Part shown: positions 1 through 64,000 of the stretch, piece after piece
How positions within the stretch are numbered: position 1 is the stretch's first letter
Layout of the letters: each line of letters starts with the position of its first letter
NCBI GenBank assembly: GCA_913776825.1
Contig: CAJYPV010000004.1
Coordinates: 62,001 to 126,000, forward strand
DNA: 64,000 nt
Reading direction: 5' to 3'
DNA from: Burkholderiaceae bacterium
GTDB taxonomy: Bacteria; Pseudomonadota; Gammaproteobacteria; Burkholderiales; Burkholderiaceae_C
Translations under genes and position numbers: made by a program
The notes under the pieces: generated by a model
What the model was told of the DNA's origin: nothing
The model's database searches: none
The model's input: only the letters and a program-made list of their open reading frames with translations

Positions 1-501
1 GCCCGCGATCACCCGCACCTGCACACCCGGCGACTCGACCAGCGGGATCTCGGCGGCGGGAATGTCGCGATACCAGGGATCACGCATCTTGTCGCGCCCC
101 GGCAGGTTGAGCCAGAGCTGAAAGCCCTCCATCCGTCCTTCCTGCTGCTCCGGCAATTCCGAATGGATGACGCCGCGGCCGGCGGTCATCCATTGCACGC
201 CCCCCGCTTCCAGCAGGCCTTCATGGCCAGCGGAATCACGGTGGCGCATGCGGCCTTCCAGCATGTAGGTGATGGTCTCGAAGCCGCGATGCGGATGATC
301 GGGGAAGCCGGCGATGTAATCCTCGGCGGCATCGGAGGCGAAGGCATCCAGCATCAGGAAAGGATCCAGCCGTCGCTGCAGGTCGCGGGTCAGCAACCGG
401 GTCAGGTTGACGCCGGCGCCTTCGCGAGTGGCCACGCCCTGGATCAGGCGCTCGACCTGGCGGGGCGTCGCGATCGTGGTGGCATGGAGAGCGGCGGTCA
501 T
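1..501 (-). CDS. Pirin family protein, 3' end cut by the window edge
   Basis: The first 167 codons of a pirin (cupin fold) are visible; the rest lies left of base 1. Pirins bind a metal in the N-terminal cupin, and some show quercetin dioxygenase activity or act as redox-sensing cofactors. The signature HPHRGFETI lies at residues 69-77, with H69, H71, H113 and E115 as the expected metal ligands. The ATG at 501 is preceded by an AGGAAAGG ribosome-binding site. azoR lies 117 bp upstream on the same strand, so the two are probably cotranscribed under the divergent LysR regulator. Family assignment is secure; the physiological substrate is unknown. Confidence 0.93.
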   Translation of the reverse strand, partial: MTAALHATTIATPRQVERLIQGVATREGAGVNLTRLLTRDLQRRLDPFLMLDAFASDAAEDYIAGFPDHPHRGFETITYMLEGRMRHRDSAGHEGLLEAGGVQWMTAGRGVIHSELPEQQEGRMEGFQLWLNLPGRDKMRDPWYRDIPAAEIPLVESPGVQVRVIAG

Positions 502-618
502 GGTGAAAGTCCTTTCCTGGATGAATGAATCCGGACGACCGGTCCGGATCGGCGCACCACCCAAACGGTGGCATGCGGAAGACGGCGGCGCGAGTTGCTG
601 CCCGGCCGCCGCCAAGGC

Positions 619-1245
619 TCAGGCGGCCTGGGTTTCGCCCAGCAGCGCGGCGATCTCGGCGCGGGCGCTGGCCAGGCCTTGGGCTGCGGCGTCCGGGCCC
701 ATGTTCAGGCCTTCGGCATAGACAAAATCCACGTCCGTCATGCCGAGGAAGCCCAGGGTGACCTTCAGATAGGGCACCACGTTGTCGGTCGGCTGACCCC
801 GATGCACGCCACCGCGTGAGGACACGACGATGACCTTCTTGCCCTGCACCATGCCTTCGGGGCCATTGGCGCCATAACGGAAGGTGACGCCGGCACGGGC
901 GACGCCGTCGATCCAGTTCTTGAGCTGCGAGCTGACACCGAAGTTGATCATCGGCGCGGCCAGCACGATCACGTCGGCGGCCATCAGTTCGGCGATCAAC
1001 TGGTCGCTCACGGCCACGCGGGCCTTCTGGGCGTCGGTGCGCTGATCGGCCGGCGTGAAGAGCGCGCCCAGGGTGGCTTCATCCATCGGCGGCAGCGGCT
1101 GGGCCGACAGGTCATGCACCACGGTCTGCGCGCCGGGGTTGCGGCCCACCAGGCCCTGGACCACTTCATTGGCCAGCAGCGTCGACACGGAACCCTGGCC
1201 GTCTTGCAGGCGGCGGGCGCTGGAGTTGATTTGCAGAATGTTCAT
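619..1245 (-). CDS. azoR: FMN-dependent NADH-azoreductase
   Basis: This 208-residue flavodoxin-fold protein has the length and motifs of AzoR, which uses NADH and FMN to reduce quinones and azo compounds in the cytoplasm. The FMN phosphate loop is INSSARR (residues 6-12), APMINFG lies at 97-103 and the flavin-contact SSRGG at 142-146. A GGAGA ribosome-binding site sits 6 bases before the ATG. It is transcribed away from a LysR gene, with a perfect inverted repeat in the gap, and towards the pirin gene. That arrangement suggests a small stress module for electrophiles or quinones, which is inference from context. Confidence 0.93.
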
Positions 1246-1325
1246 GGCGATCTCCGGTGAAACAGGGGTGTGAGGGAATGGGGTTCACTGTATTCATCCC
1301 CTGACAGCACCAGAAGCCATCGATC

Positions 1326-1356
1326 TGGATAAGATTGTTCCATTGGACGAACAATC
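1326..1356 (-). promoter_or_regulatory. Candidate azoR promoter overlapping a perfect LysR-type operator
   Basis: GATTGTTC at 1333-1340 and GAACAATC at 1349-1356 form a perfect 8-bp inverted repeat with an 8-bp spacer, containing the T-N11-A pattern of LysR operators. On the minus strand TTGTTC (1354-1349) and TATCCA (1331-1326) are 17 bp apart and make a plausible -35/-10 pair for azoR. The operator would therefore cover the promoter. The promoter call is weaker than the dyad. Confidence 0.65.
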
Positions 1357-1453
1357 GCGGGTGGTCGGCCGTCAGTCTCAGGTCATGCGGCGCGTGCGCC
1401 CGTGATCGTCGAGGGCCTGTCCGCCCGCCCGCAGCCCTACGAAAGAGCCCCCG

Positions 1454-2395
1454 ATGAGCCTCGATGCCGACGACCTGCTGGTCTTTGCCCGAGTGATGGA
1501 ATCCGGCAGCTTCAGCCGCGCCGCCGAACGGATGCAGTTGCCCAAATCGACCGTGTCCCGGCGCATTGCGGCGCTGGAAGAGCGGCTGGGGGAAAAGCTG
1601 CTGCAGCGCTCGACGCGTCGGCTCACGCTGACCGAGTTCGGTCAGGGCGTGCTGGAACATGCCCGCGCGCTCGCGGGCGAGGTGGACGGTGCGCTGGCGC
1701 TGGCGCTGCATCGCCAGCAACGGCCCACCGGCCGGCTGCGGGTGTCGATGCCGGCCGACTTCGCGCATCAGATGCTCACGCCGATGCTGAGCGAGTTCGT
1801 GCGTCAGTACCCCGACGTACAACTGGAACTGGACCTCTCGCCGCGGCGGGTGGACCTGATCGCGGAAGGTTTCGATCTGGCGGTGCGCATGGGCGAGTTG
1901 CCACCCGACAGCCAGTTGGCGGCCCGCCGACTGGCGATCTTCGGCAGCGGCCTGTACGCCTCACCGGACTATCTGCTCCGGCACGGCGAGCCGCAGTTGC
2001 CCGAAGGACTGATCAGCATGCAGGGGCTGATGATCCTCAGCCGCAGCGGCGAGCCGATCCCGTGGCGGCTGTTCGGCATCCACGACGGCCGCGCGGATGA
2101 GCGCGTCGAATGGGTCGGCGTGCCGGAGCGCCGCACGCTGGTCAATGCGCCGGACATGCTGCTGCAGTTCGCGCGTGCGGGGCTGGGCATCACCTGGGTC
2201 GGCAACCAATATGCGCAGACCTTCGTCGACCGGAACGAGCTGGTCCGGGTGCTGCCGAACTGGTGTGCCGAGCCGTCCACCTGCTGGGCCGTCTTCCCGC
2301 AACGGCGGCTGATGCCGCTGCGCACCCGGGTGTTTCTGGAAGCCTTGGTGACGGCGCTGGCGCCGCTCGATCAGGCCGCCCTGTTCGGGCATTGA
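1454..2395 (+). CDS. LysR family transcriptional regulator
   Basis: A 313-residue LysR-type regulator. The N-terminal winged helix-turn-helix covers roughly residues 1-62 and includes SFSRAAERMQLPKSTVSRRI; the effector-binding domain fills about 90-300. It is divergent from azoR and the pirin gene, and LysR regulators normally control the divergently transcribed neighbour and often themselves. The dyad at 1333-1356 is the obvious candidate binding site. The ATG at 1454 is chosen because the conserved helix-turn-helix starts a few residues later. The effector is unknown; a quinone or other electrophile would fit the neighbours but is a guess. Confidence 0.92.
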   Translation: MSLDADDLLVFARVMESGSFSRAAERMQLPKSTVSRRIAALEERLGEKLLQRSTRRLTLTEFGQGVLEHARALAGEVDGALALALHRQQRPTGRLRVSMPADFAHQMLTPMLSEFVRQYPDVQLELDLSPRRVDLIAEGFDLAVRMGELPPDSQLAARRLAIFGSGLYASPDYLLRHGEPQLPEGLISMQGLMILSRSGEPIPWRLFGIHDGRADERVEWVGVPERRTLVNAPDMLLQFARAGLGITWVGNQYAQTFVDRNELVRVLPNWCAEPSTCWAVFPQRRLMPLRTRVFLEALVTALAPLDQAALFGH

Positions 2396-2578
2396 GCGCG
2401 ACGGGACCCGGCGGCCGATCGGCGCTGCGACTGGGGCGACCTACCGGAACCGATCGCCGCGCCATCGTCGACACGGACCGCCAATCGGCCGTCCACCACG
2501 CGGCGGGACGGCGTGACGAGTCCCGACGATGGGTCGCGGCGGGCGACGCGCGTGATCGCGACGTCGCCGGCAGGTCGA

Positions 2579-3541
2579 TCACTCGACCTGGAATCCGATC
2601 TCCACGCTCACCTGACGGGCCTTCGGAATCGGCGCGAAGCGCCATTGCTTGACCGCCGCCACCGCGGCGTTGCTGAGCTTGCGATCCGGCGAGCGCAGCG
2701 CTTCCACATACTCGACCGAGCCATCCGGCTGCACCATGAAGCGGACCATCACCGCGCCATTGCGCTGCTGCGCCAGCAGAGCGCGTGGATATTCGGGTTC
2801 CACCTTGTGCATCAGCTTGAGCGGCACCTCGTCGTCCGACACGGCGGCAGCCGACGGCGCAGCGGGCGCCAGGCCGTTCGCCGGTGCGGCGCCGGCAGCG
2901 CCCATCGGGGCCACGTCTTGACCCCGAGCCTCGCCGGCCAGTGAAGGCACCGAGCCCGACGAGCCGGACGCGAGCGACGGCGCCGCCGTCGGCGTGGCCA
3001 CGGCCGCGCTGGCCGTGGCCGGTCCCGGGACCGCCGCCGCCATCGACGAAGGCCCGCCCACCGCAGCGGGCGGCGTCGACGTCGCCGCAGCGATCGTCTT
3101 GCTGTCGACGTCGGACTCCGACTTGCGGGCGACCGTCACCGGCGCGGGCGCCGCCTTGGCGACCGGCTTGGGCTCCGGTTTGGGTTCGGGCTTGGTCTCC
3201 GCCCGGGCTTCGTGTTTTTCAGGCTTCTTGGGCTCGCTCTTCTCCGCGTGGAACTTGATCCACTGGAAGACCTTGTCCGCATCACGACGCACTCGTTCGG
3301 CATCGCTGAGCGCGGCCGCCGAGTTCGCCGCCGCCGCCGCACCCGTGCCGCTGGCCGCCGATCCCGACGACGGCGCGGACGGCGCATTGGCCGTCTGGGC
3401 ATGGGCTGCCGCACCGGCGAGCGCCAGGCACAAGGTCAGGCAACGCGGCCAGGCCGCCGATTCGCCGAACGACAGCATCGAAGACAACGAAGGCCACGAG
3501 GACCCACGCGAGACAGGAGACCCGGGACGACGGCTGTTCAT
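2579..3541 (-). CDS. TonB-like protein with C-terminal TonB domain
   Basis: This 320-residue protein has a hydrophobic segment near residues 33-49 ending AAAHAQ (possible signal peptide), a long Ala/Pro/Lys-rich linker with KPEPKPEPKP, and a C-terminal TonB fold (about 235-320) with EPEYPRALLAQQ and the usual AAVAAVKQWRFAPI helix-strand end. TonB C-terminal domains contact outer-membrane receptors or act as periplasmic scaffolds. There are no adjacent exbB, exbD or receptor genes, so it may be an accessory TonB-domain protein rather than the energy transducer. The ATG at 3541 follows AGAGGGTGG. An internal Met at residue 22 lacks a ribosome-binding site. Confidence 0.8.
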   Translation of the reverse strand: MNSRRPGSPVSRGSSWPSLSSMLSFGESAAWPRCLTLCLALAGAAAHAQTANAPSAPSSGSAASGTGAAAAANSAAALSDAERVRRDADKVFQWIKFHAEKSEPKKPEKHEARAETKPEPKPEPKPVAKAAPAPVTVARKSESDVDSKTIAAATSTPPAAVGGPSSMAAAVPGPATASAAVATPTAAPSLASGSSGSVPSLAGEARGQDVAPMGAAGAAPANGLAPAAPSAAAVSDDEVPLKLMHKVEPEYPRALLAQQRNGAVMVRFMVQPDGSVEYVEALRSPDRKLSNAAVAAVKQWRFAPIPKARQVSVEIGFQVE

Positions 3542-3861
3542 GAATCCACCCTCTGAGGCAAACGCCGGTTTCTGTTTGTTAGCAACGCCACGGCAAGAGC
3601 GACAAAGTGTAAGAAGTCACCTGACACCTCCCCCCTCGGGGTTTGCCCGAACCGACACGTAACGGCGCGCCGGGTGTCGCAGATTTCACAAATCGCGCCA
3701 GCCCCGTCGCCATGGGACTTCTGATCGATCCGCCCATTCATCGGCGCAGTCGTCGGGTCGTGGTGCACCGCGCACCAGAGGCGCGCCCGATGCACCAGTC
3801 TCGACCTCCTGCGATCGACCCAGCCGCGACGCACGACGCAGTCCCCCTATACTGATCGCTT
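3542..3861. other. Intergenic region upstream of the thiamin riboswitch
   Basis: About 320 bases without a supported gene between the start of the TonB-like gene and the riboswitch. The only element I would name is TATACT at 3848-3853, a good -10 hexamer about 10 bases before the riboswitch begins. No convincing -35 accompanies it. The promoter of the TonB-like gene must also lie here but was not identified. Confidence 0.5.
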
Positions 3862-3985
3862 GCTCCGGGGTGCCCTGGGTGGTGTCAGCAACAGCTGGCC
3901 CCACACGGGCTGAGACATGGCGATGAAGCCGTGGACCCGCTGAACTTGATCCGGTTCGTACCGGCGTAAGAAGAGCCAGCCCTTG
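3862..3985 (+). promoter_or_regulatory. TPP riboswitch (THI box aptamer)
   Basis: This leader carries the thiamin pyrophosphate aptamer core: GGGGTGCCC near 3867-3875, GGCTGAGA at 3908-3915, and the pyrophosphate-side element from ACCCGCTGAAC (3935) through GATCCGG, ACCGGCG and TAAG to 3970, closing at GAGCCAGC. It precedes thiC, the usual target. Binding of TPP is known to shut off expression of such operons. About 180 bases separate the aptamer from the thiC start, where the switching elements lie. Confidence 0.93.
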
Positions 3986-4042
3986 CGGCGCCTCGTCCCT
4001 TCCCGCTGTGCATCCGCCGTGCCTTCACCAGGCACCGCTTGA

Positions 4043-6154
<2,112 letters not shown>

Positions 6155-6159
6155 GCGCG

Positions 6160-7242
6160 ATGGCTCGCATCGCCATCGCCGGTGCCGGACTGGCCGGCCG
6201 CCTGTTCGCATGGGCGCTGACCGAGGCCGGGCATGAGGTGAGCGTGGCGGACGCCGCCCCGGGTCCGCTGCCCGCCTTCGACGCGACGGGCGCCGCCGCC
6301 TTCAGCGCGGCGGGCATGCTGAGCCCGCTGGCCGAGCAGGAGCAAGGCGGCGCGGCCGTGGCGGCACTGGGCTGGCGTTCGCTGGCGCTCTGGCCGCGCG
6401 TGGTGGCCGCGCTGCCCTTGCCTGTGCCGCTGGCGCGGGCCGACAGCCTGCTGCTGGCGCATGGCAGCGATCTCGGCGCGGCGCAGCGGGCGCTCGTCCA
6501 CATGCCGGGCGCGGAAGCGCTGGAGGCGGCGACGCTGCGCGCGCTGGAGCCTGCGCTGGCGTCGGGACTGCGGGGCTGGCGGCTGCCGGGGGAAGGCCTG
6601 ATCGCGCCGATCCCCGCCATGGCCGCGCTGCTCGCCGGCGCCGCACGCGCGCACTGGCATTGGGGCCGCACGGTGACCGAGGTCCGCCCGCATGCGCTGC
6701 AGCTGGCCGACGGGGAATGCTGGTCCTGCGACTGGGCCATCGACACCCGCGGCCTGGGCGCCCGCCCGCCGCTGCCACTGCGAGGGGTGCGGGGCGAGAT
6801 CATCACCCTCGACTTGCCGGGTCATGGCTTGAGCCGCCCGCTGCGACTGCTGCATCCCCGGCACCGGGTCTACCTGGTGCCGCGCACGGCCTCGGAAGTG
6901 GTGGTGGGCGCCAGCGAGATCGAGAGCGAGGACCGCACCCCCGTCTCGCTGCGCTCGGCGGTGGAGTTGATGGCCGCGGCCCACAGCGTGCTGCCGGCGC
7001 TCAGCGAGGCCCGCATCCTGCGCATGGATCGGCATCTGCGCCCCGCCCTGCCGGACAACCTTCCCTTTGCCGCCCATGAACCGGGCCGGCTGCAACTCAA
7101 TGGCTTGTATCGCCACGGCTGGCTGCTCGCGCCCGCGCTGGTCGACCAACTGCTGCGCGACAGCGGCCTCGGCCCGCTGGGCGGCTGGTCCGACCTGAGC
7201 GAGGACGACGAACGCCGCTGCCCACAGGAGACTTCCCCATGA
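6160..7242 (+). CDS. thiO: FAD-dependent glycine oxidase-type ThiO
   Basis: A 360-residue FAD oxidoreductase of the DAO family. The dinucleotide-binding motif AGAGLAGRLFAWAL starts at residue 6, and the C-terminus has the family's MDRHLRPALPDNLPF segment. In thiamin synthesis ThiO oxidises glycine to the imine used by ThiG for the thiazole. The start at 6160 is 5 bp after the thiC stop. An in-frame open extension upstream of 6160 runs inside thiC and is not used. The 3' end overlaps the thiS start by four bases (ATGA), indicating translational coupling. Substrate is assigned from operon context as well as family. Confidence 0.92.
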   Translation: MARIAIAGAGLAGRLFAWALTEAGHEVSVADAAPGPLPAFDATGAAAFSAAGMLSPLAEQEQGGAAVAALGWRSLALWPRVVAALPLPVPLARADSLLLAHGSDLGAAQRALVHMPGAEALEAATLRALEPALASGLRGWRLPGEGLIAPIPAMAALLAGAARAHWHWGRTVTEVRPHALQLADGECWSCDWAIDTRGLGARPPLPLRGVRGEIITLDLPGHGLSRPLRLLHPRHRVYLVPRTASEVVVGASEIESEDRTPVSLRSAVELMAAAHSVLPALSEARILRMDRHLRPALPDNLPFAAHEPGRLQLNGLYRHGWLLAPALVDQLLRDSGLGPLGGWSDLSEDDERRCPQETSP

Positions 7243-7577
7243 ACGAGATCCTCAGCCCAGGGCCGGGATCGGCCTTGGCGGCGACATCGCCCCGCACGGA
7301 ATCGGAAACGACGACCCAGACCCAGACCAAGGGCGAGACCGCCATGCGGCACGGTAGCCTGAACGACGCCGCCGATCTCACCATCCGGCTCGACGATCAG
7401 CCCCTCACGCTCCCGATCGGCGCCACGCTGGCCGATCTGCTGGCCCATCAGCAGCGCCGACCCGAGACCGTGGCGACCGCCGTCAACGGCCGGTTTGTCG
7501 CCCGCGATCGTCGCGGCGACACCGTGCTGCGTGACGGCGATCAGGTGCTGTTCTTCCAACCGATCGTCGGAGGCTGA
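7239..7577 (+). CDS. thiS: Sulfur carrier protein ThiS with N-terminal extension
   Basis: The C-terminal 66 or so residues are a ubiquitin-fold ThiS ending in the Gly-Gly tail that is adenylated and thiocarboxylated to deliver sulfur to ThiG. From the ATG at 7239 the protein is 112 residues, some 45 longer than typical ThiS, with a Thr/Ser-rich extension. This start overlaps the thiO stop and has a CAGGAG ribosome-binding site, so translation from here is likely. A second start at 7344 would give a normal-length ThiS but has only a weak GAGA upstream. Function is clear; whether the extension survives is not. Confidence 0.9.
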   Translation: MNEILSPGPGSALAATSPRTESETTTQTQTKGETAMRHGSLNDAADLTIRLDDQPLTLPIGATLADLLAHQQRRPETVATAVNGRFVARDRRGDTVLRDGDQVLFFQPIVGG

Positions 7578-7578
7578 C

Positions 7579-8478
7579 ATGAGCGAGGCTTTCCCAGCGA
7601 CGCCGAACGATCACGATCACGATCACGGCGCCGGCGCCCGCGATGGCACCCCGATCGACGCGGACGCGGACGCTGACGCCCACGCCGATGCCCTGCGCTT
7701 GCCCGGCCAAGCCCTGCGCAGCCGGTTCTTCCTCGGCAGCGCGGGCTATCCGAGCCCGCAGGTGCTGGACCAGGCGATTCGCGCCTCCGGCACCCAGGTG
7801 CTGACGGTCGGCCTCAAGCGCACCCTGCGGGCCGGCGACAACGGCGCCATCGCCCAGGCGCTGGCGACCGCACAGGCCCAGGGCGCCCGGCTGTTGCCCA
7901 ACACCGCCGGCTGCCGCAGCGCCCGCGAGGCGGTGCAGCTCGCGCAGATGGCGCGCGAGCTGTACGGCACCGCGTGGATCAAGCTGGAAGTGATCGGCGA
8001 CGACCACACCCTGCAGCCCGACCCGTTCGAGCTGCTCAGCGCGGCGACCGAACTGGCGCGCGACGGCTTCACCGTCTTTCCCTATTGCACCGAGGACCTG
8101 ATCCTCTGCCGCCGCCTGCTCGATGCCGGCTGCCCGTTGCTGATGCCGTGGGGCGCGCCGATCGGCTCCGGCCAGGGCCTGTTGAACCTGCATGGCCTGC
8201 GCACGCTGCGGGAACGGCTGCCGGACACGGTGCTGGTCATCGATGCGGGGCTGGGCGCGCCGTCGCAGGCCGCGCGGGCGATGGAGCTGGGCTTCGATGC
8301 GGTGCTGCTGAACAGCGCGGTGGCGCAGGCGCGAGATCCCGTCGCCATGGCCGCCGCCTTCCGGGACGCGGTGAGCGCCGGCCGCACGGCCTTCCGCGCC
8401 GGCCTGATGGCGCCGCAGGACGTGGCGGTCGCCAGCACGCCGGTCAGCGGCCACGCGTTCCTGCTGGGCGCCGACTGA
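7579..8478 (+). CDS. thiG: Thiazole synthase ThiG
   Basis: A 299-residue ThiG, the TIM-barrel enzyme that condenses deoxyxylulose 5-phosphate, dehydroglycine and ThiS thiocarboxylate into the thiazole phosphate. The Schiff-base lysine is K135 in WIKLEVIGDD, and the phosphate-binding loops are intact. The first 40 residues are an Asp/His/Ala-rich extension (HDHDHG, then repeated DAD) absent from most ThiG proteins. The ATG at 7579 directly follows the thiS stop, with GGAGG in the last thiS codons as ribosome-binding site. Last gene of the tight operon; a 369-bp gap follows before thiDE. Confidence 0.96.
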   Translation: MSEAFPATPNDHDHDHGAGARDGTPIDADADADAHADALRLPGQALRSRFFLGSAGYPSPQVLDQAIRASGTQVLTVGLKRTLRAGDNGAIAQALATAQAQGARLLPNTAGCRSAREAVQLAQMARELYGTAWIKLEVIGDDHTLQPDPFELLSAATELARDGFTVFPYCTEDLILCRRLLDAGCPLLMPWGAPIGSGQGLLNLHGLRTLRERLPDTVLVIDAGLGAPSQAARAMELGFDAVLLNSAVAQARDPVAMAAAFRDAVSAGRTAFRAGLMAPQDVAVASTPVSGHAFLLGAD

Positions 8479-8847
8479 GCGACCGGTCGACGGAGCGGGC
8501 AGGTCAATTGCCCTTGCCGTGCACCGCACGATCCCGCCCACGCCGCCGCTGGCATGCGGCGTGCAAGGTCGAGCGGCGGGATGGCTCGTCCATCACGGAC
8601 CGTCGAGCCTGACGCTCGGCGCGACGGCACGAGGACGCGCATGATGATCGAAGCGACACCCCCCTGCTGAACGACACCGACCACGCATCGGCAACGCTCG
8701 GCGCCAGCGGCGCTCAAGCCCAACGGCGGAGGATCCGGTTCTCCGTACCGTCCGGGGCATGACCGCCGCCATGGCGCGGCAGAACATCAAGAATGCAGTC
8801 CTGAAGAACGCCAACAAGCAGGCATTTGAGAACACGAGGAGTGACCG
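8479..8847. other. thiG-thiDE intergenic region with nested hairpin
   Basis: The gap holds a strong nested inverted repeat: ATCCCGCC (8531-8538) pairs with GGCGGGAT (8575-8582), enclosing ACGCCGC (8540-8546) pairing with GCGGCGT (8556-8562). No U-run follows, so it is not a standard terminator. It could be an mRNA-stabilising hairpin or a partial barrier. The last 70 bases before thiDE are noticeably less GC-rich than their surroundings. I see no second TPP aptamer. Confidence 0.55.
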
Positions 8848-10482
8848 ATGGAAGGTCTTGTTTATCCCCACCCCAGTCTGGGGTCGCCGTGGGCCCCGGC
8901 GATTGATCCGGATCTGGCGCTGTTGATGCCGTGGACCGAGGATCCCGCCCCGCCGGTGATCTGGAGCGTGGCCGGCACCGACAGCGGCGGCGCCGCCGGC
9001 CTGAGCGCCGATACCCGCGCCGCCGCGGCCATGGGGGTGCATCTGTGCCCGGTGGTGGCCGCCGTGACGGCCCAGCATTCGCAAGGCGTGCAGGCGGTGT
9101 TCCCCCTGCCGGCAGACCAGTTGCGCGCCCAGTTGAGCGCGCTGAAGCAGGACCTGCCGGCGCGGGTCATCAAGACCGGGCTGCTCGCGAGCGCGCCAGC
9201 CATCGATGCCTTGCTGGCCCAACGGGGCGAGGCGCTGCTGGTGGTCGACCCGGTGCTGGGCGCGACCGCCGGCGGCGCGGCCTTCTGCGATGAGGTGCTG
9301 CTGTCCGCCTATCGCCATCAACTGATCCCGCAGGCCGCCTTGCTGACGCCCAATCGGCGCGAGGCCGAGCGCCTTCTGGGCGTGGCGCCCGGCCAGCGCT
9401 CGGTGCCGGAGCTGGCGCGGGGCTTGCGCGCGCTGGGGGCGCAGGCGGTCTGCATCACCGGCGGTGACGATGCCTGGCCGGAGGCGACGCTGTCGCTGGA
9501 CTGGCTGGACAGCCCGCTGGCCACCGGCTGGCTGGCGCTGCCGCGACTGGAAGAGACCCTCGACCGACCGCTGCATCACCACGGCAGCGGCTGCACCTTC
9601 GCCACGGCGGCTGCGGCGGCGCTGGCACGCGGCTTTCCGGTGCCGGACGCGATCGTGCTGGCCAAAATGCTGACTTGGGCGGCGCTGCGCGATGGCCATG
9701 CGGCCGGCGCGGGTCCAGGCCCGCTGCGGCCCTCGGCCGGTTTCGTCGACGATCCGACGGCCATGCCGGTGATGAGCTTCGCCGATGAGGAACAGCCCGA
9801 TCCGGTCACGCTGGCACGCTGGGAACGCGCGCTGACCCAGCCCGACCGCCGCCGCTTCGAGCCCGGCCTCTACGGCATCGCGGAAGAACCGTCACGGGTC
9901 GCGGCGCTGGCGGCCAGCGGTCGCTTTGCGCATGTCCAGCTGCGCATCAAACGCACCGACCAGACCACCGATGCCGAGCTGTCCGCCGCCATCCGCGAGA
10001 CCCTGACGGCCACCTCCGCGGAAGTCGGTCAGGGCACGACGCTGTGGATCAATGACCACTGGCGATTGGCCGTCGATGCGGGCGCTCAGGCGCTGCATCT
10101 GGGTCAGGAGGACTGGGCCGCGCTGACGCGCGCGGAGCGCGACGAGATCCTGAGCCTGCGCCGTCATCGGCGGATGGGCCTGGGCCTGTCCAGCCACAGC
10201 CTGTGGGAACTGTGTCGCGCCCGTGGCCTGACGCCCAGCTATGTCGCCTGCGGGCCGGTGTGGCCGACCACCACCAAGGACATGCCCTGGCTGCCGCAAG
10301 GGCTGGCGCAACTGCGCTGGTGGGCGCGCATGGCCGGCTATCCGGTCGTGGCGATCGGCGGCATCCTGACCGATCGGCAGGTGCAGGATGCCCGTGAGAC
10401 CGGCGTCGCCGCCGTCTGCCTGGTCCGCGCGGCGAAGCACTGGGCGGCGGCGCCGGCGCTGGAGCCGCACGCGGCCGGTTGA
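8848..10482 (+). CDS. thiDE: Bifunctional HMP/HMP-P kinase and thiamin phosphate synthase ThiDE
   Basis: A 544-residue fusion. The N-terminal half (about 35-300) is ThiD, with AGTDSGGAAGLSAD at 42-55 and the ribokinase-family anion hole HGSGCTFA around C249; it phosphorylates hydroxymethylpyrimidine twice. The C-terminal half (about 340-535) is ThiE, with HLGQED and GPVWPTTTK (469-477) resembling the E. coli enzyme; it joins the pyrimidine diphosphate to the thiazole phosphate. A GAGGAG ribosome-binding site precedes the ATG. Being fused, both activities come in equal amounts. With thiC, thiO, thiS and thiG this completes most of the pathway; thiL, thiF and dxs are not in the window. Confidence 0.95.
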   Translation: MEGLVYPHPSLGSPWAPAIDPDLALLMPWTEDPAPPVIWSVAGTDSGGAAGLSADTRAAAAMGVHLCPVVAAVTAQHSQGVQAVFPLPADQLRAQLSALKQDLPARVIKTGLLASAPAIDALLAQRGEALLVVDPVLGATAGGAAFCDEVLLSAYRHQLIPQAALLTPNRREAERLLGVAPGQRSVPELARGLRALGAQAVCITGGDDAWPEATLSLDWLDSPLATGWLALPRLEETLDRPLHHHGSGCTFATAAAAALARGFPVPDAIVLAKMLTWAALRDGHAAGAGPGPLRPSAGFVDDPTAMPVMSFADEEQPDPVTLARWERALTQPDRRRFEPGLYGIAEEPSRVAALAASGRFAHVQLRIKRTDQTTDAELSAAIRETLTATSAEVGQGTTLWINDHWRLAVDAGAQALHLGQEDWAALTRAERDEILSLRRHRRMGLGLSSHSLWELCRARGLTPSYVACGPVWPTTTKDMPWLPQGLAQLRWWARMAGYPVVAIGGILTDRQVQDARETGVAAVCLVRAAKHWAAAPALEPHAAG

Positions 10483-10504
10483 ACGAACCGCGTGGTCCGC
10501 TTGA

Positions 10505-12553
10505 TCAGCGCGACGACGCCTTCGCCGGACGCTTCGCGCCGGTCGCATCGGCCGGGGCGGTCGCGCCCTTGACGGCGGCTTGCGCCAGCTTGAAGAACAC
10601 GTCGGTGTTGTCGATCACGCCGGTGAAGGCCAGCGCGCCCGGGCCGAAGGCCGACAGCGGAATGTCCGTCGCGGTGTGCACCGCCGATTCGCCGGGCACC
10701 TGGCCGGTGACCAGGTACTCGCCGAATGCATCGTCGCGCTCCATCGGCACCGGCGGATACCACTTCAGCGGCTCGCTCTTGGCCATCGGCTGCTGCGAAT
10801 CACGCAGCGGCGTGGCATTGGTGCGCCAGTCTTCATAGCGGTCCGCATTGGCGCCGTAGCCGACCAGCAGCCGGTAGTCGATGTCGGTGGCTTCGGGATA
10901 GCCGTCGGCGGCGAGGCGATAGCGCGGGAAGCCGGCCTTCTCATAGACGCCCACCACCTTGTCGCGCAGATTCGCCGCCCCCTTCTTCTGCGCGGCGTCC
11001 TGCAGCGCCTGGTCGGTCAGCATCGATCCGCCGATCAGGGCCGCGCCGGAGCATTCATGGTCGGCGGTGACGATGACCAGCGTGTCGCCCTGTTCGCGCG
11101 CGAAGTCCTGGGCCACCTGCACCGCACGATCGAACTCGATGGTGTCGAGCATCCAGCGCTCGGTGTCCATGTTGTGGGCCTGCTTGTCGATCGAGGCGCC
11201 TTCGATCATCAGCACGAAGCCCTGCGACTGCTTGCGCAAGGTCGCCAGCGCGGCGCGGGCCATCTCATCCAGCATCGGCTGATCGGGGAAGCCGTAATCG
11301 TCCACCACCGTGCCGGTGATGCCCTTGGCGGCACCGCGGCGGCCGTCGATCTTGTCCAGCGCCACATTCATGTTGGAGAACGCGAACAGGCCCAGCAGCT
11401 TGTCGGCGCCGGCGCCTTCGGTGGCGGCCTGCAGCGCGGTGCGGGTCGGCGCATAGCGGTAGCCGGCGGACTGGAAGGCCTGGATCAGGTCGCGGTCCTT
11501 GTCCTTCGCGCCGGGCGCGGCGCCCCAGCGCTTGACGATCTCGGCGGTGTGGGGATCCGTGGCGGAGAAGGCGTAATCATTGGCCTCGGCCCGTTCCGAG
11601 CCCGGCGTGCCCGCCGGCAGGAACCATTTGCGGCCACCGCCCAGCAGCACCGTCAGGCCGGTGCGGGCGCGGTCGTCGAAGAACTGGTCGACGATGCCGG
11701 TGCCCGCGCCGCGGTTGCTGGTGTGGACGGCATTGCCGGCCGGCGTGGCATCGAACACATCCGCCGTGGTCACGATGCCCAGCGCCTTGCCCTGGGTGCG
11801 GTGCAGGTATTCGGACAGGTACTCGATGCGCGGATTGTCGAAGGCATCGACGGTGTCGTCCGGGAAGACGCCCTCTTCATTGTTGTTGTTCTTGTTGCCC
11901 GACACATACGAGGTCATGCCGGGCGAGGAATCGGTGACCACCGAGTTCAACGAGGCGGTCTTCACCAGCGCGGTCGCCGGGAAGGTGTCCATCGCCAGCG
12001 GCGCAATCGCCTTGCCCTGCGCATAACCGCCCTTGACGATGCGCGCGGCGGTGCGCTGCGCCGCGCCCATGCCGTCGCCGAGCAGGATGATGATGTTCTT
12101 GACCTTGGGCCCCATCGCGGCGGTGAACGGCACCACCTCCAGGTTGCCGCGCGCGCTGACCTTCTGCCCATCGGCCTGCGTCGCTTCCACGCTGAACTCA
12201 TGCCGCCCGGGCTTGTCCAGGCTCACCGCGCGGACGGTGGCGATCGCGGTCTCGGCGCTCACACCCTTGACGCAGCCGCTGGCGCAATCGCGCAGCGCCA
12301 CGGTGGCCTCGACCGGCTGGCCATCGATGAAGAAGCGGGCTGCCTGGATGCGCTGACCGGCATCCGGCTTGATCGTCGCCTGCAGGTCGAAGCGCTGACC
12401 GGGCAGGAAGCGGGCGATCACCGGGTCGGGCCGGCCGCTGGCAAACAGCTCGCTGGGCGGCGTGAGTCGGGTGACCGTGGGCGCGGCCTGCGACACCGTG
12501 GCCAGGCCCAGCAAGGCGCCAGCGGTGAACAGCATCGGAAGACGAGTTTTCAT
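10505..12553 (-). CDS. Secreted alkaline phosphatase (PhoA superfamily)
   Basis: From the ATG at 12553 the protein is 682 residues, with a signal peptide of about 22 residues ending SQAA. A domain of roughly 130 residues precedes the catalytic domain. The first metal aspartate is D160 in LLGDGMG, and D208-S209 in VTDSSPGMTS matches the Asp-Ser nucleophile pair of E. coli PhoA; VTADHECSGA supplies later ligands. It should release phosphate from monoesters in the periplasm or outside the cell. An open frame continues 93 codons upstream but shows no signal peptide and crosses a 12-bp tandem repeat, so 12553 is preferred. No PHO box was recognised. Confidence 0.9.
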   Translation of the reverse strand: MKTRLPMLFTAGALLGLATVSQAAPTVTRLTPPSELFASGRPDPVIARFLPGQRFDLQATIKPDAGQRIQAARFFIDGQPVEATVALRDCASGCVKGVSAETAIATVRAVSLDKPGRHEFSVEATQADGQKVSARGNLEVVPFTAAMGPKVKNIIILLGDGMGAAQRTAARIVKGGYAQGKAIAPLAMDTFPATALVKTASLNSVVTDSSPGMTSYVSGNKNNNNEEGVFPDDTVDAFDNPRIEYLSEYLHRTQGKALGIVTTADVFDATPAGNAVHTSNRGAGTGIVDQFFDDRARTGLTVLLGGGRKWFLPAGTPGSERAEANDYAFSATDPHTAEIVKRWGAAPGAKDKDRDLIQAFQSAGYRYAPTRTALQAATEGAGADKLLGLFAFSNMNVALDKIDGRRGAAKGITGTVVDDYGFPDQPMLDEMARAALATLRKQSQGFVLMIEGASIDKQAHNMDTERWMLDTIEFDRAVQVAQDFAREQGDTLVIVTADHECSGAALIGGSMLTDQALQDAAQKKGAANLRDKVVGVYEKAGFPRYRLAADGYPEATDIDYRLLVGYGANADRYEDWRTNATPLRDSQQPMAKSEPLKWYPPVPMERDDAFGEYLVTGQVPGESAVHTATDIPLSAFGPGALAFTGVIDNTDVFFKLAQAAVKGATAPADATGAKRPAKASSR

Positions 12554-12589
12554 GGCGGGGAGAGATCCAGAAGGCGGTGGGTAGAAAAC

Positions 12590-12637
12590 AGCTCGGGAGA
12601 CAGCTTGGGATACAGCTCGGGAAATCGCTTGGAAATG
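12590..12637. repeat. 12-bp tandem repeat, four copies, upstream of the alkaline phosphatase
   Basis: Four degenerate 12-bp units start at 12590, 12602, 12614 and 12626, with consensus close to AGCTCGGGAGAC. The array lies 37 bp upstream of the phosphatase start, where a leader or promoter would be. Because 12 is a multiple of 3, the array also keeps frame in the open extension upstream of that gene. Confidence 0.7.
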
Positions 12638-12722
12638 GGTGCGCCACTGGCGACGAATCGGGCCAGCGCGGCCGTCACACGCGCTTGGCGCGAGGCCCGA
12701 GCGCTGCGGAGGTCGGCGGGCA

Positions 12723-13349
12723 TCAATGCGGATGGGCGTGGGCGGACGGTCCGGCGGCGGGTGTCGCGTCCAGCGCGTCCGGCGGCAATTGCAGGCGGAC
12801 CCAGGACACCCGTCCGGTGGCCTCTTCCACACGTCCGACCTGCAGCTGACCGGTCAACACCACCAGCCCCTGCCGATGCGCCACCAGGCGCTCGCGCTGC
12901 GCGGGATCAAGCACCACGGTGACGGTCGATGCGGGCAGGTCGTCCGCCTCGCCGTCGGCGTGCTCGCTCATGCGCACCGGGCGCGGCGTGAGCCAGAAGC
13001 GCCCCGGCTGCGGCTGTTCCTGCGCGACCATGTAGCCGACCAGCCGCACCGGTCGTCCCTGCGCGGCCCGCAGCGTGTCGGAGAGTTCCAGACCCCGCTC
13101 GCCCACCGGCTGGCGGAAGAACTGGGCGAACTTGAGGTCCTGAGGTCCGGCCGCACTCGCTGCGACGTCCGACGAGGCCGCTCCGGGCGCGCGCGCCGGA
13201 TCGGCCGTTTGAGCCGGATGGGCGGAATCGGCGACGTCCGCCGCGAAGGTGGAAGGGACGAGGCATGCGCTCAGCGCGGCCGTGGCCAGCGCCACCAGCA
13301 CCTGGCGCGCGCGACGCCTCGACCGGCTGCGAATTCGATGGGACACCAT
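12723..13349 (-). CDS. Hypothetical lipoprotein next to alkaline phosphatase
   Basis: A 208-residue protein from the ATG at 13349. An Arg-rich start is followed by a hydrophobic stretch ending in the lipobox LSAC (cysteine near residue 28), so it is probably a lipoprotein or at least exported. A 50-residue Ala-rich linker follows. The C-terminal 115 residues form a compact region with GRPVRLVGYMVAQEQP, LTPRPVRMSEH and VVLTGQLQVG, suggestive of a small beta-barrel, and the protein ends in HAHPH. I do not recognise the family. It lies just upstream of the phosphatase on the same strand and may be cotranscribed with it. Confidence 0.65.
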   Translation of the reverse strand: MVSHRIRSRSRRRARQVLVALATAALSACLVPSTFAADVADSAHPAQTADPARAPGAASSDVAASAAGPQDLKFAQFFRQPVGERGLELSDTLRAAQGRPVRLVGYMVAQEQPQPGRFWLTPRPVRMSEHADGEADDLPASTVTVVLDPAQRERLVAHRQGLVVLTGQLQVGRVEEATGRVSWVRLQLPPDALDATPAAGPSAHAHPH

Positions 13350-13666
13350 GGGCGGCGATTCTTTCCACCGGGCATGACGATGGCGTGACAGCCCGCCCGA
13401 CATGACGCGACGGACGGGCGCATCCGCCACAAGGCGCTCGCGGCCCGCCGGGCCGGGACTGCGGGGGCGACATCGGTGCGACACACGCGCTGAAAACAGA
13501 TCAACGGGCTGGCTCTTTGGAGCCCCCTCGGCGACGCGACGTAGAGACGCCCCCGCCGGAATGCCCGACCGCTCGCCGCTGAGTTCTTCGCTTGACAGCG
13601 TCACCCTCGCGGCGCCAAGCTGGGATCGCCCTGGCCCTCAGCGAGCGCCACGGCGCTCCCTCCGTC
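13350..13666. other. Intergenic region, divergent genes
   Basis: About 317 bases between the divergent lipoprotein and methyltransferase genes. An open frame continues upstream of the lipoprotein start to 13604 but has no signal sequence and ordinary high-GC composition. I see no promoter, hairpin or repeat that I would defend. Confidence 0.4.
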
Positions 13667-14311
13667 ATGTCCCAGCCGCACGATCCTCTTCAAGCCTTGC
13701 AGGCGCTCTACAGCAGCCGGGCGCCGATCTATGACCTGGAGCTGATGCCGGTGGCGCCCTTGCGTCGCGAGGCGATCGCGCGCCTGGCGCTGGCACCCGG
13801 ACAGACGGTGCTCGACGTCGGCTGCGGCACCGGGCTGAGCTTGCCGGGCTTGTCGCAAGCGGTGGGGCCGCAGGGCCGGATCATCGCGATCGAAGCCTGC
13901 CGACCGATGATGGCCCGCGCGCGGCAGCGCGTGGCATCCCTGGCAGGGGCACCGCCGGTGGCGCTGATCGAATCGCCTGCCGAGTCGGTCGACCTCGACG
14001 CCGTGCTGCCACCGGGCAGTGCCGATGCGGCGCTGTTCTTCTTCACCCACGACGTACTGCAGCAGCCCGACGCGCTGGCCCGCACGATGCGCGCCTTGAA
14101 GCCGGGCGCGCGGGTGGTCGCCGCGGGGCTGGTGTGGGCCTCGCCGTGGTGGCCGCTGAGCAACCTGTTCGTGCTCGGCGCCGCCTGGCATTCGATCGTC
14201 AATGCGCGCGGGCTGGAATGCCCGTGGCATGACCTCGCGCCGCGCCTGTCGAGCTGCGAGGTCGAGCGGCGATGGCTGGAATCGGCTTATGTGCTGACGG
14301 GGCAGCGCTGA
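13667..14311 (+). CDS. Class I SAM-dependent methyltransferase
   Basis: A 214-residue Rossmann-fold methyltransferase. Motif I is VLDVGCGTG (about residues 46-54), followed by an acidic residue at the end of strand 2 (IAIEA). An N-terminal YSSRAPIYDLE helix resembles UbiE/phospholipid N-methyltransferase-type enzymes. The hydrophobic segment WWPLSNLFVLGAAWHSIVN may contact a membrane or a hydrophobic substrate. The ATG at 13667 starts the conserved region; open sequence upstream lacks family similarity. The substrate cannot be named from sequence, and neighbours give no pathway. Confidence 0.85.
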   Translation: MSQPHDPLQALQALYSSRAPIYDLELMPVAPLRREAIARLALAPGQTVLDVGCGTGLSLPGLSQAVGPQGRIIAIEACRPMMARARQRVASLAGAPPVALIESPAESVDLDAVLPPGSADAALFFFTHDVLQQPDALARTMRALKPGARVVAAGLVWASPWWPLSNLFVLGAAWHSIVNARGLECPWHDLAPRLSSCEVERRWLESAYVLTGQR

Positions 14312-14423
14312 GTCGGGTCTCGCGCACTTCCCTCGCCCGCTCATGCGATGAGACCGCGCTCATCGCCATGCACGCGCTGAACGCCGATCCCTCGACGTTC
14401 AGCGCCGGCGCATCGCGGCGCGC

Positions 14424-14813
14424 TCAGTCCTCGAGCGGGACGAAGATCCACATCAGCGCATACAACACCAGCCCGCTGCCGGCGCAGGTCACCAGCAGCA
14501 GCAGGACGATGCGCCAGAACCAGGAGGTGATGCCGGTGAGCTGCGCGATGCCGCCGCACACGCCGCCGATCCAGCGGTCGTCGCGGGCACGGCGCAGGCG
14601 GTTGATGGCCTCGACTGCCGGGGCGCGCGGCGCAGCCGAGGCCGAGCCGCCGGCGCCGGTGTAGGCATAGGCCGAGCCGCCCGCCGCGCGGGTCGCGTCG
14701 GCGGTGGCGTCACCGCCGAGCACGCGGGCCTTGGCACGGACAAACTCATCGTCGCTGAGCACGCCGCGTTGATGCAGTTCGGCCAGACGTTGGAGTTCTT
14801 CGCTTTCAGACAT
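14424..14813 (-). CDS. PspC domain protein with N-terminal SHOCT-like motif
   Basis: This 129-residue protein has two parts. Residues 1-33 (LQRLAELHQRGVLSDDEFVRAKARVL) form the short SHOCT-type helix pair often found at the ends of membrane or regulatory proteins. Residues 75-129 form a PspC domain with DRWIGGVCGGIA and a single membrane helix (WRIVLLLLVTCAGSGLVLYALMWIF). PspC proteins sense envelope stress in some bacteria, but no pspA or pspF is nearby. A GGAG ribosome-binding site precedes the ATG. The linker is Gly/Ala-rich. Family is clear, role unknown. Confidence 0.87.
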   Translation of the reverse strand: MSESEELQRLAELHQRGVLSDDEFVRAKARVLGGDATADATRAAGGSAYAYTGAGGSASAAPRAPAVEAINRLRRARDDRWIGGVCGGIAQLTGITSWFWRIVLLLLVTCAGSGLVLYALMWIFVPLED

Positions 14814-15013
14814 GGTGGGCTCCTTGCAGTCAAAGATCCGTGAGGGATCGATGGTTCACAGCGTAGCGAGCGGGCGGTGGGTGACCAGGACTTTGCGATC
14901 AGCTGCATCGGCACCCGATGCAAGGCGCGACGACGCGGCTGAACCGTCGCGCCGGCCAATGCCGCTAGCATGGTCGCCTTCCCTGTTCCGCGCAATCCTT
15001 GCCAAGGCCCGAC

Positions 15014-15727
15014 ATGACGCTTGAAACCATCGAACTGCAGACCCGCGAGACGCCTCGCTTCAGCATCATCGTGCTGCACGGCCTGGGCGCGGACGGCAAC
15101 GACTTCGTGCCGGTCTGTCAGGCCATGGACCTGAGCCCGGTGCTGGCCCACGGCGGTCTGCGTTTCGTGCTGCCGAATGCGCCGCACATTCCGGTGACCA
15201 TCAACAACGGCATGCGCATGCCGGCCTGGTACGACATCCGCCATGGCGACCTGAGCCAGCGCGAGGATGCCGCCGGCCTGCGGCAGTCGCAGGCCCAGAT
15301 CGAGGCGCTGATCGAGCGCGAAGCGCGCGAGCATCAGATCCCGCCGGAACGTGTCGTGCTCGCCGGCTTCTCCCAAGGCTGCGCGATGACGCTGATGACC
15401 GGCCTGCGCCATTCCCGGCGGCTGGCCGGACTGGTGGGCTTGTCCGGCTATCTGCCGCTGCTGGCTCAGACCGAGGCCGAGCGGCATGAGGCCAACGCCC
15501 GCACCCCGATCTTTCTGGCGCATGGCGATGCGGATGGCATCGTCGCGCCGGCTCGCGCGCAGGCCAGCCTGCAGGAACTGCAGCGCCTCGGCTACGACGT
15601 GCAATGGCAGAGCTATCCGATGGGCCACGAGGTCAGCATGGCGGAGATCGAGGATCTGCGCGACTGGCTGATCCGCACGCTGACGGCGGCCGCGACTTCG
15701 ACAGCGACATCGACGACGAGCGACTGA
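15014..15727 (+). CDS. Carboxylesterase/phospholipase, alpha/beta hydrolase
   Basis: A 237-residue serine hydrolase of the carboxylesterase/thioesterase family (EstB/YpfH-like). It opens with IIVLHGLGADGNDF, carries the nucleophile elbow GFSQGCAM, the acid in LAHGDADGIV, and a histidine in YPMGHEVS. NAPHIPVTINNGMRMPAWYD is typical of the family. The ATG at 15014 has AAGG 6 bases upstream; a TTG five codons earlier is a weaker alternative. Cytoplasmic, with no signal peptide. The physiological ester is unknown. The C-terminal tail is Thr/Ser-rich and probably disordered. Confidence 0.92.
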   Translation: MTLETIELQTRETPRFSIIVLHGLGADGNDFVPVCQAMDLSPVLAHGGLRFVLPNAPHIPVTINNGMRMPAWYDIRHGDLSQREDAAGLRQSQAQIEALIEREAREHQIPPERVVLAGFSQGCAMTLMTGLRHSRRLAGLVGLSGYLPLLAQTEAERHEANARTPIFLAHGDADGIVAPARAQASLQELQRLGYDVQWQSYPMGHEVSMAEIEDLRDWLIRTLTAAATSTATSTTSD

Positions 15728-16063
15728 TCGCGGTCGCGTCGTCCCTGTCCGTCGTTCAGCGACGGGAACGACGGCGGGACATGGGCCGCATCGATCCTTC
15801 ACATCCAGGCTTCTAGCGCGATCGTGCGCTGGCCCGAAGCATGGCGCGGACATCGCCGTCCGAAGCGCCTCGCGATACCAGCGGTTGGAGACAGGCAACC
15901 CTGGGTTGCGAAATTGGCGACCATCGCACAGCCGATGCATCCTGAGCGCGTGAGGCAGCGAAAACGGCGTGCGGATGCGGGAATGTCTTTGTTCCGGGCG
16001 GGGATGCGCTTGCTATAACCGGCGTCATCTTTGCCCGCTCCGGGCGCTCTCGACACACGGTCC
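15728..16063. other. Intergenic region upstream of the S9 peptidase
   Basis: About 336 bases without a supported gene. A small hairpin, CCGTCG/CGACGG with a 5-base loop, lies shortly after the esterase stop but has no U-run. TATAAC at 16014-16019 is a possible -10 for the peptidase gene; the best -35 (TTGTTC, 15989-15994) is 19 bp away, so the promoter is only a suggestion. Confidence 0.35.
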
Positions 16064-19453
<3,390 letters not shown>

Positions 19454-19695
19454 CCGCGACCCGCCTGCAATCACAAGCGTCTGCTGGAGATCTGCCGCGC
19501 AGCCGCGAACGTCCATTGCGGCCATTCATTGACATCAAACGCCTGTTGCGACGAATGCGCGAATGGCTTTGCCAGCGCCTCCCAGCTGTTTGAGTCCGGC
19601 TTCTTCTCGCACGAGCAATTCGCGGCCGCTCGTCTTCCTGGTGGCACCCGTCGATTGGTCAAACGGTATCAATCGTCATTCGACGTTGAATTTGC

Positions 19696-20574
19696 ATGAG
19701 CAAGCTGATGAGCACTCTCAATTTGAAGAAGCTGGTCGTTCTCCTGTGCGGCGGTGCATTTCTGACCTGGATCGTGAGTCACTGGATGCTCTCGGAGAAG
19801 TCGGCTCATCCGCCCGGGCTGATTTCAATGCAGCAGCCGTCTGATGCGTCAGCACGCGCCGGGCAAATGGCTTCCGGCGCTTCGGGCGCAGCGCAAGTTC
19901 AAGCGCAAGCAACGCCGCTGAAGCCGCTCAATGGGGCTGAAGTCGAGCGGCTTTACCGATGGGCACGGGAGCGTGGGGGTACCGGCGATGGTCGTATGAA
20001 TGCAGACGGCACCGTCTCGGGCGCCAATGCATTCACGGGATACGAGAGTGCGGACAATGCCGCGCTGTCAGCCCTGTCCAAACAGGGCGATGCGCGGGCT
20101 TCCGCCATTCTCGGTGAGCGTCTCGCGAATCAGTTCATGGCGAGCCGCAACTCGGACGATTTCAAGCAGGCCAAAGACCTGCTGCTCGATGCCACGATGC
20201 GAGGTTTCACGACCAGCCTGGGCAAACTCATCGAGATGCAGGCCTGGCTTGCGGAAGGAAGCGGCCTTCAAAGTCGGGTCGATCGGCCTCGCGTGGATCG
20301 GGACGCGCTCATTCAGACTTACGCCTATCTTCATCTGCTTGAAAAGCGAGGCGACCTCAGCACGGAGGCCTATCAGATTCAGGTGAAGCATATTGGAGAG
20401 CTCAGCACGCAAGAGTCCGCCCAGGCGCGTCAAGCGGCCGACCAGATCTACGCCACGCTGAGTCAGCAGCGCCAAAAGCTGGGACTGCCCCCGTTCCAGG
20501 ACGGCATTCCGCCGGAAATACAAAGCCTGATTGAACGCGCCGCGGCCACGCCCACGTCGGACATGAAGCCATGA
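19696..20574 (+). CDS. Hypothetical membrane-anchored protein
   Basis: A 292-residue protein I do not recognise. Residues about 12-31 form one transmembrane helix after a short basic start, so it is probably anchored with its bulk in the periplasm. A Ser/Ala/Gln linker (50-75) leads to a mostly helical region with RARERGG-like and SALSKQGDARASAILGERLA segments suggestive of tetratricopeptide/Sel1-like helices. Base composition is lower in GC than its neighbours, and the upstream gap shares this, suggesting acquired DNA. The stop overlaps the next start by four bases (ATGA), so it is translationally coupled to the truncated CobW frame. Confidence 0.7.
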   Translation: MSKLMSTLNLKKLVVLLCGGAFLTWIVSHWMLSEKSAHPPGLISMQQPSDASARAGQMASGASGAAQVQAQATPLKPLNGAEVERLYRWARERGGTGDGRMNADGTVSGANAFTGYESADNAALSALSKQGDARASAILGERLANQFMASRNSDDFKQAKDLLLDATMRGFTTSLGKLIEMQAWLAEGSGLQSRVDRPRVDRDALIQTYAYLHLLEKRGDLSTEAYQIQVKHIGELSTQESAQARQAADQIYATLSQQRQKLGLPPFQDGIPPEIQSLIERAAATPTSDMKP

Positions 20575-20975
20575 CGCAGCGGGTGACATTGCCAGTCACC
20601 CTCTTATCAGGGTTTCTTGGCGCAGGAAAAACAACGCTGCTTGGGTCACTGCTTCGTCAGCAGCACGGCCTTCGTCTCGGTGTGATCGTGAACGACATGA
20701 GCGCGCTCAACATCGATGCCGACATCGCTCGAACCACAATGATCGGTGGGCTGAAAGGGCACGCCGAAGCGCCGCTGGTGCAGCTGCAGAATGGCTGCAT
20801 CTGCTGCACGCTTCGGGAAGATCTTGTGGCCGAAGTCGCCCGATTCGCCGATGCGGGCGAGATTGATCATCTGGTCATCGAATCGACAGGAATCTCGGAA
20901 CCGCGCCCCGTGGCAGGGGCGTTCTCACACGCGCTGCCTGGCGACGCTCAACGGCTCTTGTCCCTCGTGAACTGA
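20571..20975 (+). pseudogene. Truncated CobW/COG0523-family GTPase
   Basis: Only the N-terminal third of a CobW-family metallochaperone GTPase is present (134 residues against about 350-400). The Walker A GFLGAGKTT (14-22), the metal-binding CXCC motif (C76, C78, C79) and ESTGISEP (104-111) are intact. Similarity stops near residue 120; NKxD, the rest of the G domain and the CobW C-terminal domain are missing. The last codons overlap the convergent speD gene by 28 bp. A deletion or rearrangement near 20930-20950 is the simplest explanation. A folded short protein is unlikely but not excluded. A full-length family member lies at 32083-33210. Confidence 0.85.
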
Positions 20976-21382
20976 CTCGTCGGCGGGTGGTCGCTGCCTG
21001 ACGGCGCCGGTCGAGCACCGCGGATCAGCCGCTGCCGATCCGCCTGCTCCGGCCCAAAGAGCGCGATCAGCGCGCTCATCAGCATGTCGGCCTTGGCCGA
21101 GTTGTCGCCGCCGTAATTGCAGACGTAGACATCCAGCGTCACCGCGCTCAGCTCCGGCCAGGTGTGCAGCGCCACATGGGATTCGGCCAGCAGCAGCATG
21201 CCGGTGACGCCGCCGGGCTGGCCATCGAGGGCGTCGGGAAACCGATGCCAGTGCTCGCCCACCAGGCTGAGTCCGGCCGCTTCGGTCGCCGCGCGCGTGG
21301 TCTGCGCCAGCGCGGCGGGATCCGTCATCAGCGCCGTGGCGGCGCAGCCGGACAGGTCGGCGGTGAGATGCAGGCCGTTCAT
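20948..21382 (-). CDS. speD: S-adenosylmethionine decarboxylase proenzyme
   Basis: A 144-residue prokaryotic AdoMet decarboxylase, which makes decarboxylated SAM for spermidine synthesis. The self-cleavage site is E67-S68 within LAESHVALHTWPE, where the serine becomes the pyruvoyl cofactor. H73 and C88 (VYVCN) fit the conserved processing and catalytic residues. The last 20 residues are extra compared with minimal homologues and overlap the 3' end of the truncated CobW frame on the other strand. No speE is adjacent in the window. Confidence 0.95.
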   Translation of the reverse strand: MNGLHLTADLSGCAATALMTDPAALAQTTRAATEAAGLSLVGEHWHRFPDALDGQPGGVTGMLLLAESHVALHTWPELSAVTLDVYVCNYGGDNSAKADMLMSALIALFGPEQADRQRLIRGARPAPSGSDHPPTSQFTRDKSR

Positions 21383-21465
21383 GGCGGCGAAGTGTAGGCG
21401 CGCGACAGGCGCGTCGGCGTCCGTCCGACGGGGGGCGTCGTGCGGGAGGACCGCGTCCGCAGACT

Positions 21466-21927
21466 TCAGCTCGCCGGCTGGCCGGCTTCGGCCAGCAGCG
21501 CATGGCAGCGCTCTTCATGCTGGGCGATCTCGGCCAGCGTGACTTCGATGTCGCTCAACTGCTGGCGCAGCTGCCGACGGTGTTGATCCAGCACGCCGAG
21601 GAAGGCGCGCAATTGCGGCACCGTGTCGGCCTGGCTGTCATACATGTCGACCAACTGCTTCACATCCTGCAGCGACAGCCCCAACCGCTTGCCGCGCAGG
21701 GTGAGCTTGAGCCGGGTGCGGTCGCGCTGGGTGTAGACCCGGTTGCGGCCGGCGCGCGCAGGGGTGAGTAGGCCCATGTCCTCGTAGAAGCGGATCGCGC
21801 GGGGCGTGATGTCGAACTCGGCGGCCAACTCGGTGATGGTGAACAGCGGGCCCGCGGTGTCGCTGGCATCCGGCAGGGCGTCCTCAACGGGATCGTCGGC
21901 CAGGCTCGGGCGGGGGGCGATGCTCAT
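21466..21927 (-). CDS. MerR family transcriptional regulator, LiuR-like
   Basis: A 153-residue MerR-type regulator. After a 28-residue variable lead, the winged helix-turn-helix starts at FTITELAAEFDITPRAIRFY, followed by the RVYTQRDRTRLKL wing and an HRRQLRQQLSDIEVTL coiled coil for dimerisation. The sequence resembles LiuR, which in proteobacteria controls branched-chain amino acid and acyl-CoA breakdown. The divergent spacer holds a LiuR-type palindrome, and a near copy precedes icmF at 54676. The open frame continues far upstream of 21927 antisense to the metallo-hydrolase, but that part is not MerR-like. The exact regulon is inference. Confidence 0.85.
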   Translation of the reverse strand: MSIAPRPSLADDPVEDALPDASDTAGPLFTITELAAEFDITPRAIRFYEDMGLLTPARAGRNRVYTQRDRTRLKLTLRGKRLGLSLQDVKQLVDMYDSQADTVPQLRAFLGVLDQHRRQLRQQLSDIEVTLAEIAQHEERCHALLAEAGQPAS

Positions 21928-21947
21928 GGATACACTGAAGGATGACG

Positions 21948-21963
21948 TTGACGTAAACGTAAG
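21948..21963. promoter_or_regulatory. LiuR-type operator between merR and the metallo-hydrolase
   Basis: TTGACGTAAACGTAAG lies in the 45-bp divergent spacer and is close to the published LiuR-type palindrome (ACGT half-sites around a central AA or TAA). It begins 21 bp from the MerR start and ends 10 bp before the hydrolase start. The site at 54676-54691, read on its minus strand, differs at only two of 16 positions. Confidence 0.72.
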
Positions 21964-21972
21964 TCTATCGCC

Positions 21973-23028
21973 ATGGCCAATCCTCGCGAATCCGAACTCT
22001 CCTATCCCCTGGGCGATGCCCTGCCCGCGCCCGGTGAGGTGCTGGACGTGCTGCCCGGCTTGCGCTGGGTCCGGATGGGCCTGCCCTTCGCGCTGGACCA
22101 CATCAACCTGTGGCTGCTGCGGGACGAGATCGACGGCCGTGCGGGCTGGACGATCGTCGACTGCGGCATCCACAACGAGGCCACCCAGGCGCAGTGGCAG
22201 CAGATCTTCGATCAGCACCTCGACGGCCTGCCGGTGCTGCGGGTGATCGCCACCCATTTCCATCCGGATCACCTGGGCCTGGCCCATTGGCTGACCGAGC
22301 GCTGGCAATGCCGGCTGTGGATCAGCGCCACCGACTATCAGCTGGCCAAGGTGGCGTCCTCGTCCACCGTCGGCATGGGCGGCGAGGCGGCCGCGGCCTT
22401 CTTCGCCAGCCATGGGCTGACCGATCCCGCGTCGATCGAGAAGATCCGCGGCCGCGCCAGCTACTACCCGAGCATGGTGCCGGCGCTGCCGAGCAGCTTC
22501 CGACGCCTGATGGCGGACATGACGGTGCGCATCGGCGAGCACGACTGGCGCTGCCTGGTCGGCTACGGCCATGCGCCGGAGCACATCAGCCTGTTCAGCG
22601 AGCGCCTGGGCGTGATGATCGCCGGCGACATGGTGCTGCCGCGCATCTCGACCAATGTCTCGGTGGTGGATGTGGAGCCGGAGGCCGACCCGCTGACGCT
22701 CTATCTGGACTCGCTCGAGCGCCTGCTTCCGCTGCCGGCGGACACCCTGGTGCTGCCGGCGCACGGCAAGCCGTTCCGCGGTCTGCATGCGCGCATCGAC
22801 CAGTTGCAGGAACACCACCGCGAGCGCCTGGCCGAAGTGCTGGAAGCCTGCACCGCCAAGCCTTGCCATGCGGCGGAGCTGTTGCCGATGATGTTCCGGC
22901 GCCCGCTGGATCTGCACCAGACCACCTTCGCCATGGGCGAGGCGGTGGCGCATCTGAATCGACTGTGGCTGGGCGGTCAGTTGCGACGGCAACTGGATGA
23001 GGACGGGATCTACCGATTCCGGGTCTGA
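21973..23028 (+). CDS. MBL-fold metallo-hydrolase, LACTB2-like
   Basis: A 351-residue metallo-beta-lactamase-fold hydrolase. The metal site is THFHPDH (H95, H97, D99, H100), with further ligands in GYGHAPEH, AGDMVLP and LPAHG. About 100 C-terminal residues after the core form a helical/winged domain (LQEHHRERLAEVLEAC and onward) like that of LACTB2-type enzymes. These hydrolyse thioesters or phosphoesters, but the substrate is unknown. It is divergent from a LiuR-like regulator with an operator almost touching its start, so an acyl-CoA-related role is a reasonable guess. No strong ribosome-binding site is seen. Confidence 0.88.
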   Translation: MANPRESELSYPLGDALPAPGEVLDVLPGLRWVRMGLPFALDHINLWLLRDEIDGRAGWTIVDCGIHNEATQAQWQQIFDQHLDGLPVLRVIATHFHPDHLGLAHWLTERWQCRLWISATDYQLAKVASSSTVGMGGEAAAAFFASHGLTDPASIEKIRGRASYYPSMVPALPSSFRRLMADMTVRIGEHDWRCLVGYGHAPEHISLFSERLGVMIAGDMVLPRISTNVSVVDVEPEADPLTLYLDSLERLLPLPADTLVLPAHGKPFRGLHARIDQLQEHHRERLAEVLEACTAKPCHAAELLPMMFRRPLDLHQTTFAMGEAVAHLNRLWLGGQLRRQLDEDGIYRFRV

Positions 23029-23507
23029 TCGAGAGCCGGCGACGCGACGCGGGGCCCTCCGGTGCGGCGCCATCCAGACGCCATGACGCGCGCGCCGTGC
23101 TGCGCAACAGCGAGCGCCACAGCGTGGCGCGTGAATCGGGAGAGCGAGCGATCGGGGGAGCGGATTCGGTGGCGATTCAGTCACCGCCGCTCCTTGCGGG
23201 AGCGGCGGTGCCTAGCCTTGTATGCATCTACGTTCCGGTGCTCAGCGCGGGTCAACCGGCGTCAGCGATGTCAACCATCGATGAGGGGACCCTGGCGCCA
23301 CCGGGAGGGAAATCGACAACGATTTCGGCTCAGATGCGGCGATGACAGCAACGATCAGTGTCACGGCCACACATTTTGGTTACAAGCCCCCCCTAAGGGG
23401 GGAGCGACATTCCGCAAACTGTCATGAGCTTTCGAGGGCTCTGATCGGGCCTGCTGGAATGGGCTTCCGAACGCGCACGCGTGCCGCTCGGGTCTCGGAC
23501 GGCCCGC
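23029..23507. other. 479-bp intergenic region with two strong hairpins
   Basis: This region lies between the convergent metallo-hydrolase and YgjP-like genes. It contains a 12-bp stem, CACCGCCGCTCC (23182-23193) with GGAGCGGCGGTG (23199-23210), and a G/C palindrome, CCCCCC (23388-23393), TAA, GGGGGG (23397-23402). Neither is followed by a U-run. Stretches near 23290-23440 are less GC-rich than the genes. I see no coding sequence I would support. Confidence 0.5.
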
Positions 23508-24473
23508 TCAGGGCGCGTCCATCAACGGCAACACGGCCTGCTTGAGGCGGTCGCGGGCATGCTGGTAGTCCGGCATCACCGAGCGGACCACGGCCCAGAA
23601 GCGCGGGCTGTGGTTCATTTCCCGCAGATGCGCCAGCTCATGCGCCACGACATAGTCGATCAGCGCGGGCGAGAAATGGATCAAGCGCCAGTTCAAGCGG
23701 ATCATGCCGTCCGCGCTGGCGCTGCCCCAACGGGTCTGGGCCGAGGACAGCCGCAAGCCAGTCATGGTGACGTCCAGTTGGGCGGCGAAATGCCGGCAGC
23801 GCTGCTCGAAGAGCTGTCGGGCCTGGCGCTGCAGCCAGGATTGGACGGCATCGCGGATCTGGTCCGGCTCCGCCCGCTGCGGCAGGCCCAAGTAGAGCAG
23901 GCGCCGCGGCACTTCGGAGAGCGTGCCTTGCGGATCGGTCGTCCCGGCGTCCAGCCGGGCGCCGGTCAGGCCGGGGTCCAGCACCACGATCAGCGGCTCG
24001 CCCAGATACGGCAGGCTGCAGCCATCCGCCCAGTCGACCCGAGCCGCCTGGGTGCGGCGCGCGCGCTCACGCTGCTCGACCAGCTTGCGAAGAATCCATT
24101 CGCCTTTTTGCTGCAGCGCCTTTTCGATCTCCACCACCGGCACCCACTTCGGCGCGGCGACCCGCAAGCCTTCGTCGCTGACGGTGAAGCCGATGCTGCG
24201 CCGACGTCCGCGTTTGAGCTCGTAGGGGATGGCGCGGCCCTGCAGCAGCACATGGCGGCTGCCGACGCCCGGCTCCGCGCGCTCGGGCGCGGGCGCGACG
24301 ACGACGACGGTACCGACATCTGGAAGCGGAGCGGCCGAGGGGCCGGGGCGGACCGGCCGGGGCACGGCCGGCGGTGAGGCGGGCGGAGGCGCGGGCGGAG
24401 GGTCACTGTCGAACAACGACAGCTGGCTGAATTTCAAGAGATCCGCCAGGCCCCGCAGCTTGGAAGGCAGCAT
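23508..24473 (-). CDS. YgjP/SprT-type zinc metallopeptidase (DUF45)
   Basis: A 321-residue protein. After a Pro/Ala-rich N-terminal third (about 25-70), residues about 75-315 match the YgjP/M48-like DUF45 family: YELKRGRRRSIGFTV, TRWGSASADGMIRLNWRL, and the zinc motif HELAH (278-282), followed by LREMNHSPRFW carrying the third ligand. The family is predicted to be metal-dependent protease, sometimes near restriction or DNA-repair genes; here it sits 15 bp after plsC and probably shares its transcript. Start 24473 is the first Met with family-like sequence. Activity is predicted only. Confidence 0.87.
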   Translation of the reverse strand: MLPSKLRGLADLLKFSQLSLFDSDPPPAPPPASPPAVPRPVRPGPSAAPLPDVGTVVVVAPAPERAEPGVGSRHVLLQGRAIPYELKRGRRRSIGFTVSDEGLRVAAPKWVPVVEIEKALQQKGEWILRKLVEQRERARRTQAARVDWADGCSLPYLGEPLIVVLDPGLTGARLDAGTTDPQGTLSEVPRRLLYLGLPQRAEPDQIRDAVQSWLQRQARQLFEQRCRHFAAQLDVTMTGLRLSSAQTRWGSASADGMIRLNWRLIHFSPALIDYVVAHELAHLREMNHSPRFWAVVRSVMPDYQHARDRLKQAVLPLMDAP

Positions 24474-24488
24474 GGGCTGCGAGTGTAA

Positions 24489-25304
24489 TCAGACCCGTGC
24501 CGGCGCGGGCGGGCTGGGCGGAGAAGGCGGGGCTGGCGGCATGGACGTTGGCGCCGGCTCGGCGCCTGCCGGGTAGGCCTCGGGATCGATGCGGCGCATT
24601 TCCGTTTCGATCCACTGGCGCACGTCCTGCATCAGTTCGGCGGGATTGCGGCCCTGGCTCGGGATCTGCGGGCCGATCGACACATCGATCACCCCCGGCC
24701 GCAGCAGGAAGCTCTTGCGGGGCCAGCAGCGGGCGGAATTCATCGCGATCGGCACCACGGGCTGGCCCGTCTCGACCGCCAGGCGGGTGCCGCCGCTCTT
24801 GTACTCGCCGACCTGACCGCGCGCGACCCGCGTGCCTTCCGGGAACATGATCACCCAGGTGCCTTGCGCCGCCAGCCGGCGGCCCTGCGCGGCGACCTTG
24901 GCCCAGGCTTCGCTGCGCTTGCTGCGGTCGATATGGATCATGTCCAGCCGCGCCATCGCCCAGCCGAAGAACGGGATGTAGATCAGCTCGCGCTTGAAGA
25001 CATAACCCAGCGGACGCGGCATCAGCATCGGATAGGCGAAGGTCTCCCAGGTGGACTGGTGCTTGGACAGCAGGATGACCGATTCCCGCTCCTGGGTGGG
25101 CAGGTTCTCCATGCCGCGCACCCGCCAGGTCACGCCGCAGATGATCCGCGCGCCCCAGATGGCGATGCGCAGCCAGTTGGCGCACATCCAGTACAGCCGG
25201 GTGCTGTTGAGGAAGGGAGAGACCAGCACGACCGCCGAGCCCCAGGGCACCACGGTGATGATCAGGTAGAGGACGAACAGAAGGGAACGCAGGGCAGCCA
25301 GCAT
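24489..25304 (-). CDS. plsC: 1-acyl-sn-glycerol-3-phosphate acyltransferase
   Basis: A 271-residue PlsC-family acyltransferase that acylates lysophosphatidic acid at the inner membrane. A hydrophobic N-terminus (about 5-30) is followed by motif I KHQSTWE (H82 to E87) and motif III FPEGTRV (154-160). The HX4D motif reads HX4E here, a substitution I have seen as normal in related betaproteobacterial proteins. The C-terminal 30 residues are Pro/Ala-rich. It overlaps the gmhB stop by one base and belongs to the minus-strand corC-to-plsC block. Confidence 0.93.
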   Translation of the reverse strand: MLAALRSLLFVLYLIITVVPWGSAVVLVSPFLNSTRLYWMCANWLRIAIWGARIICGVTWRVRGMENLPTQERESVILLSKHQSTWETFAYPMLMPRPLGYVFKRELIYIPFFGWAMARLDMIHIDRSKRSEAWAKVAAQGRRLAAQGTWVIMFPEGTRVARGQVGEYKSGGTRLAVETGQPVVPIAMNSARCWPRKSFLLRPGVIDVSIGPQIPSQGRNPAELMQDVRQWIETEMRRIDPEAYPAGAEPAPTSMPPAPPSPPSPPAPARV

Positions 25305-25954
25305 CAGCGCAGCTCTCCAAGGCCGGTGTCAGGTTTGAGGGATTCGCCACGGGCATCCGCACGGGCGCGGCGCTCCTGCTGGATCAAGGCCTCAGCGAAG
25401 GCGGTCAGGTCGTTGTGGACATGGGAGCCCGGCACCAGCGCCAGTTGCTCCTGCAATTGCTGCTCGTCCACGCCGGCCAGGCGGTCGCCGCGCAACAGAT
25501 GCGGGATGCAGCCGGCGGCGCGCGCCGTCTGCAGATCGCGGACGCTGGCGCCCACCATGTGGACCTGCGACAGATCCACACCAAAGCGCTCGCCGATCTG
25601 CTCGATCAGACCGGGCAGCGGCTTGCGGCAGTTGCAGTTTTCTTCCGGGACATGCGGGCAGAAGAAGGCGGCATCGAGCCGCCCGCCCTTTTCCGCCAGC
25701 AACTGGTTGAGCCGCACATGCACCGCATTGAGCGAGGCCATGTCCAGCAGACCGCGTCCGATGCCCGGCTGGTTGGTGGCCATCACCGTGTGCCAGCCCG
25801 CATGGTTGAGACGCGCCACCGCTTCGAGCGCGCCGGGCAGCGGCTCGAGTTCCTCGGGGGCTTTGACGTGGTCGTCGCGGTAGCGGTTGATGGTGCCGTC
25901 GCGGCCGAGGATCACCAGCTTCATGCCATGCGAATGGTCGGAGCGGTTGGGCAT
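25304..25954 (-). CDS. gmhB: GmhB-like HAD phosphatase lacking catalytic aspartates
   Basis: A 216-residue homologue of D-glycero-beta-D-manno-heptose 1,7-bisphosphate 7-phosphatase, an enzyme of LPS heptose synthesis. The zinc ligands (C99, H101, C107, C109), K111 and the TNQ motif are kept. However, the HAD nucleophile Asp is Gly (G17 in VILGRDGTI, normally DRDGT), and the Mg-binding Asp of the GDxxxD motif is Ala (A136 in VGASVRD). D19 and D140 remain. With the nucleophile gone, normal phosphatase activity is unlikely. Position between glyS and plsC matches the usual gmhB locus, so this is the orthologous gene gone degenerate or repurposed. A GGAG site supports the start. Confidence 0.85.
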   Translation of the reverse strand: MPNRSDHSHGMKLVILGRDGTINRYRDDHVKAPEELEPLPGALEAVARLNHAGWHTVMATNQPGIGRGLLDMASLNAVHVRLNQLLAEKGGRLDAAFFCPHVPEENCNCRKPLPGLIEQIGERFGVDLSQVHMVGASVRDLQTARAAGCIPHLLRGDRLAGVDEQQLQEQLALVPGSHVHNDLTAFAEALIQQERRARADARGESLKPDTGLGELR

Positions 25955-26032
25955 GTCATCAACTCCAGGTCAGGCGGCCGTGGGCCGGGTCGCGCGCAGT
26001 GGCTGGGCCGGACCCATGATCGCCGTCATCGT

Positions 26033-28186
26033 TCAGACCGCCAGACGCGACAGGTCGGCCACACGGTTCATCGCGTCATGCAACTGCTTGAGCAGCGCCT
26101 GGCGGTTGGCCCGCAAGGCGGCGTCCTCGGCATTCACCATGACATCGTCGAAGAAGGCGTCCACCGGCGCCTTGAGCGCTGCCAGCGTCTTCAGCGAGCC
26201 CGCGTAATCATGGCGTTCGAAGCGCTCGTCGGCCTGCGGCCTGGCGGTGGCCAGGGCTTGCGCGAGCGCCTGCTCGGCCGGCTCGACCAGCAGCTCGGCG
26301 CGGACCTCGGTCGGCCACTCGCCTTCGATCTTCTTCAGGATGTTGCCGACCCGCTTGTTGGCCGCGGCCAGCGACGCCGATTCCGGCAGCGCGGCGAAGG
26401 CCCGCACCGCTTCCAGGCGTCGCGGCACATCGCCCAAGCGTGCTGGCGACAGCGCCAGCACCGCATCGACTTCCTGCGCGCTGTAGCCCTGGTCGCGCAG
26501 GCCCACGGCCAGGCGGTCCGCGAAGAAGCTCAGCAGCGCTGCGGTCGGGTCCTGGATCAGCTCGCCGAAGGCCGGACGGGCGGCCTCGATCAGCGCGGGC
26601 AGGTCCAGCGGCAGGTTCTTCTCGATCAGGATGCGGATCACGCCCAGCGCATGCCGGCGCAGCGCGAAGGGGTCCTTGTCGCCGGTGGGCAACTGACCGA
26701 TGCCGAACAGGCCGACGAGGGTTTCCAGCTTGTCCGCCAGCGCGACCACCGTGCCGGTGTGATTGCGCGGCAGCGCATCGCCGGCGAAGCGTGGCTTGTA
26801 GTGGTCCTCGATGGCGATGGCCACGCCGTCGCGCAGGCCTTCATGGCGGGCGTAGTAGCCGCCCATGATGCCCTGCAGCTCGGGGAACTCGCCGACCATG
26901 TCGGTCAGCAGGTCGGCCTTGGCCAGCCGGGCGGCTTCCTGGACCTTGCTGTCCAGCACGTCGAATTCATCCTTGGCCTCGACGGTGTAGGGCAGCGTGG
27001 CCATGCGCAGCTGGTTGACGATGCCGTGGGCGATCGCCCGCACCCGCTCGCTGCGCTCGCCCTGGCTGCCGAGCTTGCCGTGATAGACCACCTTGCCCAG
27101 GCCGGGAACGCGCTCGGCCAGCGGCTTCTTGCGGTCCTGGTCGAAGAAGAACTTGGCATCGGCCAGGCGCGGACGCACCACGCGCTCATTGCCCTCGATG
27201 ACCTTGGCGGCGTTCTCGGGATGGATGTTGCTGACCAGCAGGAAGCGATGGGTCAGCTTGCCTTGGCCATCCAGCAGCGGGAAATACTTCTGGTTGGCCT
27301 TCATCGTCAGGATCAGGCATTCCTGCGGCACCGCCAGGAACTCCGGCTCGAACTGGCAGGACAGCACATTGGGCAGCTCGACCAGCGCGCAGACCTCATC
27401 CAGCAGCTCCGGCGCATCGATCGGGGTCAGGCCGAGCGGCTCGGCCTGGGCCTGCAACTGGCGGACGATCTCGGCACGGCGGCGCTCGAACGACGCGATG
27501 ACGGCGCCCTCCTCGCGCAGTTGCTGCTCGTAGGTATCGGCATGGCGCAGGGTGATCGTCTCCACCTGGCTTTCGAAGCGGTGGCCACGGGTCGTGCGGC
27601 CGGCCGTCAGGCCGAGCGCGGACAGCGGCACCACCGCATCGCCATGCAGCGCGACCAGGCCATGGGCGGGGCGGACGAACTTGACGTCGCTCCAGCCGTC
27701 GGCCAGTTGGTAGGTCATCACCTTGGGAATGGGCAGCTTGGCCAGCGCCTCGTCCAGCGCCTTCTGCAGGCCTTCGGCCAGCGAGGCGCCTGCGACGACG
27801 GTGTCCAGGAACAGCGCTTCGGCCTTGCCATCCGGCGCGCGCTTGAGTTGCGGCACCACCGACGCGTCGGCGCCGACGGCCGCGAGCTTCTTCAGCAGCG
27901 CGGGGGTCGGCTGGCCGGCCACGTCCAGGGCCACCGCCACCGGCATCAGCTTTTGCTGCAGCGCGCGGTCGGCGGCCTTGGCGGCCACGCCGGTCACATG
28001 CACCGCCAGACGGCGCGGCGTGGCGAACGCGGTCACGGCCGCGTCGCCGGTCACCAGGCCCTGCGACTTCAGGCTGTCGCTCAGAACGGTTGCGAAGGCA
28101 TCGCCCAGCTTTTTCAGGGCCTTGGGCGGCAGTTCCTCGACAAACAGCTCGACGAGAAGGTTGGGGTTGCTCATGCTCATGCTCAT
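26033..28186 (-). CDS. glyS: Glycyl-tRNA synthetase beta subunit
   Basis: A 717-residue GlyS, the beta chain of the bacterial alpha2-beta2 glycyl-tRNA synthetase, which binds tRNA-Gly and is needed for charging. Full length is present, with the typical LLVELFVEELPPKALKKL start, LVSNIHPENAAKVIEGNERVVRPRLADAKFFFDQD-type core (about 310-345), and the C-terminal anticodon-binding helices. Three Met-Ser repeats open the frame; the third Met (28174) is the conserved start, and the true start could be any of them. It begins 3 bp after the glyQ stop. Confidence 0.97.
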   Translation of the reverse strand: MSMSMSNPNLLVELFVEELPPKALKKLGDAFATVLSDSLKSQGLVTGDAAVTAFATPRRLAVHVTGVAAKAADRALQQKLMPVAVALDVAGQPTPALLKKLAAVGADASVVPQLKRAPDGKAEALFLDTVVAGASLAEGLQKALDEALAKLPIPKVMTYQLADGWSDVKFVRPAHGLVALHGDAVVPLSALGLTAGRTTRGHRFESQVETITLRHADTYEQQLREEGAVIASFERRRAEIVRQLQAQAEPLGLTPIDAPELLDEVCALVELPNVLSCQFEPEFLAVPQECLILTMKANQKYFPLLDGQGKLTHRFLLVSNIHPENAAKVIEGNERVVRPRLADAKFFFDQDRKKPLAERVPGLGKVVYHGKLGSQGERSERVRAIAHGIVNQLRMATLPYTVEAKDEFDVLDSKVQEAARLAKADLLTDMVGEFPELQGIMGGYYARHEGLRDGVAIAIEDHYKPRFAGDALPRNHTGTVVALADKLETLVGLFGIGQLPTGDKDPFALRRHALGVIRILIEKNLPLDLPALIEAARPAFGELIQDPTAALLSFFADRLAVGLRDQGYSAQEVDAVLALSPARLGDVPRRLEAVRAFAALPESASLAAANKRVGNILKKIEGEWPTEVRAELLVEPAEQALAQALATARPQADERFERHDYAGSLKTLAALKAPVDAFFDDVMVNAEDAALRANRQALLKQLHDAMNRVADLSRLAV

Positions 28187-28189
28187 GTC

Positions 28190-29155
28190 TCAGGCCGCCT
28201 TCTTGTCGCCCTTGTCGGCGGGCTTGGGGTCGCTCTTCTGCTCGTTCTTTTTCTCGATCTGCGCGATCACCTGATCGGCCCAGTCCTTGGGCGCCATCGG
28301 GAAGCCGAGTCGGGCGCGGCTTTCCAGATAGCTCTGCGCCACGGCGCGCGCCAGGTTGCGAATGCGGCCGATGTAGGCGGCGCGTTCGGTCACGCTGATC
28401 GCGCCGCGGGCATCCAGCAGATTGAAGGTGTGGCCGGCCTTGAGCAGTTGCTCATAGGCGGGCAGCGCCAGTTGCTGATCCATCAGCAGCTTGGATTGCT
28501 TCTCGTAGGCGCCGAAGGCCTGCAGCAGGAAGTCGACGTCGCTGAACTCGAAGTTGTAGGTCGACTGTTCCACCTCGTTCTGGTGGAAGACATCGCCGTA
28601 GGTCAGGCCGTCGGTGTAGACCAGGTCGTAGACCGATTCCTTGCCCTGCAGATACATCGCCAGCCGTTCCAGGCCGTAGGTGATCTCGCCGGTGATGGGC
28701 TTGCAATCGATGCCGCCGACCTGCTGGAAGTAGGTGAACTGCGTCACCTCCATGCCGTTGAGCCAGACCTCCCAGCCCAGGCCCCAGCAGCCGAGGGTGG
28801 GGTTCTCCCAGTCGTCCTCGACAAAGCGGACATCGTTCTGCTTCAGATCGAAGCCCAGCGCTTCCAGCGAACCGAGGTAGAGCTCCAGGATGTTGGCCGG
28901 CGCCGGCTTGAGCACGACCTGGAACTGGTAGTAGTGCTGCAGGCGGTTGGGATTCTCGCCATAGCGGCCATCCTTCGGACGGCGGCTGGGCTGCACATAG
29001 GCGGCCTTCCACGGCTCGGGACCGAGCGCGCGCAGGAAGGTCGCGGTGTGACTGGTGCCGGCGCCGACCTCCATGTCATAGGGCTGCAGCAAGGCGCAGC
29101 CCTGACGAGACCAGTAGTCCTGCAGGCGAAGAATCAATTGCTGGAAAGTCAGCAT
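28190..29155 (-). CDS. glyQ: Glycyl-tRNA synthetase alpha subunit
   Basis: A 321-residue GlyQ, the class II catalytic chain that activates glycine. It starts with [15 protein letters not shown], contains [11 protein letters not shown] and the [14 protein letters not shown] motif 2 region, and the class II core around [13 protein letters not shown]. Open sequence extends 39 codons upstream of 29155, but family similarity begins exactly at this Met. The C-terminal 20 residues are Lys/Asp-rich and run to the stop just before glyS, so the two subunits are made from one transcript. Confidence 0.97.
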
Positions 29156-29323
29156 GGGGTCGGTCCGTGGGTCGGGCGTTGGGGGAAAACGCCCGATTCT
29201 AAGAGGGGCGACGGCCGGTGAACCGGGCCGTCGATGGGGATGCGCGGGACATGGGCGATCACGCCGGACCACCCCGCCACGGCGGAACCGGGCGGATGCC
29301 CGAAGGCGGCCGACGCAGACCGC

Positions 29324-30874
29324 TCAGACCCGGCGACGACGACGCGCCAGCAGTGCGGGCAGCACGCCCAGCAACACCAGGCCCCACAGCGGCCACAGGC
29401 CGGCGGCGCCGAGCCAGCGGGCATACGGGGTGACGCCGTGACGACCCTGAACGGTCACTTCCAGGACGCCGGCCTGCTCGGCCGGCAGCCGGGCCAGCAC
29501 CTGGCCGCGGTGATCGACATGCGCAGTCGCGCCGGTGTTGGTGGCGCGCACGATCGGTCGCTGGAACTCCAGCGCCCGCATCTGCGAGAACTGCAGATGC
29601 TGGTCCTGCACCATGCGCGGCCCGAACCAGGCCAGGTTGCTGACGTTGACGAAGACCGTGGCGGCCGCATCGCCCTCGTCCAGGGCGCTGGCCACCACAT
29701 CCTCGCCGAACAGATCCTCATAGCAGATCAGCGGACGCAGCCGCTGTCCGCCCAGCGCCAGCGCGCGCTGATGGGTGCCGCGGGCCTGATCGTCCATCGG
29801 GATGTTCATCGCCCTGACGAACCAGTGGAAGCCCGGCGGAATGAATTCGCCGAACGGCAGCAGATGCCGCTTGCCGTAGTCATACGGCTGCGGCGTGCCC
29901 AGCCCGACCAGCGAATTGACGAATCCCTGCGATTCGCTGCCCAGGAAGGTCCCCAACAGCAGCGGACGCTGCGCCGCATCACGCTGCAGCCGCGCCACAT
30001 GGTCGTCATCCAGCCAGGCCAGCGGCAAGGGCAGCACCGACTCCGGCGTGATGACCAACTGGCCTTGGGACGACTCGATGAGCGTGGTGAGCTGGTCGAG
30101 GTTGTCGTTGAAGCGATCGCGGTCGAACTTCTGATCCTGGGCGATGTTGGGCTGCACCAGCGAGACCTTCAGCGCGCCGGCGTCGCGGGTGAAGTCCTGC
30201 GGCAAGAAGTGCCCAAGCGCGACCACCAGCACCAGACCGCCCAGCAGCGGCCCGCAGCGCGCCGCCAGGGATGACGCCATCAGCGCCGCGAGCGCGGCAA
30301 TGCCGTAGACCCCGATCCAGGGCGCGAACACGGCCAGCGGCCCCTGCGCATGGGCATAGCCGCTGGCGATCCAGGGAAAGCCGGTGAACAGGCTGGCGCG
30401 GGCCAGCTCGGCGCCGAGCCAACAGGCCGCGAAAGCCAGTGCCCGCGTCCAGCCCGGTCCTTGCCAGCGGGCGGCCAGCCCCATGGCCAGCGCGTAGTAC
30501 AGCGAGAGAAATGCCGCCAGCAGCCCCACCGCCAGCGCCGAGACGGCGGCCGGCAGATGGCCGAAGTCATGCATGCTGATGTAGAGCCACCACAGCCCGG
30601 AGGCCAGCCAGCCGATGCCGAACATCGCCCCCAGCAGCGCCGCGCGGCGGGGTCGGGTCGCGCGCTCGCCGGGGCCGCCCATGGCGCCCGCCATGAGCCA
30701 GGCCAGCGCCAGCGGTTGCAGCCACCACGTCGGGCTGGGCGAGAACGACGCCGTGTGCAGCACGCCCGCCAGCAAGGCCAGCAGCGGATGGCGCAGCGCG
30801 CGCATCCACGCGGAACCCTCGAACCGGGACGCCGCCGCGGCGCCCGCGGACGGACCTCGTCTGAACCCGCGCAT
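29324..30874 (-). CDS. lnt: Apolipoprotein N-acyltransferase
   Basis: A 516-residue Lnt, the inner-membrane enzyme that adds the third acyl chain to lipoproteins. The N-terminal half (about 25-210) is a series of transmembrane helices rich in Trp, Leu and Ala. The periplasmic nitrilase domain carries the catalytic triad E278 (TPESVLPL), K335 (GKRHLLPFGEF) and C384 (LICYEDLFG). A final transmembrane helix lies near 490-510, followed by an Arg-rich tail. The start overlaps the corC stop by one base, the classical corC-lnt pairing. Confidence 0.96.
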   Translation of the reverse strand: MRGFRRGPSAGAAAASRFEGSAWMRALRHPLLALLAGVLHTASFSPSPTWWLQPLALAWLMAGAMGGPGERATRPRRAALLGAMFGIGWLASGLWWLYISMHDFGHLPAAVSALAVGLLAAFLSLYYALAMGLAARWQGPGWTRALAFAACWLGAELARASLFTGFPWIASGYAHAQGPLAVFAPWIGVYGIAALAALMASSLAARCGPLLGGLVLVVALGHFLPQDFTRDAGALKVSLVQPNIAQDQKFDRDRFNDNLDQLTTLIESSQGQLVITPESVLPLPLAWLDDDHVARLQRDAAQRPLLLGTFLGSESQGFVNSLVGLGTPQPYDYGKRHLLPFGEFIPPGFHWFVRAMNIPMDDQARGTHQRALALGGQRLRPLICYEDLFGEDVVASALDEGDAAATVFVNVSNLAWFGPRMVQDQHLQFSQMRALEFQRPIVRATNTGATAHVDHRGQVLARLPAEQAGVLEVTVQGRHGVTPYARWLGAAGLWPLWGLVLLGVLPALLARRRRRV

Positions 30875-31812
30875 CAGCCGGAACTGTCGTCGGCTTCGGA
30901 CACCGGCACGCGGGTGACCTTGAACCAGCGCACCGCGCCGCCGCGGTTGATCATCACCGCGAAGCGCAGGCCGCCGATTTCCACGGTCTCGCCCCGGCGC
31001 GGCACCCGGCCATGCTCATGGGCGACCAGACCGCCGATGGTGTCGAAATCCGCTTCCGACAGCGACAGGCCGAAGACCTCGTTCACGGCGGCGATGTCCG
31101 CATCACCGGCGACGCGGTAGCTGCCGTCGGCCAGGGTGTAGATGCCGGCATCGCCCGCGCCGACATCGGCGTCGAATTCATCCTCGATCTCGCCGACGAT
31201 TTCCTCCAGCACATCCTCGATGGTGATCAGGCCGGCGGTGTTGCCGAACTCGTCGATCACGATCGCCAGATGGTTGCGGTTGGAACGGAAATCGCGGAGC
31301 AATTCGTTCAGGCCCTTGCTCTCGGGCACGAAAACTGCCGGGCGCAGCAGGGCGCGCACATTCAGTTCCGGAGCGCGCTGGAGCTTGAGCAGATCCTTGG
31401 CCAGCAAAATGCCGATGATGTTGTCGCGCTGACCGTCGTGGACGGGAAAGCGCGAGTGGCCGGTGTCGATCACCGTGGCCAGCAGCTCGTCGACATTCGC
31501 ATGGATGTCCAGCAGGTCCATGCGCGGCGCGGCGACCATCACATCGCCCGCGCTGAGTTCGGCCATGCGCAGGACGCCCTCGAGCATCTGGCGCGATTCG
31601 GGCGCGATCAGTTCGCGCTCTTCCGCTTCGGCCAGGGTTTCGATCAGCTCGCTGGTGGAATCCGGGCCGGGGTGGAGAAATTCCAGGACGCGGTCCAGCA
31701 GACCACGTTGATCAGGGGCACGCCCGCCGTGTTTGGCGGGCCGACTAGGCTGAGGTTCAGACACTGCAGTGTGTGCCGTCGTTGATGAGGCGCCAGAATA
31801 ACCGATTGACAT
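30874..31812 (-). CDS. corC: CorC/HlyC family protein with paired CBS domains
   Basis: A 312-residue CorC-type protein. Two CBS domains (about residues 60-185; VMVAAPRMDLLDI and SRFPVHDGQRDNIIGIL in the first, VIDEFGNTAGLITIEDVLEEIVGEI in the second) bind nucleotides. The C-terminal CorC_HlyC domain (about 210-295) includes FDTIGGLVAHEHGRVPRRGE. It has no membrane segment, and is linked in other bacteria to Mg/Co efflux. I choose the Met at 31812 because the 14 residues before it are not conserved; 31854 is the alternative. Head gene of the corC-lnt-glyQ-glyS-gmhB-plsC block. Confidence 0.92.
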   Translation of the reverse strand: MSIGYSGASSTTAHTAVSEPQPSRPAKHGGRAPDQRGLLDRVLEFLHPGPDSTSELIETLAEAEERELIAPESRQMLEGVLRMAELSAGDVMVAAPRMDLLDIHANVDELLATVIDTGHSRFPVHDGQRDNIIGILLAKDLLKLQRAPELNVRALLRPAVFVPESKGLNELLRDFRSNRNHLAIVIDEFGNTAGLITIEDVLEEIVGEIEDEFDADVGAGDAGIYTLADGSYRVAGDADIAAVNEVFGLSLSEADFDTIGGLVAHEHGRVPRRGETVEIGGLRFAVMINRGGAVRWFKVTRVPVSEADDSSG

Positions 31813-32082
31813 TGAAATTCGCTTGAACCACAGTGTTTCGCCCCCAGCTGGCAAGCCCTCGGCTTGACAGACTGAACCGAGGAAACCTGCAAGGACGCCG
31901 AGCCCATCGACTCAGAATCAGGAAACACCAGGAACTCATTCGACGACCGCCCTCGCGACCCAGCGCGACGATTCACCCGGACCCGCCCGGTCCGCTGAAC
32001 GCCCGCCCCGGATCTCGCCCGGACGGCCAGCAGCCCTCGGCGTCCTCCGACGCCACCAGATGCCTCAGAACGGCCCTTCACC

Positions 32083-33210
32083 ATGTCCACCGCATCCACC
32101 GGCGCCCCGGGCGCCCCGACCCTGATCCCCGCGACCATCCTCACCGGCTTCCTGGGCTCGGGCAAGACCACGCTGCTCAAGCGGGTGCTGACCGAAACCC
32201 ATGGCCAGAAGATCGCGGTGATCGAGAACGAGTTCGGCGAAGAGAACATCGACAACGACATCCTGGTCAGCGAAACCCAGGAGCAGATCATCCAGCTGAG
32301 CAACGGCTGCGTCTGCTGCACCATCCGCGAAGACCTGCGCACCACGCTGTCCGACCTGGCCACCCGTCGCCGCAAGGGTGAACTGGACTTCGAGCGGGTG
32401 GTCATCGAGACCACCGGCCTGGCCGATCCCGGCCCCGTCGCCCAGACCTTCTTCATGGATGACGAGATCGCCGAGACCTTCCTGCTGGATTCCATCCTCA
32501 CCCTGGTGGATGCCAAGCATGCGGACGAGCAGCTCAACACCCGCCAGGAAGCGCGCCGCCAGGTCGGCTTCGCGGATCAGATCTTCCTGAGCAAGACGGA
32601 TCTGGTCGATGACGCCACCGTCGAGGCCCTGGCCCACCGGCTCAAGCACATGAATCCGCGCGCCCCGCAGCAGCGGGTGCATTTCGGCGAGGTGCCGATC
32701 AAGGACGTCTTCGACCTGCGCGGCTTCAACCTGAATGCCAAGCTGGAGATCGATCCGGACTTCCTGAAGGCCGACGATCACGGACATGACCACGATCATG
32801 ATCACGATCACGGGCATGACCACGCGCACGACCACGACCATGCGCACGGCCACGAGGGCCACGACCACGCGCCGGGCGAGCACTGCGACCATCCGCATCA
32901 TCACCACCATGACGATGATGTGAAGTCCTTCGTTTTCCGCTCCGAGCGCCCCTTCAACCCGGCCAAGCTGGAAGATTTCCTGGGCGCCATCGTGCAGGTC
33001 TACGGACCCAAGATGCTGCGTTACAAGGGCGTGCTGAACATGAATGGCACCGACAAAAAGGTGATCTTCCAGGGCGTGCACCAGCTGATGGGCTCCGATC
33101 TGGGTCCGAAATGGATGCCCGGCGAAGAGAAGATCAGCAAGATGGTGTTCATCGGCATCGATCTGCCCAAGGACATCCTGATGCAGGGGCTGGAAGGCTG
33201 CCTGGCTTAG
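32083..33210 (+). CDS. CobW/COG0523-family GTPase with histidine-rich loop
   Basis: A full-length 375-residue metallochaperone GTPase. The G domain has Walker A GFLGSGKTT, ENEFGE, the CXCC metal site in NGCVCCTIRED, ETTGLADP and the NKxD equivalent SKTD. Residues about 230-280 are an extreme His/Asp run (HDHDHDHDHG-like), a metal reservoir common in zinc- or cobalt-handling members, followed by the CobW C-terminal domain. The metal is not decided by sequence; zinc or cobalt are likely. It sits between corC (divergent) and dksA. A truncated paralogue is at 20571. Confidence 0.93.
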   Translation: MSTASTGAPGAPTLIPATILTGFLGSGKTTLLKRVLTETHGQKIAVIENEFGEENIDNDILVSETQEQIIQLSNGCVCCTIREDLRTTLSDLATRRRKGELDFERVVIETTGLADPGPVAQTFFMDDEIAETFLLDSILTLVDAKHADEQLNTRQEARRQVGFADQIFLSKTDLVDDATVEALAHRLKHMNPRAPQQRVHFGEVPIKDVFDLRGFNLNAKLEIDPDFLKADDHGHDHDHDHDHGHDHAHDHDHAHGHEGHDHAPGEHCDHPHHHHHDDDVKSFVFRSERPFNPAKLEDFLGAIVQVYGPKMLRYKGVLNMNGTDKKVIFQGVHQLMGSDLGPKWMPGEEKISKMVFIGIDLPKDILMQGLEGCLA

Positions 33211-33330
33211 TGACACACTGACTGATGACATCGGGCGTGACGGAGGTGGCTACAATCCGCCGCGCTCGAACCTCGGCCCGGCGCCGTTCCGCGCCGCTTG
33301 CAGGTATAAAGAGCCGCTAGGAGAGTGAAC

Positions 33331-33969
33331 GTGAGCAAGACCCCGGCCTCCAAGTCCGCTGCGCCCAAGGCGAGCGGCAAAGCCGCCAAGCCCGCGGCCG
33401 CAGAATCCGAGGCCCTCCTCTCGGCGGACCACCCCGACACCTCGGTTGCCACGCTGGACGCGCCCGTCCGCCGTGCCACCCCCACTTCAACCACGAACTC
33501 CAAACCCGCCGTGAAGCCCGATCCCAAACTTGCCTCCGCCTGGAAAAACAAGCCTGGTGCCGAACTGACAGACGCCGAAGTGATGGCGATGCCCGACACC
33601 GAGTACATGAATGACAAGCAGGTGGAGTTCTTCCGCGCCAAGCTGACGCAGCTCAAGGAAGACATCCTCTCCAACGCCGGCGAGACCACCGAGCACCTGC
33701 GCGAAGACACCTCCATCGTTCCCGATCCGGCCGACCGCGCCACCATCGAGGAAGAGCACGCGCTGGAACTCCGCACCCGTGACCGCGAGCGCAAGCTGCT
33801 CAAGAAGATCATGCAGTCGCTGGGTCGCCTGGATTCCGGCGAGTACGGCTACTGCGACGAAACCGGCGAGCCGATCGGCCTGGGTCGCCTGATCGCCCGA
33901 CCGACCGCCACGCTGTCGCTGGAAGCGCAGCAGCGCCGCGAGCTGAAACAGAAGATGTTCGGCGACTGA
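33331..33969 (+). CDS. dksA: RNA polymerase-binding transcription factor DksA
   Basis: From the GTG at 33331 this DksA is 212 residues, with a 75-residue Ala/Lys/Pro-rich N-terminal extension before the coiled coil. The coiled coil tip carries DPADRA, whose acidic residues act on the RNA polymerase active site with ppGpp. The zinc finger is degenerate: only C175 remains (YCDETGEPIGLGRL, then ARPTATLSLEAQQRRE), as I recall for other betaproteobacterial DksA proteins. AGGAGA lies 6 bases before this GTG; a GTG two codons earlier is too close to that site. Confidence 0.93.
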   Translation: MSKTPASKSAAPKASGKAAKPAAAESEALLSADHPDTSVATLDAPVRRATPTSTTNSKPAVKPDPKLASAWKNKPGAELTDAEVMAMPDTEYMNDKQVEFFRAKLTQLKEDILSNAGETTEHLREDTSIVPDPADRATIEEEHALELRTRDRERKLLKKIMQSLGRLDSGEYGYCDETGEPIGLGRLIARPTATLSLEAQQRRELKQKMFGD

Positions 33970-34025
33970 GTTCGCGCTCGACGCTCTCTCAACCCTAACC
34001 GCCAGCGAGAACCGCCATCGACAGC

Positions 34026-35771
34026 ATGACCGACCCCAAAGACGGCGAGAGCTTCTTCCGCAAGGTGGCGCGCTTCGTCGCCAACCCGACGACCGACTGG
34101 GCGGAGATCAACTCCCGCCAGGACGATCCCGAGGCGGATGCCGCCAAGGCGGAACTGCGCGCCATGGTGGAGCGCAAGCGCCGCAACGACTTCGTGCGCA
34201 AGCGCGAGCTCGACATGCTGCGCCGCATTCGTCGCGAGGGCCTCACGCCCGAGCAACTGGCGGCGCTGGGTGGCCATGCCACCTCCGGCATCGATGAGCT
34301 GGGCCGCATCAGCGAGATCAGCGGCACCAACCGGGCCGAAGCCAGCGGCGTGGTGAAGGCCAAGATCGACCAGATCGAACAGCAGATGGTCGGCGAAGGC
34401 TTCGTGCCGACGCAGGTGCAGGGCCAGCATCCGCCGGCCTTCTTCGAAACCAGCACCCGCCCGGTCAACTTCGCGCCCACCGATGGCGTGGGCGGCCGCG
34501 TCACCGACTACACCTCGCCCGCGCCGCTGGAGCGGATCGATCTGGCGCCCGCCCGCGCTTCGGTGCGCGGCGGTCTGGCGCCGGCATCGGCCCCGACGCC
34601 GCCTGCGTCCGCACCGATCCCCGAGCTCAAGCAGGCGATCCCGACGCTGAGCTTCCATGTCGAAGACCCGACGCAGGTCGAAGTCAACGAAGTGGTGCAC
34701 GACGCCGAGCTGGACGAGGCCGTCATCGCTTTCGCCAACGGCGACTACGAGCACTGCGAACGCAGCCTGTCCGACCTGACCCGCGCCGGCGGCTCGCGCC
34801 ACGAGCATGCGGAAACCTGGCTGGTGCTGTTCGATCTCTACCGCGCCACCGGTCAGCAGGGCAAGTTCGAGCAACTCGCGAACGACTATGCCCAGCAGTT
34901 CGGGCTGTCCTCGCCGCAATGGTTCTCGCTGCCCAAGCTGGTGGCCGAGGCGGTGCAGCAGGAACGCGCCCCGCGCGGCAAGGCCAATACCGTCAGCTGG
35001 AGCAGCCCGGAGTACCTGGACGTCGACGCGGTCCTGCAGATGCGCAGCCGCTGCGAAAACCAGCCGCTGCCCTGGGTCATGGACTGGCAGCACCTGCGCC
35101 AGATCGATCCGGAAGCCTGCGCCCGTCTGCGGGAGGTCTTCCGCGCCTGGGCGCCGCAAGCGCTGGATCTGCGCTGGCTGGCGGGCGACCACTTCTTCCA
35201 GGTGCTGCGCGACCAGGCCCCGGTCGGCGCGCGGGATGCCGACCCGGTCTGCTGGATGCTGCGCCTGGAAGCGCTGCGCCTGGCCAACCGGCCGGACCAG
35301 TTCGACGAAGTCGCCATCGACTACTGCGTCACCTATGAGGTCTCGCCGCCGTCCTGGGAGAAGGCCGAATGCCATGTCCGCGTCAGCGGCAATGGCCTGT
35401 CGACCAGCTCGCCCACGCCGACCGTGCAACCGGCCGCGATGGACACCGGCATCGCCTTCCTCGAGTCCACCATCACCGATGCGCTGAGCACCGCGGCGCA
35501 GATGGAGCTGTCCGGCCAGTTGAGCGGCGACATCAGCGAGACGCTCAACCTGATGACCGAGCAGCTCGAAGCTGCGACGCTGGTCAGCATCGCCTGCCCC
35601 AAGCTGATCCGTCTGGACTTCATGGCCGCCGGCGACCTGCTGAACTGGGTGCTGGCGCGGCGCAGCGAGAACCGCGCGGTGCAATTCACCGATGCGCACC
35701 GTCTGGTGGCCTTGTTCTTCGGCGCGATGGGCATCAACGAGCACGCCCGGGTCAAGGTGCGGCACGTCTGA
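34026..35771 (+). CDS. STAS-domain-like protein conserved near dksA and hslVU
   Basis: A 581-residue cytoplasmic protein. Residues 1-100 are charged and helical, starting FFRKVARFVANPTTDWAEI. Then comes a Pro/Ala-rich linker (about 165-205), a region with tetratricopeptide-like helices (AVIAFANGDYEHCERSL and TWLVLFDLYRATGQQGKFEQLANDYAQQF, about 235-305), and a C-terminal STAS-like segment (about 510-581; CPKLIRLDFMAAGDLLNWVLARR and LFFGAMGI). Such domains bind nucleotides or partner kinases. I know similar proteins only as unnamed Burkholderiales entries; the function is not established. A terminator follows. Confidence 0.72.
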   Translation: MTDPKDGESFFRKVARFVANPTTDWAEINSRQDDPEADAAKAELRAMVERKRRNDFVRKRELDMLRRIRREGLTPEQLAALGGHATSGIDELGRISEISGTNRAEASGVVKAKIDQIEQQMVGEGFVPTQVQGQHPPAFFETSTRPVNFAPTDGVGGRVTDYTSPAPLERIDLAPARASVRGGLAPASAPTPPASAPIPELKQAIPTLSFHVEDPTQVEVNEVVHDAELDEAVIAFANGDYEHCERSLSDLTRAGGSRHEHAETWLVLFDLYRATGQQGKFEQLANDYAQQFGLSSPQWFSLPKLVAEAVQQERAPRGKANTVSWSSPEYLDVDAVLQMRSRCENQPLPWVMDWQHLRQIDPEACARLREVFRAWAPQALDLRWLAGDHFFQVLRDQAPVGARDADPVCWMLRLEALRLANRPDQFDEVAIDYCVTYEVSPPSWEKAECHVRVSGNGLSTSSPTPTVQPAAMDTGIAFLESTITDALSTAAQMELSGQLSGDISETLNLMTEQLEAATLVSIACPKLIRLDFMAAGDLLNWVLARRSENRAVQFTDAHRLVALFFGAMGINEHARVKVRHV

Positions 35772-35824
35772 CGACGGCCTGCTGCGACCGGGTCGCCCGA
35801 TCCCAGCCCCCTCCCCCACCGACC

Positions 35825-35852
35825 ACGGGGCCATGCACATGGCCCCGTTTTC
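35825..35852 (+). terminator. Rho-independent terminator after the STAS gene
   Basis: ACGGGGCCAT (35825-35834) pairs perfectly with ATGGCCCCGT (35839-35848) around a GCAC loop, followed by TTTTCATTT. It lies 54 bp after the STAS gene stop and separates the dksA side from hslVU. Confidence 0.92.
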
Positions 35853-35971
35853 ATTTCCGCGTTCAAATGATCGGAAATCAGGGAACCGAACCCCCTGCAA
35901 TTCCTCACCGGCCGACCTTGTGATTCGCCTCACCGGGCCCACGTGCTGATGTCATGACGCTCAGGACGACC

Positions 35972-36565
35972 ATGTCTCAAGAATCTTCTCCCCTGCCGCC
36001 GTATCACGGCACCACCATCGTCAGCGTGCGCCGAGGCAACCAGGTCGCGATCGGCGGCGATGGCCAGGTGACGCTGGGCACCATCGTCGTCAAGTCGACC
36101 GCGCGCAAGGTGCGCAAGCTCTACAAGAACCAGGTGCTGGCCGGTTTCGCCGGCGCCACGGCCGATGCCTTCACCCTGTTCGAACGCTTCGAATCCAAGC
36201 TGGAGAAGCATCAGGGCCATCTGGTGCGCGCGGCGGTGGAACTGACCCGCGACTGGCGCACCGACCGCGTGCTGCGCCGTCTGGAAGCGATGCTGGCGGT
36301 CGCGGATCACAGCGCCTCGCTGATCATCACCGGCAATGGCGATGTGCTGGAGCCGGAGCAAGGCATCGTCGCCATCGGCTCGGGCGGGGCGTATGCCCAA
36401 GCGGCCGCGAAGGCGCTGCTCAACCACAGCGACCTGAGCGCGGTGGACATCGTCAAGCAGTCGCTGGTGATCGCGGGCGAGATCTGCATCTACACCAACG
36501 GCAACCACACCATCGAAACCCTGGAAGAACGGCCTGAACTCCCGGCCCCCGGAGCCTCCGCATGA
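35972..36565 (+). CDS. hslV: ATP-dependent protease subunit HslV
   Basis: A 197-residue HslV, the proteasome-like peptidase of the HslVU protease. Processing should remove the short leader to expose the catalytic threonine in [24 protein letters not shown] and [13 protein letters not shown] are family signatures. The ATG at 35972 is chosen over 35954 because it has AGGA at suitable distance and gives the usual short leader. It overlaps hslU by four bases (ATGA). The operon lies between two strong terminators, so it is an isolated transcription unit. Confidence 0.96.
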
Positions 36566-37911
36566 GCAGCATGACCCCTCAGGAAATCGTCTCTGAACTG
36601 GACCGCCACATCGTCGGCCAGGCCGATGCCAAGCGCGCGGTCGCGATCGCGCTGCGCAACCGCTGGCGGCGTCAGAAGGTGGACGACAAGCTGCGCGGCG
36701 AGATCACGCCCAAGAACATCCTGATGATCGGCCCGACCGGCGTGGGCAAGACCGAGATCGCCCGTCGACTGGCCAAGCTGGCGGACGCGCCCTTCATCAA
36801 GGTCGAGGCGACCAAGTTCACCGAAGTCGGCTATGTGGGCAAGGATGTGGACAGCATCATCCGCGACCTGGTCGACATCGCCGTCAAGCAGGAGCGCGAG
36901 CGCCAGATGCGCCTGCAGCGCACCCGGGCCGAGGACGCCGCCGAGGAGCGCATCCTCGACGCGCTGGTGCCGCCGCCGCGCACCACCGGCTTCGCGCCGG
37001 CCGAAGGCAGCAGCGCCGCCAGCACCGGCAGCGACAACACCGCCCGGCAGGTGATGCGCAAGCGGCTGCGCGAGGGCCTGATGGACGACAAGGAAATCGA
37101 GATCGAGCTCGCCGAGCCCAAGCCCTCGATGGAGATCCTCGGCCCGCAGGGCATGGAGGAAATGGCCGAGCAGCTCAAAGGCCTGTTCTCGCAGATGGGT
37201 CAAACCCGGCGCAAGTCCCGCAAGATCAAGATCGGCGAGGCGATGAAGCTGCTGGTCGACGAGGAAGCCGAAAAGCTGGTCAACGAGGACGACATCAAGA
37301 CCTCCGCCCTGGCTCATGCGCAGGAGAACGGCATCGTCTTCATCGACGAGATCGACAAGGTCGCCAGCCGCGCTGAGCACGGCGGTGCGGATGTCTCGCG
37401 CCAGGGCGTGCAGCGCGATCTGCTGCCGCTGGTGGAGGGCACGACCGTCAACACCAAGTACGGCATGGTGAAGACCGATCACATCCTGTTCATCGCGTCG
37501 GGCGCCTTCCATCTGAGCAAGCCCAGCGACCTGATCCCCGAGCTGCAGGGCCGATTCCCGATCCGGGTCGAGCTGAAGTCGCTGTCGGTGTCGGATTTCG
37601 AGGCCATCCTCTCCAGCACCCATGCCAGCCTGGTCAAGCAGTACCAGGCGCTGCTCGCAACCGAAGGCCTGACGCTGGAACTCAGTGCCGATGGCATCCG
37701 CCGGCTGGCGCAGATCGCTTTCGAGGTCAACGAGCGCACCGAGAACATCGGCGCCCGGCGCCTGTCGACGGTGCTGGAACGGCTGCTGGACGACATCAGT
37801 TTCGATGCCCACAAGCATGCCGGCCAGACGATCACGCTGGACGGCCGGGCGGTGGACGACAAGCTGGGCGCGCTGGCGCAGAACGAGGATTTGAGCCGGT
37901 TCATCCTCTGA
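36562..37911 (+). CDS. hslU: ATP-dependent protease ATPase subunit HslU
   Basis: A 449-residue AAA+ unfoldase that feeds substrates to HslV. Walker A is GPTGVGKTE (57-65), Walker B lies in IVFIDEID, and the arginine-finger and sensor regions are present. The I domain (about 110-235) is Ala/Glu-rich as usual. The C-terminus ends LSRFIL, the hydrophobic tail that docks into HslV. The start overlaps hslV, and a terminator follows 80 bp after the stop. Confidence 0.98.
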
Positions 37912-37991
37912 TCGGCGGGCGCGCTTGCATGCGGCGCGCCGGTCGCGCCATTGGAGCGATACCGGAGCGCGCATTTCGTCGCTAAAACCGC

Positions 37992-38020
37992 AACGCCGGG
38001 GCCTCACCCCGGCGTTTTTT
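37992..38020 (+). terminator. Rho-independent terminator after hslVU
   Basis: AACGCCGGGG (37992-38001) pairs with CCCCGGCGTT (38007-38016) around a CCTCA loop, with a run of six T from 38015 to 38020. Ten-base stem plus U-run makes this a confident terminator. Confidence 0.95.
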
Positions 38021-38099
38021 CTATGGGCGTTTCACGGGAAATGCATACAGTGGCGCCGCTCACGCTCCGTTCCCTGTCTGCCTGCCCTCCCGAGTTCCC

Positions 38100-38891
38100 A
38101 TGATTGACGACGTCGCCCGCCGAGAAGTCCATGCCCGTCTGCGGCGTGCCGAAACCGAGCATCAAGTGAAGGTGCTGCTGGCGGTGGAATCGGGCAGCCG
38201 TGCCTGGGGATTCGCCTCGCCCAACAGCGACTACGACGCCCGGTTCATCTATGTGAATCCGCCGGACTGGTATCTCTCGGTCGGCCTGGAGGAGCGGCGC
38301 GACGTCATCGAATATCCGATCGTCGACGAGATGGACATCAACGGCTGGGACCTGCGCAAGGCGCTGCGGCTGTTCTGGCGCTCCAACCCGGGCTTCGTCG
38401 AATGGGTGCAATCGCCCATCGTCTATGAGAAGAACAGCAGCTTCCATCGCCGCGCGCTGGCGCTGCTGCCCACGGTCTATTCGGTCGAACGCGGCATGTA
38501 CCACTACCGCAGCATGGCCAAGACCACCTTCCGCGGCTATCTGCAGACCGACCAGGTGCGGCTGAAGAAGTACTTTTACGTGCTGCGGCCGCTGCTCTCG
38601 GTGCGCTGGCTGGAGCGCTACCAGCGCCCTGCGCCGATCGAATTCCAGCGCCTGCTGGAGACGGTGGACAAGGAACCCGGCCTGCGCTCGGCCATCGACG
38701 ACCTGTTGGCGCTGAAGCAGGTCACGCCCGAGCTCGGAATGTCGCCGCAGATCGCGCCGATCCAGGCCTTCATCGAGCGCGAGCTGGACCGCCTGGAGCA
38801 GGTCGAGCCGCCGAAGCAGGAACCGCGGGCCGAAGTCGAGCCGCTGCTGTCCGAGCTGTTCCGCGCGGTGTTGCGCGAGACCTGGGCGTGA
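38100..38891 (+). CDS. RlaP-type nucleotidyltransferase (DNA polymerase beta superfamily)
   Basis: A 263-residue minimal nucleotidyltransferase. The catalytic signature is ESGSRAWGFASPNSDYD (30-46), with G32-S33 and the metal aspartates D44 and D46. It continues as the family known as RNA repair pathway DNA polymerase beta (RlaP, COG3541), found in phages and bacteria near RNA ligases. YFYVLRPLLSVRW is a typical helix. Here it stands alone between hslVU and coaX with no RNA ligase or cyclase. Substrate unknown; the RNA-repair link comes from family context elsewhere. Confidence 0.83.
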   Translation: MIDDVARREVHARLRRAETEHQVKVLLAVESGSRAWGFASPNSDYDARFIYVNPPDWYLSVGLEERRDVIEYPIVDEMDINGWDLRKALRLFWRSNPGFVEWVQSPIVYEKNSSFHRRALALLPTVYSVERGMYHYRSMAKTTFRGYLQTDQVRLKKYFYVLRPLLSVRWLERYQRPAPIEFQRLLETVDKEPGLRSAIDDLLALKQVTPELGMSPQIAPIQAFIERELDRLEQVEPPKQEPRAEVEPLLSELFRAVLRETWA

Positions 38892-38957
38892 GTCCGGCGC
38901 GCTGACAGGCGCGCCGAGCCTTGCCGTGGGGCGAGCGGCGCGGCGCAGCGCCGTCGG

Positions 38958-39737
38958 CTACAGCGCCAGCCGATGGGCCTGCAGCGACAGCAGGCCATCG
39001 AAGATGAGCGAATCGATCAGCTCATGCGGAATGTCCAGCGCGGGCGAGACCTTCCAGCCGGCGCCGCCGGTCATCAGCGTGACCGGCTCCTGACCGCAAC
39101 GCTTCACCAGATGGCGGTGCATGCGTTCGATCGCGCCGGTGATGGCGTAATTGCCGCCGCTGGTGAGCGCGTCGGAGGTGTTGGTCGGGAACTCACGCAC
39201 CTCGCCGGTCGGCACGCGCAAGCCGGCGGTGCCGCCTTCCAGCGCGCGCAGCATGATGCCGTGGCCGGGCAGGATCAGGCCGCCAAGGAAGCGGCCTTCC
39301 GCATCCAGCGCATCGACGGTCACCGCCGTGCCCACCATCACCACCAGCGCCGGTCGTGGCGCATGGCCTTGCATGCGGGCCAGCACATGCTGACGCGCGC
39401 CGATCAGCGCCACGAAGCGGTCGGTGCCGAGTCGGGTCGGATGGTCATAGCCATTGATGATGCCGCCGGCCTGGGCGGTGGACGCGACCCAGCGCGGCTC
39501 CAGGTCCCATTCCTCCAGCTGTTCCTCGACGCGATGACGCACGCCATCGCCGGCCACATTGCAGCCGAGCAGGCTGCCGGGCGTGACCGGGAGCTGAGCC
39601 CAGTCGTGCTCGGACAGTTTCTCGATGTTCTCGAGGAATTGAGCCCCATGGGCGAGCACGGGGCTGCCGGGCTGGGGCGCGGCATACAGGGCCCATTTCA
39701 AGCGGGTGTTGCCGATATCGATCGCCAAAAAGCTCAT
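38958..39737 (-). CDS. coaX: Type III pantothenate kinase
   Basis: A 259-residue CoaX, which phosphorylates pantothenate in the first step of coenzyme A synthesis. The ASKHA-fold signatures are [16 protein letters not shown] at the start, [20 protein letters not shown] (about 96-115) and [10 protein letters not shown] with [15 protein letters not shown]. It is convergent with the nucleotidyltransferase gene and divergent from the chemoreceptor. Betaproteobacterial coaX often follows birA; that gene is not here. The start has no clear ribosome-binding site, but similarity begins at this Met. Confidence 0.96.
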
Positions 39738-39922
39738 GAATTCACGCGGCTGCGCTGTGACAGGCGGCAGGTTAGCAGTGTTTATCCCCCGGACAGTGCG
39801 AGGATGGGCCGAATTAGGATGGGGACACCAACCGCCGCGTCGCCTCGGCGACGCGATGTCGACATCAGGTCGACACGGCAGGCCGCCCCCATGGACCGCT
39901 CACTCAAAAAGGACATGACGCC

Positions 39923-41845
39923 ATGACCTTGTCGATTGCGACCCGTCTCTGGATCCCGGTGGTGGTGATGGCCACGATGACCATCGTGATGTCGATGGCT
40001 GCGGCCTCGCGCACCCGTGCGCTGCTGGCGGTGGCGCAGACCACCCAGGAAAAACAGCAGCAGCGGTTTGAGCTCGCACTGCGCTGGCGAGGCCTGACCG
40101 AAGCCAATGCCAGTCGTGTGCAAGGCGGTCTGGCGGCGGGTGACAACAGCGTCGCCGAGGCGCTGAAGGCCGACATCGCGCGCACCACCGAGACCATCTC
40201 CGAGGTGCAAAAGCAGCTGGAGGCGCTGGCGGATGACGAGGCCGACAAGACCGCCATGGCGCGCATCGCGGAGCGCCGCAAGGCTTACATCGACGCCCGC
40301 AATCAGGCGGGCAAACTCAAAGGCGCCGGCGATGTCGATGGCGCACGGGCCGCGCTGGCGCAGAAGGTCGTGCCGGCGATCGAGCAGTACCTGGCGGCCC
40401 AGCAGGACTTCATCAAGCTGCAGCAGGACAAGTCCACCGCGCTGCGCGAGGCTGCCGGTGCGGAACGCATGCGCACCGTGTGGGGCGTGGCGGTGGTGAT
40501 GTCGGTGATCGTCGGCCTGCTGGCGCTCGCGACCTATTACTTCGTGCGCACGATTTCCGACCCGCTCAAGCAACTGGTGCGGCAGGCCGAGCGCATCGGG
40601 CAGGGCGACCTGAGCGATGACCGCGTGAGCGCACGCGGCGATGAAATCGGCGATGTGCAGCGGGCGCTGTCGCAGATGAAGGCCTCGCTGCGCAGCGTGA
40701 TCGGTGAACTGCGCACGAGCGTCGACCGCATGCAGACCGCCAGCCAGGAGATCGCCACCGGCAACACCGACCTGAGCCATCGCACCGAGCAGACTGCCTC
40801 GAATCTGCAGCAAGCGGCATCGTCGCTGTCGCAATTGACGGGGACCGTGACCCAGAGCGCGGACAGCGCCCGCACCGCCAATCAGCTCGCCGTCACCGCT
40901 GCGGAAGTGGCACGTCGCGGCGGCGCGGCGGTGGGTGACGTGGTGGGCACGATGACCGAGATCGATGCCAGCGCCAAGCGCATCAACGACATCATCGGCG
41001 TGATCGACGGCATCGCCTTCCAGACCAACATCCTCGCGCTGAATGCTGCGGTCGAGGCCGCCCGGGCCGGTGAACAGGGCCGTGGCTTCGCGGTGGTCGC
41101 CAGCGAAGTGCGCGCGCTGGCGCAGCGCAGCGCCTCGGCGGCCAAGGAGATCAAGACTTTGATCGGCGACAGCGTCACCAAGGTCGAGATCGGCTCGCAG
41201 CAGGTGCGCGAAGCCGGCGCGACGATGAGCGAAATCGTCGCCAGCGTGCAGCGCGTCTCGGACATCATCAGCGAGATCAGCGCCAGCACGGTGGAGCAGA
41301 GCCAGGGCATCGGCAATGTGAATGGCGCGGTCGCCCAACTGGATCAGATGACGCAGCAGAACGCGGCGCTGGTCGAGCAGTCGGCCGCCGCCGCGGAATC
41401 GCTGAGCGAGCAGGCCCGTTTGCTGACCGCCCTGGTCACGCGATTCCGCCTGGACGACGCGTTGCATGCGTCCGGATCGGGTGGGACCTTCGGCAGTGCG
41501 GCGTCTTTGACGGCGGTGTCGGCATCGACATCGCGCGATGGCGGTTCGGTGACCACCTCGACGGTCAACGCGAGTGCCTCGCTCGCGCGCGCACCCGTCA
41601 AGAGCCCCGCCAAACTCGCGGGCGCCAAGCCGGCCGGCGCGACGACGCCAAAGGCGCCGCGCCCCGCCGCGCCCAAGCGCCCGGCGGCCTCGCCCGCCAA
41701 GCCGATGCGCGCCGCCGCGCCATCGGCAGGCGAAGCCGCCACGCCGGTGGGGACCACGGCATCGGCAAAGGCCTCCAAGCCGAATGCTGCGTCGACTGCC
41801 GGCAGTGCCAGCAGCGCGCCCGGTGATGACTGGGAAACGTTCTGA
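39923..41845 (+). CDS. Methyl-accepting chemotaxis protein with C-terminal CheR-docking pentapeptide
   Basis: A 640-residue chemoreceptor. Transmembrane helix 1 is near residues 8-28, a four-helix-bundle-type sensor fills about 30-188, helix 2 is near 189-212, and a HAMP domain ([22 protein letters not shown]) follows. The signalling domain carries the conserved hairpin tip ([20 protein letters not shown]). The tail (about 515-635) is an Ala/Pro/Lys-rich tether ending in DWETF, matching the xWxxF CheR-binding pentapeptide of Tar and Tsr. The ligand is unknown. A second receptor at 59673 lacks the pentapeptide. Confidence 0.95.
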
Positions 41846-41862
41846 AGGGCCTTCGTTTCGCC

Positions 41863-41878
41863 CCGCCCTCGCGGGCGG
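41863..41878. terminator. Weak hairpin between convergent chemoreceptor and cobA genes
   Basis: CCGCCC (41863-41868) pairs with GGGCGG (41873-41878) around TCGC in the 37-bp gap between two convergent stops. It may act in both directions, but there is no U-run on either side. Confidence 0.35.
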
Positions 41879-41882
41879 ACAG

Positions 41883-42806
41883 TCATGCCCCGCTCGACCA
41901 CGCCTGCACCGACGCTCGGGTCGCATCCGCATCCCACCACTGCCGCCACTGTGGTGACAAGGCGACCACCTCCCCGATCACCAGCAGCGCCGGACTGGGC
42001 AGTTGCGCCAGGGCGATGTCGGCCGCCAGATGGCCGAGCGTGCTGAAGCAATCACGCTGATGCGGCGTGTGGGCGGCGCTGATGGCGACGGCCGGCGTGT
42101 CGGCGGACAGTCCGCCGGCCTGCAGCGCCGAGGCGATGAACGCGGCGCGGCTCAGTCCCATGTAGATCACCAGGGTGAGGCGGCTTTGCGCCAGCGCGGC
42201 CCAGTCCGGCGCGCGTCCGTGCTCGCCGTTGTGTCCGGTGACGAAGGCCACGCCGGGCGTGCAGCGGCGATCGGTGATCGGCACCGCCACCGATGCCGGC
42301 GCGGCCAGACCCGCCGACACGCCATTCACCACCTCGACCGCCATGCCCGCCTCGCGCAGCGCATCAGCCTCTTCCCCGCCGCGGCCGAACACAAAGGGGT
42401 CGCCGCCCTTGAGCCGCACCACCCGCGCACCTGCGCGGGCCTCGCGGATCATCAGCTCATGGATGAAGCGCTGCTCGGTCGACACGCACCCACCCCGCTT
42501 GCCCACACGCAGCACCCGCGCCGACGCCGGCAGACACGCGAGCACGCGCGGATCGACCAGATCGTCGGTCAGCACCACATCCGCCTGCTGCAAGCGCTTG
42601 AGCGCGCGCACCGTCAACAGCTCGGGATCGCCCGGGCCTGCGCCGACCAACGACACCGCATGCACCTTGCGAGCGAGAGGGCCGCCCAAGCCGCCATCCA
42701 TCGCGTGTCCATCCATCGCGTGCCCATCTGACGCGCGCTCATCCGGCGCCGCACCACATACGGCCGCATCGAGTTCATCGAGCTCAATACCCATCAGAGA
42801 CGTCAT
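41883..42806 (-). CDS. cobA: Uroporphyrinogen-III C-methyltransferase
   Basis: A 307-residue SUMT that methylates uroporphyrinogen III twice to precorrin-2, the route to siroheme. Signatures are VSLVGAGPGDPELLTV, the GKRGG loop, and LKGGDPFVFGRGGEE. The 45-residue N-terminal lead before the core contains a short Asp-Gly-His-Ala-Met repeat. It is the last gene of the nitrate operon, overlapping nasA by four bases and preceded by AAGGAG. Siroheme is the cofactor of NirB, which explains the linkage. There is no CysG-type oxidase/chelatase part, so siroheme synthesis is finished elsewhere. Confidence 0.95.
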   Translation of the reverse strand: MTSLMGIELDELDAAVCGAAPDERASDGHAMDGHAMDGGLGGPLARKVHAVSLVGAGPGDPELLTVRALKRLQQADVVLTDDLVDPRVLACLPASARVLRVGKRGGCVSTEQRFIHELMIREARAGARVVRLKGGDPFVFGRGGEEADALREAGMAVEVVNGVSAGLAAPASVAVPITDRRCTPGVAFVTGHNGEHGRAPDWAALAQSRLTLVIYMGLSRAAFIASALQAGGLSADTPAVAISAAHTPHQRDCFSTLGHLAADIALAQLPSPALLVIGEVVALSPQWRQWWDADATRASVQAWSSGA

Positions 42807-45802
42807 GGAAACTCCTTCGCGGCGCCGATGAAACCGGCTTCGGCGCGGATGGGGGATTGGGGAAGCGCAGCGCTGCCGCCCCCCGCATCGCTGCCCGACG
42901 CGGGCTCGCTGCGCACCAGGCGACGCAGCGTCGGCAGGCAGGAGCCGCATTGGGTGCCGCAGCGCAATTCGGCTTGCAGGGCGGCCAGTCGCTGGTCCTC
43001 TCCCTGGCCGGAGGCTGACCGCTGCAGGCAGGCGCGGATCGCGTCCTCGCGCACGTTGAAGCAGGTGCAGACCTGCGGACTGCCGACGGGCAGCGCCTGC
43101 GTCGCGTCCGGGGCCAGCAAGCGATGTCCCATCGCGGCGACCGGCGCGCGCTCACGCCACAGCGCCTCCAGCCAGGCGCCGTCGTCGCCCTCGCCGCTGC
43201 GCAGCAAGGCCTGCAGACGCGCCTGATCACCCGCACCGGACAAACGCAAGGCGCGGCTCCGGCCACGGCGCCCATCGGCGTAACGCAACACGCCGGGGCC
43301 CGTCAGTCCAAGCAGCGTGGACAAGGCGACCACCAGCGCGGCCGGCGGCGGCTCGGCGAACGCCAGCGAGAGGCTCCAGCCTTCGTCTCGCCCATCGCGC
43401 CCATCGCGCTCATCACCCTCGTCGCCTTCATCGCCTTCTCTTCCCTCGACGGCTCCTCCGCCCCAGTGACTTCCCAATGAGGTGGGCGCTGGGAGACAGC
43501 AGGCGTAATCCGCTTCGTTCATCAGGCTGCGGAGTTGATCGCGCAGCGCAGCGCCTTCGCCCGCCGGCACCCAGGCCGCACCGACGACGCGCCAGGGCAG
43601 CTCGACCGCCTCCACCGACACCGCGGCGAACTTGAGCTCGGGCTGACGCGCGTCCGGGCAGAAGGCCGGTTGGGTCACCGCATTCACACCCAGCGCGTCG
43701 CGACCTCCGAGGAACTCGCTGCCCCAGTGCATCGGCAGCCACGCGCGCTGCGGGCCCACCGTCTCATCCGCGATCGCCGGGACGATGAGCGCTCCCCGCC
43801 GTGACCGCACCCGGACCAGCCCGCCGGGCGTCAGTCGACGCCGCGCCATGTCGGCGGGATGCAGCCGCAGCAGCGGCCCGGGCTCGCCCGCAAACAACGC
43901 CGTCACCGTGCCGCTGCGGCTCATGCCATGCCACTGGTCGCGCAGGCGGCCCGTGCTGAGCGCCAAGGGGAATCGAGCATCCTGCAGCTCGGCGGTCGGC
44001 GCGAAGGGTCTGGTGATGAACCGGGCCCGCCCATCGGCATGCGCAAAGCGAAAGTCCTGGTACAGCCGCGCGCGGCCCTCGATCGCGCCTTCCGGCCAGG
44101 GCCACTGGCGCGGCGCCGTCTCCAGCATCGGATAGCTCAGGCCGGTGATGTCGAGGTCGCGCCCGCGGGTCGCCTCGCGATGTTCGCGCCACAGGTCTTC
44201 CGGCCCCTGCCAGTCGAACAGCGCCGGCCCCTCGGGTCGCAGCGTGCGCGACAGCCCCTGCGCGATGTCCCGCACGATGCGCCAATCCGCTCGCGCTTCG
44301 CCGGGCGGCGGCAGCGCGGTGCGCACCCGGCTGATGCAGCGCTCGCTGTTGGTGACCGTGCCGTCCTTCTCCGCCCAGGTGGCGGCCGGCAGGATGACAT
44401 CGGCGAAGGCGGCGGTCTCGGTGCCGGTGAAGGCCTCCTGCAGGATGACGAACTCGCAGCGTTCCAGCGCGGCGCGCACCAACGCCTGGTCCGGCAGTGA
44501 CTGGGCCGGATTGGTGCAGGCGATCCACAGGGCCTTGATCTCGCCTCGGGCGGCGGCCTGGAACATCTCCACCGCCGTTTTGCCGGAGGCGTCGGGCAGC
44601 TCGGACACGCCCCACAGCGCGGCCACCTCGCGGCGATGCGCGGCATTCTCCGGATCGCGATGCCCCGGCAGCAGCGTGGCCATGCCGCCGGTCTCACGGC
44701 CGCCCATCGCATTGGGCTGACCGGTGAGCGAGAACGGCCCCGCGCCCGGTCGTCCGATGTGGCCTGTCGCCAGATGCAGATTGATCAGCGCTGTGTTGTT
44801 GGCCGTGCCCTGATGGCTCTGGTTCAAGCCCATGCAGTAGAGCGACAGCGTCGCCGGCGACCGCGCGAACCACTGCGCGGCCTGCAGGATCTGCGCCTCC
44901 GGCAATCCGGTCAGCCGGGCCGATTCAGCCGGCGTCATGGTGCGCACCGACCGCTTGAGCGCGTCGAAGCCGTCGGTGTGCTGCTCGATGAAGTCGCGGT
45001 CGATCCAGCCTTCCCAGATGCAGGCATGCAGCAAGCCCTGGAACAAGGCGACATCGCTGCCCGGTCGCAGCGCCAGATGCAGATCGGCGAACTCGGCGGT
45101 TTCGGTCCGGCGTGGATCCACCACGATCAACTTCATGCCCGGCCGCTGCGCCCGCGCCGCCTCGATGCGACGGAACAGCACCGGATGGGCCCAGGCCGGA
45201 TTCGCACCGGCGATGAACAGGCAGTCCGCCAGCGCCAGATCCTCATAGCAGGTGGGCGGCGCATCGGCGCCCAGCGACTGCTTGTAGCCCACCACCGCCG
45301 AGCTCATGCACAGCCTGGAGTTGCTGTCGATGTGGGGCGTGCCGATCAGGCCGCGCGCCAGCTTGTTGAAGGCGTGATAGTCCTCGGTGAGCAGCTGGCC
45401 GGAGAGGTAGAACCCGATCGCCTGCGGCCCATGCGCCGCACGCACCGCCAGCAGGCGCTCGACGACCTGCGCTTGCGTCGTCGCCCAATCGCTGGGCGTC
45501 CATGGATCGCCGCGGGCCGCGCGCCATGCCGGCTGCTGATAGCGCTGATGACGTCGAACCGACGGCGTGGCGGTCAGGTGCAGGGTCGATCCCTTGGTGC
45601 ACAGGCGGCCCGCATTGGCCGGATGCGCCGGATCACCGCGCACGCCGACGACCCGCGTGCCGGCGCCCTGCCCCTGAGTGTCGATCAGCACGCCGCAGCC
45701 CACGCCGCAGTAGGGACAGGTGGAGCGGGTCGTGGTCGTGGTCGTGGTCGTGCGAAGGGGCGGCGCAGCCGTCACGGGCGAGTCCCTCACATCCATCAGC
45801 AC
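42803..45802 (-). CDS. nasA: Assimilatory nitrate reductase catalytic subunit
   Basis: A 999-residue molybdopterin oxidoreductase that reduces nitrate to nitrite in the cytoplasm. The N-terminal [4Fe-4S] site is CPYCGVGCG (about 29-37), the Mo-bisPGD domains fill the middle, and a BFD-like [2Fe-2S] domain lies near the end (VCTCFNVRED, then CGTQCGSCLPTLRR), matching NasA/NarB proteins of proteobacteria. Two low-complexity stretches are visible: eight consecutive Thr near residue 18 and an Asp/Gly/Glu/Arg repeat near residue 790. The first Met is followed by a second two codons on. It overlaps the nirD end by 7 bp. Confidence 0.95.
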   Translation of the reverse strand: MLMDVRDSPVTAAPPLRTTTTTTTTRSTCPYCGVGCGVLIDTQGQGAGTRVVGVRGDPAHPANAGRLCTKGSTLHLTATPSVRRHQRYQQPAWRAARGDPWTPSDWATTQAQVVERLLAVRAAHGPQAIGFYLSGQLLTEDYHAFNKLARGLIGTPHIDSNSRLCMSSAVVGYKQSLGADAPPTCYEDLALADCLFIAGANPAWAHPVLFRRIEAARAQRPGMKLIVVDPRRTETAEFADLHLALRPGSDVALFQGLLHACIWEGWIDRDFIEQHTDGFDALKRSVRTMTPAESARLTGLPEAQILQAAQWFARSPATLSLYCMGLNQSHQGTANNTALINLHLATGHIGRPGAGPFSLTGQPNAMGGRETGGMATLLPGHRDPENAAHRREVAALWGVSELPDASGKTAVEMFQAAARGEIKALWIACTNPAQSLPDQALVRAALERCEFVILQEAFTGTETAAFADVILPAATWAEKDGTVTNSERCISRVRTALPPPGEARADWRIVRDIAQGLSRTLRPEGPALFDWQGPEDLWREHREATRGRDLDITGLSYPMLETAPRQWPWPEGAIEGRARLYQDFRFAHADGRARFITRPFAPTAELQDARFPLALSTGRLRDQWHGMSRSGTVTALFAGEPGPLLRLHPADMARRRLTPGGLVRVRSRRGALIVPAIADETVGPQRAWLPMHWGSEFLGGRDALGVNAVTQPAFCPDARQPELKFAAVSVEAVELPWRVVGAAWVPAGEGAALRDQLRSLMNEADYACCLPAPTSLGSHWGGGAVEGREGDEGDEGDERDGRDGRDEGWSLSLAFAEPPPAALVVALSTLLGLTGPGVLRYADGRRGRSRALRLSGAGDQARLQALLRSGEGDDGAWLEALWRERAPVAAMGHRLLAPDATQALPVGSPQVCTCFNVREDAIRACLQRSASGQGEDQRLAALQAELRCGTQCGSCLPTLRRLVRSEPASGSDAGGGSAALPQSPIRAEAGFIGAAKEFP

Positions 45803-46176
45803 GACACCCGGGTGCAGGGCCCGGCCTGGACCGGCGCCAGATCGATGGCGATCGTCTCCAGCTCCTGACGGTCCAACAGCACCTGGCCTGCATCGATGCG
45901 AACCTGGAAGACCGGCGTGCGCCCCTCATCGGGCTCCCGCGCGCAGCCGCTGTCCAGCGCGATGGTCCAGTTGTGCAGTGGACAGGCCACCGCGTCGCCA
46001 AACACGATGCCTTGGCTCAACGGGCCGGCCTTGTGAGGACATCGGTCGAGCAGCGCGAAGACCCGATCGTCCGAGGTGCGGAACAGCGCCACCTGCGGCC
46101 CTCGGTCGCGGGCGACGCGGCGTGACCCCAGCACCGGGATGTCGGTCAGGGCGCAAACGGGAATCCAGTGGTTCAT
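45796..46176 (-). CDS. nirD: Nitrite reductase small subunit NirD
   Basis: A 126-residue Rieske-fold protein, the small subunit of NAD(P)H-dependent assimilatory nitrite reductase. It has CPHKAGPLSQG and CPLHNW, so both Cys-His pairs of a true Rieske centre are present; several NirD proteins lack them. The ATG at 46176 has GAGGT upstream; an earlier Met at 46194 is less likely. It lies between nirB and nasA on the same transcript. Confidence 0.94.
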   Translation of the reverse strand: MNHWIPVCALTDIPVLGSRRVARDRGPQVALFRTSDDRVFALLDRCPHKAGPLSQGIVFGDAVACPLHNWTIALDSGCAREPDEGRTPVFQVRIDAGQVLLDRQELETIAIDLAPVQAGPCTRVSC

Positions 46177-46221
46177 GGGGACCTCGCAGGACATGTCGAA
46201 AGGCGGGGGCGTCGCACCGCG

Positions 46222-48819
46222 TCAAGCCATCGCGGCGCGGTCGGAGGGCGAGGTGCCGGCGAGCGTGGTGCCGGACGCTGCGCTGTGCACGTCGCTGAGC
46301 GCAGCGCCCGACGCGACTGTGGCGGCCGTGGCGGCCTCGATCGAGTTTGGGCTCGACGCCACACCTCGCGGTGCGCCACCCTGCGCGTCCAGCGGGGTGA
46401 ACTGGCGCAGATCGACCTGCGCCTGACTGAACTCGAACCACGGGTCGGGCTCGCCATCGAGCGCGAACTGCAATTCCTGCCACAGCGCGCGCCGGCCCTC
46501 GGCGTCGTCGAGGATGCGCCGCTTCACATGGTCCAGGCCCACCCGGGCGACGTAATGGACCGTGCGCTCCAGATACCAGCCTTCCTTCCGATAGAGCTGC
46601 ATGAAGGCGCCGGTGTACTCCAGCACCTCTTCGGGCGTCTTGAGCTTGGTGAAGAAATGCGCGACCTCGGTCTTGATGCCGCCGTTGCCGGCGATGACCA
46701 TCTCCCAGCCCGAGTCCACGCCGATGATGCCGACGTCCTTGATGCCGGCCTCCGCGCAATTGCGGGGGCAACCGCTGACGGCGAACTTCACCTTGTGCGG
46801 TGCGTACATGCGCCACATCGCCCGTTCCAGGTCCTTGCCCATCTGGGTGCTGTCCTGCGTGCCCATGCGGCACCACTCGGAACCGACACAGGTCTTCACC
46901 GTGCGCAGCGCCTTGGCATAGGCATGACCGCTGGGCATGCCGATGTCACGCCACACGTTCACCAGGTCTTCCTTCTTCACGCCCAGCAGATCGATGCGCT
47001 GTCCGCCGGTGACCTTCACCGTCGGGATCTTGTATTTGTCGACCGCATCGGCGATGCGGCGCAGCTCATTGGCGGAGGTCTCGCCGCCCCACATGCGCGG
47101 GATCACCGAATAGGTGCCGTCCTTCTGGATGTTGGCGTGGCTGCGCTCATTGATGAAGCGCGATTGCGGATCGTCGACCGCTTCCTTCGGCCAGGACGAG
47201 ATCAGGTAGTAGTTCAGCGCGGGGCGGCAGGTGGCGCAGCCGTTGGGCGTCTTCCAGTCCAGCTGCTGGAACACATCGGCCATGCGCACCAGATGCTGCT
47301 GGAAGATGGCGTCCCGCACTTCCTGATGGCTGTGCTCGGTGCAGCCGCAGACGGCCTTTTTCTTCGGCGTGGTGGAGTAATCACCGCCCGCCGTGACCAT
47401 CAGCAACTGCTCGACCAGGCCGGTGCAGGAGCCGCAGGAGGCACTGGCCTTGGTGTGCTTGCGCACCTCTTCCAGCGTGAACAGCCCCTTGTCCTTGATC
47501 GCCTTGCACACGGCGCCCTTGCTCACGCCATTGCAGCCGCAGACCTCGTCGCTGTCGGCCATCGCGGCGGCGCGGTTCTGGCCTTGATGGCCGACATCGC
47601 CCAGATTGCTCTCACCGAACATCAGCTTGTCGCGGATGTCGGCGATGCGCCGGCCGTCACGCAGCAGCTTGAAGTACCAGCTGCCATCGACGGTGTCGCC
47701 ATACAGGCAGGCGCCGACCAGGCGATCGTCCTTGATCACCAGTTTCTTGTAGATGCCGGCGAAGGGGTCGCTCATCACGATCTCTTCGGTGCCCTCGCCG
47801 CCCATGAAGTCACCGGCGGAGAACAGATCGATGCCCGTGACCTTGAGCTTGGTGCTGGTCTGGCTGCCCAGATAACGACCGATGCCGAACTGCGCCAGAT
47901 GATTCGCGCAGACCTTGCCCTGCTCGAACAGCGGCGCCACCAGCCCATAGGCCATGCCCCGGTGCGCAGCGCACTCGCCGACCGCATAGATGCGGGGATC
48001 GGTGACGGTCTGCAGCGTGTCGCTGACCACGATGCCGCGCTGGCAATGCAGGCCGGCGCGCTCCGCCAGAGCAGTGTTCGGACGGATGCCGGCGGCCATC
48101 ACCACCAGGTCGGCCGGGATTTCCTCGCCGCCACGCAGGCGCACGGCCATCACACGGCCGTCCCGGTCGCCGATCAGGGCTTCGGTCTGCGCGCCCATGC
48201 GAAAGCGCAGGCCGCGGGACTGCAACGACTGACGCAGCAGCGCCCCGGCCTGGTCGTCGAGCTGGCGTTCCATCAGCCACTCGTTCAGATGCACCACCGT
48301 GACCTGCATGCCGCGACGCATGAGGCCGTTCGCGGCCTCCAGCCCCAGCAGCCCGCCGCCGATCACCACCGCGTGGCGATAGCGGGCGGCGGCGTCGATC
48401 ATCGTCTGGGTGTCGGTGATGTCGCGGTAGCCGATCACGCCGGCCAGCTCCTTGCCGGGCACGGGCAACAGGAACGGCGTCGATCCGGTCGCGATCAGCA
48501 GCCGGTCATAGGCGGCGGTGGTGCCGTCGTCGGCCGTCACCTGCCGGCGCACGCGATCGATGCCGGTCACCGTCTTGCCCAGGTGCAGGCGGATGCCGTT
48601 GTCCTCATACCAGGACAGCGGATTGAGGATGATCTCGTCCAGCGTCTGCTCACCGGCCAGCACCGGACTGAGCAGGATGCGGTTGTAGTTGGGGTGCGGT
48701 TCGGCGCCGAAGACGGTGATGTCGTAGAGGTCGGGCGCGATCTTCAGCAGCTCTTCGAGCGTCCGCACCCCGGCCATGCCGTTGCCGACCATCACCAGTT
48801 TCATCCGTGTCGTGCTCAT
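46222..48819 (-). CDS. nirB: Nitrite reductase large subunit NirB
   Basis: An 865-residue NirB that reduces nitrite to ammonium with six electrons. Order of parts: FAD/NAD(P)H oxidoreductase (about 1-300, VMVGNGMAGVRTLEELL at the start), two BFD-type [2Fe-2S] segments (about 430-480 with CGCNGVSKGAVC, then about 500-540), and the siroheme/[4Fe-4S] reductase half (about 560-800), with VGSEWCRMG and SGCPRNCAEAG supplying cluster cysteines. A tail of about 45 Ala/Ser/Thr-rich residues follows, longer than usual. The operon also supplies CobA for its siroheme. Confidence 0.97.
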   Translation of the reverse strand: MSTTRMKLVMVGNGMAGVRTLEELLKIAPDLYDITVFGAEPHPNYNRILLSPVLAGEQTLDEIILNPLSWYEDNGIRLHLGKTVTGIDRVRRQVTADDGTTAAYDRLLIATGSTPFLLPVPGKELAGVIGYRDITDTQTMIDAAARYRHAVVIGGGLLGLEAANGLMRRGMQVTVVHLNEWLMERQLDDQAGALLRQSLQSRGLRFRMGAQTEALIGDRDGRVMAVRLRGGEEIPADLVVMAAGIRPNTALAERAGLHCQRGIVVSDTLQTVTDPRIYAVGECAAHRGMAYGLVAPLFEQGKVCANHLAQFGIGRYLGSQTSTKLKVTGIDLFSAGDFMGGEGTEEIVMSDPFAGIYKKLVIKDDRLVGACLYGDTVDGSWYFKLLRDGRRIADIRDKLMFGESNLGDVGHQGQNRAAAMADSDEVCGCNGVSKGAVCKAIKDKGLFTLEEVRKHTKASASCGSCTGLVEQLLMVTAGGDYSTTPKKKAVCGCTEHSHQEVRDAIFQQHLVRMADVFQQLDWKTPNGCATCRPALNYYLISSWPKEAVDDPQSRFINERSHANIQKDGTYSVIPRMWGGETSANELRRIADAVDKYKIPTVKVTGGQRIDLLGVKKEDLVNVWRDIGMPSGHAYAKALRTVKTCVGSEWCRMGTQDSTQMGKDLERAMWRMYAPHKVKFAVSGCPRNCAEAGIKDVGIIGVDSGWEMVIAGNGGIKTEVAHFFTKLKTPEEVLEYTGAFMQLYRKEGWYLERTVHYVARVGLDHVKRRILDDAEGRRALWQELQFALDGEPDPWFEFSQAQVDLRQFTPLDAQGGAPRGVASSPNSIEAATAATVASGAALSDVHSAASGTTLAGTSPSDRAAMA

Positions 48820-49010
48820 GTGCGGGTCTCCTTGGGCAGCGCTCCGCCACGCCGGTTGGGCTGGCGCTGCGGCTGGGCAGGTCTTGCTGCGTCTGCAGTT
48901 GATGCGGTGGCTGCAGTTGCTGTTGTGGCTGCGGGTTCTTCGGGTCTTGCGATGAATGCGGTACGCCGGTCGATTCAGACGTTTCGGGCGATGCGCGCGA
49001 TCAGGGCTCG

Positions 49011-49811
49011 TCAGGCCGCCGCGTCGTGGTGTCGATGCCGGCTGTAGAGGAAGTCGATCACCGCCTTGCGCGCGTGCATGTAGCCGGGGTCTTCGGCCAA
49101 TGCGACGCGGTCACGGGGTCGGGGCAGGTCGATGGACAGGACCTCGCCGATGGTCGCGGCGGGGCCGTTGGTCATCATCACCACGCGGTCGGAGAGCAGC
49201 ACGGCCTCATCGACATCGTGGGTGACCATCACCACGGTGCTGCGGGTGCGGGCCACGATCTTCAGCAGCTCGTCCTGCAAATGCGCGCGGGTGAGCGCAT
49301 CCAGCGCGCCGAAGGGCTCGTCCATCAGCAGCACCTTGGGTTGCATGGCCAGGGCGCGGGCGATGCCGACGCGCTGCTTCATCCCGCCGGAGATTTCATG
49401 CGGCCGTTTGTGCATCGCATGGCCCATGCCGACGAGTTGCAGGGCGGCATCGGTGCGGGCGTCCAGCTGTGGCCTGGACTCGGTGCGGCCGAACACCGAT
49501 TCCACCGCCAGCCGCACGTTGTCGAAGCAGCTGAGCCAGGGCAGCAGCGAATGGTTCTGGAACACGACGGCCCGGTCGGGACCCGGCCCGGCGATCTCCC
49601 GCCCGTCGCAGAGCAGTCCGCCCGACGACGGCCGGATCAGTCCGGCCATCAGGTTGAGCAGCGTGGACTTGCCGCAGCCCGAGTGCCCGATCAGCGTCAC
49701 GAACTCGCCCTGCGCGATGTCCAGATCGATCTCCCGCAGCGCATGGAACCGCCCCTGCCTCGAGGCAAACACCATCTCGACCTGCTGAATGCGAATGAAT
49801 GAATCGCTCAT
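49011..49811 (-). CDS. nrtD: Nitrate ABC transporter ATP-binding protein
   Basis: A 266-residue ABC ATPase of the nitrate/sulfonate/taurine group. Walker A is GHSGCGKST (about 48-56), the Q-loop is VFQNHSLLPW, the signature is ISGGMKQRVGIARALA, Walker B is VLLMDEPFGALD, and the switch histidine lies in VTHDVDEA. The ATG at 49811 has a GAGGTG ribosome-binding site; open sequence upstream runs into the repeat element and is not coding. It works with the permease and binding protein just upstream. The single ATPase presumably forms a homodimer. Confidence 0.94.
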   Translation of the reverse strand: MSDSFIRIQQVEMVFASRQGRFHALREIDLDIAQGEFVTLIGHSGCGKSTLLNLMAGLIRPSSGGLLCDGREIAGPGPDRAVVFQNHSLLPWLSCFDNVRLAVESVFGRTESRPQLDARTDAALQLVGMGHAMHKRPHEISGGMKQRVGIARALAMQPKVLLMDEPFGALDALTRAHLQDELLKIVARTRSTVVMVTHDVDEAVLLSDRVVMMTNGPAATIGEVLSIDLPRPRDRVALAEDPGYMHARKAVIDFLYSRHRHHDAAA

Positions 49812-49872
49812 CACCATCACCTCATCTCGATAGAACACCAACCGACACCACGACAACGGAGGCCCCCGGCCG

Positions 49873-50048
49873 ACACGTCCAGCGGAGCACGGAGATCCGG
49901 CTCTGCCGGGCTCCTGCTCGCCCCCTCGGGGGGCCGGCTTCAGCCGGTAGGGGGGGCCATCCACAACACGTCCAGCGGAGCACGGAGATCCGGCTTTGCC
50001 GGGCTCCTGCTCGCCCCCTGGGGGGCCGGCGTCAGCCGGTAGGGGGGG
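49873..50048. repeat. Tandem pair of a palindrome-rich intergenic element, about 84 bp each
   Basis: Two near-identical copies begin at 49873 and 49966 (period 93 bp), running from ACACGTCCAGCGGAGCACGG to the G-run at about 49957 and 50048. Each holds three small dyads: CCGGC/GCCGG around T-rich spacers, CCCCCT/GGGGGG, and CCGGC/GCCGG before TAGGGGGGG. Copies differ by a few bases only. The element lies between nrtB and nrtD inside the operon, and copy 2 supplies the last codons of nrtB. Confidence 0.88.
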
Positions 50049-50994
50049 ATCCGTCGACTACCCCGATCAGCTTCATCAACATCGCTTCGAGCAGCATGCC
50101 GATGGCGCCGATCACGAAGATCGCAATCAGGATGTGCTGGACATTCAGGTTGTTCCACTCGTCCCACACCCAGAAGCCGATGCCCACGCCGCCGGTCAGC
50201 ATCTCCGCCGCCACGATCACCAGCCAGGCGGTGCCCACCGACAGGCGCACGCCCGTCAGCAGATACGGCAACACCGCCGGCAGCAGGATGCGCGTCATCA
50301 GCTTCCATTCCGACAGCTGCAGCACCCGGGCGACATTCAGATAGTCCTGCGGCACCCGCTGCACGCCGACCGCGGTGTTCACCACCATCGGCCAGATCGA
50401 GCAGATGAAGATGGTCCAGATGGCCGCCGGATTGGCGCTCTTGAACACCAGCAATCCGATTGGCAACCAGGCCAGCGGCGAGACCGGCTTGAGCAGGCTG
50501 ATCAGCGGCGAGAGCATGCGGCTCGCGAATTCGAAACGGCCGATCAGAAAGCCCAGCGGAATGCCGACCAGCGCCGCCAACCCGAAACCCACGCCGACGC
50601 GCTGCAGCGAATACAGCACGTTCCAGCCGATGCCCTGGTCATTCGGCCCGCGGCGATAGAACGGATCGGCGAACAGCGCCACCGCCGCGTCCCAGGTCGA
50701 GCCGGGCGTCGGGAAGCTGCCGCCCTTGAGCGTCGCCAGGAACCACACCAGCCACAGCAGGCCCAGGCCGGTCAGCGGCGGCAGCACCCGCATCCAGAGG
50801 GCGCGCCAGTCCGTCGCGCGGCGTGATGTCTCGGCAGCGCGGCGCACGACGGGCACGGCAGCAGACGAAGACCGGTCGTCCCGCCCCGGTGACGCCAAGG
50901 AGGCGGACGAAGCGGGCGCAGGCACCGCCGCCGATGTCGTGCCGCCGGGCTCGGACGCCGCCTCGCCGGGGGAATGGAAGACTGCACTCACCAT
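50032..50994 (-). CDS. nrtB: Nitrate ABC transporter permease
   Basis: A 320-residue inner-membrane permease. After a 75-residue Ala/Ser/Pro-rich cytoplasmic lead come six predicted helices starting at PPLTGLGLLWLVWFLA. The EAA-type loop that contacts the ATPase is ARVLQLSEWKLMTRILLPAVLPYLLTG in position (about 225-250). AAGGAG precedes the ATG at 50994. The last residues, PPTG, and the stop codon fall inside the repeat element at 49966-50048, so the original 3' end has been replaced by repeat sequence. Core domain is intact. Confidence 0.93.
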   Translation of the reverse strand: MVSAVFHSPGEAASEPGGTTSAAVPAPASSASLASPGRDDRSSSAAVPVVRRAAETSRRATDWRALWMRVLPPLTGLGLLWLVWFLATLKGGSFPTPGSTWDAAVALFADPFYRRGPNDQGIGWNVLYSLQRVGVGFGLAALVGIPLGFLIGRFEFASRMLSPLISLLKPVSPLAWLPIGLLVFKSANPAAIWTIFICSIWPMVVNTAVGVQRVPQDYLNVARVLQLSEWKLMTRILLPAVLPYLLTGVRLSVGTAWLVIVAAEMLTGGVGIGFWVWDEWNNLNVQHILIAIFVIGAIGMLLEAMLMKLIGVVDGSPPTG

Positions 50995-51031
50995 GTCGAA
51001 CTCCTTGCGACGAATCGGATGGGCTCGGCGA

Positions 51032-52252
51032 TCAGCCGCGGACCTTGAAGCTGTCGGCGTACCTGGCGGGATCCTTGCCGTCCCACACCACGCCATCGAT
51101 GAGCTTGGCGCTGCGCAGGCTGTCCTGCGGCACGCTCACCCCCAGGGCGCCGGCGGCCTGCCGGTAGAGCTCGATCTGATTGATCTGGCGCGCCACGCCC
51201 AGATAGTCCGGATGCGCCTTGAGCAAGCCCCAGCGCTTGTGCTGGGTGAGGAACCACATGCCGTCCGAGAGCCAGGGGAAGTTGACCTGGCCGTCGTTGA
51301 AGAACTTCATGTAGTTGGGGTCGTCCCAGGTCTTGCCCAGTCCGTTCTGATAACGGCCGAGGATGCGCTGATTGATCGCATCGACGCTGGTGTTGACGTA
51401 GGCCTTGTCCGCGATGGTCTCGGCCATCTTCTGCTTGTTGGACAGGCTGGCATCGATCCAGCGACTGGCCTCCAGCACCGCCATGATCACCGCCCGCGCG
51501 GTGTTCGGGTACTTCTTGACGAAGTCGCCGGTGGTGCCCAGCACCTTCTCGGGATGGTCCTTCCAGATGTCCTGGGTGGTGGCGGCGGTGACGCCGATGC
51601 CATCGATGATGGCGCGATGGTTCCAGGGCTCGCCGACGCAGAAGCCATCCATGTTGCCCACCCGCATGTTGGCCACCATCTGCGGCGGCGGCACGGTGAT
51701 CACCTTGGCGGCCTGCATCGGATTCACGCCCGCGGCGGCCAGCCAGTAATACAGCCACATCGCATGGGTGCCGGTGGGGAAGGTCTGGGCGAAGGTGTAG
51801 TCGCGCGGCTGGGCCCGCATGACCTTGGCGAGCGAGGCGCCGTCCGTCGCGCCCGCATCGGCCAGCTTCTTCGACAAGGTGATCGCCTGACCGTTGTTGT
51901 TGAGGGTCATCAGCACCGCCATGTCCTTCTTCGGACCGGCCACGCCGAGATGCACGCCATAGACCAGCCCGTACAGCACATGGGCCATGTCGAGCTCGCC
52001 GTTGACCAGCTTGTCGCGCACGCCGGCCCAGGAGGATTCCTTGGTCGGCACGATCTTGATGCCGTACTTCTTGTCGAAGCCCAGGGCGGCGGCCATCACC
52101 ACCGAGGCGCAATCGGTCAGCGGGATGAAGCCGATGCGCACCTCCTCCTTCTCCGGTTTGTCCGAGCCCGCCGCCCAGGCGCCGCCGGGGAGCGCACCGA
52201 GTCCGGACAGGGCGGCCCCTGCGGCGAGCACCTTGCGACGTTCCGCACTCAT
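51032..52252 (-). CDS. nrtA: Nitrate ABC transporter substrate-binding protein
   Basis: A 406-residue NrtA/CmpA-type periplasmic binding protein. The N-terminus SAERRKVLAAGAALSGLG has paired arginines before a hydrophobic stretch, consistent with a Tat signal ending GGAWAAG. EEVRIGFIPLTDCASVVMA and PWNHRAIIDG are typical of nitrate binders. An AAGGAGGG site supports the ATG at 52252 over an earlier Met at 52288. First gene after the attenuator leader. It could be confused with NasS, the cytoplasmic nitrate sensor of the same fold, but the export signal argues for a transporter component. Confidence 0.93.
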   Translation of the reverse strand: MSAERRKVLAAGAALSGLGALPGGAWAAGSDKPEKEEVRIGFIPLTDCASVVMAAALGFDKKYGIKIVPTKESSWAGVRDKLVNGELDMAHVLYGLVYGVHLGVAGPKKDMAVLMTLNNNGQAITLSKKLADAGATDGASLAKVMRAQPRDYTFAQTFPTGTHAMWLYYWLAAAGVNPMQAAKVITVPPPQMVANMRVGNMDGFCVGEPWNHRAIIDGIGVTAATTQDIWKDHPEKVLGTTGDFVKKYPNTARAVIMAVLEASRWIDASLSNKQKMAETIADKAYVNTSVDAINQRILGRYQNGLGKTWDDPNYMKFFNDGQVNFPWLSDGMWFLTQHKRWGLLKAHPDYLGVARQINQIELYRQAAGALGVSVPQDSLRSAKLIDGVVWDGKDPARYADSFKVRG

Positions 52253-52367
52253 CAAACCCTCCTTCGACCCTTGAGAACCGTTGTGCATTCAAGATCTCCG
52301 ATGACGCGCGGCGCCGCGCAGGCGGTCCGCCATGTGCCGACCCGACCCGGTGCTGACACCGGAGCGG

Positions 52368-52437
52368 AAAACAAAAAAAGGCGTCGCGATCGGATGGTTC
52401 AGCGCCATGCGCTGGACACACCGGATCGGACGCCTTT
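52368..52437 (-). terminator. Attenuator terminator in the nitrate operon leader
   Basis: On the minus strand AAAGGCGTC (52437-52429) pairs with GACGCCTTT, extended by CGATC/GATCG with one bulged C, enclosing a further CAGCGC/GCGCTG hairpin. It is followed by TTTTTTTGTTTT (52379-52368). The 5' arm overlaps the loop and 3' arm of the second ANTAR-type hairpin, so the two structures exclude each other. It lies 116 bp before nrtA. Confidence 0.88.
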
Positions 52438-52483
52438 GTCCTGCCCGTTGAAGAGGCTGGAGGTCCACGCCGTTGCAGACCTC
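52428..52483 (-). promoter_or_regulatory. Two hexaloop hairpins, putative NasT (ANTAR) RNA target
   Basis: Hairpin 1 (52483-52460) has stem GAGGTC/GACCTC plus inner UGC/GUG closing hexaloop AACGGC. Hairpin 2 (52441-52428) has stem GGAC/GTCC and hexaloop AAAGGC. Both loops have A at position 1 and G at position 4, the pattern recognised by ANTAR antiterminators. The adjacent upstream gene encodes an ANTAR protein. Binding to both hairpins should block the overlapping terminator and allow nrtA transcription. Structure is read directly; binding is inference. Confidence 0.82.
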
Positions 52484-52494
52484 ACGGAGTTCAT

Positions 52495-52510
52495 TGCATG
52501 AAGCGTGCCA
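52495..52510 (-). promoter_or_regulatory. Sigma-54 promoter of the nitrate assimilation operon
   Basis: TGGCACGCTTCATGCA on the minus strand matches the sigma-54 consensus at all but one defined position and has exact GG-N10-GC spacing. Transcription should start near 52484, immediately before the first ANTAR-type hairpin. Sigma-54 use implies an enhancer protein such as NtrC. Its site is uncertain: GGTGCA-type half-sites lie at 52632-52658, but their arrangement is not the canonical NtrC palindrome. Confidence 0.82.
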
Positions 52511-52640
52511 GTGGCACCGGCCTGCCGTCGCGTTTAGGTCGCTCAGAGGAGAACGCCCCCTCGCGCGCCGTCGTGGCGCACGGCACCGGCCCCCCGCGAC
52601 TGGGCGGATGCGCCAACGCGGTGCGGTCTGCGGTGCAAAC

Positions 52641-52661
52641 CCTGGTGCAGGCTGCACCAGG
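52641..52661. other. Perfect dyad downstream of nasT
   Basis: CCTGGTGCA and TGCACCAGG flank a 3-base centre, 9 bp after the nasT stop and about 165 bp upstream of the predicted operon start. It could stop or stabilise the nasT transcript or serve as a protein site. GGTGCA/TGCACC resemble NtrC half-sites but face the opposite way from the known NtrC palindrome. Confidence 0.5.
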
Positions 52662-52669
52662 AGCGGCCT

Positions 52670-53338
52670 TCAGCCCGATCGCAGCAGGTCGTTCGCGTCG
52701 ATCACCCGTTGCGCCACCTGCGCCAGGGTTTCGCCGCGATCCATCGCCAGTTTGCGCAGCCGCTGATGGGCGCGTTCCTCGTCCAGGCCCATCTCCCGCA
52801 TCAGGATGCCTTTGGCCCGGTCCAGCGTCTTGCGGGACGCGAGTTGCGCCTGCGCCTTGCTGAGCTCTTCGCGCAGGGCCAGGTCTTGCTCGAACCGCGC
52901 GATCGCCACCTGCAGCACCGGCGCCAGTCGCTGCATCTGCAGGCCGGCGACGACATAAGCGCTGACCCCGGCCTGAATGGCGCGGCGCATCGGCGCCTGG
53001 TCGGCATCCTCGGCGAAGACCACCACCGGGCGCGGCAGCCGTTCGGACAAGGTGGCGAGGTTTTCCAGCGTGTCGCGGGTGGGCGACTCCGCATCGACGA
53101 TGACCACATCGGGCTGCAGCCGCAGCACACAGTCGTGGATCAGCGTGGCCTGCTCGATCACGCCCACCACCTCGCAGCCCTGACGCACCAGCTCATCGCG
53201 CAGCAGATCGACGCGGTGGGCACCGTCATCGATGAGCAGCACGCGCAGGCCGGCGGTGAACGTCGCGAGTGGGGAAGCGGGCGGCAGGGTCACGCGGCAG
53301 CCGGCGCAAGTTTCATGCCGATCGGCGGTCTCCCGCAT
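52670..53338 (-). CDS. nasT: ANTAR-domain nitrate response antiterminator
   Basis: A 222-residue NasT-type protein. Residues about 31-150 form a receiver-like domain (LRVLLIDDG, VVIVDAESPTRD) in which the usual lysine is missing (YVVAG), suggesting phosphorylation-independent control. The C-terminal 60 residues are the ANTAR RNA-binding helices (ASRKTLDRAKGILMREMGLDEERAHQRLRKLAMDRG). NasT proteins bind two-hairpin leaders and prevent termination; a matching leader lies directly downstream. In other bacteria NasT is held by NasS; no nasS is adjacent. The ATG at 53338 lacks a strong ribosome-binding site, and the first 28 residues, with a CXXC, are of uncertain use. Confidence 0.9.
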   Translation of the reverse strand: MRETADRHETCAGCRVTLPPASPLATFTAGLRVLLIDDGAHRVDLLRDELVRQGCEVVGVIEQATLIHDCVLRLQPDVVIVDAESPTRDTLENLATLSERLPRPVVVFAEDADQAPMRRAIQAGVSAYVVAGLQMQRLAPVLQVAIARFEQDLALREELSKAQAQLASRKTLDRAKGILMREMGLDEERAHQRLRKLAMDRGETLAQVAQRVIDANDLLRSG

Positions 53339-53482
53339 CCGGAGCGTGTGGCGCCCTCGCCCCGGATGCGGCCGCTGCGGCGGATTCAAGGGAGCCCAGG
53401 TCGTGGTTTCAGGGGGCTGCCACCCGAAGGCTGTCGGCATAAGGTCGGGCCGCACCGACCACGCACGGTGCCAGGAGTTCCC

Positions 53483-54565
53483 ATGAGCCACCGGATCACG
53501 CCCCGCCGCCCTCCCCCCGACCAGACCATCCTTCCCCGCGCAGGACGGCGCCCCGGCACGGCGCTGGTGTGGGCCCTGGCGGGCGTTCTGGCGATGCCGT
53601 TGGGGCTGTCGGCCCAGACTTTCGAAGCAGAGACCGTGGTGGATGTGTCGGTGCCCGGGCAGTCGATCGTGCGGCGCAGCGATCCCTTCACGCAAGCCGG
53701 CACGCTGGTCGACGGACAGCGTCTGGTGACGCGGGCGAGCGACCTGGACGGCGAGGGGCAGGTCCAGGTCAACGTCAGCGCCATGACGGCGCCGGGCCGC
53801 ATGGGGCTTTTCGCCCGCAGCACGGCGTCGTTGACCACGTCGCAGAACGATGTCTGGAGCGCGTCCTGGGGGGAAGCCTCGGCCACGATCAGCGACCGCT
53901 TCATCCTCAGCTGTCCGACCTGCGTGGTCGGCAGCGTGGGTTGGTTGACCGTGTCTTTGCGCATGGACGGCACCACGCGGCTGGACGGCCTTGACCACAC
54001 GGGCGCCGGCGGCAATACCCGGTTTTACGGCTCGGGCGGCTGGGGCACCTCGTTCTCGATGCATGCGCAGAACGTCCCGTGGGAACCCTCGCCGGATCCG
54101 AACGATTTCGACCCGGATCCTTCCAGGATCGTTCGCTCCACGTGGGAAAGGAATATCTGGAGCAACGACGGTCCTGATAGCGAGGGCCGCAACGATTGGG
54201 ATGCACTGACCGTCGCCTTCGTCTTCGGGGAGCCGATCGACTTCCAATGGACCGCCTCGGTCGTCACCCTGGCGATGGTGGGACCGCAGTCCCAGACGCC
54301 CGAGGCGGGCGGCGTCTCGGGCCGAGCGCTGGCGGAGGTCGACCGGGCGCAATCCTTCATCTGGGATGGGATCACCGTGCTGGGCAGCAACCAGCAGCCC
54401 GTCGCCGGCCTCGTCGCCCTCAACGCCAACGGCGTGGACTACGCCCACAGCTTCGCCACCGCTGTACCGGAGCCCAGCTCGTGGCTGCTGATGGGCGCGG
54501 GGGCGGCGCTGCTGGGCGTGCTGGCACGCCGGCGGCGGCAGGGCGCCAGCGTCTCGCTGGCCTAG
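53483..54565 (+). CDS. PEP-CTERM sorting domain protein
   Basis: A 360-residue exported protein. An Arg/Pro-rich start and a hydrophobic stretch (about 27-45, ending GLSAQ) form the signal region. The body is a beta-rich, Ser/Thr/Asp-rich domain with no recognised fold. The C-terminus has VPEPSSWLLMGAGAALLG followed by Arg residues, the PEP-CTERM tripartite signal cleaved by exosortase. Such proteins are linked to exopolysaccharide and flocs in environmental bacteria. AGGAG precedes the ATG. It is divergent from nasT, with no exosortase genes in the window. Function unknown. Confidence 0.85.
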   Translation: MSHRITPRRPPPDQTILPRAGRRPGTALVWALAGVLAMPLGLSAQTFEAETVVDVSVPGQSIVRRSDPFTQAGTLVDGQRLVTRASDLDGEGQVQVNVSAMTAPGRMGLFARSTASLTTSQNDVWSASWGEASATISDRFILSCPTCVVGSVGWLTVSLRMDGTTRLDGLDHTGAGGNTRFYGSGGWGTSFSMHAQNVPWEPSPDPNDFDPDPSRIVRSTWERNIWSNDGPDSEGRNDWDALTVAFVFGEPIDFQWTASVVTLAMVGPQSQTPEAGGVSGRALAEVDRAQSFIWDGITVLGSNQQPVAGLVALNANGVDYAHSFATAVPEPSSWLLMGAGAALLGVLARRRRQGASVSLA

Positions 54566-54675
54566 GAGCGCGTCGCGATGCAGCGCCCACGCGCTCGGCT
54601 GGCGCGCGCCCAAGGGTAAACACGCAGTCGACGGGCCGCCTCGCCCGATGCGTCGTCCACGTCATCCATCTCCCG

Positions 54676-54691
54676 TTTACGTTAACGTCAA
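54676..54691. promoter_or_regulatory. LiuR-type operator upstream of icmF
   Basis: TTTACGTTAACGTCAA is a near-perfect palindrome about 97 bp before the icmF start. Its complement, TTGACGTTAACGTAAA, matches the site beside the MerR gene (21948-21963) at 14 of 16 positions. This suggests the MerR protein at 21466-21927 controls icmF. Confidence 0.75.
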
Positions 54692-54787
54692 CCGACGCCT
54701 AGAATCGACGAACGCTTGACCGATCGTCCGAGAACAAAGGGCACCGCGGCCGACCCGGCCTGCAGGCGCGCCCGCTGGAGACATGCC

Positions 54788-57700
54788 ATGACCGAGATGT
54801 CCGCCGAGTACCAGGCCCTGGCCGAGTACCGTCCCACCCACAAGGTCCGCTTCGTGACCGCCGCCAGCCTGTTCGACGGGCACGATGCGGCGATCAACAT
54901 CATGCGGCGCATCCTGCAGAGCATGGGCGCGGAGGTGATCCATCTGGGTCACAACCGCTCGGTGGATGAAGTCGTCACCGCCGCGCTGCAGGAAGATGCG
55001 CAGGGCATCGCCGTCAGCTCCTATCAAGGCGGGCATGTCGAATACTTCAAATACATGGTCGAGCTGCTGCGCCAGCGCGGCGGCGAGGGCATCCAGGTGT
55101 TCGGTGGTGGCGGTGGCGTCATCGTGCCGGCCGAGATCCGCGAGCTGAGCGATCAGGGCGTGCGCATCTACAGCCCGGAAGACGGTCAGCGCATGGGCCT
55201 GCAGGGCATGATCGGCGAGATGGTCATGCGCTGTGACCGCGACCTCAGCGCCGACGCGCCGACCCGGCTCGACGCGCTGCAGGGCCACACCGAAGCCGCC
55301 TGGCGCTCGCTCGCGCGCGCCATCACCGCGCTGGAGAACGGCCGGGCCGATCCCGAATTCACCCGCGCGCTGCGCGAAGGCGCCGCGACGCTTCGCACGC
55401 CAGTGCTGGGCATCACCGGCACCGGCGGCGCCGGCAAGTCCAGCCTGACCGATGAGCTGATCCGCCGGCTGCGCCTGGACCAGGACGATGCCCTGCGCAT
55501 CGCAGTCATCTCCATTGATCCGTCGCGTCGCAAGAGCGGCGGCGCGCTGCTCGGCGACCGCATCCGCATGAATGCAATCGCGCCCTGGACCGCCGCCGGC
55601 CACCTGGCGGGCGGACAGCGCGTGTTCATGCGCTCTCTGGCGACGCGTGATTTCGGATCCGAGATTTCCAAGGCGCTGCCGGACGTGATTGCCGCCGCCA
55701 AAGTGGCCGGCTTCGATCTGGTCATCGTCGAGACCTCCGGCATCGGTCAGGGCGACGCCGCCATCGTGCCGCATGTCGATGTGCCGATGTATGTGATGAC
55801 GCCGGAATTCGGCGCGGCCAGCCAGCTCGAGAAGATCGACATGCTGGACTTCGCCGAGTTCGTCGCCATCAACAAGTTCGACCGCAAGGGCGCGGCCGAT
55901 GCCTGGCGCGATGTCGCCAAGCAGGTGCAGCGCAACCAGGAAGCGTGGGGCAAGCGCGCCGAGGAACTGCCGGTCTTCGGCACCATGGCCAGCCGCTTCA
56001 ACGATGACGGCGTGACCGCGCTCTATCAGGCGCTGAAGCCGCGCCTCGCGTCGCTGGGCCTGACGCTGCGTGACGGCCGGTTGGCGGCCACCACCACCCG
56101 CTTCAGCACCCATCAAACCCCAATCGTGCCGCCGGCGCGTGCGCGCTATCTGGCCGAGATCTCGGACACGGTGCGTGCCTACAAGCGGCGCGCCCGCGCA
56201 CAGGCCCGTCTGGCCCGCGAGATCCAGCAGTTGACCGCCAGCGCCGCGATGCTCGGCGAGGCGGGATCGGCAGGATCGACCGACCTGGCCTCCACGGAGG
56301 CGACGAACGCCTCCACCGCATCCACCGCCTCTGCCACGTCCGCAGCGTCGATCGCGGCGCTCACCGCGCTGGCCTCGGCCCGCCAGGCGCGGCTGGATGC
56401 GGATGCCCGGCAACTGCTCGCACAGTGGCCGGCGATGCAGCAGGCCTATGCGGGCGACGAGTACGTGGTGAAGATCCGCGACAAGGAGATTCGCACCGCG
56501 CTGGTGTCGACCTCGCTGTCCGGCACCAAGGTGCGCAAGGTCGTGCTGCCGACCTATGAAGACCAGGGTGAGCTGCTGAAGTGGCTGATGCTGGAAAACG
56601 TGCCGGGCAGCTTCCCCTACACCGCAGGCGTGTTCGCCTTCAAACGCGAGGGCGAGGACCCGACCCGCATGTTCGCCGGCGAGGGCGATGCCTTCCGCAC
56701 CAATCGTCGTTTCAAGCTGGTGTCCGAAGGGCTGCCGGCCAAGCGGCTGTCCACCGCCTTTGATTCGGTGACCCTCTATGGCGCCGATCCCGCGCCGCGG
56801 CCGGACATCTACGGCAAGGTCGGCAACTCCGGCGTCAGCATCGCGACGCTGGACGACATGAAGGTGCTCTACGACGGCTTCGATCTCTGCCATCCGACGA
56901 CCTCGGTGTCGATGACCATCAACGGCCCGGCGCCGAGCATCCTGGCGATGTTCATGAACACCGCGATCGACCAGCAGCTGACGAAGTTCAAGTCGGACAA
57001 CGGCCGCGACCCGACGGCGGACGAGACCGCCAAGATCCGCGCCTGGGTGCTGGCCAATGTGCGGGGCACGGTGCAGGCGGACATCCTGAAGGAAGACCAG
57101 GGACAGAACACCTGCATCTTCTCGACCGAGTTCTCGCTGAAGGTGATGGGCGACATCGCGCAGTACTTCGTGCACCACAACGTGCGCAACTTCTACTCGG
57201 TGTCGATCAGCGGCTATCACATCGCCGAGGCGGGCGCGAACCCAATCTCGCAGCTGGCGTTCACGCTGTCCAACGGCTTCACCTTCGTCGAGGCCTATCT
57301 GGCGCGGGGCATGCACATCGATGACTTCGCCCCCAACCTGAGCTTCTTCTTCAGCAACGGCATGGACCCGGAGTACACCGTGCTGGGTCGGGTGGCGCGC
57401 CGCATCTGGGCGGTGGCGATGCGCGACAAGTACGGTGCGAATGACCGCAGCCAGAAGTTGAAATATCACATCCAGACCTCGGGGCGCAGCCTGCATGCGC
57501 AGGAAATCGCCTTCAACGACATCCGCACCACGCTGCAGGCGCTGATCGCGATCTACGACAACTGCAACTCGCTGCACACCAATGCGTATGACGAGGCCAT
57601 CACCACGCCGACGGAGGAATCCGTGCGCCGCGCGATGGCGATCCAGCTGATCATCAACCGCGAGTGGGGCCTGGCGAAGAACGAGAACCCGAGCCAGGGC

Positions 57701-58162
57701 GCCTTCATCATCGACGAGCTGACCGAGCTGGTCGAGGAAGCGGTGCTGGCCGAATTCGAGCGCATCGCCGAGCGCGGGGGCGTGCTGGGCGCGATGGAGA
57801 CGGGCTATCAGCGCGGCAAGATCCAGGAGGAGTCGATGCACTACGAGATGCTCAAGCACACCGGCGAGTATCCGATCATCGGCGTCAACACCTTCCGAAA
57901 TCCCCACGGCGATCCGGTGTCCGAGCACATCGAACTGGCGCGCTCGACCGAGGACGAGAAGCAAAGCCAGCTCGCCCGCCTGGCGGCCTTCCATGCGGCG
58001 CATGCGGAGGAAGCGCCGGCCATGCTGCAACGGCTGCAGCAGGCGGTGATCGACAACGGCAATGTGTTCGATGTGCTGATGGACGCGGTGCGGGTGTGCT
58101 CGCTCGGACAGATCACCGCCGCGCTGTTCGAAGTCGGCGGACAGTACCGGCGCAGCATGTAA
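54788..58162 (+). CDS. icmF: Fused isobutyryl-CoA mutase
   Basis: An 1124-residue adenosylcobalamin enzyme that interconverts isobutyryl-CoA and butyryl-CoA. The B12 domain is first, with DGHDAA at 30-35, and the MeaI-type G-protein chaperone follows with Walker A around K217 ([10 protein letters not shown]). The C-terminal mutase barrel fills about 540-1120 (for example [17 protein letters not shown]). A 35-residue Ala/Ser/Thr linker (about 496-531) lies between chaperone and barrel. The fused chaperone loads and protects the cofactor. A LiuR-type operator sits upstream, fitting a role in valine or fatty acid metabolism. Start: first Met in the conserved region, with GGAGAC nearby. Confidence 0.96.
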
Positions 58163-58287
58163 GGCGAGCGCTCGGAGGTGGTGGGTCACCACCGCCGAGC
58201 GCAAGAACGCGCAAGGACATCAGGCAAGGCCTGGCCCCACGCTGCGAGCGTCAGCCGGGCGAGCCTGCGCGACCCGACGTGATCGGC

Positions 58288-58323
58288 GGCATCGAGGGCA
58301 TCGAGGGCATCGAGGGCATCGAT
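58288..58323. repeat. 9-bp tandem repeat, four copies
   Basis: GGCATCGAG is repeated three times, followed by GGCATCGAT, about 80 bp upstream of the unrecognised gene at 58405. Perfect short arrays like this can change length by slippage. The 9-bp period keeps frame. No role assigned. Confidence 0.8.
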
Positions 58324-58404
58324 CGTTTCGACATCGTCGGTCGTGCTGAACAAGCTCGGAAGCGCTGGCACTGACGGGACCTCACAGGCCTTGAAGGATT
58401 GCCG

Positions 58405-59586
58405 ATGTCGCCGTTCACCACCCTGCCCCTTGCGCGGCCCGATCTCATCAGCGACTCGGTCCCGCCGCCGTTGCCGGAACAGCCGCCGGTGGGGCATCCG
58501 ACGCCGATGGTCCTGTTGCATGCGCAGTTGACCGCGCAACGCGGTCCGGTGGCAGATCTGCGGACCATTTCCGCCGATGCCCTGAGGGATGTTTCCGACG
58601 ATGAGCTGAGCATCTTCTCCATCGCGCCGCACACGACCCACCTGCTGTTGCCGCCGCGCTGTCCGGTTCGGGTGATCGACCATCTGCTGTCGCGCATGCC
58701 GCATCTGGAGGCACTGAGCGCACCGGACCAGCGGCCCGACGATCGTGTGCTCGATCTGCGGCCGGCGCATCGCCTGCGGCTGTTTCACACCACCTTCGGC
58801 AGCGCGCTGCCGTTTACCGGCGATGTGCCCATGCTGCTCACCTCACTCGCCGATCTGCCGGAGCCCGTGCCGCCAACGACGTCGACACATCGGGCCCATG
58901 CGGCGGAAGGTGGCCGGGTCCGCAGAGCCGATCGGGATCCGCACCGTGACATCGACCCGTCCTGGCCGCTGTCGCTGCTGCAACAGGTCGGTCATCCCGG
59001 GTGCCGGATCGTGCTGCCGCATGACGCGGACATCGAACTGCTGGATGCGAGGCTGCGCGCGATGATGGACCGCGTGGTCGCGGCGGTCCAGGCGCATCGG
59101 AAAAGTCCGGCGCTGCGGGGCGTCGCCCCGGCGGTCGCCCGCTGGAGCAACAACGACATGCATCATCTGCGGCGATCGCTGCTGGTGGTGCCGCATGAGT
59201 TGCTGCCGCCCCAAGCCGCGGATTTCGTCCAAGGCTGGTTGCGGAAGTTGGACCACGCCCTTGAGCACCTGCGCGTGGATCTGGGGCGCGGCGCGCTGCC
59301 GGAAATCCGCGACATGTTGAAGCTCCAGCGGAAACGGGCCAGTGAGCTGATGGCGGTGCAGCCGTGGCGCGAGCAGCCGGTCACCCTCCTCGAATCGCTG
59401 CTCGCCAGCCAGGTCGAGGAAGACGAGCCGCCCGAGCCGGCGCCGCGCACCGTGTTTTTCACACGGACCGCTGACGGGCAGCTGATTCCGCGCGCCACTG
59501 AATCCGAGCCCGTTCGCCGACATGCGCGGCTCGACGAGGTCGATCAGAGCGGCACTTCTGCTCAATCGCGCTGGAAAAGCGTGTAA
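58405..59586 (+). CDS. Hypothetical protein, no recognised family
   Basis: A 393-residue protein I do not recognise. It has no signal peptide or membrane helix. Residues about 55-110 read like one or two leucine-rich-repeat-style units (VSDDELSIFSIAP, THLLLPPRCP, HLLSRMPHLEAL). The C-terminal half is helical and Arg/Leu-rich (about 205-330), with a Pro/Glu-rich patch near 340. Third-position GC and length support coding. AAGGA lies 7 bases before the ATG. Single gene between icmF and a chemoreceptor, with no hint of pathway. A host-directed or structural role would be speculation. Confidence 0.65.
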   Translation: MSPFTTLPLARPDLISDSVPPPLPEQPPVGHPTPMVLLHAQLTAQRGPVADLRTISADALRDVSDDELSIFSIAPHTTHLLLPPRCPVRVIDHLLSRMPHLEALSAPDQRPDDRVLDLRPAHRLRLFHTTFGSALPFTGDVPMLLTSLADLPEPVPPTTSTHRAHAAEGGRVRRADRDPHRDIDPSWPLSLLQQVGHPGCRIVLPHDADIELLDARLRAMMDRVVAAVQAHRKSPALRGVAPAVARWSNNDMHHLRRSLLVVPHELLPPQAADFVQGWLRKLDHALEHLRVDLGRGALPEIRDMLKLQRKRASELMAVQPWREQPVTLLESLLASQVEEDEPPEPAPRTVFFTRTADGQLIPRATESEPVRRHARLDEVDQSGTSAQSRWKSV

Positions 59587-59672
59587 CGACGGGCCTTGGC
59601 GGCTGTTGGCCGTCTTGTTGGGCGAAATCGCGACTCCCATAATCGACCGACACAACGTTGTTGGGGGTCGCG

Positions 59673-61220
59673 ATGGTCCAGACACTGAACCGGATGAAGA
59701 TCACGACGCTGCTGCAGCTGGGCTTCGCGGCCGTGCTGCTGATGGCGGCGCTCATGACGGGCGTGGGCGTCTACAAGCTGCGCGAAATGGTGCGGCTCAG
59801 CGACGAACTCACCGTGCAGGAACAACGCCGACTGATGGCCACCGAATGGTTCGGCGCCACCGAGTTGAATCTCACCCGCGTCATGGCGCTGGCCAAGTCC
59901 GGCGGGCAGGCGGATCTCACCGCGTTCATGACGCCGTTGATGACGCAGACCACCGATCGCATCAACAAGATGCAAGAGGCGCTCGACAAGTCCATCACCG
60001 ACAAGGAACAGCGTGAGCAACTGCCGGTCGTGGCCGAAGCGCGCCAGCGCTATGTGACGCTGCGCAAGGGCGTGATGGACACCATCAAGCGCGATCCGGT
60101 GGCGGGCGCACAGCAGGTGGACCAGACGCTGGCGCCGGCGGCGGCAGCGTACCTTGCCTCCGTGCGCAAGCTGGTGGACCTGATTGCGGAAGACGCCGAT
60201 GCCTTTGCGGTGGCGCAGCGCGGTCAGGCCTCTCAGGCTGCGGCCACGATGCTGATCCTGACCGGGCTGGCGATTGCGCTGGGCGCCGTGATCGCGTGGC
60301 GCATCACGGGCTCGGTCCGGGCACCGATGGTGCAGGAGGGCGAGGTGGCGAAGACGATTGCCAGCGGCGATCTGAGCCGGGACATCCGGGTGGAGCGCAG
60401 CGATGAGATCGGCGTGTTGCTGCAGCAGCTCAGCCTGATGCAGGACTCGTTGCGCCGGATGGTGAGCCAGGTCCGCGAGGGCACGGAAACCATCAATGTG
60501 GCCACGCAGGAGATCGCCACCGGCAATCACGACCTCTCGGCGCGGACCGAGGCCACCGCGTCCAACCTTCAGCAGACGGCGTCCTCGATGGAGGAGCTGA
60601 CCGGCACGGTGGCGCACACGGCCACGTCGGCGCAGCAGGCCAACGACCTGGTCAGTGCCACGCGGGAATCGGCCTCCAAGGGCGGCGTGGTGGTGAGCGA
60701 GGTGGTGGCGGTGATGCAGGAGATCGAGCACAGCTCGAAGCGGATCAACGACATCATCGGTGTCATCGATGGCATCGCTTTCCAGACCAACATCCTGGCC
60801 TTGAACGCGGCGGTGGAAGCCGCTCGCGCCGGTGAGCAGGGTCGCGGCTTCGCGGTGGTCGCGGGTGAAGTGCGCGCGCTGGCGCAGCGCAGCGCGTCGG
60901 CCGCTCGCGAGATCAAGACGCTGATTGGCGACAACGTCACGCGGGTCGAGTCCGGCACGCGGCTGGTGCGGGATGCAGGCGAGACCATGGGCGAGATCGT
61001 CCAGGGCGTTCGACGCGTGGCCGACATCGTCGGCGAAATTGCGACCGCCGCCTCGGAACAGAACGATGGCATCGGGCAGGTGAATGTGGCGGTTCAGCGG
61101 CTCGATGAAATGACGCAGCAGAACGCGGCACTGGTCGAGGAATCCGCTGCGGCGGCCGGCTCGTTGCGGACGCAGGCCGAGAGCCTGAATCAGCTGGTGA
61201 GCACCTTCCGATTGGCGTGA
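59673..61220 (+). CDS. Methyl-accepting chemotaxis protein
   Basis: A 515-residue chemoreceptor. Transmembrane helix 1 lies near residues 10-32, a four-helix-bundle sensor near 35-180, helix 2 near 188-210 ([21 protein letters not shown]), then a HAMP domain and the signalling domain with the conserved tip [16 protein letters not shown] and Gln/Glu methylation sites on either side. It ends LVSTFRLA with no CheR-docking pentapeptide, unlike the receptor at 39923. Start 59673 is ATG; a Met 7 codons on is also possible. Ligand unknown. Confidence 0.94.
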
Positions 61221-61310
61221 CGCTGCGTTGAGGTCATCGCGGTTGCGCGGTGTGGGCGGCGGCGGCTCTGGTGCGGGGGGTCGTTGTGCGGTCGACCGAG
61301 CGCGGCCGGC

Positions 61311-61383
61311 CAAGCCCGTGGCCCGCTTCGCTCAGGCGCTCCGCATTCGCTTCGCGAGCCACGGGCTTGACCGTCCCGATGCA
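61311..61383. repeat. Palindromic repeat B, copy 1
   Basis: A 73-bp unit: CAAGCCCGTGGC (61311-61322) pairs with GCCACGGGCTTG (61358-61369) around a loop rich in CGCTTCGCTC-like sequence; the unit continues with ACCGTCCCGATGCA. A copy of the same length at 62972-63044 differs at only a few positions. Both copies are in the same orientation. Confidence 0.88.
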
Positions 61384-61420
61384 CCGAGCCCTATGCCGTG
61401 AAGACGGTGGCTGCGCGTCA

Positions 61421-61445
61421 TGTCATGTCATGTCATCTCATGTCA
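61421..61445. repeat. TGTCA pentanucleotide repeat
   Basis: Five units of TGTCA, one degenerate as TCTCA, with imperfect units either side. A simple-sequence tract between repeats B and A downstream of the antiporter gene. No coding or regulatory role is evident. Confidence 0.75.
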
Positions 61446-61461
61446 TGCCACTCGAAGTCCG

Positions 61462-61584
61462 AGGCCCGATCCGCTCGGTGATTCGAGCGTGAGGGGCCGC
61501 CCCGCCTGGGAGTGAATGTGAAACGCCTGAACGGACAGGCGGGGCGGCTCCTCACGCTCACGCGCCATTCGTGGCACCGAGCGG
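61462..61584. repeat. Palindromic repeat A, copy 1
   Basis: A 123-bp unit that folds into one long hairpin: outer CCGCTCGGTG (61471-61480) with CACCGAGCGG (61575-61584), then a continuous 24-bp stem 61485-61508 with 61536-61559, and a 27-base loop. The second copy at 62842-62964 is 95 percent identical. The T-A pair at 61490/61554 is C-G in copy 2. Confidence 0.92.
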
Positions 61585-61605
61585 CAACGCCCCGACCCGT
61601 CGCGA

Positions 61606-62718
61606 TCAGGGGACGATCGCCAGGAACAGGAACACCACGAAGACCACCATGTGCACCGCACCCTGCAGCACGGTCGCCCGGCCGCCGGCCAGGGTGAGAC
61701 CGCCCACGATGAAGGTGAGGAACAGCAACACCATGCTCACCGGCGACAGGCCCAACACCAGCGAGTGCGGGAACAGCGGCGACAGCACGGCCACCGTCGG
61801 GATGGTCAGGCCGATGCTGGCGAGCCCCGATCCCAGCGCCAGGTTCAGGCTGGTTTGAAGTCGGTTGTGCAACGCCGCACGGACCGCCGCGAGCGTCTCC
61901 GGCAGCAGCACCAGCAACGCCACGATCACGCCCACCAACGAGGGCGGAGCGCCGATCGCATGCACGCCGCGCTCGATCGTCGGAGCCAGCAGTTTGGCCA
62001 GGCCCACGACCCCGACCAGGCAGCCCAGCAGCAGCATCACGCTCACTCCGGCCACGCGCCAGCTGGGTGGGTCGGCGTGGATGTCCTGATCGTCCAGGCC
62101 GGCCACCGGCAGGAAGTAGTCGCGATGCCGAACCGCCTGCACGAACACGAAGGCGCCATAAAGCACCAGCGACACCACGCCGGCGAAAAGCAGTTGGGAA
62201 CGGGAGAAGGTCGGTCCGGCCGAGCTGGTCGTGAAGGTCGGCAGGACCAGCGTCAGGACGGACAAGGCCGCCAGCACCGCGAGCGTCGGACTGGTGCCTT
62301 CGACGCGAAACGCCAGCACCTGATGGCGCAAGCCGCCCACCAGGATGCACAGACCCAGCACCCCGTTGCAGACGATCATGATCGCGGAGAACACCGTGTC
62401 TCTCGCGAGCGTGTTGGTGGCCTCGCCACCGGCCAGCATCAGTGACACGATCAGCGCCACTTCGATGATGGTCACGGCCACCGCCAGCACCAGCGATCCA
62501 TACGGTTCGCCGACGCGGTGGGCCACCACTTCCGCATGGTGGACCGCCGCCAGCACGGCGGCGATCAGCAAGGCGCTGACCAGCGACAGCACCAGCGCAC
62601 CACTGCCATCTGCCAGACCCAACAGCGCGCCAATCGCCGCGACCGGCGCAATCAGCGTCCACAAGGGCAAGGCCGCCGGCAGGCGGAAGGACATCGAGCG
62701 TGAGTTCTTGGCTTGCAT
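61606..62718 (-). CDS. Calcium/cation:proton antiporter, ChaA/CaxA type
   Basis: A 370-residue inner-membrane antiporter with about eleven hydrophobic segments. The two alpha-repeats carry GEPYGSLVLAVAVTIIEVAL (about 70-89) and LLVLLPETLAAVRAAL (about 262-277), whose glutamates bind the cation. Similar to E. coli ChaA, which exports Ca, Na or K in exchange for protons. A DQDIHADPP acidic loop lies in the middle. Start 62718 or 62730; neither has a clear ribosome-binding site. The gene is bracketed by palindromic repeats, B and A after it and A and B before it. Confidence 0.92.
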   Translation of the reverse strand: MQAKNSRSMSFRLPAALPLWTLIAPVAAIGALLGLADGSGALVLSLVSALLIAAVLAAVHHAEVVAHRVGEPYGSLVLAVAVTIIEVALIVSLMLAGGEATNTLARDTVFSAIMIVCNGVLGLCILVGGLRHQVLAFRVEGTSPTLAVLAALSVLTLVLPTFTTSSAGPTFSRSQLLFAGVVSLVLYGAFVFVQAVRHRDYFLPVAGLDDQDIHADPPSWRVAGVSVMLLLGCLVGVVGLAKLLAPTIERGVHAIGAPPSLVGVIVALLVLLPETLAAVRAALHNRLQTSLNLALGSGLASIGLTIPTVAVLSPLFPHSLVLGLSPVSMVLLFLTFIVGGLTLAGGRATVLQGAVHMVVFVVFLFLAIVP

Positions 62719-62817
62719 GAGACCAAGCATAGACGACGGGTCTCGGCATCACGGTCCAAGCGCATCGAGGCTCGCCCGACCGCCCTGCACGCGAGGCCGT
62801 TCAACACGCTGTTCCGG

Positions 62818-62834
62818 TCCGCTCGGTGATTCGA
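62818..62834. repeat. Fragment of palindromic repeat A
   Basis: TCCGCTCGGTGATTCGA repeats the outer left arm of repeat A just before full copy 2. It is a partial third copy, suggesting local duplication or insertion of one element next to another. Confidence 0.75.
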
Positions 62835-62841
62835 CGCCCCA

Positions 62842-62964
62842 AGGCCCGATCCACTCGGTGATTCGAGCGCGAGGGGCCGCCCCGCCTGGGAGTGAATGTG
62901 AAACGCCTGAACGGACAGGCGGGGCGGTCCCTCGCGCTCACGCGCCATTCGTGACACCGAGCGG
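62842..62964. repeat. Palindromic repeat A, copy 2
   Basis: Same length and orientation as copy 1 at 61462-61584, with six differences. Stem position 62870/62934 is C-G against T-A in copy 1, a compensatory pair. Two other stem changes (62928 and 62929) exchange G-C and G-U pairs. One outer-stem change (62853) and one internal-loop change (62954) are not compensated. Confidence 0.92.
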
Positions 62965-62971
62965 GGACGGT

Positions 62972-63044
62972 CAAGCCCGCGGCCCGCTTCGCTCAGGCGC
63001 TCCGCATTCGCTCCGCGGGCCACGGGCTTGACCGTCCCGATGCA
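62972..63044. repeat. Palindromic repeat B, copy 2
   Basis: Second 73-bp copy of repeat B. With flanking bases it forms a 16-bp perfect stem: GGGACGGTCAAGCCCG (62964-62979) with CGGGCTTGACCGTCCC (63023-63038). It directly abuts repeat A copy 2, sharing one base. The rest of the 357-bp gap between the antiporter and GGDEF genes holds nothing else I can name. Confidence 0.88.
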
Positions 63045-63087
63045 AGGAGGTTCCGCAAGCCGAAGGCCGCAGCGCCCGCACCTGCCA

Positions 63088-64000
63088 TCAACAAGCCGCC
63101 CCACGCCGCACACCCGCCACCGGCTGCATCGGCCCGTCATAGATGTGCACCCGGTTCCGCCCGCCATCCTTGGCACAGTAGAGCGCGCGATCGGCGAGGC
63201 TGAAGAGCAGTTCGGCGGTCATCGCCGTGTCGGGCTGCGCCACCGAGATCCCCGCCGAGACGGTCAATCCGAATGGCCGCCCCTCCTCGTCCGAGAGCAC
63301 CAGCGCCGCGACCGCCACCCGGATCTGCTCGACCAGTTGACGAGCCCCCGCCGCATCGGTCGCCGGCAGCACCAGACCGAATTCCTCGCCGCCCCAGCGC
63401 CCCACCACATCGGACGCCCGCAAGCGCAAGCGGACTTCCTGGGCGAACGCCCGCAGCGCGGCATCGCCGGCGCGGTGGCCGTGGCCGTCGTTGACATCCT
63501 TGAAGTGATCGAGATCCAGCAGCACGAAAGCCACCGGCGTGTGCTCCCGCCGGCCGCGCTCCAGCTCGTGACGCAGCAAGGCATCGGCGGTGCCGCGGTT
63601 CAGGCAGCCGGTCAGCGCATCGGTGCAGGCCATGTCTTCCATGCGGCGGGCGATCCGCTCGAAGTTGGCCAGCACGAAGCCAAAGCCGGCGCCGATGAGG
63701 CAGATGAAGCTGAAGAGGAAGGTCAGCCCCTGGCCCAGGCTGCTTTGCATGATGTCGAGGTACTCGCCCGGATTGAGCATCGCGTGGACCGAGCGCAGCA
63801 TCAGGCTCGCCGCCGCCGCCACCAGCGTCAAGCCGACCGAGCGCAACGACGCTTCCTCGCGCCAGCCCTTGCCCAGCAGCACGATGATGGCCGGCATCAG
63901 CAAGGCCGCAAACACCAGCGAGATCGCGCTCGTGCGCAGCGCCAGCGGCCAGCTCAGCATCCAGGCCGTCATCGCCCAGGCCACACCCGGCGCGAACCAC
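63088..64000 (-). CDS. GGDEF-domain diguanylate cyclase, 5' end cut by the window edge
   Basis: The frame is open through the right edge, so the N-terminus is missing. At least 304 residues are visible: several transmembrane helices (LALRTSAISLVFAALLMPAIIVLLG, and others to about residue 115 of the visible part), then a GGDEF domain of about 165 residues. The active-site motif is GGEEF, and the inhibitory I-site RASD lies five residues before it, so it should make cyclic di-GMP under product inhibition. DLDHFKDVNDGHGHRAGD is the metal/GTP-binding region. Signal sensed by the membrane part is unknown. Confidence 0.93.
   Translation of the reverse strand, partial: WFAPGVAWAMTAWMLSWPLALRTSAISLVFAALLMPAIIVLLGKGWREEASLRSVGLTLVAAAASLMLRSVHAMLNPGEYLDIMQSSLGQGLTFLFSFICLIGAGFGFVLANFERIARRMEDMACTDALTGCLNRGTADALLRHELERGRREHTPVAFVLLDLDHFKDVNDGHGHRAGDAALRAFAQEVRLRLRASDVVGRWGGEEFGLVLPATDAAGARQLVEQIRVAVAALVLSDEEGRPFGLTVSAGISVAQPDTAMTAELLFSLADRALYCAKDGGRNRVHIYDGPMQPVAGVRRGAAC

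Follow-up and report, generated by a model that had tools for sequence, protein, structure and literature searches.

Between nasT and nrtA, in the 64,000-nucleotide stretch of Burkholderiaceae DNA analyzed here (the window), lies a short region that raises the question of how the nitrate assimilation operon downstream of it is switched on. An earlier note on this DNA had proposed a complete control region composed of a sigma-54 promoter and an ANTAR-type attenuator. We therefore asked which of its parts are present, whether relatives keep them, and which protein might report nitrate to the attenuator.

Elements of the nrtA control region

The elements claimed in the earlier note, a GG-N10-GC sigma-54 promoter, hairpin 1 with the loop AACGGC (P1), hairpin 2 with the loop AAAGGC (P2), and an intrinsic terminator reusing the loop and 3' arm of P2, were all found on the minus strand in the order given there and inside 52368-52510, and its coordinates proved correct (Table 1). 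The promoter TGGCACGCTTCATGCA has near-consensus flanks, with a single mismatch to TGGCACN5TTGCW in the consensus comparison. With its GG at -25/-24 and its GC at -13/-12, 10 bases separate it from the predicted +1, which by this spacing would lie one base ahead of P1, where the note had placed it. The bare sigma-54 consensus is not significant in the window (32 matches with up to two mismatches versus 33.5 expected); TGGCA(C/T)-N7-GC precedes nrtA in 83 of 83 related leaders when the best site within 450 bases is taken. The genome carries two genes of the rpoN type, and one of its proteins exceeds the cut-off for NtrC.

Sites for NtrC follow the motif TGCACC-N5-GGTGCA. An enhancer-like site of this type, CGCACCGCGTTGGCGCA, lies upstream of the promoter and was absent from the earlier note. 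Matches to at least 10 of the 12 motif positions occur in 23 of 80 upstream regions (the 83 minus L046, L093, and L097), the window's included, versus approximately one expected from shuffles. Their positions are scattered from about -36 to -186, eight of the 80 regions reach only seven matches, and in a scan of the whole window such matches were not rare elsewhere. Farther upstream, just past the nasT stop, a perfect inverted repeat (CCTGGTGCAG-C-CTGCACCAGG) includes TGGTGC-N5-GCACCA; it may be either the nasT terminator or a second activator site.

In the leader RNA, P1 (arms GAGGTCTGC/GTGGACCTC) and P2 are separated by a linker of 18 bases, and the 5' arm of the terminator consists of the P2 loop, the P2 3' arm, and GATC. 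P2 and terminator are built from the same bases and are therefore mutually exclusive. The full leader folds into P1 and the terminator, with an energy of -57.9 kcal/mol (z -5.0) that was matched by 0 of 200 shuffles, and a leader ended before the terminator 3' arm folds as P1 plus P2, the energy of the latter fold being ordinary (z -1.2, 27 of 200 shuffles as good). A simple terminator scan restricted to loops of three to eight bases made no call at 52373-52437. The region thus combines two A1/G4 hairpins of at least three pairs, C:G closing pairs, a terminator overlapping P2, and an ANTAR gene in the same genome; the C:G loop-closing pair is a criterion for ANTAR targets derived from NasR SELEX (PMC7496416). 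By these features, the control region is a further example of the known ANTAR-attenuator class.

Table 1. Coordinates of the control region and of the adjoining genes in the window
Feature	Position	Strand	Remarks
Sigma-54 promoter TGGCACGCTTCATGCA	52495..52510	minus	GG 52509-52508, GC 52497-52496
Predicted transcription start (+1)	52484	minus	from spacing to the -12 GC
NtrC-type enhancer-like site CGCACCGCGTTGGCGCA	52609..52625	minus	centre about -133; 10/12 motif positions
Perfect inverted repeat CCTGGTGCAG-C-CTGCACCAGG	52641..52661		10-base arms, one-base centre; read from sequence
P1	52460..52483	minus	9 pairs GAGGTCTGC/GTGGACCTC; hexaloop AACGGC (A1, G4), C-G closing pair
P2 (antiterminator) GGAC-AAAGGC-GTCC	52428..52441	minus	A1/G4 loop, C-G closing pair
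Intrinsic terminator	52373..52437	minus	5' arm 52437-52424, 3' arm 52391-52377, T-run 52379-52373
Shine-Dalgarno AAGGAGG of nrtA	52258..52264	minus	read from sequence
nrtA, nitrate ABC transporter binding protein	51032..52252	minus	PF13379, E 8.9e-102; twin-arginine-type signal by eye
nrtB, permease	50032..51027	minus	TIGR01183 above cut-off
nrtC, ATP-binding protein	49011..49964	minus	ORF bounds; TIGR01184 above cut-off
nirB, nitrite reductase large subunit	46222..48819	minus	TIGR02374 above cut-off
nirD-like Rieske protein	45796..46194	minus	recognized by eye in the translation
Assimilatory nitrate reductase (NasA/NasC type)	42803..45802	minus	NF041323 and NF047855 below cut-offs, E 4e-147 and 2.4e-140
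nasT	52670..53263	minus	gene end 52670, 5' bound provisional; PF03861 E 2.7e-18, PF00072 E 1.6e-8

Directly upstream of the leader lies, as claimed, the gene of an ANTAR protein, NasT, in which Pfam recognizes a receiver-like domain followed by ANTAR. Behind nasT, a convergent gene (about 53480-54565, plus strand) encodes a product with a PEP-CTERM-like sorting signal by eye, and no nasS neighbor was seen there. A start of nrtA at 52288 was rejected as an upstream extension; AAGGAGG precedes the ATG at 52252, and in window-type relatives the extended reading gives a translated ribosome site, (K)EGL, ahead of MS and the twin-arginine-type signal. About 120 bases separate the T-run from the nrtA start codon, and an RR pair is present near the NrtA N terminus in 82 of 84 loci. 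The best family match of the putative nitrate reductase is formate dehydrogenase alpha, likewise below its cut-off. Elsewhere in the window, a TPP riboswitch was found at 3856-3989 (plus strand, 62.5 bits).

Chance expectation and covariation

Among 60 copies of the window generated with a first-order Markov model, dual A1/G4 hexaloops with an overlapping terminator arose three times (0.05 per window), and the same arrangement with a sigma-54 site arose in none. The real window holds two dual-hexaloop places with a terminator, of which this one alone has the promoter.

For the family sample, 80 stretches surrounding ANTAR genes were taken from family members and combined with the genus loci. 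The sample contained 70 family and 14 genus loci bearing nrtA, of which 83 were analyzed after L133, a second copy of the L058 genome, had been dropped. Covariation was evaluated in an alignment of the 25 leaders whose NasT is of the window type (67-100% identity). Here 98.2% of the cells were paired versus 89.2% after shuffling, 48 cells carried double changes versus 12.3, and the covariation score of 0.339 versus 0.156 was reached in 0 of 500 shuffles. When the partner was slid by one to three columns, pairing fell to 32-53%. Changes on both sides were found in six of the eight aligned pairs of P1 and, in the loop-side half of the terminator, double changes in two of seven pairs; the seven pairs beside the T-run were invariant. 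For P1 and P2 alone, the score was 0.518 versus 0.218 shuffled (0 of 500). P2 itself is paired in all 25 leaders, with one compensatory change in one pair, and being nearly invariant it is supported weakly by covariation. The loop-closing columns 15-22 and 59-66 are C-G in 25 of 25 leaders, and unguided RNAalifold recovered P1 and the terminator in the consensus. Judged from these alignments, the element is not a product of chance, and its conservation is the decisive evidence.

Occurrence in this genome and in other genomes

A covariance model of P1-P2, termed R2, was used for genome searches. In this genome it found one strong place (E 7e-9), the next match having E 1.08; a NasT regulon of several operons was rejected here, as the next matches were at E 1.08 or weaker (150 of 6141 first-look candidates scored). 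One strong place was likewise found in 15 of 16 genus genomes, with other matches at E 0.1 or worse. The remaining genome, G156, has neither a strong R2 place nor a nasT orthologue (best NasT match E 1.8e-7), nor a strong nrtA match. The genus leaders had helped to build R2, and therefore only the absence of further sites counts as independent. With stricter filters, a class-wide search gave matches at E 0.01 or better in six of 274 genomes, this one included. Among the six places in the five other class genomes, L177, L179, L180, and L182 have the dual hairpin and a nitrate or ANTAR neighbor, and L178 and L181 have neither.

An independent set of at least 120 stretches from named genomes was fetched by the P2 plus terminator pattern alone. 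Among the 120 matches listed, 94 have a sigma-54 site no more than 190 bases upstream; for control positions drawn at random in 80 of these loci, irrespective of composition, the figure was 29 of 3831. The other 26 matches have none by the pattern used, three of them near a contig edge. At least one more A1/G4 hairpin closed by C-G was found in 77 of the 94 listed leaders with a promoter, two more in 29, and none in 17. Downstream, 104 of the 120 listed elements run into homologues of nrtA (89), nirB (12), or narK (3), and of the remaining 16, six stop no more than 450 bases short of the locus edge. A NasT or NIT-ANTAR match lies just upstream in 68 of the 120 listed.

The earlier note had described the leader as unusually compact, with no 5' tail before hairpin 1. 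This spacing turned out to be the usual one: among the 25 window-type leaders, 22 have the first base of P1 between +1 and +7, these 22 being the ones scored by the strict scan (the alignment shows a mismatch inside the stem in the other three). In the independent set, the first A1/G4 hairpin lies at +1 to +8, most often at +4, in 46 of 77 leaders among the matches listed; the remaining 31 have it at +13 or beyond, the scan having seen no A1/G4 hexaloop near the start. Because of these counts, a start beside the first hairpin is considered common. For EutV, the published idea is that a recruitment hairpin is gripped first and P2 is met as it leaves the polymerase (PMC8934654). By analogy, a start adjoining the first hairpin would suit this idea.

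Relatives with other hairpins or regulators

Among the 36 family leaders with a NasT 41-52% identical to that of the window, an A1/G4 hairpin is present near the start in 28 and in the middle in 16, and nine of the 36 have three A1/G4 hairpins (first, middle, P2) by the strict scan, e.g., L055, L079, L085, and L115. The nrtA leaders L046 and L095 likewise carry a series of three hairpins with A1/G4 hexaloops ahead of the terminator. A Mycobacterium RNA that binds the ANTAR protein PdtaR is predicted to form three hairpins (PMC8131098); it is described there as titrating PdtaR and, in this respect, is not an attenuator of the kind seen in the window. In seven leaders (L040, L042, L043, L047, L052, L067, and L088), the P2 loop starts with G (GACGGC, GATGGC, or GAAGGC), against the A1 rule, and in three of these (L040, L042, and L052) an A1/G4 hairpin is present in the middle as well.

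Twenty-two leaders were assigned to a 'NIT type' by a frame length of at least 395 amino acids, with L047 and L088 as exceptions to this rule; Pfam, run on two of the 22 (L054 and L081), found NIT in both, i.e., a NIT-ANTAR protein encoded before nrtA. The P2 loop is AACGGC in 19 of the 20 leaders of the NIT group in which P2 was found and AAAGGC in 25 of 25 of the window type. The P2 finder missed 12 of the 83 leaders (10 of 36 of type B and two of 22 of type C). ANTAR-PilJ proteins are encoded in L135 (1141-2673, plus strand), where the gene lies beside nrtC, and in L104 (2096-3382, plus strand); such a protein is a possible further nitrate sensor.

Relation to the Rfam families P11 and narK RNA

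The window region matches the narK RNA model (RF03032) at model positions 1-72 with 31.1 bits (E 0.0002, cut-off 43.2), and it aligns end to end with the P11 model (RF00625) with 19.1 bits (E 0.026, cut-off 70), both scores being below the cut-offs. At gathering scores, an Rfam scan found neither family in the window and 20 loci, and in 17 loci of the named set it gave a match in L258 only. As in the window, the narK RNA model runs from the sigma-54 GG through P1 (AACGGC) to P2 (AAAGAC); it differs from the window element in that only P1 is paired in Rfam and the terminator is not included. P11 has the order of the window, with a sigma-54 site (about position 13), hexaloop hairpins, GGAC-AAAGGC-GTCC, and an overlapping terminator, and differs by a further middle hairpin.

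Pseudomonas duriflava (L258) has both families above cut-off, at 2999-3135 and 7450-7519 (both minus strand). Its P11 match comprises TGGCACGTCCTCTGC, a hairpin with the loop AATGGC, a middle hairpin with the loop ATTGAA, P2 as GGAC-AAAGGC-GTCC, and a terminator; some 50 bases past the pattern match comes nirB, on the same strand. At a loose threshold, eight of 10 family leaders match one or both Rfam families with the promoter in register; L054 and L079 match neither. Given the agreement among the consensus layouts, P. duriflava, and these eight leaders, P11 and narK RNA look like members of the sigma-54/ANTAR leader class.

The literature searched did not mention 'narK RNA', 'narK motif', or RF03032. 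A 2024 study by Marogi is said to deal with P11 and nitrogen assimilation, and one by Romeo from 2012 reportedly deals with antitermination at Pseudomonas nirBD. The reading of P11 as a nirB leader is not claimed here as unpublished. In an eLife paper, P11 is described as a regulator of a nitrogen assimilation operon with effects in worms (PMC12080996); its main text, in the portion available, contains neither the word 'ANTAR' nor the word 'leader'.

NasT and the search for its sensor

NasT of the window consists of receiver-like and ANTAR domains, has no sensor domain, and is 40% identical to Paracoccus NasT. Active receivers carry a conserved lysine; control of NasT by phosphorylation was rejected, the receiver lacking this residue by eye. 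The usual nitrate sensor of NasT is NasS. Paracoccus NasS retains NasT as long as neither nitrate nor nitrite is present (PMC3795266).

Two proteins whose genes directly follow nasT, one from Caballeronia (L140) and one from a record labeled Roseateles sp. XES5 (L141, its organism flagged as unverified), served as NasS queries, their identity being taken from position and, for L140, also from the absence of a signal peptide by eye. With these queries, no cytosolic NasS was found in this genome (94% complete) or in its genus (16 genomes, the other 15 being 95-100% complete), and in 15 of the 16 the sole strong match was the exported NrtA. NrtA is 49% identical to the Caballeronia query and 31% to Paracoccus NasS. 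In G150, G155, G156, and G157, matches of 31-34% identity belong by eye to signal-bearing proteins of another transporter operon. A hidden NasS among the NMT1_2 matches was rejected as well; the C32 protein bears a signal of its own, and its neighbor is the permease of another transporter (by eye). In the family, 109 of 150 genomes have matches to the NasS queries at E 1e-20; the strong ones compared adjoin ANTAR genes by their coordinates, and weaker full-length ones are 30-40% identical. Four genus genomes (L303, L304, L305, and L306) contain, by eye, a second nrtABC-like operon; in three of them (L303, L305, and L306), a LuxR-type response regulator was seen upstream of it.

As no cytosolic NasS was found, either NrtA would act as sensor before its export or another protein does. 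The description of the control region as 'complete' thus stands for promoter, hairpins, and terminator, and does not extend to the signal side, where genome and genus offer no cytosolic NasS. One speculative proposal, which we put forward as rather unlikely, is that NasS has been lost, that NrtA may do its job while folded in the cytoplasm before Tat export, and that the P11 small RNA may be the terminated leader of a nirB operon.

Proposed mechanism and alternatives

We favor, with a probability of about 90%, two-layer control of the nrtABC-nirBD-nas operon by the sigma-54 promoter and a NasT-controlled ANTAR attenuator. The same combination, claimed for this nitrate operon in the earlier note, is upheld by the compensatory changes, the promoter in all 83 leaders, the single target per genome, the adjacent ANTAR gene, and the rpoN and ntrC genes. 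When nitrogen is short, NtrC bound near -133 would activate sigma-54 polymerase at the promoter, and the RNA would start roughly one base ahead of P1. In the default state, the terminator would form and release a small leader RNA of about 112 bases. In the presence of nitrate, a NasT dimer would grip the A1/G4 hexaloops of P1 and P2; with P2 held closed, the 5' arm of the terminator would be taken away, and the polymerase would read into nrtA. NasT binding and read-through are here inferred from published work on EutV, NasR, and NasT, ANTAR attenuation having been described in PMC3369931, PMC3369936, PMC7496416, and PMC8934654. In Paracoccus, induction was reported to be blocked by mutation of hairpin HI, not of HII (PMC5424462), and therefore the roles of the hairpins may differ between systems.

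The element might instead be mainly a stable trans-acting small RNA like Pseudomonas P11, with premature termination as its purpose rather than attenuation of nrtA. The end-to-end alignment with the P11 model, the same layout just upstream of nirB in P. duriflava, the role described for P11 (PMC12080996), and the existence of ANTAR-titrating small RNAs (PMC8131098) are consistent with it. It is at odds with a terminator whose 5' arm is made from an ANTAR-type hairpin and with the 104 of 120 listed elements that lead into nitrate genes, 68 of 120 having NasT or NIT-ANTAR just upstream. We regard it as improbable as the main function; the trans-acting and attenuator roles could coexist.

That the leader is bound by an ANTAR protein other than the adjacent NasT is very unlikely, since NasT alone exceeds the ANTAR cut-off in this genome, the other match being weak and partial, even though PilJ-ANTAR proteins are encoded in the genus and in the family (at least L135 and L104, one member each) and NIT-ANTAR takes the place before nrtA in some family members (more of them by frame length). 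Least credible of all is translational control, in which P1 and P2 would affect ribosome access and the terminator would be incidental. Some ANTAR targets do overlap ribosome sites (PMC3369931), but the nrtA ribosome site at 52264-52258 lies more than 100 bases past the T-run, and the terminator stem carries compensatory changes in relatives.

Comparison with known systems and implications

Two-layer control of this type is known from the nasF operon of Klebsiella oxytoca, a nitrate operon under Ntr control with an ANTAR attenuator (PMC3369936, PMC7496416, PMC5424462). As in the window, the nasF leader has two A1/G4 hexaloop hairpins with C:G closing pairs and a terminator overlapping P2; its regulator NasR senses nitrate by its own NIT domain, whereas the window encodes a NasT-type regulator that has no sensor domain. 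The NasS-NasT systems of Paracoccus, Bradyrhizobium, Pseudomonas, and Azotobacter share with the window a NasT-type regulator and leader hairpins before the nas genes (PMC3795266, PMC5424462). Unlike in those systems, no cytosolic NasS was found here beside NasT or in the genus, the nearest relative of NasS being the exported NrtA. The eut leaders controlled by EutV in Enterococcus resemble that of the window in their P1/P2 A1-G4 loops and in a P2 overlapping the terminator (PMC3369931), and differ in that EutV is a phosphorylated response regulator responding to an ethanolamine signal.

The sigma-54/ANTAR leaders of the relatives form a clean set that can be aligned, and this brings three questions within reach of testing. 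One is how NasT senses nitrate when NasS is missing; if NrtA is the sensor, it would be made only upon read-through of its own attenuator, giving a self-limiting loop. Another is why some relatives have three A1/G4 hairpins when the dimer model needs two. The third concerns Pseudomonas P11, which has been investigated as a small RNA affecting worms, and asks whether it is primarily the prematurely terminated leader of the nirB operon; if so, deletion of P11 would also remove the promoter and the antiterminator of the operon.
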